A stretch of 34,464 nucleotides of DNA. Source: a virus. How positions within the stretch are numbered: the first letter of the stretch is position 1; each line of letters opens with the position of its first letter. The stretch lies in the IMG/VR virus record IMGVR_UViG_3300034167_000202, positions 1 to 34,464 of that record. The stretch is one strand, 5' to 3'. The notes under the pieces were generated by a model that worked only from the letters and a program-made list of their open reading frames with translations, ran no database searches and was not told the DNA's origin. Below, piece after piece: positions 1-34,464 of the stretch. The translations under genes and the position numbers were made by a program.

Positions 1-204
1 TGTGAATCTCTCAATTACAGTACCACCAAACAAACCGCCACTTAAAATTGCGAGCGTATCGAACATCGCAATAGGAATAATGTAGGTCGTAAAAGTTGCA
101 ACATAACTAAAAGCAATTAGGTTAATTGTAACAAATATAGCAACAATTCGTTTCGAACTAACTTTTGAACACGAACTTAACAAAGATATTAACCATTCTT
201 TCAT
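1..204 (-). CDS. Holin-like membrane protein, left copy, truncated by the window edge
   Basis: Sixty-eight codons are visible; the C-terminus runs off the left edge. After a short polar start (MKEWLISLL) come a Ser/Lys-rich stretch and two hydrophobic segments, about residues 20-45 and 48-62, separated by a short polar turn. This fits a small two-helix holin that permeabilises the inner membrane so the endolysin can reach the wall. The start overlaps the stop of the 82-aa gene as ATGA, so translation is probably coupled. The complete version (88 aa) is at 31822-32088 and has four more codons at a different N-terminus; from residue KVSSKRI on the two are almost the same. The holin role is inferred from size, topology and position next to the endolysin. 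Confidence 0.7.
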   Translation of the reverse strand, partial: MKEWLISLLSSCSKVSSKRIVAIFVTINLIAFSYVATFTTYIIPIAMFDTLAILSGGLFGGTVIERFT

Positions 205-449
205 ATTAGACGCAAGACAAGTTGAACAATAAGACCACCAACGACACCAGCAGCAGTTGCAATACCACTAAAACGAGCGACCTGCAACCTTTGGTTTTGA
301 ATATACTTGTCGTGCTTTTGAACCTTGCTAACAAGACCTTCAATTTTCATTTCGTCATCACCGATAAGAACGTGATAGATGCGGTCTATCTTCTTATTCA
401 TATTCTGCAATTCCTCGTGTATCAAAGCTATCTCGTTTTCGGTGTTCAT
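201..449 (-). CDS. Small tail-anchored membrane protein of the lysis cassette, left copy
   Basis: An 82-aa protein with a charged, helical N-terminal two thirds (about residues 1-58, likely coiled coil) and a single hydrophobic helix at the C-terminus (about residues 61-82, Gly/Ala/Val/Ile-rich). It sits between endolysin and holin, overlapping both by ATGA, so the three form one translational unit. The topology (cytoplasmic coil with C-terminal anchor) suits a holin partner or regulator such as an antiholin, but no family is recognised. The right copy at 32085-32333 differs only near the C-terminus (VLRLI versus ILKLI). Confidence 0.75.
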   Translation of the reverse strand: MNTENEIALIHEELQNMNKKIDRIYHVLIGDDEMKIEGLVSKVQKHDKYIQNQRLQVARFSGIATAAGVVGGLIVQLVLRLI

Positions 450-892
450 GACTTAAAGTATAGTTGTATTTCTGCCTCTCTGCGTGTAACCAAACCCTTT
501 AACACTTTGCCGCCGCCCTTGTTCCACAAACGGAATGAATCAGCAATCGTTGCGTCATTAGGATTGACGTTTAATTTCTTGAATACAGAAGAACGTTTAA
601 AGCCACCTGTACCGATGTTGTACGCAAGTGAAACACACGCACTAAATTGGTTTTCGTTGAGTGGTTTCAAAATAAAGGGAGTGATTGAAACTGCGAACTG
701 GTCAATGATAAACTTCGCTAATTCGTCAGCACGTTGCTGCGTTATAACGTCGCCTTCTTTCACCTTGTCGCCATTCTCGTAGAAAGTATTTCCAAAGCCA
801 ATAGTCCACACGTTAGCAGGACATTTGTACGCTTTCAATCGACAACCTTCAAAACGCTTTATTAGAGCGTATCCTTCTGCGTTAACTTTCAT
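446..892 (-). CDS. Endolysin, phage-type lysozyme (GH24), left copy
   Basis: A 148-aa muramidase that cleaves the MurNAc-GlcNAc bond of peptidoglycan at the end of infection. The GH24 catalytic motif is visible: Glu15 in KRFEG, then Cys24 where T4 lysozyme has Asp20, then Thr30 in VWTIGFGNT (E-8-C-5-T spacing, also seen in P1-like lysozymes). The C-terminal LVTRREAE segment is typical of the family. No signal peptide or SAR-type N-terminal helix is seen, so export would depend on the holin. It overlaps the 38-aa gene upstream by 11 bases and the 82-aa gene downstream by four. An identical protein is encoded at 32330-32776, with silent base differences, which indicates purifying selection. Confidence 0.93.
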   Translation of the reverse strand: MKVNAEGYALIKRFEGCRLKAYKCPANVWTIGFGNTFYENGDKVKEGDVITQQRADELAKFIIDQFAVSITPFILKPLNENQFSACVSLAYNIGTGGFKRSSVFKKLNVNPNDATIADSFRLWNKGGGKVLKGLVTRREAEIQLYFKS

Positions 893-998
893 TCACCAAT
901 CTTTTTATTTGTTTCTCTTTTCGAATTAAATACTTACGGAATTTCTCCTCGTAAATCTTTTGTTTTACCATGTCCTTTTTGCGTCCCCTTGTAGCCAT
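882..998 (-). CDS. Small basic protein between head completion gene and endolysin, left copy
   Basis: A 38-aa reading frame that is Lys/Arg-rich (starts MATRGRKKDM, ends VNES) and likely helical. It begins 15 bases after the head completion gene stop and overlaps the endolysin start by 11 bases. The right copy (32766-32882) encodes the same protein although bases differ, for example GTA-AAA against GTT-AAG in adjacent codons. Silent change of this kind supports real translation. Function unknown; a nucleic-acid-binding or lysis-timing role would be a guess. Confidence 0.6.
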   Translation of the reverse strand: MATRGRKKDMVKQKIYEEKFRKYLIRKEKQIKRLVNES

Positions 999-1013
999 GT
1001 GTTTTGTTATTCG

Positions 1014-1586
1014 TTATCTAAACCATCCTAAACCTGGTCTTCTATATTCGTATGGTTGTCTATCACGTCCAGAACTAATCTCAAAAGCGTTTGACGGATA
1101 AACATTTGTCTGTGACCAAATTTGGTTTGTTGTGTTTGTCATGTACTCAGGAAAGTCTGCGCTGTTATGACACAAATAATCAACCATGCGTTGCGTGTAA
1201 AACATAGCTTGTTGACGCGCTTGGTCACGATAGTTCTGCAAGTCCGTTTGTGAGATAGGTTGAGTGTCCTCGCTTGTGCGAATAACTAAACTTCCGTTGT
1301 CCGTTTTAACGTACAAATGCGGAAGCACTTCGTACATCGTCCACCACATTATCATACGACGCAAGTAATTGTCAAGAAGGGTTGCGTATGCGCCTGTAAT
1401 ATCGTCGTTTACAACATCTTCTTTGATGCGGTTGTACAAATCAGTACCCAAATACAACTGTGCATACTTGTCCTGCGACAAATAGATAGCAGGATATAGA
1501 AGCAACGGATCAACCGAGCCGTTTATCCAAGTATATTTTTTGATGTAGTTTTCGTCAATGAGTAGAACTTCGGGTTGTAGTGCCAT
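1014..1586 (-). CDS. Head completion / head-tail connector protein (DUF6712-like), left copy
   Basis: A 190-aa protein rich in Tyr and Trp with a helical middle (YLRRMIMWWTMYEVLPHLY) and a C-terminal tail rich in Arg, Pro and Gly. Proteins of this type (start MALQPEVLLID, YLGTDLY, later YRDQARQQA) lie directly after the portal in many Bacteroidetes siphophages and are annotated as DUF6712, thought to be head-tail adaptors. Position three bases after the portal stop fits that role: binding under the portal ring to seal the DNA-filled head and dock the tail. The right copy (32898-33470) has a few substitutions, for example near the C-terminus (RDRQP versus RDRSP). The role is from family and synteny, not from catalytic motifs. 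Confidence 0.7.
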   Translation of the reverse strand: MALQPEVLLIDENYIKKYTWINGSVDPLLLYPAIYLSQDKYAQLYLGTDLYNRIKEDVVNDDITGAYATLLDNYLRRMIMWWTMYEVLPHLYVKTDNGSLVIRTSEDTQPISQTDLQNYRDQARQQAMFYTQRMVDYLCHNSADFPEYMTNTTNQIWSQTNVYPSNAFEISSGRDRQPYEYRRPGLGWFR

Positions 1587-1589
1587 TTT

Positions 1590-3272
1590 TTATGAGTATT
1601 TAAGTGAACCTCGTGAGGGTGTGTTAATTGGAGCAACACCTTCCGCTCCTTTTTGTGGTACAAATGGATTGTTACCAACTCGCTTGTCGTTATTTAATCC
1701 GTCGTTAGGAAGTACACGACCTTTTGAATCTCTTTTACGAATGTAGATTTGACGCTTCCAAAAATGGTGACAAAATGCGCCACCTTTCCAAATAAATATA
1801 TTGTAAGTTGAACTGCCTTCTGGAGCAAACTCTCCGTTTATTCCCGCGTCGCTCATATCTTGAATGTCTTCATATCTAAATGACAAACCCGACTGTGATA
1901 AGTCAACCATTTCTTGACAAAACTCACGACTATTTTCGCTTAAGTTTTGAGAGTAAGCGTAACGCAATTTATAAAGTCCTGTATCTCCAAAAGGCGACCT
2001 TTCGTCAGCGTTTGCGTAGGTACGCGCACTCATGTATTCTTGACGGAAGTTAGCCTCGTTTTCGGGTTCTGTTATATCTTCTTCGCTCAACAATTCCCAC
2101 TCATCTAAATCGACTAATTCAGCTTTCTCTTTTAGCGCGTTAATCCAAAGGCGACCTTGCTCATCTGAAAAGTCATTCTCAGCAGCAACTACTTTTTTTT
2201 TTAATTCAGCAGTTTGAACCGTTGGTTGAACAACAACTACTTCGTCGAATACGCTGTTCATTGTGATAGTTAAATCACTTCCAAGAATAGGCGCAAATGT
2301 ATTTGTGATAATTCTTTGGTATGGCTTGATTACTTGGTTGTTGAATATCTCCATTCCAACAAGCATTTCGTCCTTATTCGAACCGAAGCCTGTTGTATCT
2401 CTAATTCCGTGAATCAATGGCGAAACAACACGGTGTCCAACCATGATTTGCTTCGCTGTTTCTTCCGATAAGAATTGATATTGTTTGTCAGCGTCCGACA
2501 AAGGAAATGATTCGATTGAAGGAGCGCGTGTAGGATCTTCGTTAAACGTCATTAAGAACTTTCCTGCATTACTTGCACCGCTCAAACGTTGTTCCCACTC
2601 ACGACGTATTGCCTCGCGTTCCTCTTTCTGCGGTATGCCGTTTAAGAAGTTTATAATGAATGAAGGGAATAATCCGTTTAAGATATTGTTAACGTGGTAT
2701 AGTCCCATTTGATAAGACAACTCAACGTAATTCAACGCACCGAAGTAGTCTGGTTTAGCGTAGTACGAACTTCCTGCCATCATGCCGTGTGCGTAAATAA
2801 CTTGACGCGGTTGTTCTTCCGCCTGTGAAGGATTGAACGCAGGAATGAACTCAGGCTTTCCTTTTTTGCTGCGTGTATTTGCCCAATCTTTTGAGTACCA
2901 AATGCCTGTGATGTCATCTTCTTCTTTGTCGTAAGCTAAACGACAATTCTCAAAAGGTAAGTGGTTGATTTTAACAACGCGAGTGAAGTCCATTGACCAT
3001 ATCACTTCGGCAACGAACGCACCTTGAAGTTTTAAGTCGAATGCAATACCTTGCAAAGCATTGTCTAGAATCGTTCCTGTACCTTTTCCTTCAATCATAT
3101 ACGCAATTGAGTTCGTCAATGCGTTATGAATAGGGCTGTTATAATAAAGCGTTATAAGGTGCTGAGGAAATAAGTTGTTGAAACCGTAATCAATCCAACC
3201 TGCGCGATTGTCTTTTTCAACCGCTTCAACTGGTTGGTATGCCGAAAGATTGATTTGTTGAATGTTGCTCAT
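1590..3272 (-). CDS. Portal protein with a fused C-terminal domain (left, complete copy)
   Basis: Twelve portals form the ring at one capsid vertex through which DNA is packaged and the tail attached. The ATG at 3272 is preferred over the upstream GTG at 3281, which would overlap the previous stop; this gives 560 aa. The N-terminal ~360 residues fit HK97-type portals of Bacteroidetes phages (NSPIHNALTNSIAYMI near the start, a stem-like region, YQRIITNTFAPILG in the crown region). A conserved lysine run encoded by A10 (2193-2202) follows. The last ~200 residues form an extra domain with a Cys near its start (REFCQEM), YEDIQDMSDAG and a WKGGAFCHHFWKR motif; this pattern recalls MuF/minor-head-type domains but that is only an inference. 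The C-terminal domain differs strongly from the copy at 33476-34442. Confidence 0.85.
   Translation of the reverse strand: MSNIQQINLSAYQPVEAVEKDNRAGWIDYGFNNLFPQHLITLYYNSPIHNALTNSIAYMIEGKGTGTILDNALQGIAFDLKLQGAFVAEVIWSMDFTRVVKINHLPFENCRLAYDKEEDDITGIWYSKDWANTRSKKGKPEFIPAFNPSQAEEQPRQVIYAHGMMAGSSYYAKPDYFGALNYVELSYQMGLYHVNNILNGLFPSFIINFLNGIPQKEEREAIRREWEQRLSGASNAGKFLMTFNEDPTRAPSIESFPLSDADKQYQFLSEETAKQIMVGHRVVSPLIHGIRDTTGFGSNKDEMLVGMEIFNNQVIKPYQRIITNTFAPILGSDLTITMNSVFDEVVVVQPTVQTAELKKKVVAAENDFSDEQGRLWINALKEKAELVDLDEWELLSEEDITEPENEANFRQEYMSARTYANADERSPFGDTGLYKLRYAYSQNLSENSREFCQEMVDLSQSGLSFRYEDIQDMSDAGINGEFAPEGSSTYNIFIWKGGAFCHHFWKRQIYIRKRDSKGRVLPNDGLNNDKRVGNNPFVPQKGAEGVAPINTPSRGSLKYS
2193..2202 (-). 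other. A10 homopolymer inside the portal gene
   Basis: The coding strand has ten A in a row spanning codons for Leu-Lys-Lys-Lys near residue 360. Shifting to either other frame gives a stop within a few codons (TAG at once in +1, TGA after four codons in -1), so slippage would yield a portal lacking its C-terminal domain. The same run is kept in the second copy at 34094-34103. Confidence 0.4.
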
Positions 3273-3273
3273 A

Positions 3274-3657
3274 TTATGCACCTGTATATATTACGTCAAC
3301 GGGAATCGTTGGCGAAGAAACGTCGAAGTAAATTGTTCCGTCTTGAAGAATCATCGAACCACGTTCAACAAGTCCAACAACGGAAGCGTTTGTCGGATCT
3401 AAATTGCTGTTGCTGTTTTGTCCGTACATATCGTACTTGTATTTACCAGCGTCAACAAGACCAACTGTTGTTAAACGTATTTTTGTAACACGTTCGTTTT
3501 CTGTTATCACCTCTACGACCTGAGCAAGTTGTTCACCTGTCATTTCGTAGGTTAAAACAAGAAGGTAATTTGTAAACGCAACATTGAAGTAAGCACGTCC
3601 CTCGTCTAACGAAAGCCATGCGTATTGATTCGCAGTATTTGTATTCAAATAAACCAT
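3274..3657 (-). CDS. Virion-associated protein of unknown function upstream of the portal
   Basis: A 127-aa protein, mostly beta-strand by appearance (alternating hydrophobic residues, VLTYEMTGE, ITENERVTKIRLTTV), ending in a small polar tail. Similar small proteins beginning M(V/I)YLN-N-TAN occur in the structural blocks of Bacteroidetes phages, where the function is unassigned; minor capsid, decoration or spike-like roles are possible. It stands between the tail tube gene and the portal and its stop lies two bases from the portal ATG, so both are in one transcript. No catalytic motif or membrane segment is seen. Confidence 0.6.
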   Translation of the reverse strand: MVYLNTNTANQYAWLSLDEGRAYFNVAFTNYLLVLTYEMTGEQLAQVVEVITENERVTKIRLTTVGLVDAGKYKYDMYGQNSNSNLDPTNASVVGLVERGSMILQDGTIYFDVSSPTIPVDVIYTGA

Positions 3658-3688
3658 TCTATCCTTTTATTTGTTTGCTAAAATTACA

Positions 3689-3719
3689 ACACGTAGGGAC
3701 GCTTTGTCCCTACATGTGT
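3689..3719 (-). terminator. Intergenic stem-loop between tail tube gene and the 127-aa gene
   Basis: A perfect 8-bp stem (gtagggac 3693-3700 with gtccctac 3706-3713, loop gcttt) is extended by four more pairs after a two-base bulge. The T run (3725-3731) is on the plus strand, that is, upstream of the stem for leftward transcripts. It may therefore be an mRNA processing or stability hairpin rather than a classical terminator for the leftward operon. Confidence 0.45.
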
Positions 3720-3729
3720 AAAAGTTTTT

Positions 3730-4248
3730 TTAGTCTGTAATGATTACAGAAGGAGCATCAGCTAATTTGTACGCTCTTTTTGGAGTTTCGTGTGTGAAAG
3801 CCAAAGTGTATCCATTAGCGTCACCAAGTGCTGTTCCTGTTGCTGCTGTTCCTGTTGAAAGGTCAGCACCATTTTCAATACCTATTGCCCACCAATTATT
3901 GTTTGTGTCGTTTACAAATACAATAACACGAACAGTTGCTGCATTTTGCAATTCAAGACGCTTTGGAGCGCTTAACTTTTGCATCATGATATTTACTGTT
4001 TGTGTGTAGAAAATAGTTCCTGCATCACGGTTGAAGTTAATTGTTTCTTCAAACGATCCTGTTTGAGTTGGAAGTTCATAAGTGTAAAGTTCATTTGTGT
4101 TATTTATAACCATTGAACTTATAACTTCTGTTCCCACTTCATACGTAATTGTTTCAACACTTGTTTTATCTAATAAAACAATCTGCTTAATTCCACCGAT
4201 GCCGTCTTTGCAATCGAGTGTGAAACCTGTGCTTAATTCACATGCCAT
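3730..4248 (-). CDS. Major tail tube protein
   Basis: A 172-aa protein whose start (MACELSTGFTLDCKDGIGGI) and middle (NRDAGTIFYTQTV, ENGADLSTGTAATGTALGDA) are characteristic of a family found next to the capsid gene of Bacteroidetes siphophages and generally taken as the main tail tube subunit. Stacked hexamers would build the tube whose length is set by the tape measure. The sequence is beta-rich and lacks membrane segments, as expected. It is isolated by hairpins on both sides (4271-4303 and 3689-3719), which may let it and the capsid protein reach higher expression than neighbours. Assignment as tube rather than another abundant virion protein rests on family memory and position. Confidence 0.65.
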   Translation of the reverse strand: MACELSTGFTLDCKDGIGGIKQIVLLDKTSVETITYEVGTEVISSMVINNTNELYTYELPTQTGSFEETINFNRDAGTIFYTQTVNIMMQKLSAPKRLELQNAATVRVIVFVNDTNNNWWAIGIENGADLSTGTAATGTALGDANGYTLAFTHETPKRAYKLADAPSVIITD

Positions 4249-4274
4249 ATTTGTATGTTTTTTATTAGCACAAA

Positions 4275-4303
4275 AGAGGGGTGGTTTTTATGCCACCACC
4301 TCT
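4275..4303 (-). terminator. Stem-loop after the major capsid gene
   Basis: Arms agagg (4275-4279) with cctct (4299-4303) and tggt (4282-4285) with acca (4295-4298), separated by a two-base bulge, form a nine-pair hairpin. On the leftward strand it is followed by TTTT. It lies in the 82-base gap after the capsid gene and could act as a partial terminator or 3' mRNA stabiliser. Confidence 0.5.
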
Positions 4304-4331
4304 ATATATGCAAGGGTTAGAATGGTTGAGA

Positions 4332-5246
4332 TTAGGCAGTATATTGGTAGAACGCGATTTCGTTTCCGAAACCGAATTGTACACCTGCGAAGAAAGAAGC
4401 TGCGAAACGTACGTTGTTTGAAAGGTCATGTTCAAACATATCCAAAACTGCAACGTTATTCCATTGGTCAAGAGTGTTTGTACCAAACCAAAGGTTAGAC
4501 TTTTGGTAGAAAGCCATTGTGTCGTCAGACATTCCTGGGCATTCTACAACGTCATACTGTCCCTGCCAGTTCATTACAACTGCCTCTCCTTGATAAAGGT
4601 AGAAACCACCACCAAGACCTAAGATAGCTGTTCTGTACGCCTCAGCAACGTTAGAAGAAACTGCGATGATTGGCTTCTCAGTAGCGCGACGAACGCGTGT
4701 TGGAAGAGTAAGAACTAAACGTCCCATTTCCTCAATTACGTTTGCAGAAGTGATAGCCTCTGGAGTAGCAACGGTAAGAACACCGCTTCCGCCTGCTGCG
4801 AACAATGTTTCGAAACCGTCGTATTGACCTGCTGTTGCGTTAACACCCTGCCATATCAATACTTCGTTACGAGCTGCCATTCCTGCTAAAACGTTAGCTA
4901 TAATAGCGTCAGTCAATGAAGCGTGAAGTTGTCCGTTCTGCTCTGAGGACGATTCCCAATCTTTCAAAAAGTCATTTTTGCACAATTGTCTGTGAATTTG
5001 GAATTTTTCCAAAGTCAAGATACGCTCGCTTAATGCAACTGTTCCAAGTGGAGTGAAGTCACAAGTTGGTGCTTCGAAAGTGATGTCGTCAACCAACTTA
5101 CGAACTACTTGCTTGTAGTCAATGTTCTCTTTGAATGTAACAGCAGACAAAGACTCGTTACTTAAAAATGCAGCGCGAATGTAACCGCCTGCTACAGCTC
5201 CTGAAAAGGTGCTGTTAATTGGGTTTGGGGATAATGTAGTAGCCAT
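4332..5246 (-). CDS. Major capsid protein, HK97-fold type
   Basis: A 304-aa protein that would form the icosahedral shell. Features that fit: location directly after a scaffold-like gene, usual length for a compact HK97-fold capsid protein, an N-terminal Ala/Gly/Ser-rich arm (first ~25 residues), a long central helix-rich part (HASLTDAIIANVLAGMAARNEVLIWQG, about residues 108-135) resembling the spine helix, and a C-terminal beta/Phe-rich end (VRFAASFFAGVQFGFGNEIAF). No N-terminal delta domain of HK97 size is present, agreeing with the separate scaffold. The ATG at 5246 follows a T/A-rich leader without Shine-Dalgarno. Identification is by context plus overall character. Confidence 0.8.
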   Translation of the reverse strand: MATTLSPNPINSTFSGAVAGGYIRAAFLSNESLSAVTFKENIDYKQVVRKLVDDITFEAPTCDFTPLGTVALSERILTLEKFQIHRQLCKNDFLKDWESSSEQNGQLHASLTDAIIANVLAGMAARNEVLIWQGVNATAGQYDGFETLFAAGGSGVLTVATPEAITSANVIEEMGRLVLTLPTRVRRATEKPIIAVSSNVAEAYRTAILGLGGGFYLYQGEAVVMNWQGQYDVVECPGMSDDTMAFYQKSNLWFGTNTLDQWNNVAVLDMFEHDLSNNVRFAASFFAGVQFGFGNEIAFYQYTA

Positions 5247-5263
5247 TTTTTATTGTTTGTTTT

Positions 5264-5836
5264 TTATTTGTTTAGATGAAATACGAAACGTTCTTCTGCT
5301 GACATTTTATTGTAGCTTTTTGAAGGTGCGCTTACTTTTGATTGTTTAACTTCTTTAATTGATGTTGCCGCAGGTTGTGCGCTCAACTTCTCTACGTTTG
5401 CAGAAAGTTCGGTGTTTGCCTTCTTGATGTCAGCAAGTTCGCTTTCTAATTTAGCAACCAAAGACAAAAGACCTTCAACCTCTGCGTTGAATGTGTCCTC
5501 AACAACAACTTCTGCTGCTTGTTCTTCGGTTTCTACTTCAACCTCAACTTCTGGTTCTTCAACCATTGGTTTCAATTCAACAAGTAGTCCTTCAGTAACA
5601 ACTACAATAACCCCTTCGGCTGTTGTGTATTCTCCGTCCGCTACAACAACCTCGTTGCCGTCTGCGTCTTTTGCGAATACACGAACTCCAGGCGCCCATG
5701 CGTCGCTGTCTGAATAGATGCTTGTTCCGTCCTCTAATACCGCTTCAACCATTTGCTTCACCTCAACTACTTCCTCAGCAGATAGGCTTACATTGTGCTT
5801 TGCGAAAAGAGCGTTAACTTTTTCTCTTAAGTTCAT
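5264..5836 (-). CDS. Capsid scaffolding protein
   Basis: A 190-aa, very acidic protein. Start chosen at ATG 5836 (MNLREKVNALFAKHNVSL), the family-like beginning; the in-frame ATG at 5908 would add 24 atypical basic/aromatic residues. Three parts are visible: an N-terminal ~75 residues with an acidic beta-type domain (DGTSIYSDSDAWAPGVRVFA), a Glu/Val repeat (about residues 90-110), and a coiled coil (LVAKLESELADIKKANTELS), then a basic C-terminal end (MSAEERFVFHLNK), the usual capsid-binding tail in scaffolds. It would guide procapsid assembly and be removed by the upstream protease. The gene lies 17 bases before the capsid gene. Confidence 0.75.
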   Translation of the reverse strand: MNLREKVNALFAKHNVSLSAEEVVEVKQMVEAVLEDGTSIYSDSDAWAPGVRVFAKDADGNEVVVADGEYTTAEGVIVVVTEGLLVELKPMVEEPEVEVEVETEEQAAEVVVEDTFNAEVEGLLSLVAKLESELADIKKANTELSANVEKLSAQPAATSIKEVKQSKVSAPSKSYNKMSAEERFVFHLNK

Positions 5837-5933
5837 ATAAGTGTTTATTAAATGTTTAGTTCCTAAATAGAAAAACCTGTATATTTGTTTCACAATTCGG
5901 CTTTTCATAGGTTGATTTTGATTTTTAGGTTTG

Positions 5934-5964
5934 ACGAGGGGAGTAGTTACCCCTCGTTTTTTTT
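5934..5964 (+). terminator. Strong stem-loop with T8 on the plus strand, before the scaffold gene
   Basis: An 8-bp stem, acgagggg (5934-5941) with cccctcgt (5950-5957), loop agtagtta, is followed on the plus strand by T8 (5957-5964). This has the form of an intrinsic terminator for rightward (antisense) transcription. For leftward mRNA it is a hairpin in the leader of the scaffold-capsid pair, possibly a 5' stabiliser after processing. Confidence 0.55.
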
Positions 5965-6139
5965 ATCCTAAATTGTCAAGTATCGTGTTTAGCGTCTTCA
6001 TTTCTTCCTCTGTCAATCCGTAAGACTTAAACCCCATTTTACCACTCTCATTTGTTATCTTGGTGAGTGCGTTAAGAAACAGGGTAGCATCGTCGTTGAA
6101 TAGTTCGACCTTTAAGAACCCCCCTGCTTCGATGTTCAT
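5963..6139 (-). CDS. Small acidic protein between protease and scaffold genes
   Basis: A 58-aa reading frame starting ATG at 6139, overlapping the end of the protease gene, and ending at the edge of the strong stem-loop. It reads MNIEAGGFLKVELFNDD at the start and GLTEEEMKTLNTILDNLG at the end, with an amphipathic helix-like C-terminus. Tight overlap and protein-like composition support translation. No family is recognised; a capsid assembly accessory is possible from location only. Confidence 0.55.
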   Translation of the reverse strand: MNIEAGGFLKVELFNDDATLFLNALTKITNESGKMGFKSYGLTEEEMKTLNTILDNLG

Positions 6140-6723
6140 TACTCGCCTTTGAGTATTGCGTCTAATTCTTCAAGCAAAGTGCTAACGTGTTCGCTTAAAT
6201 ACATTTCTTTCTCGGCAAGGAAGTTCCCTTCGATAGAGAAACCCAACACTTCTTTGTTTTGTATCTGTTGCTTTACTTCTTCGTTGTCAACTTTCATGCA
6301 ACCGAACCACGTTCCTTCTGGAAGGTCGAACCCGAAGTTCTTAGACTTGTCGTTCTCGCCTTCGATGATCCACGTTTCAACCAACGACACACCTTCAACC
6401 ACTTTCGCGTGTTCAACCGTTGCGTTGTTGGTCATGTTTTGCTTCAAGTAGTTGTAAGCAATAGCGCGAATGGTATCTTTCGAATACTTGACATAGTATT
6501 CTTCGTCGGTCTTGTCGTTGCGTCGGTAGATTAGTTGGTCAGGAATCAATAGAGCGCCGTATAAAAGACCTCTAAAGTCTTCTTTGAACTTCACAACGTG
6601 TTGTTCGCTTAACGCTACAAAATCAACCCCTATTGCAGGTTGTTCTACTACGCTGATAGCGAACACTCCGAGCAATCCTTCGTCGTCTACTCCGTATTCA
6701 ATTACTTTAATTTTTTTGTTCAT
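6139..6723 (-). CDS. XkdF-like prohead protease
   Basis: A 194-aa protein matching the pattern of PBSX XkdF-type proteins, regarded as serine proteases that mature the prohead. Visible landmarks are VVEQPAI (about 25-31), GALLIPDQLIYRR (56-68, the usual L-PD-I-R block), EYYVKYSKDTI (75-85), the catalytic-type ATVEH with His105, the WIIEGENDKSKNFG block (118-131), GTWFGCMK (137-144) and GFSIEG with Ser163 (161-166), the likely nucleophile segment. It would cut scaffold and perhaps capsid termini. It lies just after the tape measure gene and ahead of scaffold and capsid, so the head genes follow the tail genes here. Confidence 0.8.
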   Translation of the reverse strand: MNKKIKVIEYGVDDEGLLGVFAISVVEQPAIGVDFVALSEQHVVKFKEDFRGLLYGALLIPDQLIYRRNDKTDEEYYVKYSKDTIRAIAYNYLKQNMTNNATVEHAKVVEGVSLVETWIIEGENDKSKNFGFDLPEGTWFGCMKVDNEEVKQQIQNKEVLGFSIEGNFLAEKEMYLSEHVSTLLEELDAILKGE

Positions 6724-6726
6724 GTT

Positions 6727-8760
6727 TTATCCTCCTAGTCTAGATTGGTTTTGAATTAATTGTTGTGCTTCTAAGTTGCTTGATACTTGACTACCTACGA
6801 CGTACGCTTGTAATGGTGGTTGTTGGTTGGGTTGCTGACTGATAAAGTCGAAATTTGCAGGTGAAGGAGCAGTTGTTCCGCCACCTCCATTACTACCTGC
6901 ATTGTTTCCACCGCCTCCATTACCTGCAAAGCGACCTATTGCCGTTCCTGCTATTGTAGCAATAGACGCAGCCGCTCGAAGTTTAGCACCAATAATTGCA
7001 GGAATCTTTATTGAAGCACCACCGTCTGGAGATAAAGACCAAACAGGGTTTGAATTGTAGGCGCTAATTTCTCGTTGTGTATTTACAACCACTTGCGCAA
7101 TAGCCAAAGCCTTGTCAAGTGCAAAGGCAATATCTGCCGCTTTCTTGTTCTTTGCGAATAAGGTTCCTAACAAGTCAACCGAAGCGGAAGCAAGAGAGAA
7201 TTTAGCATCTGTTAAGGCTTGTTCTGCCGCAAGTTTGTCTGCATCAAATTGCTTTTGTCTTGCAAGTTCGTCTTCTTTTGCTTTATCGTCTTCTGCTTTT
7301 TTCTTTTCATTAGCAGCAATTTGTTGTTCAAGTGCTAAATCGTCGTATTTAGTATTGACGTCAATTTCAGCAAGACGATATTTTTCAATGATAAAAACTT
7401 TATCTTCTTCTGCTCCTTCAAAGGTTTGTAGTTCTAATTGTTTTTTCTTTTCTAACTCATAAAGTTCATTAGCCTGTGCGCTTTGATTTGCTTTGATGTA
7501 ATCTTCACGCACTTTTAATTTTAAGTCAGCAAGTTCCTTTTCAAGTTTTAATTCTTTTGCAGCCTTAACCGCATTTGCTTCAAGTTCTTTTTCACGTTCT
7601 GCTTCTTTTTTATCTGCTTCTGCCTGAGCCGCTGTATTTGCAGCCTTTGTTTTTTCTCTTATTGCTTTAACTTCCGTTTGCACATTAGCCAAAACTGCCG
7701 ATGTTGCTTCGCCTTCCAAAAATGCTATGCGTTGAATACTTTCTTCTAAATCAATTGCTGCTTTACCAACTCCTTCTGTTCCATTCCACCAATCCGATAA
7801 GTTCTGATTAGCGTCTTTGAAATATGTTTGTTGGTTAAACTTTGCTGCTTCAACCGCAGCGTTAAATTCCTCTAAAGATACTTTATCTTTCTTATTTGCA
7901 AGTTCAGTTTCTAACGATAATTTCTTTGCGTATTCCGCTTCGAGCAAAGACTTTGCAGCGTTTGCTTTGGCTTCCGATTTGATGCTTGCAATTAACTTTT
8001 CTTTGGCGGTGTTTAACGCTTCTGTGTCGTTTATGTCACCGTTGATATTTGAAAAGTACGCTGGGTACATTGCTTCCAAATCACTCAATGCCTGACGTCT
8101 TTCTTTCTCGGTTAAATTGTTGTCTTTAACTCTATCTGTCAAGACTTCAATTTGCGTAATCTTCTGCGCTCCTTTTACAAGTTCTTGTTGAGTAGCTTCA
8201 TTAAGTTCACTTGTAACTTTTGCAAGGTTCTGTTGTTCCTTTGAAGTTTGCGTTGCCCACTTTGCAATGTCTTTGTAGTTGTAAGCAATAGCAGCCAACG
8301 TTCCTGCAATCAAAAAGAATGGATTGGAAACAACTGACAAAGCAAGATTACCTAATCCTTTAACCAATCCACCAACCTCGTCTTTTACTGTCTTAAAATC
8401 AATGCGACCAACTGCTCCACCCATTGAAGTCAACGCTTGTCCTGCTCCTTTCAAGTCCAAGTCCATAAGACGCGAACCGAACAAACCAACGTTGTTCGAA
8501 AGACCTTCGAAAGCGTTACCAGCGTTAGCACTAATCTCTGCACCTAAGTCGGAAATGTTGTCCTTTAATTCGGCAGCACGTGCAGACGCTTTCTTGAACG
8601 CGTCGCTCGTTTGATCCATCGTAAGCAACTGATTATTCAGCGCACGAAGTTCAGCCTTTGCGCTCTTGAATCCTGTCGCCGTATTGTCCGCAGCGTTTGC
8701 GGTTTGGTTGAGGATATTAACCGCATTTGTGCTTACGTTGAAATCTATTGTATTCGCCAT
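6727..8760 (-). CDS. Tail tape measure protein
   Basis: A 677-aa, Ala/Lys/Glu-rich protein, mostly helical. The N-terminus (residues 1-110) is the usual tape-measure start with heptad-like repeats. A hydrophobic segment follows (about 135-165, LALSVVSNPFFLIAGTLAAI), typical of the membrane-active part of tape measure proteins. A long charged coiled coil (about 185-530, many EKEL, KKKAEDD runs) and a Gly/Asn/Pro-rich C-terminus complete it. It sets tail length and may help DNA cross the inner membrane. At the usual ~1.5 Angstrom per residue a tail near 100 nm is expected. The start ATG at 8760 touches the stop of the small gene upstream. Confidence 0.88.
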   Translation of the reverse strand: MANTIDFNVSTNAVNILNQTANAADNTATGFKSAKAELRALNNQLLTMDQTSDAFKKASARAAELKDNISDLGAEISANAGNAFEGLSNNVGLFGSRLMDLDLKGAGQALTSMGGAVGRIDFKTVKDEVGGLVKGLGNLALSVVSNPFFLIAGTLAAIAYNYKDIAKWATQTSKEQQNLAKVTSELNEATQQELVKGAQKITQIEVLTDRVKDNNLTEKERRQALSDLEAMYPAYFSNINGDINDTEALNTAKEKLIASIKSEAKANAAKSLLEAEYAKKLSLETELANKKDKVSLEEFNAAVEAAKFNQQTYFKDANQNLSDWWNGTEGVGKAAIDLEESIQRIAFLEGEATSAVLANVQTEVKAIREKTKAANTAAQAEADKKEAEREKELEANAVKAAKELKLEKELADLKLKVREDYIKANQSAQANELYELEKKKQLELQTFEGAEEDKVFIIEKYRLAEIDVNTKYDDLALEQQIAANEKKKAEDDKAKEDELARQKQFDADKLAAEQALTDAKFSLASASVDLLGTLFAKNKKAADIAFALDKALAIAQVVVNTQREISAYNSNPVWSLSPDGGASIKIPAIIGAKLRAAASIATIAGTAIGRFAGNGGGGNNAGSNGGGGTTAPSPANFDFISQQPNQQPPLQAYVVGSQVSSNLEAQQLIQNQSRLGG

Positions 8761-8966
8761 TATGAGAGTAGTTTATAAAGTATAAATATCCAAAACGCTA
8801 CGTTTAACGAAATACGTGTCACTTTCCAAGCGTAGTGCTTCCACATTTCCAATTTACGTTTGCCGTTAGCCATTATTCCGCTCTCGCCTTTTGTCTTGAT
8901 ATTCAACTTAATGAACTCTAAACAAGCGACCATTGAGTGCGCTTTATTTTGAAAATTATTTATCAT
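8760..8966 (-). CDS. Small protein with one C-terminal membrane helix
   Basis: Sixty-eight residues, basic in the middle (KGESGIMANGKRKLEMWKHY) with a hydrophobic C-terminal helix (ISLNVAFWIFILYKLL). It overlaps the preceding 958-aa tail gene by four bases and the tape measure start by one base, so it is in the same translational chain. A second in-frame ATG (MANGKRKLEM) would give a 37-aa form. No known family. A role with the tape measure, such as membrane contact during ejection or assembly, is speculation from position. Confidence 0.6.
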   Translation of the reverse strand: MINNFQNKAHSMVACLEFIKLNIKTKGESGIMANGKRKLEMWKHYAWKVTRISLNVAFWIFILYKLLS

Positions 8967-11839
8967 GCTCTTTCGATTATTGCGTTAACAACAGACGCTG
9001 TATTTGCGGTGAAAGCAATAGCACTTCCAACCGCTATATTGTTTCCCAAAGTATAAGCACTTCCGTCGTCGGTAATGGTTACAACAGGACTATTCTTTAC
9101 GTTGTCAATCTTGTTAATGATTAAGTCGTAAGGAGCGAAAACGGTAGCCGTTAAACTGCTCATGAAGTCAATAGTCCACGTTATCGTGTTGTCGTTTTCG
9201 CTATCAATCTTCCAGTTGCTGCCATCACTTACCAAAGTCACGACACTACCGCTTGTTTTTATTGTGTACGTTATTGCGCTTTCAATCTTTTGCCCTGTGT
9301 ATGCGTGAAGCGTTGCGCCATAATCGTCACTTGCTAACTTTATGCTGATTATTGTCCCTCTCGTTGCCTGTGCTGACGGAAGGTAAACATCAATATCTGC
9401 GGCTAAGTCAGTAAGTAAAATCGTTCTGTCGAAATTCGTTACTACATAATCGGTACTTATTGACCTTACTGGCTGTGATACCGACGCTCCAAAGTTAACA
9501 GGCGCACCAAATCGTGTTGGTGCTAACGTTGGTGCTTCCGATGTAATGAATGAACGTGTACCAATGTTTGGTACTGAAAAACAATTGCTCTTTGCAGAGT
9601 TCCAATAGTAGCCAAAGCGACGACAACAGTCTTCGGTTACTACCGCAGGATCTCCGTTCGGTCTTTCCCAATTTATAGTTTGGTCAAGGTTGGCGGTTAT
9701 AGGTAAAATGTCGCAGTCGTTGTCTATATCCAAAATACGAATAAGTTTTACTTTGGTCATATCCTGCTCACCAACAACGTAACCTTCGATGTCCAAGACT
9801 CTCCACCAAGAATCTACAATCCATATTTTATCTGACCATTGAAACGTAAATATGTCGTTTAGTGTTAGTGCAAACATTCCTTCTAAGATGCGCGCTTGTC
9901 CATCGTAAAGTTCACGATAGTAGTTTCTCCACCAACGGTTGTAAAGGTTGTCGTATGGCGGTGCTATGATTGTGTGAAGCGGTACTTCGGGAGCAAAGTT
10001 TAGGTCGCTATCTCCGACACTTGCGTTCATGGTTGAGTAGTTGTTCAAACACTTAACTGCCGTTTGCACTACGTCACCTGAAACCTCGTCAAACATATTA
10101 ACGAAGAAGTCTGCGAAGTAATAAAGTATGCGCGGTTTTGGTTGTACAAAGTTTCCTTCTCCACTAATAAAACGAGGAACGACAACATCGGTATTCTCAA
10201 CTGCTCGTGAAGGTGTTGGTGCGAATGCTAACTCAACTTTTTCTTCGCCAGTTGCAAACTCGTTGATTACTTCAAAGTCGTTTTCTGTTACCTCATAGCT
10301 TCCGAAGATGTGTCCGTTGTCTTTGTAGACGTTGTTGTAATAGTCTGAATCTTCTGTGTATGTGAAGGTGAACTTTGCTTTTTGAAGGTCGGTTGTTGGG
10401 TAGTACGTTATGTCTTTTGATAAATCAAGTTTCTCAGTCCAATCCAAAGTATTTCCGCTTCCGATGTATTCAACAAGTGGTTCAATGCGTAATGTGTTTG
10501 GAAGTGTACGGTCGGGAACAAAGGCAAGGTTAAACATCTTTTGAATAGACGTAATAAAGTCGATTTGCTTCATGTCTGGAGCGTTGAATTGCATCACGCA
10601 AGTATCTCCTATCAATGATGTTCCAACGCTTACTAATTCAACACCTGTTCCTGTGTAGTCTATATTTGCATTACCACCAAAATCTATTTCAAGACCACCA
10701 AATTGTTGGTATATGAAAGCTGAAAAATAAAACTTTACCGTATCACCTGCGTTCAGTTCGATAGTTATGTTTTGGTCGTAGCTTAAATCATTTGTTCCTG
10801 CACTTCCTAAACTAATTGAATCGTAAAATGTAGTTTGTGCGTTGTTTATAAACGTGAAATAACCAAATTGAACCTGACTTACTCCAACCGCTCCTGTCGG
10901 TGTTGCTTGTCCGTGCATCCAACACTTGAATGTAAATGTCCCTGTGAATGGTGCGGTGTAAATCCCACTTGCCCAATCACTCCCTGCATCTTCGTATTCT
11001 GTGAATTGAGTGTATAAATTATACAACGAACCCGAACCAATAGGACTGAATGAAATGTTGTTCACGTTAGTAGCAAGACCTACGTTTGAAGCTATGTCAT
11101 TAAGTCCGTTTGAAGCGTTCAAATACTGACCATTGACAAAAGGAATATAAACGTTGTCAAGCATATCTAAAAGACTTGCACTTGCCCATTGAACGCCTGC
11201 GTCCTTCAAGATTTGGTCAAACAAATAGTAAGCCTTCACCGCAGGTGTCAAGTGTCCCACATAAAGAGGTTTGTACGTCGGCTGACCTGCAATAACAGTT
11301 GAGTAAACAGGTTGTCCAAGTGGATTACTTGCCGTTAAGTTCCACTTGTCGCATAGCGTTAATATCGTATTGTCGTTAGGTGGCGTTTCTACGTTAGCGT
11401 GAAGCAAATCATAGTCCAAGTCACCTGCAACAATGCTCTCAATATCTCTTAGTTTCTTTTCGTTTAGTAAGCGTGAAAGATTGGGTACTTCACCGAAAAA
11501 CACAACCTCAAATTCGAACAACTTTCCACTCTGCCAATAAAGTTTCTTCACCTGAATGTGACCACTTGCTATTGGGATAGTGTTGACTGTTAGTGTTGCG
11601 GTTACCTTCTTTCGAAAGTCAAACCATCCGTTGAAGTTAACGTTGAAGATAGCACCGAAGAAATCTACGTTTGTTGCGCTTGCTGGTATGCGAAACTCCT
11701 GCGAGTAGCTGCCGACAGAACTAAAGTTCGTGAGATCCGTAAACTTGTAGTTGAGGTGCATCTTCTCATTTTCGTAGAGGTCAATCGTTGACGCGTTGCC
11801 GTTGCTATCGGTTAACGTTAGTATTACTTCGTTCATCAT
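8963..11839 (-). CDS. Large distal tail / baseplate protein with fibre-like C-terminus
   Basis: A 958-aa virion protein. The first ~110 residues (ILTLTDSNGNASTIDLYENEK, SYSQEFRIP) resemble the N-terminal domain of Bacteroidetes phage tail proteins lying beside the tape measure. A middle beta-rich region contains a sandwich-type module (IYTAPFTGTFTFKCWMHG, about residues 290-385), which may bind sugars. Hub-like sequence follows with many Trp/Tyr residues. The last ~170 residues carry a fibre module (YVVTNFDRTILL, AADIDVYLPSAQATRGTIIS) common in tail spikes. It starts with ATG-ATG, overlapping the previous gene by ATGA. Probably the tail tip hub that carries host contacts. Confidence 0.75.
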   Translation of the reverse strand: MMNEVILTLTDSNGNASTIDLYENEKMHLNYKFTDLTNFSSVGSYSQEFRIPASATNVDFFGAIFNVNFNGWFDFRKKVTATLTVNTIPIASGHIQVKKLYWQSGKLFEFEVVFFGEVPNLSRLLNEKKLRDIESIVAGDLDYDLLHANVETPPNDNTILTLCDKWNLTASNPLGQPVYSTVIAGQPTYKPLYVGHLTPAVKAYYLFDQILKDAGVQWASASLLDMLDNVYIPFVNGQYLNASNGLNDIASNVGLATNVNNISFSPIGSGSLYNLYTQFTEYEDAGSDWASGIYTAPFTGTFTFKCWMHGQATPTGAVGVSQVQFGYFTFINNAQTTFYDSISLGSAGTNDLSYDQNITIELNAGDTVKFYFSAFIYQQFGGLEIDFGGNANIDYTGTGVELVSVGTSLIGDTCVMQFNAPDMKQIDFITSIQKMFNLAFVPDRTLPNTLRIEPLVEYIGSGNTLDWTEKLDLSKDITYYPTTDLQKAKFTFTYTEDSDYYNNVYKDNGHIFGSYEVTENDFEVINEFATGEEKVELAFAPTPSRAVENTDVVVPRFISGEGNFVQPKPRILYYFADFFVNMFDEVSGDVVQTAVKCLNNYSTMNASVGDSDLNFAPEVPLHTIIAPPYDNLYNRWWRNYYRELYDGQARILEGMFALTLNDIFTFQWSDKIWIVDSWWRVLDIEGYVVGEQDMTKVKLIRILDIDNDCDILPITANLDQTINWERPNGDPAVVTEDCCRRFGYYWNSAKSNCFSVPNIGTRSFITSEAPTLAPTRFGAPVNFGASVSQPVRSISTDYVVTNFDRTILLTDLAADIDVYLPSAQATRGTIISIKLASDDYGATLHAYTGQKIESAITYTIKTSGSVVTLVSDGSNWKIDSENDNTITWTIDFMSSLTATVFAPYDLIINKIDNVKNSPVVTITDDGSAYTLGNNIAVGSAIAFTANTASVVNAIIERA

Positions 11840-13071
11840 AAGCCAACAGGTTGAGAGTATTTAAGGTTCAAAGTAACGTTGTATAGTTTCGAATATCTTT
11901 CGTCCTTGATAACAAAGTTTTGCGTGTCCACAAGAACAGGTGTCATTGTCGCATCATCACCAATTATGAACACGTCGTTCGAACGACAAAGCGTTTGTAA
12001 CAATTCGAACTCACCAACGCTTATCCAATCGCTATTTATTTGTAGTCCTTTGGTCGTGTTCACATAGCGGTCAGTTGTTCCTCTGTCCCAAGTATTGAAA
12101 GCAAACGATGCCGTGTTGTATGAACCAACTACTTTTTGATATTGCTTACGATCGTAGTTGAACGACAATTCCGACTTCTTCGTGAAGTTGAAGTAATCCA
12201 CACCACCGCAAGTATTTGTCCAACCCAAACGCACGTTGTCAAAGCGACAATCGTCAGCGACAATGTAAAAACAATACACGCGTGAATAAGGTGTGTAAAT
12301 GGGAAGAACAATAGGCGCGCCTGCTTGTATTGTATAGTATTTGACATTGGTGAAGTCTAATCCTTCATTGATTAAGTTTTGTGGATTTGCACCCAAACGA
12401 CAAACTGAATTTGTATCTGTAAATAAAGTGAAATTAGTTTGCGCAATTAACGTGTTGCTGTTGTCGTATGTTGACACAAATAAATCTGTTGCATCGTTAT
12501 CCACTAAAAGACCGTTGTTACTTATCGAATACAACTGTCCAAAGTCAGCTAATCGAGTAGGTATGTACACCCAATCGTTTGACAAACCACGCGCTGGTGC
12601 TTCGCTCCATTTGTGCGTGTCTGTTGTGCGTTCGCTCAACAAGTATTTTGATGTGTTCGACAAAGCATAGCGTGCGTTTGGGTTTGGTTTGTAGCCGTCG
12701 CTTACTTGATATTCAGCAAGGAAAGCGTACACGTCGTCAATTGATGCAGAACCCGTATTTGTTCCCGTGAATACTCCGTCAATCAACCAACCTTCTTTTA
12801 TTGAGCAGCTTATATTTGCAACACTTTTATACTCGTCGTTAATCCCTTCATTTGCTGCGCCTGCATCGTGTTGTAGTTGCTCACGAAATATCGGTGCGAG
12901 GTCTAACATTCCTTTGTTGCTCGCGTTGGGTTGTACGTTGACTTGGAACGCACCGAAGTCAAACACGAAACGAAAGCCTGCGTTTGCCACGTTGGTTGAA
13001 CTGCACACAATCATCAATCTTTGTCCGATAGGTGTATACTGGTAAGGTTGGTCGTCTATTGTAATTGCCAT
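11836..13071 (-). CDS. Tail protein (distal tail type)
   Basis: A 411-aa beta-rich protein starting MAITIDDQPYQYTPIGQ. The C-terminal half has the pattern WTNTCGGVDYFNF, later R-KQYQKVVGSY, WISVGEFELLQTLCRSNDVFI and NVTLNLKYSQ, seen in a group of Bacteroidetes phage tail proteins beside the tape measure. No enzymatic motif is evident. It lies between the HK97-gp10-like gene and the large tail tip protein, overlapping the latter by ATGA. Likely a baseplate component linking tube and tip; exact role uncertain. Confidence 0.7.
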   Translation of the reverse strand: MAITIDDQPYQYTPIGQRLMIVCSSTNVANAGFRFVFDFGAFQVNVQPNASNKGMLDLAPIFREQLQHDAGAANEGINDEYKSVANISCSIKEGWLIDGVFTGTNTGSASIDDVYAFLAEYQVSDGYKPNPNARYALSNTSKYLLSERTTDTHKWSEAPARGLSNDWVYIPTRLADFGQLYSISNNGLLVDNDATDLFVSTYDNSNTLIAQTNFTLFTDTNSVCRLGANPQNLINEGLDFTNVKYYTIQAGAPIVLPIYTPYSRVYCFYIVADDCRFDNVRLGWTNTCGGVDYFNFTKKSELSFNYDRKQYQKVVGSYNTASFAFNTWDRGTTDRYVNTTKGLQINSDWISVGEFELLQTLCRSNDVFIIGDDATMTPVLVDTQNFVIKDERYSKLYNVTLNLKYSQPVGL

Positions 13072-13081
13072 TATATTGTTT

Positions 13082-13618
13082 TTATATGTCGTTTAATCCT
13101 TCTAAACTTGCTCCGAAATCTTTGCCAAATGCCTCAACCAATTTCGCTTCGTATTCATCCCAAATGTTCTCCATTGCGTAGTCGAAAGCGTGCCACCCTT
13201 TTATTCCTTCCTTGCCTATTTTGCGAGCAATTAAAAAAGCCACTTGTCTTTTAAGTGCTTCCGTTGGCTTCTTAAACTTACCGCTTTCCTTGTCGCGTAA
13301 CTTGATAGGCTTCAATCGCATCCAATCAAGAATTGCGCTTACTGGTGGCGGTGTCGCTCCTGCTCTGCGTCCGTTCTCACGTGCAAGAAAGTATTGCGAC
13401 GCTTTCCCCTTTGCGTATATTGAAATGTCTATTGACTTTCCTTTTATCTTCAACCTATAAGCTAACGACTTTACAAGCGTACCACTTGACACCGCATTCG
13501 TGTAGTTGCGTCCCACCTTCCGTTTAAGTCGGTAGTCGGACTGCATCAACTCAACAAAGCGTTTCGCCATGTCGTTGACCACAGCGAAGAAGTTGGGTGC
13601 GCTCTGTTCGTTAGGCAT
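13082..13618 (-). CDS. Tail completion / head-tail joining protein (HK97 gp10-like)
   Basis: A 178-aa basic protein. The pattern NFFAVVNDMAKRFVELMQSDYRLKRKVG at the start, then SSGTLVKSLAYRLKIKGKSIDISI, YFLARENGRRAG, and a long helical C-terminus (LKRQVAFLIARKIGKEGIKGWHAFDYA) is that of small head-tail or tail completion proteins of the HK97 gp10 kind. These usually sit between head and tail genes; here it is among tail genes. It overlaps the end of the 83-aa gene by eight bases. Function by similarity of layout; moderate certainty. Confidence 0.65.
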   Translation of the reverse strand: MPNEQSAPNFFAVVNDMAKRFVELMQSDYRLKRKVGRNYTNAVSSGTLVKSLAYRLKIKGKSIDISIYAKGKASQYFLARENGRRAGATPPPVSAILDWMRLKPIKLRDKESGKFKKPTEALKRQVAFLIARKIGKEGIKGWHAFDYAMENIWDEYEAKLVEAFGKDFGASLEGLNDI

Positions 13619-13862
13619 TTAAAGTAGGAAATGGTGGTGGTACTATTTCCAAGTCTATTGGCATCCCAAGAATAGGAAGTAAAGAATCATTGTAAACAAT
13701 ATACCAAAATTGAGGTGTGTTCAATTCTGCAAATTGATAGTCAACCCAATTCTGTGTTATATCATCGGGAGTAACAGGGATGCCGTAGTAAGCATCACAC
13801 GATTCTCTAGCGTTGATTGCTTCTTGTTCGGTTGCGTATTGGTAGCCGTTAATAGATTGCAT
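13611..13862 (-). CDS. Small fibre-associated protein
   Basis: An 83-aa acidic protein (MQSINGYQYATEQEAINARE, then DDITQNWVDYQFAELN, Pro-rich end). Small proteins of this kind, with a YxYATEQEAI start, often follow receptor-binding genes in Bacteroidetes phages and may be fibre chaperones or tip subunits. It overlaps the lectin-like gene by 14 bases and shares its more AT-rich composition, suggesting the two move as one cassette. Confidence 0.55.
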   Translation of the reverse strand: MQSINGYQYATEQEAINARESCDAYYGIPVTPDDITQNWVDYQFAELNTPQFWYIVYNDSLLPILGMPIDLEIVPPPFPTLNA

Positions 13863-14799
13863 AGTATGTGTTTATGTTTGATTCTGCTCCGTCAATATCT
13901 GCTTGAGAAAATACACTTGTATAAACTACAATTTCTTGAATATCTCCTAAAAAACAACCATTTTGAGATCCATCAAAAGAACCAATGTATCTTGGAGAAG
14001 TAGCTAGCCCTGAAGGAGTAGCTCCATAAGCTGTAAGGGTTTGATTTACGCCATTAATTGCAATTATTGTATTACCATTTGTTTTATGTGTTGACCAATT
14101 CTGCCACTGAAAGGTAGCAAGATATTGTGTATTGATATTTTGTAGCCCACTCGTAGACATACCTCCTGGTGCGTAAACATCGGTGGACGCTTGCGTAGTC
14201 GTATTTGGGAATTGTTGCCATTGTATTCCTGCTGCTTGATTTCCACTTCCTCCACCTTGTGAAATTATAGAACCATATTGAGCCCCTCCATTATTTCGAT
14301 TTCTTGAAGTATGAAACAATGTAGAATTTCCTGTATATGTCCATAGAGAGGTTGGGTAACTAAGTAATTGTGAACTTCCATTTGTGAACTGCAAACACGG
14401 TTTAGAGTTTACATTTATTACCACACCACTACTAACTATTTGTGGTTGATTTGAAGCTGTTGTTTGTGTTGCGTTATTACTATTACCACTTTGGTCGTAC
14501 CAAGTTGTCACAAATCCATTACCTGCACCACAAAAAGAAGTAAGTGCAGTTGTATTAAGACCTCCAAGTGCAGTAAATCCAATATCTTGCTCTGCACTGT
14601 CACTTGACCTTCTCACACGAATAGCACTGCCACTATAAGCCTCACGTAATAAACGAAGCGAATAGGCGGCAGCTGCATTTGGGTATACATCTAATAATCC
14701 CTGACTTATTACTATATTACCAATTGTTCCTAAATTAGTAGGAACTTGGCCTGCAAATGTTTTGTCGCTAAAGCCACGAAATAATCCAAAGTTAGGCAT
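13849..14799 (-). CDS. Receptor-binding lectin-like protein (arabinofuranosidase-B-like / LamG-like fold)
   Basis: A 316-aa protein with a concanavalin-like sandwich. Residues about 30-125 follow the pattern of the arabinofuranosidase-B-like domain found in phage and secreted Bacteroidetes proteins (AAYSLRLLREAYSGSAIRVR, then DIGF, FCGAGNGFVTTWYDQSGNSN, QPQIV). Residues about 140-316 look like a LamG-type module ending in GDIQEIVVYTSVFSQADIDG. It probably binds surface polysaccharide; whether any hydrolase activity remains cannot be judged. It is more AT-rich than the neighbouring tail genes and overlaps the next gene, which suggests a swapped-in host-range cassette. Confidence 0.75.
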   Translation of the reverse strand: MPNFGLFRGFSDKTFAGQVPTNLGTIGNIVISQGLLDVYPNAAAAYSLRLLREAYSGSAIRVRRSSDSAEQDIGFTALGGLNTTALTSFCGAGNGFVTTWYDQSGNSNNATQTTASNQPQIVSSGVVINVNSKPCLQFTNGSSQLLSYPTSLWTYTGNSTLFHTSRNRNNGGAQYGSIISQGGGSGNQAAGIQWQQFPNTTTQASTDVYAPGGMSTSGLQNINTQYLATFQWQNWSTHKTNGNTIIAINGVNQTLTAYGATPSGLATSPRYIGSFDGSQNGCFLGDIQEIVVYTSVFSQADIDGAESNINTYYAIY

Positions 14800-15203
14800 T
14801 AGTAATCTCCTTTAATTGCAAACACATTTACTCCTGCTGCTGTTGCAACAGTAATTCCAACCTTCACCACTTGACCTGCTTTAAGTTGCAAATCAGAATA
14901 AGTATTAACTTGTCGTTGTGATGTTGTTGTTGTTGAAGGTGTTATTGCAGGCAAAGCCATCTCATCAAACAACTTGAAGTTAGCACCTGCGGTATCACTT
15001 ATAAAGATAAGTACCAAAGTCGCAGCGTTTGTGCCTGCTACCTTTGCTCCTATCTGCGTTATTTTAGTTCCGTTGGTTGCTGCCGTTAGTAGCGTTATGG
15101 TGTTACCCATCGTTGCTCCTGTGCGGTCAGTTGTTGCAGCCGTTACCGTAGCGAAAGCCGTTTCAGGAACGAGTGCGAAAATGGGTTGAAAGTTAGCTGG
15201 CAT
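14799..15203 (-). CDS. Small beta-rich virion protein, fibre or decoration type
   Basis: A 134-aa Ala/Thr-rich protein starting MPANFQPIFALVPETAFATV. Proteins with this start and a KITQIGAKVAGTNAATLVLIF centre are frequent among phage structural genes; the predicted all-beta fold suggests an adhesin or decoration subunit. It lies between a mini-fibre gene and the lectin gene and touches the lectin start, so it is part of the host-recognition cluster. Function not established. Confidence 0.6.
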   Translation of the reverse strand: MPANFQPIFALVPETAFATVTAATTDRTGATMGNTITLLTAATNGTKITQIGAKVAGTNAATLVLIFISDTAGANFKLFDEMALPAITPSTTTTSQRQVNTYSDLQLKAGQVVKVGITVATAAGVNVFAIKGDY

Positions 15204-15206
15204 TGT

Positions 15207-15506
15207 TTAGTAATTGTAAAATAAATATAATGAGTTTCCTGTTGAGGTTGTTTCTACTGTGAACGTTCTATTAGCTGATAAATCTTGTGTAGTTCCGTTA
15301 ATCGTTATTGTGCGAGCGGCAGGTACTTTTGAATTAAACGTAGCCCAATCGGCTGCTGATAAATAACCGTTTACCAAACTTGTTGCCGCAGGCATACTAA
15401 TGGCAGGTGTTGCGCCACCCGAAGAAACAACAGGCGCAGTCCCCGTTACTGCCGTGACACTACCACCCCCACCTCCACCAGCTTTTATGTATACGTTATT
15501 TATCAT
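15207..15506 (-). CDS. Mini-fibre protein made of the same modules as the large fibre
   Basis: A 99-aa protein: a short start (MINNVYIKA), six glycines, then SVTAVTGTAPVVSSGGATPA, LVNGYLSAADWATFNSKVP and DLSANRTFTV modules, which match repeats in the 1106-aa fibre almost word for word. The C-terminal end (SLYLFYNY) is unique. It may trimerise with or extend the main fibre, or be a stored cassette that can recombine with it. Start ATG lies three bases after the 52-aa gene stop. Confidence 0.65.
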   Translation of the reverse strand: MINNVYIKAGGGGGGSVTAVTGTAPVVSSGGATPAISMPAATSLVNGYLSAADWATFNSKVPAARTITINGTTQDLSANRTFTVETTSTGNSLYLFYNY

Positions 15507-15508
15507 TG

Positions 15509-15667
15509 TTAGTTATTACCTTTCAATCTTTTCAGTTCTTCAAACACTTCAAGAAGCTGCGCTTCTTTTTGCGCTATCAATTCCTCTTGCGTTGGTTCGT
15601 CTACTTCGATGAACACTGTTTTTATAAGTCCTGTTTCATTATAAATTTCTTTTCTTATCTGTGCCAT
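15509..15667 (-). CDS. Small acidic helical protein between the fibre genes
   Basis: A 52-aa frame (MAQIRKEIYNETGLIKTVFI start, EVDEPTQEELIAQKEAQLLE centre, LKRLKGNN end). The first 20 residues look like a beta hairpin and the rest a single amphipathic helix. It starts 21 bases after the large fibre stop and ends just before the mini-fibre ATG. Short proteins like this occur beside fibres in related phages; possible fibre chaperone. Supported by compact spacing and protein-like composition only. Confidence 0.6.
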   Translation of the reverse strand: MAQIRKEIYNETGLIKTVFIEVDEPTQEELIAQKEAQLLEVFEELKRLKGNN

Positions 15668-15688
15668 ATTTTTATTTATTTTGAATTA

Positions 15689-18600
15689 TTATTCTTCATA
15701 AACCCACTCCTGTATATAAACAGCAGGACAGTTAACACTGCTTGGTGCAAAAACAAATGGGTTAACAATCGTAGCAGGTACGGCAGCAAAAGAATAAGCG
15801 CCTGTTGATAAAAACCAATTTGTAGCGCCGCCCACATTTTCTGAAATTGGAAGCATAGAATCAATGCTGTACTGAGTTAATGTCGGTCCTACCCCACTTG
15901 TTATCGTTCCAATCCAATATGTTGTTCCTTTAACCAACGGAGATATACTGCTTAACGCTACTTTCTGACCTATTGTTGCACAACTCATGCTCGCGCTTTC
16001 ATATAATTTGGTAAGCGGTTGTCCTGCCGAATCTGAATATATAACAATTTTGCAATTTACTGCACCTGCAGTTACAACATTTATGTAAAAACTTGCAGGA
16101 GATCCAATAGGATCTAACATTTTTATATTGTTGTTAGGCACAAACGGCATCAATGTCATTCTGTTTGTGGCGGTAGTACATACAGTGGTAGGTGTACCGT
16201 TGTTTTTTAATCCGTATATCCTACCCTGAACAGGTGCTGTTATAACGTGAGGACCTCCTGCCGCACCACCTCCTCCTCCTCCACTATATTGAGGGATGTT
16301 AAGCGTAGCACCTACCAAAGTAGCTGCGCCACTTGTCCCAGTTGTGGTTAAAGTAAGCGCGTTTTGCTTGTTATTGAAAGTAGTCCAATTCGCAGCGGTT
16401 AACGCTCCTCTATTTGTAGCAGAAGCATCAGGCACATTCAACGTTATTACAGGTGTTGTTGTTCCATTTGTAACCGTTGAACTTAAATTTGTTCCCGTTG
16501 TTCCTAATGTCAACGCGGCTACACTTGTAACCGTTCCACCACCACCGCCACTCACTACCAAATCACCACTACCAAGAATTGAATTACCGTTGATTGTCTT
16601 GATGTTTGTTGCACTAACTAACGCTGCTTGTTTGTTGTTGAACGTTGTCCAATCTGTACTGCTTAAATAACCATTCACTAAACTAGTAGCGGCAGGCATA
16701 CTAATAGCAGGAGTTGTTCCTCCCGAAGAAACAACAGGAGCAGTACCTGTTACTGATGTTACACCGCCAATATATTGCGGAATGTTCAAAGTATTTCCAA
16801 CTAACGTTGACGCTCCACTTGTTCCTGTGGTAGTTAGCGTTATTGTACCTTGCTTAGCGTTTAACGCTGTTTGCGTTGCTGTGCTGATTGGTTTACTTGC
16901 GTCGCTTGTGTTGTCAACGTTCGCCAAACCTACCGCTGTTTTGTCTAATGTTTGAAACGTCTTATCACCTCTGTAATATTGTCCCGTTGTTCCTGCGGTA
17001 ATCGTTGGCTCAACCGCTATGTTACCACTACCTAAAAGAGTAGTGCTATTGATAGTCTTAATGTTTGTTCCACTAACAAGTGCGGCTTGTTTATTATTGA
17101 ACGTTGTCCAATCAGTAGCGGACAAATAACCGTCAACTAATGTTGTAGCGGCAGGCATTGATAGCGTTCTGTTTGCTGACAAATCACCGCCACCGCTTAA
17201 AGGTGCTGTCGTGCTTATTGTGCGAGTTGAAGGAACTTTTGCGTTCCAAGTTGCCGCAGATGCTATGTAAGCGTCAGCCAAGTCAGTAGTCAAATGTAGT
17301 TCATCCAACTGCGTCACTCCGCCCGTCACGCTCATTGCGTTACCGCTGCCGCTTGTCTTGTTAACCGTTAACGCTTCACCTGCGCCACCCTTAGTGATTG
17401 AAGCAGCAACACCGCTACCGCTTGAATGGTTGATGACTAAATCTTTGGCGCTTAACGTGTGTGTTCCTAAATCAACGTTTGTTGTTGCTCCTGTGTAAGG
17501 AACATATCCCGTTAACGAGGGAAATGTAGCTAAGCTACCATCACCTCTCACGTATTGTAGAGTAGTTCCAGTTGGTGTGTTGAACTTACCGTTGAAAATC
17601 AACCAATCACTCGAAAGCAAATATCCGTTAGTCGTGCCGTTGGCAGATGACATTGATAGGTTAGGTGTAGCTCCACCCGTAGATGACATTGGAGCAGTAG
17701 CCGTAACTGCCGTAACCGTTCCACCTGAAGGTGCGTTGTTGGTAATGGTGAAGTTCGGATATGTACCCGTTACTGCTATACCACTCCCTGCTGTTAATCC
17801 AACCACTTGGTCAGGTGCTGAGTTGGTTACCGTGATGCTTCCGCTCGAAGTAATAGGGCTACCGCTTACGCTTATTCCCGTTCCTGCCGTTACACCTACG
17901 CTTGTTACTGTTCCATTGGTTAGCGTTGGTTTGTTTAATATCTGCGCATCGCCACTCGTTGCATTCCAATCAGCATTAACATTCACTTGCGCTCCTGCCT
18001 CAATGCCATCGAGTTTAGTCTTTAACGTATTAGTAAAATCATTTGTAGATAGTCCTTTGCCTGCTACCTTATCTACCTTTAACGCGTCTTGCTGATCTAC
18101 ATAAGTAACTGTAGCCAATCCTGCAATAGAAGGAATAGTAGGCTTGTTAAGAATCTGAGCCACACCTGCTACTGCGTTCCAATCGCTATTTACTTGCGCT
18201 GCTGGTATTGTTGGCTTGTTGTCTAAGTCTGTATAATCATTTGAGAAACCAACAGCGCTGATGCTGCTGATGTCAGCCTTCAAAAGTATTTCTTCTTCGA
18301 GTGCGTCAATGGCTGCTTCGATGTCAATTATCGTTTGACACGTTCCAATAGTGGCGCACGTCAATCCTACTTCGTCGCTTAACAAATACCAACCACGCAC
18401 CCCTGCTCCGTTCGTTCCGTAGTAGTAGTTCGGTGCTGGTGTTTCTTCGTCGTTGACAAGTGTTACCTGACCGTTTGTATCTTGAATAGACATAGCGAAG
18501 TTGAAGATGTTACTTTCTCCGCCACTTGAACCACCTTCAAAAAATGTATTCCACTCAGCAGGAATAGAACAAGCGTCCCAATAGTAAGGAACGAGTAGTT

Positions 18601-19009
18601 CAAGACTAACAGTCCAACCTGTTAACGTGTTATGAAATTCTTCAAGGAAGGGTTCTAAGGAAACATTTTGAACCGTGATTAAGTCACCAAACAAAACGCG
18701 GTGGTTGGTAATCTCGGCAACTAAATCTTCAGCTATGCGTTGAAGGTCAGAAAGAACCTCACGTTGAAACTCAACCTTGTCGTCTTTATCTCTAGGAAGA
18801 TCCGCAAGGACAATCTGAAAAGAGAATGTCTTAGTACCTTTTGCGTAAGTAACGTTCGAAGGTACAACGTGCATAAATGGATATTCGGTAAACTTTTCAA
18901 GGTCTGCCGTGTCAATCTGACCATGTGAAAAGGTCTTAAGAATAAAGTGTCCAGAGGCAAATGCCTTGAATCTATCTATAAGCGCGTTGTAGCTTTGTAC
19001 GTTCGACAT
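15689..19009 (-). CDS. Large modular tail fibre with an N-terminal tail-attachment domain
   Basis: An 1106-aa protein. Residues 1-150 form a globular domain (MSNVQSYNALIDRFKAFASG; VSLELLVPYYWDACSIP at its end) that looks like a tail-attached or tail-completion domain. From about 235 on, short fibre repeats dominate: SDWNAVAGVAQILNKPTIP, LKTKLDGIEAGAQVNVNADW, SATDWTTFNNKQAALVS with NIKTINSTTLLGSGNI, and GTTGQYYRGDKTFQTLDKTA. These match well-known beta-structured tail fibre repeats. The last ~150 residues form a distinct domain, with Cys residues and IVIYSDSAGQPLTKLYESAS, likely the receptor-binding tip. Its ATG overlaps the frameshift extension of the chaperone gene by 38 bases. Fusion of attachment domain and adhesin in one chain is notable. 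Confidence 0.8.
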   Translation of the reverse strand: MSNVQSYNALIDRFKAFASGHFILKTFSHGQIDTADLEKFTEYPFMHVVPSNVTYAKGTKTFSFQIVLADLPRDKDDKVEFQREVLSDLQRIAEDLVAEITNHRVLFGDLITVQNVSLEPFLEEFHNTLTGWTVSLELLVPYYWDACSIPAEWNTFFEGGSSGGESNIFNFAMSIQDTNGQVTLVNDEETPAPNYYYGTNGAGVRGWYLLSDEVGLTCATIGTCQTIIDIEAAIDALEEEILLKADISSISAVGFSNDYTDLDNKPTIPAAQVNSDWNAVAGVAQILNKPTIPSIAGLATVTYVDQQDALKVDKVAGKGLSTNDFTNTLKTKLDGIEAGAQVNVNADWNATSGDAQILNKPTLTNGTVTSVGVTAGTGISVSGSPITSSGSITVTNSAPDQVVGLTAGSGIAVTGTYPNFTITNNAPSGGTVTAVTATAPMSSTGGATPNLSMSSANGTTNGYLLSSDWLIFNGKFNTPTGTTLQYVRGDGSLATFPSLTGYVPYTGATTNVDLGTHTLSAKDLVINHSSGSGVAASITKGGAGEALTVNKTSGSGNAMSVTGGVTQLDELHLTTDLADAYIASAATWNAKVPSTRTISTTAPLSGGGDLSANRTLSMPAATTLVDGYLSATDWTTFNNKQAALVSGTNIKTINSTTLLGSGNIAVEPTITAGTTGQYYRGDKTFQTLDKTAVGLANVDNTSDASKPISTATQTALNAKQGTITLTTTGTSGASTLVGNTLNIPQYIGGVTSVTGTAPVVSSGGTTPAISMPAATSLVNGYLSSTDWTTFNNKQAALVSATNIKTINGNSILGSGDLVVSGGGGGTVTSVAALTLGTTGTNLSSTVTNGTTTPVITLNVPDASATNRGALTAANWTTFNNKQNALTLTTTGTSGAATLVGATLNIPQYSGGGGGGAAGGPHVITAPVQGRIYGLKNNGTPTTVCTTATNRMTLMPFVPNNNIKMLDPIGSPASFYINVVTAGAVNCKIVIYSDSAGQPLTKLYESASMSCATIGQKVALSSISPLVKGTTYWIGTITSGVGPTLTQYSIDSMLPISENVGGATNWFLSTGAYSFAAVPATIVNPFVFAPSSVNCPAVYIQEWVYEE

Positions 19010-19253
19010 AATTGTAGTCTATTAGGTAAGTCATATAAGTAAATATCTCCCAAGCACTTTTTTCCGTAATTAAATCTAATTTTGTTATGTCACGACCGCA
19101 GGCTTCCATAAACAAGTGATACCAACCGTAGCGACCAAGCACCTGATTCAGTCCTTCTCTGTCGTCAATTGTTCCATCTCCTTCGTCAACTTCTTCACTT
19201 CGTTCTCCAAATAGTCTAGCGAAGTGTTGCTTAGTTCGTTGAGCAAAGTCGAA
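18972..19253 (-). CDS. Tail assembly chaperone, -1 frameshift extension
   Basis: This frame is open from a TAA just upstream of the T9 run down to the TAG at 18972-18974 and contains no ATG, GTG or TTG before its conserved part. Entered by a -1 slip at 19252-19260 it adds 93 residues to the first 159 of the zero-frame protein (about 252 aa). The part GLNQVLGRYGWYHLFMEACG then RDITKLDLIT is protein-like and resembles second-part tail assembly chaperones. As with lambda G/GT, the longer form should bind tape measure and recruit tube subunits. Lack of any start codon is the main evidence for frameshift expression. Confidence 0.7.
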   Translation of the reverse strand, partial: FDFAQRTKQHFARLFGERSEEVDEGDGTIDDREGLNQVLGRYGWYHLFMEACGRDITKLDLITEKSAWEIFTYMTYLIDYNYVERTKLQRAYR

Positions 19254-19729
19254 AAAAAAAGCATCGCACCGTTAAATTGTTCAAGCGTCATCTGTTCAAC
19301 ATACCCTTGAACAAGTTCGCGTGCTGCCTTGCTATGTGGTACAATGGTGTACTTCTGACCTACTCGCTTGTCGATAGGGCGGTAAAGCGTTCCCATTATC
19401 TTCACCATATTTGTCGACACGTCAGATGCCCACGTTGAGATGTCAGCGTACTCACCCATTGAGATTGAGTAAAGGTCTGGAATGAAACCGAAGTCCTTGT
19501 CTTTGATAGTTATCGTTTCAAAGAACTTCGCGCTCTCGTTCAATAGCGTTCCTTCAAACGCTGCGAGTAAGGTAGGCAAGTGTTGGAAGGGAATCTGCTC
19601 CGCTTGTTCTTTCGTTAGGTTACTTATTGAAACCAACTTGTCAATGTCGCTCTTTGCGTTGTGATAGTCAACGTATTGCTTGACGCTAATCGAAGAATAG
19701 TCAGCTGGTATACTTACTTTGATGCTCAT
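19148..19729 (-). CDS. Tail assembly chaperone, zero-frame product
   Basis: A 193-aa mainly helical protein (MSIKVSIPADYSSISVKQYV start, LVSISNLTKEQAEQIP near residue 35-50). The late part MTLEQFNGAMLFFSTLLNEL spans the T9 slippery run, and the unshifted protein ends with a charged coil (EVKKLTKEMEQLTTEKD). It precedes the large fibre and lies far upstream of the tape measure, in the tail gene order. Identification as chaperone comes from the frameshift arrangement and size. The ATG at 19729 follows the small 51-aa gene by 18 bases. Confidence 0.65.
   Translation of the reverse strand: MSIKVSIPADYSSISVKQYVDYHNAKSDIDKLVSISNLTKEQAEQIPFQHLPTLLAAFEGTLLNESAKFFETITIKDKDFGFIPDLYSISMGEYADISTWASDVSTNMVKIMGTLYRPIDKRVGQKYTIVPHSKAARELVQGYVEQMTLEQFNGAMLFFSTLLNELSNTSLDYLENEVKKLTKEMEQLTTEKD
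19252..19260 (-). other. Slippery T9 run for -1 ribosomal frameshift
   Basis: On the coding strand nine T in the context ATG-CTT-TTT-TTT-TCG satisfy the X-XXY-YYZ slippery rule (T-TTT-TTT). A -1 slip at Phe159 joins the zero frame to the extension ending at 18972. No convincing downstream pseudoknot was identified by eye. Confidence 0.65.
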
Positions 19730-19747
19730 TTATCCGTATTTATTCGT

Positions 19748-19903
19748 TTAAGATCCGCAATAAAGACAACCTTCGTCGTCATCATCTATCGTGTTCGCTT
19801 CTTCGTGTACTCTGATTGCTTCCATGTGTACTTGTTCTTTGCTCCATTCTGGATGAAACATTGCAATCTGCGACCGCAAGAAGTTTAATTTGTTTTCGCT
19901 CAT
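19748..19903 (-). CDS. Small acidic CxxC protein
   Basis: A 51-aa reading frame starting MSENKLNFLRSQIAMFHPEW and ending DDDDEGCLYCGS. The start overlaps the stop of the 81-aa gene as ATGA. The CxxC end after an Asp run could bind a metal with a partner but is a single pair. Small proteins of this type sit upstream of tail chaperones in several Bacteroidetes phages. Function unknown. Confidence 0.6.
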   Translation of the reverse strand: MSENKLNFLRSQIAMFHPEWSKEQVHMEAIRVHEEANTIDDDDEGCLYCGS

Positions 19904-20145
19904 TTTATTAATTGTTCAATGTTTATTTCGTGATGACTGAGTAGTGCGCGAAAGTATTCGAATACTTCTTCAATCCCTTCTTGATATGCGCCTTCTTGCC
20001 TGTCGTTGTACTTCGTGAACTTGCGGTAACCATTCATTTCAATTTCCCAAAGTAACGAAGCCATATCACGCGCTTTCGTGATTTGGTTGAACTCATAACG
20101 ATCGTTGCCGTCGCTTAAGTCAAATGTCAAAGTAGCTGTACTCAT
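19900..20145 (-). CDS. Conserved phage protein of unknown function (LTFDLSD type)
   Basis: An 81-aa acidic protein of a type widespread in phages: MSTATLTFDLSDGNDRYEFN start, then a helix-rich part with ARDMASLLWEIEMN and EGIEEVFEYFRALLSHHEIN. Homologues commonly lie near small terminase or replication genes; no role is known. It follows the putative small terminase by 23 bases and is coupled by ATGA to the next gene. Confidence 0.7.
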   Translation of the reverse strand: MSTATLTFDLSDGNDRYEFNQITKARDMASLLWEIEMNGYRKFTKYNDRQEGAYQEGIEEVFEYFRALLSHHEINIEQLIK

Positions 20146-20168
20146 TCGGTAATTTGTCGAATTAGTTG

Positions 20169-20438
20169 TTATAATTTGTCATTGATTATTATTTGTACTG
20201 GTGCTTCGCTGTCGCCTGCGTGAACCGTTCGCGCCTGTTTAGGTTTGAAGTATTCAAGCATTGCAAGGTAGTGATGCAAATAGTCCTCGTCATCCATTGA
20301 ATGAAGAACAGACATAGCACGTTCAGCACCTTGCGTTACAACGTAGTCGCCTAACTGATTCCACATTTCGACCTTGTGTGAAACAGCTCCTTTTGGTTTT
20401 CCTTTCGGGTTTCCCGATTGTCCTTTTTCGAATGGCAT
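20169..20438 (-). CDS. Putative small terminase subunit (DUF5681-like)
   Basis: Eighty-nine residues. The start MPFEKGQSGNPKGKPKGAVS is the signature of a DUF5681-like domain found in packaging-associated proteins of Bacteroidetes phages. The rest is helical (KVEMWNQLGDYVVTQGAERA, then YLHHYLAMLEYFKPK), compatible with a DNA-binding oligomer that recognises the packaging site. It is on the late leftward strand while the large terminase is on the rightward strand about 8 kb away, an uncommon split. The small size makes it a minimal or partial small terminase; confidence moderate. Confidence 0.6.
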   Translation of the reverse strand: MPFEKGQSGNPKGKPKGAVSHKVEMWNQLGDYVVTQGAERAMSVLHSMDDEDYLHHYLAMLEYFKPKQARTVHAGDSEAPVQIIINDKL

Positions 20439-20476
20439 ATTGAAAGTAATTGTATCTTACAATGTAAATATAAGAA

Positions 20477-20830
20477 CTACCCTAATTTTCCTTTGTAATG
20501 GTTAATAAGTTGTTCCATTCTGCTGTCGTAGTATTTCGAGAACGTCTTAAACCCGTCGTTGTCTTGTTCGTACATTCTAAATAGAACATTGCGTAAACGT
20601 TGTGAGGGCTTCTTAAGCGTATCTTCAAGTTCACTCTTAAGACTTTCAACTGCATCCAGTTCTTCGCGCTTGAAATCTTCGTCTTTAAAAGCAAGATAAC
20701 CGAATTGATTTGCGATAGTGAATAGTTCACTTGCCTGATTAGGTGAAAGTTCATTTGTTCCAAAGGTTAGTTTAAGCGTCTTGTCCTTTCGCGTACCTAC
20801 GCTTTCGAGTTGAGCTGGTATAATTATCAT
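20477..20830 (-). CDS. Conserved hypothetical phage protein upstream of the small terminase
   Basis: A 117-aa protein: short beta start (MIIIPAQLESVGTRKDKTLK), then LSPNQASELFTIANQFGYLA and a charged C-terminal region (KKPSQRLRNVLFRMYEQDND, YYDSRMEQLINHYKGKLG). Proteins with this LKLTFGTNELSPNQ-type centre recur in phages of this group, often close to terminase or recombination genes, but remain unassigned. It overlaps the end of the 131-aa gene by four bases. Confidence 0.65.
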   Translation of the reverse strand: MIIIPAQLESVGTRKDKTLKLTFGTNELSPNQASELFTIANQFGYLAFKDEDFKREELDAVESLKSELEDTLKKPSQRLRNVLFRMYEQDNDGFKTFSKYYDSRMEQLINHYKGKLG

Positions 20831-21222
20831 TTGTTTAATATGATTGAATTGAATTCGGTTTCTGCGTTTATAATGTAAGTTGTAATTTCCTTATGAAGCG
20901 TATTAATGTTAAAAGCAATTTCGTAAAATTCCAATTCAATAGCATCTGCTTCAGCCATTAAGCAACAGTCCAAAAAGTATTGAGTGTTAATAGTTGATTG
21001 ATTACCTGCGTGATATCCTAACCAAAATCCTTCTATCAAACCATCTGAATTGCCATTGTAATATAAAAATTTATAATTGTTACCTTTAATATTACTTTTT
21101 AACATAGCCCATGAAGCACCGTCAGTTTGGAACTTATCGTCATTAATAAAACCATAGTTTTTATCAAACCATTTTATTTGATGTTCTGGAACTATTACAA
21201 GTTTTGTTTCAGTAAGTGTCAT
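20827..21222 (-). CDS. Hypothetical protein, first gene after the structured leader
   Basis: A 131-aa acidic protein with many aromatic residues (MTLTETKLVIVPEHQIKWFD start, FLYYNGNSDGLIEGFWLGYH centre, helical end AETEFNSIILNK). No family recognised. Its coding sequence is more AT-rich than most of the leftward arm, suggesting recent gain. It is the first clear gene downstream of the promoter at 21536-21565 and of the structured untranslated region, so that leader may control it and the rest of the packaging/tail operon. Confidence 0.6.
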   Translation of the reverse strand: MTLTETKLVIVPEHQIKWFDKNYGFINDDKFQTDGASWAMLKSNIKGNNYKFLYYNGNSDGLIEGFWLGYHAGNQSTINTQYFLDCCLMAEADAIELEFYEIAFNINTLHKEITTYIINAETEFNSIILNK

Positions 21223-21530
21223 TGTATGTCATTAAATTTATAAGTATGTCACTAAATATGCAAAGAAAAGAAAAGAACAAAGAAAACGTGTAAGCACTAT
21301 AAAGAAAGAACAAAAGAAAAAGCTCCCCCAAAAAGATTACTCTTGCCCTTAAAAGGGCAGTTGCACGATCCAAGCATTGATGTATTGCAAGTGTAGTCAT
21401 TGGTTACTTCGCTGTGACTTACGAAGGCGGTTGTTGTTCTTATCCAGTTTGTTTCTTACTTAAAAAATATACCCCCAATTATTTCAGCCGCCAAGCAAAA
21501 ATAAAAGGGGGTAGTATCGCATTGCTTGGC
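21223..21530 (-). ncRNA. Candidate structured RNA or regulated 5' leader with pseudoknot
   Basis: About 300 bases without a convincing gene, starting at a well-formed leftward promoter. Near the predicted RNA 5' end, gccaagcaa (21490-21498) pairs with ttgcttggc (21522-21530) for nine base pairs, and within its loop gggggta (21507-21513) pairs with taccccc (21470-21476): interleaved arms, that is, a possible pseudoknot. A C5 run on the plus strand at 21325-21329 offers a competing partner. Further stems are cttcg/cgaag (21407-21411 with 21422-21426) and a 7-bp palindrome tgccctt/aagggca (21344-21350 with 21353-21359). A long pyrimidine tract follows (21259-21322). It could be a small RNA, a leader controlling the 131-aa gene, or both. 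A 63-codon frame at 21209-21400 overlaps it and is judged doubtful. Confidence 0.45.
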
Positions 21531-21535
21531 TGTAA

Positions 21536-21565
21536 CAAATATACTTTGAATGTCATTCGTTACAA
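21536..21565 (-). promoter_or_regulatory. Leftward Bacteroidetes-type promoter upstream of the structured region
   Basis: On the leftward strand TTG (21565-21563), 19 bases, then TATATTTG (21543-21536) match the Bacteroidetes -33/-7 consensus TTTG...TAnnTTTG exactly in spacing and -7 sequence. Predicted start is around 21530, the first base of the nine-base-pair stem. It would serve the RNA and the packaging/tail operon. Confidence 0.6.
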
Positions 21566-21572
21566 CAATAAG

Positions 21573-22013
21573 TTATTCACCTATTTCAACAACAACGTCC
21601 TTCATTGAATCGAGAAAGGTGTTGATGTCTTTCTTCACGCAAGGTGGACACGTTGAACGCTCGTTGAACGCTCCTGTGGCTTTATCCTTGAACGAATAGA
21701 ATCGAAGCATATCATTTTGTTCCAACTTCCCTTGCGCCTTCATATCGAGCAAGAATCGTTTGAACTCTATTTGTTCCTCAAGTGAAAGAACACCGTTCCA
21801 TTTTGACGCAGGACAGGAAGCGAAGGCGAGTTTTGCTTTGACTGGCATCACACAACCGCACAACTTAATTGACTTCTTTCTGAATTTCACTTCAGTTTCT
21901 ACTTCGTCGCCTAAAATTAAAGTACCGCACGACTGCGTTGAAGGTTCGAAGAATTTACACGCTCGGCATATATCTAAGCGTCTTTTGTACTCATTGTGTT
22001 TTGCGAATAACAT
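21573..22013 (-). CDS. Cys-rich, probably zinc-binding protein
   Basis: A 146-aa protein. The N-terminal half has CRACKFFEPSTQSCG (first two Cys three apart, then one 11 residues on), LCGCVM and CPASKW, a constellation that could hold one or two zinc ions. Near the C-terminus CPPC is a further pair. The middle (LSLEEQIEFKRFLLDMKAQG) is helical. Similar proteins occur beside sigma-like genes in Bacteroidetes phages without known function; a transcription co-regulator is plausible. It overlaps the sigma-like gene by 23 bases. Confidence 0.65.
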   Translation of the reverse strand: MLFAKHNEYKRRLDICRACKFFEPSTQSCGTLILGDEVETEVKFRKKSIKLCGCVMPVKAKLAFASCPASKWNGVLSLEEQIEFKRFLLDMKAQGKLEQNDMLRFYSFKDKATGAFNERSTCPPCVKKDINTFLDSMKDVVVEIGE

Positions 22014-22494
22014 TGGCTCTTATTTTTTGTTTGATATTATCAATGGTTCGATAAAGGAATGGTGTAGGTATTCCCGTTTGTTTGGATAGTTCACGATAGG
22101 TAAAATCTTCAAGTATGTATTCCTGAAAGATTAGACGTTCAAACTCGCTCAGTCGACTGATTAGAATGTCCAGTTGCTCGTTTGTCATCCTTGCGCCTAA
22201 CCAAGTCTTGTCAACTTCGTGAGCGTAGTCTTTGAAGTCGCGGCGGTTTCTGTTCCAAGCAATAGTCTGTTTGTAGAAAGGCGACGTTGGACTATTGACG
22301 GCTAAGTACATTACACGAATTAAATAGAACTCAAAGTCGCCTGTGTCGATTAGGTTTTCGATATGCTTTGAACCAAACATAGAAAGTAAAGAGTCGTGCA
22401 ATAAGTCTTCGTAGTAATCCTCACCTCGCGAGATATTCTTCGCAAGTTCTTTGAATTTTTTGTAATGTCCTTCTATGTATTGGTCAAGTTTCAA
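21991..22494 (-). CDS. Sigma-70-like RNA polymerase sigma factor
   Basis: A 167-aa protein likely to direct host RNA polymerase to phage promoters. Residues 22-65 resemble sigma region 2 (GEDYYEDLLHDSLLSMF, the usual acidic helix). Residues 117-160 resemble region 4, a helix-turn-helix (SEFERLIFQEYILEDFTYRE then LSKQTGIPTPFLYRTIDNIK). The start must be TTG at 22494, because a TAA stop lies four codons upstream in frame and the next ATG is past region 2. A weak start may keep its level low. Three 21-bp-phased repeats lie directly before it, and a promoter-like site lies inside the upstream gene. Confidence 0.65.
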   Translation of the reverse strand: MKLDQYIEGHYKKFKELAKNISRGEDYYEDLLHDSLLSMFGSKHIENLIDTGDFEFYLIRVMYLAVNSPTSPFYKQTIAWNRNRRDFKDYAHEVDKTWLGARMTNEQLDILISRLSEFERLIFQEYILEDFTYRELSKQTGIPTPFLYRTIDNIKQKIRANVIRKTQ

Positions 22495-22496
22495 GT

Positions 22497-22552
22497 GGTG
22501 TACTTAATTAGTAAGGTGGTGTAGTTAAATTTTTAGGTCATGTACTTAATTA
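22497..22552 (-). repeat. Three direct repeats with exact 21-bp period before the sigma gene
   Basis: On the plus strand ggtgtacttaatta (22497), ggtgtagttaaatt (22518) and catgtacttaatta (22539) begin 21 and 42 bases apart, two turns of B-DNA. They fill the gap between the nuclease stop and the TTG start of the sigma-like gene. Same-face spacing suggests an operator for a cooperatively binding protein. Confidence 0.6.
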
Positions 22553-22954
22553 ACTGTTGAAGTATTGGTCGATTTGCTTAATTGCTTCCTCGCTACCCTT
22601 ACAAATATAAGAACAATACCCCCTGTTTCTCAATTGTTCCTGCCAACGCTTCTGCTCTGGTGATGCGACACCTCCCTTTTCTTTCTTCATTTCAATGGCA
22701 AGACCAAAGAACGCTCCGCGTGGTTCGTATATGAACAAGTCGGGAAAGCCTTTCACATATCCAGTACGCTTCATCTTAACCGCTTGTAAGTAACTTGTTC
22801 GCATACCACCTGCTGAAGCGCAGTACAACGCGTCGGGATATGCTAAACGAAGGTACTTAATTACTATTTCTTGTTGGTTAGCTTCGCTTTCGGGCTTTGC
22901 TTTACGCTTTACACTACTTTTTTTATATGTTTTCTTAAAAGTTTTTACGTTCAT
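22550..22954 (-). CDS. VRR-NUC domain nuclease
   Basis: A 134-aa PD-(D/E)XK-type nuclease of the VRR-NUC family, which includes phage Holliday-junction and flap nucleases. ATG at 22954 is chosen; an upstream TTG would add two residues. The basic N-terminus (1-21) precedes the domain. Motif residues: Glu29 in NQQE, then SAGGMRTSYLQAVKMKRTGY, GFPDLFIY with Asp72, and Glu88-x-Lys90 in AIEMKKEKGG followed by SPEQKRWQEQLRNRGY, all classic for the family. It may resolve replication or recombination intermediates before packaging. First gene of the leftward arm, divergent from the early arm. Confidence 0.85.
   Translation of the reverse strand: MNVKTFKKTYKKSSVKRKAKPESEANQQEIVIKYLRLAYPDALYCASAGGMRTSYLQAVKMKRTGYVKGFPDLFIYEPRGAFFGLAIEMKKEKGGVASPEQKRWQEQLRNRGYCSYICKGSEEAIKQIDQYFNS
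22602..22633 (-). promoter_or_regulatory. Possible leftward promoter for the sigma-like gene
   Basis: TTG (22633-22631), 21 bases, then TATATTTG (22609-22602) on the leftward strand, inside the 3' end of the nuclease gene. The -7 box is a full match; spacing is two longer than in the best sites. It would place the 21-bp repeats about 45-100 bases downstream of the start. Confidence 0.35.
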
Positions 22955-22999
22955 TTTCAATCAGTTAGAAATTATTTTCAAAAAAAGTTTATTTTTTTG

Positions 23000-23029
23000 T
23001 TGTGTATTCAAAAGTTTAGCATATATTTG
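23000..23029 (+). promoter_or_regulatory. Main rightward early promoter
   Basis: TTG (23000-23002), 19 bases, TATATTTG (23022-23029): the Bacteroidetes -33/-7 arrangement. It lies in the AT-rich divergent gap 22955-23064 and faces the early genes, followed by an A-rich leader (aacaacaacaccaaag) before the first ATG at 23065. No other clear element was seen in this gap. Confidence 0.7.
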
Positions 23030-23064
23030 TCAAACAATTAACAACAACACCAAAGATAAACAAA

Positions 23065-23229
23065 ATGAAAACAACAATGAACACCGAATTACAAAACGCA
23101 AAAACAATTATGTCTGCTTTAATGAATTGTGTAAAAGACAAATCTATTTCAATTCAAGAAAGAAACCAATACTACAAAGAGTATTTAGAACTTGCTCAAA
23201 GTGTTTTAACCTTATCAAAAATAAACTAA
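23065..23229 (+). CDS. Small early protein, first gene of rightward arm
   Basis: A 54-aa frame starting MKTTMNTELQNAKTIMSALM and ending VLTLSKIN, predicted helical, with QERNQYYKEYLELAQ in the middle. It follows the main early promoter and a typical A-rich leader (aaacaaaATG), and ends two bases before the next ATG. First-expressed small proteins of phages often modify host functions, but no family is recognised. Confidence 0.6.
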   Translation: MKTTMNTELQNAKTIMSALMNCVKDKSISIQERNQYYKEYLELAQSVLTLSKIN

Positions 23230-23230
23230 T

Positions 23231-23452
23231 ATGGAAACAAGACAAACAGCCCTTCAATGGTTAATAATGCAAATAGAAGGAAACATTATGTGGACGAATG
23301 AGGCAAAAGAAAATCTTCAAAAAGCATTGCAAATGGATAAATGGCAAATTGAAGATGCTTATGAGAATGGTCATTTAATGGGTTCAAATAATTTAGACAA
23401 TACAGGAACACAGTATTACAGAGAAAATTATCACGAAGCAAATTACAAATAA
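23231..23452 (+). CDS. Conserved small early protein
   Basis: A 73-aa acidic protein (METRQTALQWLIMQIEGNIM start). The order ALQWL...KENLQKALQMDKWQIEDAYENG...QYYRENY is found in many Bacteroidetes phage proteins, where a short amphipathic domain is followed by a Tyr/Asn/Glu end. Function is unknown. It is tightly placed after the 54-aa gene. Confidence 0.65.
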   Translation: METRQTALQWLIMQIEGNIMWTNEAKENLQKALQMDKWQIEDAYENGHLMGSNNLDNTGTQYYRENYHEANYK

Positions 23453-23456
23453 CAAA

Positions 23457-23570
23457 ATGAAAAAAACATTACTTTTTATCGCGCTTCTTTTCGGAGCAAT
23501 GTTAATCGCAGGAACGATTGACGAGCAAACAAGAATCTTAGAACAACAACCAAACACAACAAACAAATGA
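23457..23570 (+). CDS. Tiny membrane or secreted protein
   Basis: A 37-aa frame starting MKKTLLFIALLFGAMLIAGT, a Lys-Lys start followed by one hydrophobic helix (residues 4-19), then a polar tail EQTRILEQQPNTTNK. It may be an anchored peptide or a cleaved signal-peptide protein. The stop overlaps the next ATG as ATGA. Its place among early genes would fit a host-envelope modifying peptide such as superinfection exclusion; that is inference only. Confidence 0.5.
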   Translation: MKKTLLFIALLFGAMLIAGTIDEQTRILEQQPNTTNK

Positions 23571-23737
23571 AAGTAGAACTAATCGAAGAAGTAAAGTACA
23601 ACGAAACAATCTATTGGGTTAAAGTAGACGGACTTTACGTTGCCAACAAAAAGACATACGAAGAAGCCAAAGAAGAATTTGAAAAGGCTGCTACGTTTAC
23701 ACCAACAACAACAGTCCTTGAATCAAAAGAAATCTAA
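23567..23737 (+). CDS. Small early protein of unknown function
   Basis: A 56-aa acidic protein: a beta-hairpin-like start (MKVELIEEVKYNETIYWVKV), then a short helix (YEEAKEEFEKA) and a Thr-rich tail. Coupled by ATGA to the preceding membrane peptide gene. No family recognised. Confidence 0.6.
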   Translation: MKVELIEEVKYNETIYWVKVDGLYVANKKTYEEAKEEFEKAATFTPTTTVLESKEI

Positions 23738-23751
23738 AACCCAAAAACAAA

Positions 23752-23976
23752 ATGAACAATGAAAACAAATGCAAAACTCCACTTCTATTTCCAGAAGACA
23801 TCAATGAAATTCAAGAAGCTATTATTGTCGCCCAAAATTATTGGGGTGATAAGAGAAATGGAACATTGGATTGGGATTCGTATTGTGCGTTCCGAATTGA
23901 CAAACTTGAACGAGTATTCAAGCACCTTGTTACAACGCATTGGAAAGAACTACCAGAGCCAACAAAAGAAATCTAG
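23752..23976 (+). CDS. Small early protein of unknown function
   Basis: A 74-aa acidic protein starting MNNENKCKTPLLFPEDINEI and ending KELPEPTKEI, with a central helix and several Trp/Tyr residues. An overlapping second frame (23759-24112) is open for longer but reads less like a protein at its start, so the 74-aa frame is preferred. The 146 bases after it hold a promoter-like site and possibly the remnant of a small gene in the second frame. Confidence 0.55.
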   Translation: MNNENKCKTPLLFPEDINEIQEAIIVAQNYWGDKRNGTLDWDSYCAFRIDKLERVFKHLVTTHWKELPEPTKEI

Positions 23977-24072
23977 TTTTGTTTGTGTTTCTTCGTCAGC
24001 CAACGCATACAACCTAACGCACAACGAGATAAGTGCCAACATAGAAAAACATCAAAAACTTTCAGAAGCGCG

Positions 24073-24102
24073 TTGGAACGACCAACTAATTGAATATATT
24101 TG
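24073..24102 (+). promoter_or_regulatory. Second rightward promoter
   Basis: TTG (24073-24075), 19 bases, TATATTTG (24095-24102), identical in -7 box and spacing to the site at 23000-23029. It stands 20 bases before the ATG at 24123 and would add transcription for the acidic 96-aa protein and the SSB-like gene. Confidence 0.65.
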
Positions 24103-24122
24103 TAATCACTAAAATCAAAACT

Positions 24123-24413
24123 ATGTACTGTCCAAAAATCACTTACTGTTTTAACGACGACGACATTCGCACGTTGAACGAAAGAATCAAATCAATCGCC
24201 AACAACTACAACGACGACCAAACAGGTTGGTTTGAAGTAGACGAAAAACAACACTTGGTATTTGTTGACGAACAAGACAATATGTTCACTATCCATTTGC
24301 GTGGTCGTTTCTTCCGCAGCGACGATCCTGAGTTCGACTTGGACTACGTCACGCTAGAAAAAGACGGAATCACTTTCAGCTTTGACATCAACATCTTTGA
24401 CGACCACGTGTAA
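24123..24413 (+). CDS. Acidic early protein of unknown function
   Basis: A 96-aa, strongly acidic protein (many Asp, for example FNDDDIRTLNERI near the start and INIFDDHV at the end). ATG 24123 is chosen because it follows the promoter and an A-rich leader; an in-frame ATG at 24090 precedes the predicted RNA start. The beta-rich second half (HLVFVDEQDNMFTIHLRGRF) suggests a small globular fold. High negative charge is common in DNA-mimic proteins, but no evidence beyond composition. Stop overlaps the next ATG (TAATG). Confidence 0.6.
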   Translation: MYCPKITYCFNDDDIRTLNERIKSIANNYNDDQTGWFEVDEKQHLVFVDEQDNMFTIHLRGRFFRSDDPEFDLDYVTLEKDGITFSFDINIFDDHV

Positions 24414-25204
24414 TGGGTTATTTCAAACGCATCAACGAACAGTCCGACCTTCACGAAAGTCAGGAAAGACATATTCAAGCCGATTACGAACTGGCTATAA
24501 AGTTCGAAGAATACTTAAATCAATTCAATAACAACAAAATAAACAACAACAACATGAGCATCATTGCACAACAAACAAACAACAGCGGAGGACAGACAGT
24601 TCCCGCAGGTACACACGTAGCGCGTTGCTACCAAATCATTCACATCGGAACAATCCTTGACACTTTTCAAGGCGAAGAAAAGTTAGTGAACAAAGTTCGT
24701 CTTGTATTCGAACTGCCTCTCGAATTAGCCGACTTCGGTAAAGGTGAACAACCATTCTCAATCGGTCGTGACTTTACTCTTTCAATGCACGAAAAGAGCG
24801 GATTGAGAGCGTTCGTTCAGGGTTGGTTAGGCAAAGCATTTAGCGACGCAGAAGCTAACAAATTCGATATCGCAACGCTGTTAGGCAAGGAAGGAATGAT
24901 TAACGTCATGCACCGCACCGCAAACACAGGCAGAACGTACGCAGACATCAAAGGTGCAAGTCCACTTGTCAAGGGAATGACTTGTCCGCCATTAGTGAAC
25001 TCAGCTTTCCTTTTGGACTACGACAGCGAAGATTTTGACTTGCGCTTCAAGATGCTTCCAGAGTGGTTACAAAACAAGGTCAGCACATCTGCTGAATTTA
25101 GCAACCGATTGGATAAGGCTGCGGATCAAATGAACAAGGCGAAAGCAATGCTTGAAAAAAGCGGTTTAGTTTCTACTGACGAAACAGACGATATGCCATT
25201 CTAA
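24413..25204 (+). CDS. SSB-like single-stranded DNA-binding protein with a 47-residue extension
   Basis: The frame is 263 aa. From ATG 24554 (MSIIAQQTNNSGGQTVPAGT) it reads as a phage ssDNA-binding-like protein: beta-barrel-type stretch (THVARCYQIIHIGTILDTFQ), conserved FELPLELADFG and FTLSMHEKSGLRAFVQGWLG, and an acidic C-terminal tip ending DETDDMPF, like the DDDIPF tail of SSBs that binds replication partners. Upstream, 47 codons (MGYFKRINEQSDLHESQERH) end in Asn-rich codons that look like an A-rich leader read through without a stop. Either the extension is translated from 24413 or the SSB starts at 24554. It would coat replication intermediates. Confidence 0.7.
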   Translation: MGYFKRINEQSDLHESQERHIQADYELAIKFEEYLNQFNNNKINNNNMSIIAQQTNNSGGQTVPAGTHVARCYQIIHIGTILDTFQGEEKLVNKVRLVFELPLELADFGKGEQPFSIGRDFTLSMHEKSGLRAFVQGWLGKAFSDAEANKFDIATLLGKEGMINVMHRTANTGRTYADIKGASPLVKGMTCPPLVNSAFLLDYDSEDFDLRFKMLPEWLQNKVSTSAEFSNRLDKAADQMNKAKAMLEKSGLVSTDETDDMPF

Positions 25205-25211
25205 ATAATAC

Positions 25212-25240
25212 GAGAGGGTTGAAATATACCCTCTCTAATT
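25212..25240 (+). terminator. Stem-loop after the SSB-like gene
   Basis: Stem gagagggt (25212-25219) with accctctc (25228-25235), eight pairs, loop tgaaatat, followed by taatttt. A weak intrinsic terminator or attenuator reducing expression of the following replication genes relative to SSB. Confidence 0.6.
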
Positions 25241-25267
25241 TTAACTTAATAAATCAAAACCAACAAA

Positions 25268-25561
25268 ATGAAAAAATTAGTATCACTTGAAAACCGCGTT
25301 GAGAAACTACTGAAGAAGTATAAATTTCTCCGCAACAACAACAAAGCACTTTGTGTAAAAGTTTGGGAACAACAGTTCGACGAACGCAAAGACATCACAA
25401 GCAACTTCTTCGCCATGTACGAAAGCGGCAAGTACGTCAGCGCTGACAACATCACACGCATAGCACGATTGGTCAAGCAATACAATCCAGAGTTACGCGG
25501 AACGAATGACAAAGACAACAAGAAGAAAGCGCAACTTATTAAACCACTATTAAGAAAATGA
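25268..25561 (+). CDS. Basic helical early protein
   Basis: A 97-aa Lys/Asn-rich protein (MKKLVSLENRVEKLLKKYKF start, FAMYESGKYVSADNITRIAR centre, KKKAQLIKPLLRK end). The helical pattern and high positive charge suit nucleic-acid binding, and the centre could form a helix-turn-helix-like pair, though no family match is evident. Couples to the next gene by ATGA. Confidence 0.6.
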   Translation: MKKLVSLENRVEKLLKKYKFLRNNNKALCVKVWEQQFDERKDITSNFFAMYESGKYVSADNITRIARLVKQYNPELRGTNDKDNKKKAQLIKPLLRK

Positions 25562-25797
25562 ACAAGCAAATCTATTCAACACCCTTTGGTCGCTTAGTCA
25601 AGATTAACTTCAAGACGCTGACTAACTTCAAAGCAGCGTTACGCATCAGCGATCCAACGGCACGTCTTTACGTCGCACACCCAAAGCGAATGAGAATCAA
25701 AGACTTCAACAACATTTGCCTTCACACAGGATTATCACGCGAAGAAGTATTCAGCACATTTACACCTACCAAACTAATCAACGAAGAAAATGACTAA
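25558..25797 (+). CDS. Small basic protein, possibly DNA-binding
   Basis: A 79-aa basic protein. The stretch RMRIKDFNNICLHTGLSREE (residues about 45-64) has the look of a helix-turn-helix, with a Gly at the turn (HTGLS). It sits between a basic protein and the DnaA-like gene, with overlaps of four and eight bases. A role in replication initiation or early regulation is inferred from this neighbourhood. Confidence 0.55.
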   Translation: MNKQIYSTPFGRLVKINFKTLTNFKAALRISDPTARLYVAHPKRMRIKDFNNICLHTGLSREEVFSTFTPTKLINEEND

Positions 25798-26323
25798 CGA
25801 ACAGATAAGAAACGAAGTCCTTGACATGATACCATTCAGACACATGGAACGCTTCGAGTTATTGTGGACGATGATAACGCCACGCTACGAAAGATTAACG
25901 AGTGAACAAATTGAAATGCAAAAGCAAATGGAAAACGAACGAGATATGTTTTGGTCGGCTCTGGAAGATGTGACGTGTTCGGTCTTGGGAGTTCCTTCAC
26001 AAGCGTTGTACACACCGACAAGAAAGCGTGAGATAGTAAACGCACGACAAATTATATTTTTTATCATTCGTCCTTGTTACGTTCTCTCACTTCAAAACGT
26101 AGGTGACCGTTATAAGAAAGACCACGCGACAATCCTACACGGAATCAAGCAGGTATCTGCTCAGGTTGAATGGGACAAATACTACCGCGCCAATGTTGAA
26201 CGCATTTGTTTTATACTAAATGAAATGGGTTATGCTAAACCAATGACTTTTTTTACTAAATTTGTCGAACACGTTGAGCATCAAAAGACACTCAGCGCAA
26301 AAAGAAAATCTAAAATCAAATAA
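25790..26323 (+). CDS. Stand-alone DnaA domain-IV-like replication protein
   Basis: A 177-aa protein. The N-terminal part (1-55) is helical and without the AAA+ motor of DnaA. Residues about 56-145 match DnaA domain IV, the duplex DNA-binding helix-turn-helix: the Val/Leu-rich first helix, KREIVNARQIIFFIIRPCYV, and the signature VGDRYKKDHATILHGIK (104-120). It probably recognises the phage origin and brings in host enzymes, or competes with host DnaA. No phage helicase, primase or polymerase is visible, so dependence on the host is likely. C-terminus is basic (KRKSKIK). Confidence 0.8.
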   Translation: MTNEQIRNEVLDMIPFRHMERFELLWTMITPRYERLTSEQIEMQKQMENERDMFWSALEDVTCSVLGVPSQALYTPTRKREIVNARQIIFFIIRPCYVLSLQNVGDRYKKDHATILHGIKQVSAQVEWDKYYRANVERICFILNEMGYAKPMTFFTKFVEHVEHQKTLSAKRKSKIK

Positions 26324-26331
26324 CTAAAACT

Positions 26332-26535
26332 ATGAAAAGTGAATTAACATTTTGTCCAAACTGCGAAAGCAAAGAACTCGGAGAGCGAGTTGATGAAGTA
26401 TTGCGCGACCAACAGCTTGAAGATTGGGACACCGCCTACGAATTTGTAGATGACGAAGGAGAAATCAAAGTATGCTTCGATTGTCAAGACTGGGACGACG
26501 CAGACGACGACGCAAAAGGCGAAGGGTGGGACTAA
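26332..26535 (+). CDS. Small acidic zinc-ribbon-like protein
   Basis: A 67-aa protein with CPNC at residues 8-11 and CFDC at about 48-51, a spacing that can hold one zinc as a zinc ribbon. The C-terminus is extremely acidic (DWDDADDDAKGEGWD). Such proteins often bind other proteins in replication or transcription complexes. Located between the DnaA-like and helix-rich replication genes. Function not known. Confidence 0.65.
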   Translation: MKSELTFCPNCESKELGERVDEVLRDQQLEDWDTAYEFVDDEGEIKVCFDCQDWDDADDDAKGEGWD

Positions 26536-26550
26536 CTAAAAAATAAAAAC

Positions 26551-26973
26551 ATGATGCTAATACTACAACTAAAATATCGAATCGTTCAGCTAGAAGCAGC
26601 AATGCAAGAGCAAGAACAAAAGATAAACGACATACTTATTCGCTTGTCCGTTCCAACCGCTCCAACGCTAATCGCAAAAGAAAAGAAGTCGCCATTCGTC
26701 AAACCAACTGTTGTCGAAATCTACGACTACGCTTGCGAAAAACTAAGCAACGACGACGCGCTGAAGTTCACCGAGAAATTCCACGCGCATTACGAAGCGA
26801 ATGGTTGGAAGGTCGGACGCAACGCAATGAAAGACTGGAAGGCTGCCGTGCGTAAATGGGACTTATCTACCTTTGTAACTACAAACCAAAACACTAAAAT
26901 CAAAAATGGAAAATTCGACTCCGATGCTGCGCAGCGCATCTTCAACGACGCTCAGCATTACACAAAGGGTTGA
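26551..26973 (+). CDS. Putative replication accessory protein with MKDWKAAVRKW motif
   Basis: A 140-aa protein. An N-terminal coiled coil (about 5-33, LKYRIVQLEAAMQEQEQKIN) is followed by a Pro/Lys linker and a domain FVKPTVVEIYDYACEKL...FHAHYEANGWKVGRN and AMKDWKAAVRKW. That last block is the common C-terminal domain of Bacteroidetes phage replication (DnaD-like) proteins. The coil suggests it oligomerises. It overlaps the next gene by 68 bases in another frame. Confidence 0.65.
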   Translation: MMLILQLKYRIVQLEAAMQEQEQKINDILIRLSVPTAPTLIAKEKKSPFVKPTVVEIYDYACEKLSNDDALKFTEKFHAHYEANGWKVGRNAMKDWKAAVRKWDLSTFVTTNQNTKIKNGKFDSDAAQRIFNDAQHYTKG

Positions 26974-27661
26974 TCGTGCAGAGCGCGAAAGCGCATTTGT
27001 AGCCGATTACGACCTACCAACATTCGTCAAGTTATGCTCGAAAGTTTGCGCTATGTACGGCATCGCGCTTCCAGAGGCGCAACTACTGCAAATGTTACAT
27101 GAGTTCATAGGCAAACACTTTCGTTGGGTTACATTCGAACACTTCAACCTAGCGTTTGAACTTAACGCAGCAAACGAACTGTCAAAGAAATGCGAACACT
27201 TCGGAGCGTTGAGCGTAGTGTTTATTGGTGACGTTCTAACCCATTACAAACCACACCGCGACAAGGCGAATCTACAAATACAACGCGAAATCGCAGAATC
27301 AAAAGAAGAGGAATCTAAACAATTAAAAGAAAAAGAAATGGCGGTAAACGATGATAGCTGGAGAAGAATGCTTGCGGAAGACTTGCAGAACTATAAGAAA
27401 GGAAAATATACGGTCATTGAGATTCGTGCGGTGTCGCTTATGCGTTGGCTCGAAGAAAGCAAAATAATAAACGCTGACACCTTCACCGAAGAAGAATACA
27501 GATTATGCAAAGCGAACGCAAAGAAGAACATTTACTTCGAACAACAACTCGTTCAGTCAATGGTTGAGCGAATGAGTGATAGGAAAAGAATGTTGTTGAA
27601 GGAATCAATTCGCTTCGAGGGTATGCGTGAGTTGTATAAATTATACTTGTCGAAGCAATGA
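26906..27661 (+). CDS. Putative replication protein
   Basis: A 251-aa protein, mainly helical. An N-terminal globular part (residues 30-110, DLPTFVKLCSKVCAMYGIAL, EFIGKHFRWVTFEHFNLAFE) is followed by a charged helix (about 115-150) and a C-terminal part (SMVERMSDRKRMLLKESIRF). No nucleotide-binding motif. It begins inside the preceding gene after an A-rich leader (actaaaatcaaaaATG). Position next to the DnaA-like and MKDWKAAVR proteins suggests a helicase-loader-like or initiation partner, but this is not shown by sequence. Confidence 0.55.
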   Translation: MENSTPMLRSASSTTLSITQRVDRAERESAFVADYDLPTFVKLCSKVCAMYGIALPEAQLLQMLHEFIGKHFRWVTFEHFNLAFELNAANELSKKCEHFGALSVVFIGDVLTHYKPHRDKANLQIQREIAESKEEESKQLKEKEMAVNDDSWRRMLAEDLQNYKKGKYTVIEIRAVSLMRWLEESKIINADTFTEEEYRLCKANAKKNIYFEQQLVQSMVERMSDRKRMLLKESIRFEGMRELYKLYLSKQ

Positions 27662-28398
27662 GAATAGTAGTCTCTTTTGGTGGTGGTTCTAATAGTGCTG
27701 CTGTCCTAATAAATATGGTGAAATACCAAATAATACCAGATGAAATTTTGTTCTCTGATACAGGAGGTGAACACCCACATACTTATAAATTCATAAGTGA
27801 ATTTAATAATTGGTTACAATCTAAAAACTTTCCTTCAATAAAAACTTTGAATTATAAAAATAAGTTTGGAGAAGTTCTAACATTAGAACAGGATTGTCTA
27901 AATAACAACACTGTCCCTCCTATTGCATTTGGTTGGAAGACTTGTTCTCAAAAATTTAAGATTCAACCAATCGAAAAGTATTTGAAGTTAAAATATCCAA
28001 ATGAAAAAATTCAAATGTGGGTTGGTTTTGATGCAGGTGAAGAACGTAGAATCAAAGCAAATCCAAATGAAAATTTTGAAAATTACTATCCATTGATTGA
28101 ATGGAATTGGAATAGAGAAAAATGTGTAGAAGTTATCGAACAAACTGGATTATCAAAAGCAGGTAAAAGTTCTTGTTTCTTTTGTCCAAATATGAAACGA
28201 AATGAAATACTTTCTTTACCAAAAGATTTGCAAGATAGATGTATTTCAATGGAAAAAAACGCTACAAAATTAGCAGAATTAAAAGGATTAGGAAGAAACA
28301 AAAGTTGGACTGAAATAATAAATGCTGATCGTAATCAAATGAAGATTGAATGGGAAGAAGAAGATTGGCATCAAATATCTTGTGAATGTATAGAATGA
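27658..28398 (+). CDS. PP-loop enzyme of the PAPS-reductase / adenine nucleotide alpha-hydrolase family
   Basis: A 246-aa protein. The PP-loop motif is present in the phage variant SFGGGSNS (residues 6-13), followed by DTGGEHPH (34-41), which sits where PAPS reductases have their second motif, and KTCSQKFK (94-101). A CFFCP pair (173-177) and a C-terminal SCEC could hold a metal or Fe-S cluster. Family members activate a substrate by AMP transfer or reduce sulfonucleotides; some relatives (DndC) act in DNA phosphorothioation. The gene is clearly more AT-rich than its neighbours, and overlaps both by four bases, so it looks like a recent insertion (moron). Exact reaction cannot be told. Confidence 0.8.
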   Translation: MRIVVSFGGGSNSAAVLINMVKYQIIPDEILFSDTGGEHPHTYKFISEFNNWLQSKNFPSIKTLNYKNKFGEVLTLEQDCLNNNTVPPIAFGWKTCSQKFKIQPIEKYLKLKYPNEKIQMWVGFDAGEERRIKANPNENFENYYPLIEWNWNREKCVEVIEQTGLSKAGKSSCFFCPNMKRNEILSLPKDLQDRCISMEKNATKLAELKGLGRNKSWTEIINADRNQMKIEWEEEDWHQISCECIE

Positions 28399-29711
28399 AT
28401 ATGCAACCTTACAAACCAACATACCTGCCGCGTCAGATTGAAGCGTTGAACTACCTGAACACCGATAGCATCGTTGAACAGTTGTTATACGGTGGCGCGG
28501 CAGGGGGTGGGAAGACTAAGTTCGGTTGTATGTGGCAGATTCAACGTCGTTTGAAGTACGCAGGGACGCGTTCTCTTATTGGACGTAGCAAATTAGACAC
28601 TCTGAAAAAGACAACGTTAAACACGTTCTTTGAAACTGCTGAGGAGTTTGGATTGATAGCGAATAAACATTACACCTTCAACGGACAATCCAACGTGATT
28701 AAGTTCTTCAACGGAAGCGAAATTGTTTTGAAAGACTTATTCGCTTACCCTTCGGACGTTAACTTCAATAGTCTTGGTTCGTTAGAAATCACAGACTACT
28801 TTATTGACGAGTGTTCCGAAGTAACTGAAAAGGCGGTCAGCATCGTTCACTCCAGATGCCGCTATAAACTAAACGAGTTCGGTTTAATTCCCAAAGGTTT
28901 CTTGTCTTGCAATCCTGCAAAAGGTTGGCTTTACAACGAGTTCTACATGAAGAACAACCGCAACGAATTGCCTTCACACCGCGCCTTTGTTCAAGCGTTA
29001 CCGCAGGACAATCCGTTCTTACCTGTTGCTTACATTGAATCTCTTAGACGACTTCCTGAATACGACCGCAAAAGACTTTTAGAAGGCAACTGGGAGTTCG
29101 ACGACGACAGCGACAAACTATTTCAAACCGAGAACTTACTTCGAATGTTCCGCAACGAAGTAATCAATGAAGGAAAGAAGTACATCACAGCCGATATAGC
29201 GCGTTTTGGTAAGGACAGAACGATTATCTGCGTGTGGGAAGGACTTACTATAATAGAGGTTATTGAAATGAATCGTGCAGCGTTGGACGAAGTCGTTAAC
29301 AAAGTTCGCTTAACGTGTCAGCAGCATTCAATTTTATTGCAAGACGTTGTCTGCGATGAAGACGGTGTTGGTGGTGGTGTTGTTGACTTCTTAAAATGTC
29401 GTGGGTTTGTCAACGGATCTAAACCGAAGCACCCACAATACCAAAACTTAAAGAGCGAATGTTATTACAAACTTGCTCAATACGTCGAAGAAAACAAAGT
29501 CACAATCTTATCCAGCACACGCAAAGAACAAATCGTGCGTGAGTTGGAAATGATTAAACGACACCGCGCTGACGTGGACGGAAAACTTATGGTAACTCCA
29601 AAAGACGTTATTAAGAACCGCGAAGGAATTTCACCTGACGTTGCCGACGCAATAATGATGCGAATGTACTTCGAACTTAATCCAAGTTATGGACAATATG
29701 TTGTTGGATAA
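28395..29711 (+). CDS. terL: Terminase large subunit
   Basis: A 438-aa packaging motor. ATG 28395 is chosen: it overlaps the stop of the PP-loop gene as ATGA; an in-frame ATG nine bases earlier is less likely. The ATPase domain has Walker A GGAAGGGKT (33-41) and Walker B YFIDE (135-139) followed by the C-motif region SCNPAKGW (171-178). The nuclease domain has ITADIARFGKDRT with Asp267, the acidic CDEDGVGGGV (320-329) and a late Asp in ISPDVADAIMMR. It cuts concatemers and drives DNA through the portal. It lies on the early arm, far from the putative small subunit and on the opposite strand. Confidence 0.92.
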   Translation: MNMQPYKPTYLPRQIEALNYLNTDSIVEQLLYGGAAGGGKTKFGCMWQIQRRLKYAGTRSLIGRSKLDTLKKTTLNTFFETAEEFGLIANKHYTFNGQSNVIKFFNGSEIVLKDLFAYPSDVNFNSLGSLEITDYFIDECSEVTEKAVSIVHSRCRYKLNEFGLIPKGFLSCNPAKGWLYNEFYMKNNRNELPSHRAFVQALPQDNPFLPVAYIESLRRLPEYDRKRLLEGNWEFDDDSDKLFQTENLLRMFRNEVINEGKKYITADIARFGKDRTIICVWEGLTIIEVIEMNRAALDEVVNKVRLTCQQHSILLQDVVCDEDGVGGGVVDFLKCRGFVNGSKPKHPQYQNLKSECYYKLAQYVEENKVTILSSTRKEQIVRELEMIKRHRADVDGKLMVTPKDVIKNREGISPDVADAIMMRMYFELNPSYGQYVVG

Positions 29712-29731
29712 AATAATTTAGCATACATTTA
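29701..29731 (+). promoter_or_regulatory. Possible third rightward promoter
   Basis: TTG (29701-29703), 20 bases, TACATTTA (29724-29731), five bases before the next ATG. The surrounding tttagcatacattta resembles tttagcatatatttg at the main early promoter (12 of the 15 or more positions shared), so it may be a related though weaker site. If used, its transcript would be almost leaderless. Confidence 0.4.
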
Positions 29732-29735
29732 CGAA

Positions 29736-29933
29736 ATGATTAGACATTTAAGATTTCATACAGGAACTTGGGGTATGGAAGAACATGAAAAATTCATAAA
29801 TTACTGCAATGAAAATGAAGTAGAATTTATTAATTCTTGGATATTTTACCATAGAGATCCATCAAATTCTCATGTGCCTGAAAGTATAAATTACGTTATT
29901 AAAATAAAACAAGAAATAGAAAACAAACAATAA
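29736..29933 (+). CDS. AT-rich small protein of unknown function
   Basis: A 65-aa protein with His, Trp and Glu residues (MIRHLRFHTGTWGMEEHEKF start, SWIFYHRDPSNSHVPESINY centre). Like the PP-loop gene it is much more AT-rich than flanking genes, suggesting horizontal gain after terL. It has a promoter-like site immediately upstream, the usual layout of a moron. The stop overlaps the next ATG (TAATG). No family recognised. Confidence 0.6.
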   Translation: MIRHLRFHTGTWGMEEHEKFINYCNENEVEFINSWIFYHRDPSNSHVPESINYVIKIKQEIENKQ

Positions 29934-30157
29934 TGAAACAAACACCACTTTACGAAACGCTCAAAATGACTTACGAGCGTGAGCGCGAAATCGTTAATTC
30001 AATGGCAACCTACTTTCAACAAGGAAAGATTCTTGGCGACATTCTTCTGGAACTTTCACAGCGCAAGGACATGAACGCGAAAGAGAAAATATACTTAGCG
30101 TTAATGATTGGTTCAATGATGTCTAAACCGAATGAAGATGGCGCAGAGCAAAACTAA
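29933..30157 (+). CDS. Small helical protein of unknown function
   Basis: A 74-aa protein with an all-helical pattern (MKQTPLYETLKMTYEREREI start, YFQQGKILGDILLELSQRKD, LALMIGSMMSKPNE). It overlaps the ribbon-helix-helix gene by about 20 bases, as in two-gene regulatory units, but no toxin or antitoxin motif is recognised. Confidence 0.6.
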   Translation: MKQTPLYETLKMTYEREREIVNSMATYFQQGKILGDILLELSQRKDMNAKEKIYLALMIGSMMSKPNEDGAEQN

Positions 30158-30323
30158 GAAAGGTATCTGCGTGTACTTACACAAAGACCTGTGGAACGAG
30201 ATTGACGAGAAACGTGGGGAGAATAGCCGCAACATATTCCTAAGCGAAGCTATCCAGTTCTCAATGAAGTTTTACATTCCTGAATCTAAAGTAAAATTGA
30301 CAGAACAAACGTCGACAAAATAG
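30138..30323 (+). CDS. Ribbon-helix-helix DNA-binding protein
   Basis: A 61-aa basic protein (an ATG two codons earlier is also possible). Residues 8-40 have the ribbon-helix-helix form: a short beta strand (ICVYLHKDLWN), then IDEKRGENSRNIFLSEAIQF with the helix and conserved Ser-Arg/Asn pair. Such dimers bind short operators and could be a late or early-gene repressor, perhaps acting on phased repeats like those at 22497-22552 (inference). Last gene of the rightward arm; its 3' end overlaps the convergent spanin-like gene by 38 bases. Confidence 0.65.
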   Translation: MAQSKTKKGICVYLHKDLWNEIDEKRGENSRNIFLSEAIQFSMKFYIPESKVKLTEQTSTK

Positions 30324-30861
30324 CGACGGTTGACGTAACGACTAAAGCGTGGTTTCTGCGCTTTTTTTGTTTCTCTAATTTCTTTTTATCAGCAGCAAGA
30401 TTGTTAATTTCCTCTTGCAAGACATCTTCTTTCTGTTCATAAGCCTCAACGACTTCTTGTAAGTTGTCAATCTTTTGTTCTTCGATGTTAATTTGTTTCT
30501 TCAGGTTGTTAATTACCAATGAATCGGAAGCAATAACGCTATCGCAACTGTTCACCAAACGGATAACATCAACAATAGTAATAGTATCTCGAATAATAAC
30601 AGAAGAAACAGTTCTTTTATAGGTGGTTTTGGCTGTAAGTTGAGCATCTTCATACGTTCGAAGTTGTTTGTAAAGTTCAATCTGTTCTGTAAGTAGTCGG
30701 TCGTATTCGCCAGCGTTGTAGTTTATGATGCTATCTTGTGTTTGTACGTTTTCTTGTACGTTTTTTTTACGCGTACAACCCCACCAATTCCAACACAACA
30801 CCAACCAAAGCAACGATGTTCCAATAAATAGCAGCAACGCTGCGAGTATATTCCTTTTCAT
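30286..30861 (-). CDS. Spanin-like lysis protein (candidate u-spanin)
   Basis: A 191-aa protein with a membrane-type segment at each end. Residues 4-22 (NILAALLLFIGTSLLWLVL) lead to Cys23 and Cys29, and residues 169-191 are a second helix (ALVVTSTVAILSTFVLSILL). Between them is a long coiled coil (about 105-165). An N-terminal lipid-attached Cys with a C-terminal inner-membrane helix and a periplasmic coil is the layout of unimolecular spanins such as T1 gp11, which fuse inner and outer membranes after endolysin action. The lipobox is imperfect, so a two-helix inner-membrane protein is an alternative. It is the last gene of the lysis cassette, overlapping the phosphoesterase gene by ATGA. Confidence 0.5.
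   Translation of the reverse strand: MKRNILAALLLFIGTSLLWLVLCWNWWGCTRKKNVQENVQTQDSIINYNAGEYDRLLTEQIELYKQLRTYEDAQLTAKTTYKRTVSSVIIRDTITIVDVIRLVNSCDSVIASDSLVINNLKKQINIEEQKIDNLQEVVEAYEQKEDVLQEEINNLAADKKKLEKQKKRRNHALVVTSTVAILSTFVLSILL
30344..30368 (+). terminator. Intrinsic terminator of the rightward arm
   Basis: Stem aaagcg (30344-30349) with cgcttt (30359-30364), nine-base loop, followed by T to 30368. It lies 20 bases beyond the ribbon-helix-helix stop, inside the 3' coding part of the convergent spanin-like gene, so protein and terminator constrain the same bases. Confidence 0.7.
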
Positions 30862-31859
30862 AATATTTGACCTTCGTGTATTCTTAAATTCTTGACGCTG
30901 TAACTTCCGTTTGTTGCTTTCTCAACGATAGCGAAGCCGTGATTATACTTCGAATAAGGATTGTAGTCAGGAGATAATTCACTTAAGCAACCAACACCCC
31001 AACAAGTAATGAACTTGCCGTTAGCGTCCCTCTCGTTGTGTTCTGCTGTCTGGTGATGATGTCCGCAAAGCGCGGACACCTTAGTTTTCATAAACAACCC
31101 ACGCGCTACGTTAACCGAAGGAAGGAATTGCTTACCAAACTCGTGTCCGTGAAAGATTGAAAGTTTACCGATATTCAATTTGCTCTTGCCGTCAATCCAA
31201 GTGATGTTATGCTTGTCTAAATGACAAAGCGAAGCAAAATCAAACGCATCAATGTCGAACAACTCAGGCGCTTTTACTCTCATGTAACGCCAATACCTTT
31301 CTTCGTGGTTGCCTTCTTTGTAGTAGATGTGAGCGGTTGGAAATTGTGTACGCAGCGTGTCCACAAACTGACGCATTGCGTAGAGTTCGTCTTTGAATTT
31401 TCTCTTACGTGGATCTTTGACGAAGTCGCTAATCATGTGACAATCTAACGCGTCACCGTTTAATATCACAGCGTCGCACCCTTGACGAACACCTTCGTTA
31501 ATTGCAACGGTCAACGCTTCGTTGTCCTGATAAGGAATGTGAACGTCGCAGAGAATTAAGAACTTCGTTCCCTTCACCTCAACGTGTCTGCGCTTCTTTG
31601 CGTAAGACTTCGGTAGTGCAAATGGGTTGAGTGGTCGTGGTTTTGCTTCAAACAAAGACTTGTCCGTTGTTCTCTTTCTTTCAAGGTTACCATGCTTACC
31701 ACGAATAGTACGAATAAAGTCACGTGCGTGTTCTTCTGTTGTGTAAACTTCGGGATATTCTGCAAACAATTTCTTCGCAAGAGTGAGCGAAGGAGCGTCT
31801 TTGAATTTGGAACAAACTTCCTCAGCTATTAATCTCGCTGGTGTTTTCGGTGTTGCCAT
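30858..31859 (-). CDS. Calcineurin-like metallophosphoesterase inside the lysis cassette
   Basis: A 333-aa protein from ATG 31859 (an upstream TTG at 31886 is less likely). All motifs of the family are visible: CDVHIPY with Asp105 and His107, LNGDALD (133-139), EGNHEERYW (182-190), FHGHEFG (236-242) and CGHHHQ (265-270), which bind two metals to hydrolyse a phosphoester. The N-terminal ~90 residues form an extra helical domain (AEEVCSKFKDAPSLTLAKKL), perhaps for DNA or partner binding. Relatives in phages include DNA-handling phosphoesterases. It overlaps the holin 3' end by 38 bases, so it is co-expressed with late lysis genes, an unusual place. Confidence 0.85.
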   Translation of the reverse strand: MATPKTPARLIAEEVCSKFKDAPSLTLAKKLFAEYPEVYTTEEHARDFIRTIRGKHGNLERKRTTDKSLFEAKPRPLNPFALPKSYAKKRRHVEVKGTKFLILCDVHIPYQDNEALTVAINEGVRQGCDAVILNGDALDCHMISDFVKDPRKRKFKDELYAMRQFVDTLRTQFPTAHIYYKEGNHEERYWRYMRVKAPELFDIDAFDFASLCHLDKHNITWIDGKSKLNIGKLSIFHGHEFGKQFLPSVNVARGLFMKTKVSALCGHHHQTAEHNERDANGKFITCWGVGCLSELSPDYNPYSKYNHGFAIVEKATNGSYSVKNLRIHEGQIL

Positions 31860-32088
31860 TCTTTGCTTGTTTTGTGAATCTCTCAATTACAGTACCACCA
31901 AACAAACCGCCACTTAAAATTGCGAGCGTATCGAACATCGCAATAGGAATAATGTAGGTCGTAAAAGTTGCAACATAACTAAAAGCAATTAGGTTAATTA
32001 CGACAAATATAGCAATAATTCGTTTACTTGAAACTTTTGTTGAACTCGTGACCATTTCCGTCAACCACGTCTTCAACTTTTCTTTCAT
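31822..32088 (-). CDS. Holin-like membrane protein, complete right copy
   Basis: An 88-aa protein: polar, charged start (MKEKLKTWLTEMVTSSTK), two hydrophobic helices (about residues 24-47 and 50-70), and a polar tail (KNGNTENTSEINS). The layout is that of a class II holin. It is coupled by ATGA to the 82-aa gene before it. The left copy (1-204) differs in its first ~15 residues and is four codons shorter there, while the membrane part is nearly unchanged, so variation is concentrated in the cytoplasmic or timing-related end. Confidence 0.75.
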   Translation of the reverse strand: MKEKLKTWLTEMVTSSTKVSSKRIIAIFVVINLIAFSYVATFTTYIIPIAMFDTLAILSGGLFGGTVIERFTKQAKNGNTENTSEINS

Positions 32089-32333
32089 ATTAATTTCAAA
32101 ATCAATTGAACAATTAAGCCACCAACCACACCAGCAGCAGTTGCAATACCACTAAAACGAGCGACCTGCAACCTTTGGTTTTGAATATACTTGTCGTGCT
32201 TTTGAACCTTGCTAACAAGACCTTCAATCTTCATTTCGTCATCACCGATAAGAACGTGATAGATGCGGTCTATCTTCTTATTCATATTCTGCAATTCCTC
32301 GTGTATCAAAGCAATCTCGTTTTCGGTGTTCAT
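32085..32333 (-). CDS. Small tail-anchored membrane protein of the lysis cassette, right copy
   Basis: Counterpart of 201-449, with 82 aa and only two or three conservative changes in the C-terminal anchor (VQLILKLI). Same ATGA couplings with endolysin and holin. Possible holin partner; family not recognised. Confidence 0.75.
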   Translation of the reverse strand: MNTENEIALIHEELQNMNKKIDRIYHVLIGDDEMKIEGLVSKVQKHDKYIQNQRLQVARFSGIATAAGVVGGLIVQLILKLI

Positions 32334-32776
32334 GACTTAAAGTATAGTTGTATTTCTGCCTCTCTGCGTGTAACCAAACCCTTTAACACTTTACCGCCGC
32401 CCTTGTTCCACAAACGGAATGAATCAGCAATCGTTGCGTCGTTAGGATTGACGTTTAATTTCTTGAATACAGAAGAACGTTTGAAGCCACCTGTACCGAT
32501 GTTGTACGCAAGTGAAACACACGCGCTAAATTGATTCTCGTTGAGTGGTTTCAAAATAAAGGGAGTGATTGAAACTGCGAACTGGTCAATGATAAACTTC
32601 GCCAACTCGTCAGCACGTTGCTGCGTTATAACGTCGCCTTCTTTCACCTTGTCGCCATTCTCGTAGAAAGTATTTCCGAAGCCAATAGTCCATACGTTAG
32701 CAGGACACTTATACGCTTTCAATCTACAACCTTCAAAACGCTTTATTAGAGCGTATCCTTCTGCGTTAACTTTCAT
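32330..32776 (-). CDS. Endolysin, phage-type lysozyme (GH24), right copy
   Basis: Encodes the same 148-aa protein as 446-892, with Glu15, Cys24 and Thr30 kept, although several third-codon bases differ between the copies. Identical protein from different DNA is what strain divergence under selection produces. Confidence 0.93.
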   Translation of the reverse strand: MKVNAEGYALIKRFEGCRLKAYKCPANVWTIGFGNTFYENGDKVKEGDVITQQRADELAKFIIDQFAVSITPFILKPLNENQFSACVSLAYNIGTGGFKRSSVFKKLNVNPNDATIADSFRLWNKGGGKVLKGLVTRREAEIQLYFKS

Positions 32777-32882
32777 TTACCAATCTTTTTATTTGTTTCT
32801 CTTTTCGAATTAAATACTTACGGAATTTCTCCTCGTAAATCTTTTGCTTAACCATGTCCTTTTTGCGTCCCCTTGTAGCCAT
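32766..32882 (-). CDS. Small basic protein, right copy
   Basis: Counterpart of 882-998, encoding the same 38 residues (MATRGRKKDM start) with silent differences. Overlaps the endolysin start by 11 bases. Function unknown. Confidence 0.6.
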   Translation of the reverse strand: MATRGRKKDMVKQKIYEEKFRKYLIRKEKQIKRLVNES

Positions 32883-32897
32883 GTGTTTTGTTATTCG

Positions 32898-33470
32898 TTA
32901 TCTAAACCATCCTAATCCTGGTCTTCTATATTCGTATGGACTTCTATCACGTCCAGAACTAATCTCAAAAGCGTTCGAAGGATATACATTTGTTTGTGAC
33001 CAAATTTGGTTTGTTGTGTTTGTCATGTACTCGGGAAAGTCACTTGAGTTATGACACAAAAAGTCAACCATACGTTGCGTGTAGAACATAGCTTGTTGAC
33101 GCGCTTGGTCACGATAGTTTTGCAAGTCTGTTTGTGAGATAGGTTGAGTGTCTTCGCTTGTTCTAATAACAAGACTTCCGTTGTCCGTTTTAACGTACAA
33201 ATGCGGTAATACTTCGTACATCGTCCACCACATTATCATGCGACGCAAGTAATTGTCAAGAAGGGTTGCGTATGCGCCTGTAATATCGTCGTTAACAACG
33301 TCTTCTTTGATGCGGTTGTACAAATCAGTACCCAAATACAACTGTGCATACTTGTCCTGCGACAAATAGATAGCAGGATATAGAAGCAAGGGATCAACCG
33401 AGCCGTTTATCCAAGTATATTTCTTGATATAATTTTCGTCAATGAGTAGAACTTCGGGTTGTAGTGCCAT
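32898..33470 (-). CDS. Head completion / head-tail connector protein (DUF6712-like), right copy
   Basis: Counterpart of 1014-1586 with 190 aa. Substitutions are few (for example MVDFLCHNSSDF against MVDYLCHNSADF, and RDRSP against RDRQP). It starts five bases after the variant portal stop. It works with either portal version if both strains are viable, which suggests it does not contact the variable portal domain closely. Confidence 0.7.
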   Translation of the reverse strand: MALQPEVLLIDENYIKKYTWINGSVDPLLLYPAIYLSQDKYAQLYLGTDLYNRIKEDVVNDDITGAYATLLDNYLRRMIMWWTMYEVLPHLYVKTDNGSLVIRTSEDTQPISQTDLQNYRDQARQQAMFYTQRMVDFLCHNSSDFPEYMTNTTNQIWSQTNVYPSNAFEISSGRDRSPYEYRRPGLGWFR

Positions 33471-33475
33471 AATGT

Positions 33476-34442
33476 TTATTTATATTTTAATGATGCTCTG
33501 TTCGGCATATCGTTAGGACGTACCGCTTCTTCGCCTTTTGGAAATAGTTCGTTTGCAATTGCACCTGTTACAACTTTGTCATTTTTTAATCCGTCGTTTG
33601 GAAGGAAGCGACCACCCTCTCTTTTGCGTACAAATACTTTTCTGAACCAAGCGTGGCGGCAGTAGACTCCGCCCTTAAAAATGAACAAATTATATGAACT
33701 TTGCCCTTGTGGCGCGAACTCTCCGTTTACACCTGCGTCGCTCATGTCCTGAATGTCTTCGTAACGAAACAACGCACCCATTTTTGAAAGTGCAACCATT
33801 TCTTGGCAAAAGTCACGCGTTACAATTTCTCCGTCTTTATATGTAAAGTTCTTTGAATAGTAGTAACGTACTTTGTAAAGTCCTGTGTCTAACGTATCTC
33901 TTTGGTCGGGGTTTGAATAACCGCGAACGCTCATAAACTCTGTGCGATAATTTTCTTCGCCTTCTGGATTAGTTACTTCTTCGTCAGAAATCAACTCCCA
34001 TTGTTCTTCGTCGATGTATTCAGCCTTTTCGCGTAGATGTTGAAGCCACGCTTCACTTTGCTCTTTGCTTATCTTATTCTCAGCAGCAACTACTTTTTTT
34101 TTTAATTCAGCAGTTTGAACCGTTGGTTGAACAACAACTACTTCGTCGAATACGCTGTTGATTGTGATAGTTAAATCACTTCCAAGAATAGGCGCGAATG
34201 TGTTTGTGATGATTCTTTGGTATGGCTTGATTACTTGGTTGTTGAATATCTCCATACCAACAAGCATTTCATCCTTATTCGAACCAAATCCTGTTGTATC
34301 TCTAATTCCGTGAATCAATGGCGACACAACGCGGTGTCCTACCATAATTTGCTTCGCTGTTTCTTCCGATAAAAACTGATATTGTTTGTCAGCGTCTGAA
34401 AGTGGAAACGATTCAATCGAAGGAGCGCGTGTAGGATCTTCG
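33476..34442 (-). CDS. Portal protein, variant copy, truncated at the N-terminal side by the fold-back
   Basis: Only the C-terminal ~320 codons are present. The frame continues past the internal ATG at 34345 (MVGHRVVSPL) up to 34442, where natural homology to the left copy ends; beyond is fold-back sequence. Until the A10 run (34094-34103) it is nearly the same as the left copy. After AAEN it diverges (KISKEQSEAW against DFSDEQGRLW), keeping key parts such as FCQEM, FRYEDIQDMSDAG, GEFAP, a KGGVYCRHAWFRK motif, LPNDGL and a final SLKYK. The conserved Cys/His/Trp positions indicate a real, selected domain. Confidence 0.8.
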
Positions 34443-34464
34443 ATTGAATCGTTTCCACTTTCAG
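34396..34464. repeat. Fold-back inverted repeat at the right end
   Basis: A perfect 27-bp inverted repeat: 34396-34422 pairs with 34438-34464, with a 15-base loop. In the left copy the sequence past the equivalent of 34442 continues differently (gttaaacg), so the right arm is not part of the natural gene. The five-base match cgaag/cttcg at the stem tip is native, as expected for snap-back priming or an assembly turn. Confidence 0.85.

Follow-up and report, generated by a model that had tools for sequence, protein, structure and literature searches.

A pseudoknotted RNA element with a terminator-like tail directly follows a promoter box in uncultivated freshwater phages

At positions 21543–21462 (minus strand) of a virus record of 34,464 bases, referred to here as the window, a TAnnTTTG promoter box is followed directly by an H-type pseudoknot and a conserved run of U residues. 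The pseudoknot is in register with the predicted +1 of the transcript and is independent of the kind of RNA that follows it. Judged by sequence comparison, this pseudoknotted RNA element is real, its shape being kept while its letters change. The chances are about even that it works as a 5'-locked pseudoknot terminator (attenuator) heading a noncoding or leader transcript. The viruses that carry the element are a large group of uncultivated, widespread freshwater phages infecting Bacteroidota-type bacteria; the nearest relatives of the window's large terminase are those of Flavobacterium phage 11b (49%) and then Cellulophaga phage phi10:1 (47%).

The element of the window runs, on the minus strand, in the order P1a, L1, P2a, UU, P3a, P1b, L3, P3b, UU, P2b, and U-run. 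The first transcript bases are the 5' strand of P1 (GCCAAGCAA, 21522–21530), which pairs over 9 bp with TTGCTTGGC (21490–21498) within the apical loop of the P2/P3 hairpin. P2 (7 bp) is formed by TACCCCC (21507–21513) and GGGGGTA (21470–21476). P3 (6 bp), formed by TTATTT (21499–21504) and AAATAA (21479–21484), was overlooked in the original prediction and stacks on P2 across an internal loop with UU on either side (21505–21506 and 21477–21478); the promoter, nine-pair stem, and seven interleaved pairs of that prediction are found base for base. The U-run UAUUUUUU (21462–21469; 7 U of 8) abuts P2 as a terminator-like tail.

The P2/P3 hairpin has a ΔG of about -20 to -22 kcal/mol with z -5.25 to -5.8 (ΔG -22.2 kcal/mol and z -5.25 for the hairpin of the window alone). 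For all 313 nt the minimum free energy does not stand out (z -1.16), since a pseudoknot cannot be represented in nested folding. If the helices are taken as ideal A-form and stacked coaxially, L1 has to span approximately 45–50 Å, needing 7–8 nt, and L3 approximately 21–25 Å, needing 3–4 nt; the loops observed in the phage group of the window (group 1), 8–11 nt and 5–6 nt, respectively, suit these spans, so all three helices can form together. The window has 52 TAnnTTTG sites, of which only one precedes such an element; none of 300 dinucleotide shuffles shows one, at thresholds that were set after examples had been seen. The 9-mer of the P1 5' strand and its complement, which might mark a target in trans, have no other copy in the window.

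The promoter of the window (21536–21565) consists of TTG (21565–21563), 19 spacer bases, and the box TATATTTG (21543–21536). The full promoter match that had been claimed holds for the window and fails as a conserved feature: among 52 distinct homologous upstream regions the -7 box TAnnTTTG is kept in all 52, and the -33 TTG in 5. The TAnnTTTG box of Flavobacterium psychrophilum occupies positions -12 to -5 (PMC9723704), a spacing that puts the predicted +1 of the window at 21531 and the start of P1 (21530) at +2. In 48 of the 52 regions P1 starts at +1; the other 4, which include the window, have it at +2.

Homologues were collected from viral contigs with the neighbouring gene for a 146-aa protein (80 loci) and by DNA patterns (approximately 80 element-bearing stretches), giving an alignment (A1) of 48 distinct versions of the group 1 element. 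Standard pairs fill 99.9% of its 960 pair cells, a proportion that falls to 41–53% when partners are slid by 1–3 columns. Both strands change together at seven pairs: four of the eight counted pairs of P1 (UA/CG, GC/AU, CG/UA, and AU/GC/CG), two of P2 (CG to UA or the reverse), and one of P3 (AU to GC or the reverse; 9 versus 39 sequences). With two interleaved helices, both supported by covariation, the fold is an H-type pseudoknot. Shuffles never match the observed pairing or covariation score, scores that are inflated by relatedness among the sequences.

L1 varies freely in sequence, and the UU/UU loop is invariant, its 5' side in 48 of 48. The U-run reads UAUUUUUU or AUUUUUUU in nearly all of the 48, whichever RNA comes next. 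In most members the outermost pair of P2 shows a two-sided change (UA/AU), by which the hairpin keeps abutting the U-run. A column pair within the apical loop also covaries (CG in 32, UA in 16) and would form a mini-hairpin; its columns are close together, with two linked states only, and may record a single event. Two loci depart from the usual arrangement. L141 has two differing copies in opposite orientation (11200–11283, plus strand, and 13053–13135, minus strand), likely a chimeric assembly, and in L173 (7394–7477) a recombinant element joins a P1 5' strand of one type with a 3' strand of another, leaving about five P1 pairs.

A diverged phage group (group 2; L099, L100, and L182–L203) shares with group 1 the order of genes around the element (146-aa protein, sigma-like protein, terminase), at identities of 25, 37.5, and 59%, respectively. 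Its head has the same architecture made from entirely different helices, and P1 starts at the predicted +1. Three helix sets are found: AGGGUG/CACCCU with GCCCU/AGGGC and GGAUG/CAUCC; AUGUGUGAGA/UCUCACACAU with GCCUCC/GGGGGC and AGCG/CGCU; and AUGCGC/GCGCAU with CCCC/GGGG and GAACG/CGUUC. The UU/UU loop is kept in the first two sets and is present in most of group 2, and all three sets have a U-rich tail. The loops of group 2 (L1 of 32–41 nt, L3 of 0–3 nt) give a geometry that is not identical to that of group 1. A 61-kb contig, IMGVR_UViG_3300034168_000141 (L026 and L100), contains phage regions of both groups and is possibly two genomes joined.

In several sister contigs (L031, L036, L039, and others) the element is missing from its usual place, and these contigs have a cassette in inverted orientation instead. 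Behind a TATATTTG box on the opposite strand, the pairing of ACTCGTTAA/TTAACGAGT interleaves with that of TTGCCCC/GGGGCAA, a U-rich tail comes next, and the unit is directed away from the virion genes. In L079 the cassette has a compensatory change (ACTCGATT/AATCGAGT), and no Rfam family matches it up to E 3. The cassette may be either a true homologue or an analogue of the head. It lies at 4430–5190 in L031 and 4435–5200 (minus strand) in L036, with further copies in L039, L043, L046, L047, L053, L055, L058, and L078–L080; its U-rich tail is followed by a long non-coding-looking stretch and a small gene (MSKINKKAKQELF...), a relative of which lies in forward orientation in L084.

The RNA behind the head is conserved and structured and comes in two different kinds, type (a), which the window has, and type (b), which many relatives have. 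Type (a) (21344–21426, minus strand) consists of three hairpins, 21426–21407, 21390–21361, and 21359–21344 (alignment A3 and folding), and bears out the further stems that had been expected downstream. Its compensatory changes include CUUCG/CGAAG to CUGAG/CUCAG and GCCC/GGGC to GCUC/GAGC, some of them distinguishing group 1 from group 2. Type (b) (L084, 4548–4860; L106, 2797–3081; L182, 4828–5113) is approximately 290 nt long with 63 predicted pairs and 20 two-sided changes; in L084 it has a terminator-like hairpin at its 3' end, at about 4800–4860, before the next genes. Each type is found in group 1 and in group 2, and within group 1 an identical P1 stands before either; heads and follower RNAs therefore reassort, which makes the head a module. 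In type (b) the U-run doubles as the 5' strand of a 9–10-bp stem of the next RNA. This U-run is invariant although its partners in the stem drift between A and G, which suggests that it is under a second constraint.

Farther downstream is a long CU/U-rich tract (21250–21321, minus strand), the U-rich tract of the original prediction. A tract of this kind is conserved in group 1 and group 2 alike and might be a Rho loading site or a ribosome landing region. The second G5 that had been proposed as a competing partner in a switch between two folds is present (21325–21329, minus strand; 147 bases on, against the approximately 145 expected); the switch itself finds no support, since the G-run has anywhere between 4 and 7 G, is missing from L113 and L163, and in L021 does not respond to a compensatory P2 change. 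Pairing of the P1 5' strand with a downstream CAAUGCUUGG of type (a) was likewise rejected; it is available in some members only, and P1 changes while the downstream sequence stays constant.

An overlapping 63-codon frame (21209–21400, minus strand) is not a gene, and the coding constraint that would have spoken against an RNA element did not appear. Several relatives have AAG for its ATG, L189 has both AAG and a TAA stop in frame after five codons, relatives shift frame at the G-run, and the synonymous fraction (0.33 versus 0.27 expected) gives no codon signal; the first approximately 19 codons do stay in frame in all group 1 type (a) relatives. The central claim, a promoter box directly 5' of a pseudoknot-forming, gene-free RNA, is upheld. 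The original prediction had placed the RNA before the first gene of the packaging/tail operon. It does precede virion genes, but it need not be an mRNA leader, because a similar head sits on the inverted cassette that points away from the virion operon and because most type (a) relatives have a TAnnTTTR box just 5' of the first gene.

The minus-strand order of the window is a sigma-factor-like gene (21991–22494), the gene for the cysteine-rich 146-aa protein (21573–22013), the element, small genes, and virion genes. The 146-aa protein, which has several conserved cysteine pairs and whose gene lies immediately 5' of the element in group 1 and group 2 alike, is a candidate regulator. It matches only phrog_13558 (annotated as of unknown function) and none of the Pfam families searched, similarity to known antiterminators is not detectable, and its AlphaFold model is poor (pLDDT 61, too low for a fold search). 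The place right after the leader, 20827–21222 in the window and its equivalent in relatives, is a hot spot for accessory genes. The first gene behind the leader varies among relatives (in L192 it is HNH-endonuclease-like, as judged by eye), and the 131-aa gene of the window is 93% identical in L100, as compared with 25–61% for most neighbouring genes.

The original prediction recognized no RNA family here, in agreement with a search of all 4227 Rfam families against the window, which gave no match at the gathering threshold and nothing relevant at the element up to E 5. No nucleotide match was found among 50,697 records of isolated phages, and no model match in 296 Bacteroidota host genomes, a search run without a positive control. 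Pattern matches outside the phage group (L002, L003, L007, L008, L110, and L121; L136, L157, L161, L177, and L180) are chance by inspection and model search. A literature search found no paper on RF02932 or on a pseudoknotted terminator with such a layout.

The 5'-locked terminator is suggested by the hairpin anatomy together with the U-run in both downstream contexts, the tracking of that run by the outermost P2 pair, and the burial of the +1 base. Transcription would start at 21531 or 21530, and about nine bases at the start (P1) would base-pair within the apical loop of the hairpin formed by P2 and P3. The hairpin and UAUUUUUU would then be built like an intrinsic terminator, with the loop bound to the 5' end of the same RNA. 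Polymerase may then either release a compact RNA of approximately 70 nt with a buried 5' end and a predicted 3' end at 21462–21469 or continue by read-through into the type (a) RNA and on to the genes that follow. The likely control point is the choice between the pseudoknot and the plain terminator hairpin, because P1 would be complete before the 3' strands of P2 and P3 are made and because the covarying mini-hairpin of the apical loop would compete with P1. A phage or host factor, for which the 146-aa protein is a candidate, may bias this choice. A broader proposal is offered tentatively: with its first-transcribed bases clamped into the loop of its terminator, the head would be a new regulatory architecture, interchangeable in front of two or more unrelated phage RNAs that are large and structured, and the start position of RNA polymerase would decide between termination and read-through.

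The conserved U-run before two unrelated RNAs favours termination, while the A/U-rich upper hairpin, with its internal loop, argues against it, and the stem of the next RNA may be part of the reason why type (b) relatives keep the U-run, which would also count against a terminator. The chief rival, itself rather doubtful, is that the pseudoknot is the 5'-end-protecting head of a stand-alone noncoding RNA (the pseudoknot with type (a) or (b)), shielding it from decay or processing with no termination involved. Such a head would account for the start of P1, which coincides with the predicted first base in almost every member, for the swapping of the head between two unrelated structured RNAs, and for an analogous head on the reversed cassette, which is not transcribed into the virion operon; the promoter-like box just 5' of the first gene in many type (a) relatives and the part that the U-run plays in the first stem of the type (b) RNA fit as well. 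It leaves unexplained the constant abutment of P2 and the U-run, the invariance of the U-run while its partner drifts, and the presence of the U-run ahead of type (a), for which no stem of that kind is predicted.

A put-like antiterminator, in which a nascent RNA of approximately 70 nt binds the elongating polymerase and makes it resist later pauses and terminators, is less likely than a protecting head and on the whole improbable. Size and place agree with those of HK022 putL, which is about 70 nt long and lies right behind its promoter (PMC9378689), and type (b) relatives have an extra terminator-like hairpin before the next genes. Against it, put has two stem-loops, whereas the element is a single pseudoknot with a U-run at its end; the P1 sequence and the loops vary freely while the U-run is constant, and the inverted cassette does not head a long operon. 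An H-type pseudoknot riboswitch that controls termination in response to a metabolite or an ion is very unlikely: the genes behind the element vary, Rfam gives no match even at E 5, and L1 is unconserved in sequence, leaving no conserved unpaired pocket besides the UU/UU loop. An H-type pseudoknot with a terminator-like tail is nonetheless a common riboswitch layout. Least credible is a type III toxin-antitoxin system, a family in which a pseudoknotted antitoxin RNA is followed by a terminator and then a toxin gene; the pseudoknot, the terminator-like tail, and the small variable gene behind them recall it, whereas the element is single copy with no tandem repeats, an identical P1 occurs with both downstream RNA types, and the first gene varies rather than being a conserved toxin gene.

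The element is thus a covariation-supported RNA at a key transcription junction whose architecture outlives its sequence, and its study opens up two further families of structured phage RNAs, types (a) and (b). If the 5'-locked terminator is the true reading, it would be a compact and possibly protein-free way for the 5' end of an RNA to set its own termination.

Among known systems, the intrinsic terminator or attenuator has in its textbook form a GC-rich hairpin and then a U-tract of 7–8 nt (PMC6606751). The element likewise has, just after a promoter, a stem with five G-C pairs (P2) directly 5' of 7 U of 8; unlike the textbook form, its apical loop pairs with its own 5' end, a pairing conserved by compensatory change. 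The nascent put RNA of HK022 binds the zinc-binding domain of the RNA polymerase β' subunit and suppresses distant terminators (PMC9378689); it resembles the element in being about 70 nt long, immediately downstream of a phage promoter, and structured from the 5' end, but its two adjacent stem-loops are not found in the element, and similarity is not established. The late control region of lambda (Q, pR', and tR') has the same succession of a small regulatory-like gene, a promoter, a short terminator-like leader, and virion genes; the element differs in being pseudoknotted, in having further structured RNAs behind it, and in the inversion of the unit in a sister group, and no Q homologue is detected next to its promoter, where the 146-aa protein was examined. 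The preQ1, SAM-II, and fluoride riboswitches share the fold topology of the element, which has neither an Rfam match nor a conserved binding pocket. The first two hairpins of Betaproteobacteria-1 RNA (RF02932) are matched weakly by type (b) (32.7 bits in L084 and 28.6 in L100), below the gathering score of 49.4, and type (a) of the window has no match to this family. Set beside these systems, what appears to be new is the topology of a terminator-type leader, in what is probably a previously undescribed RNA control element.
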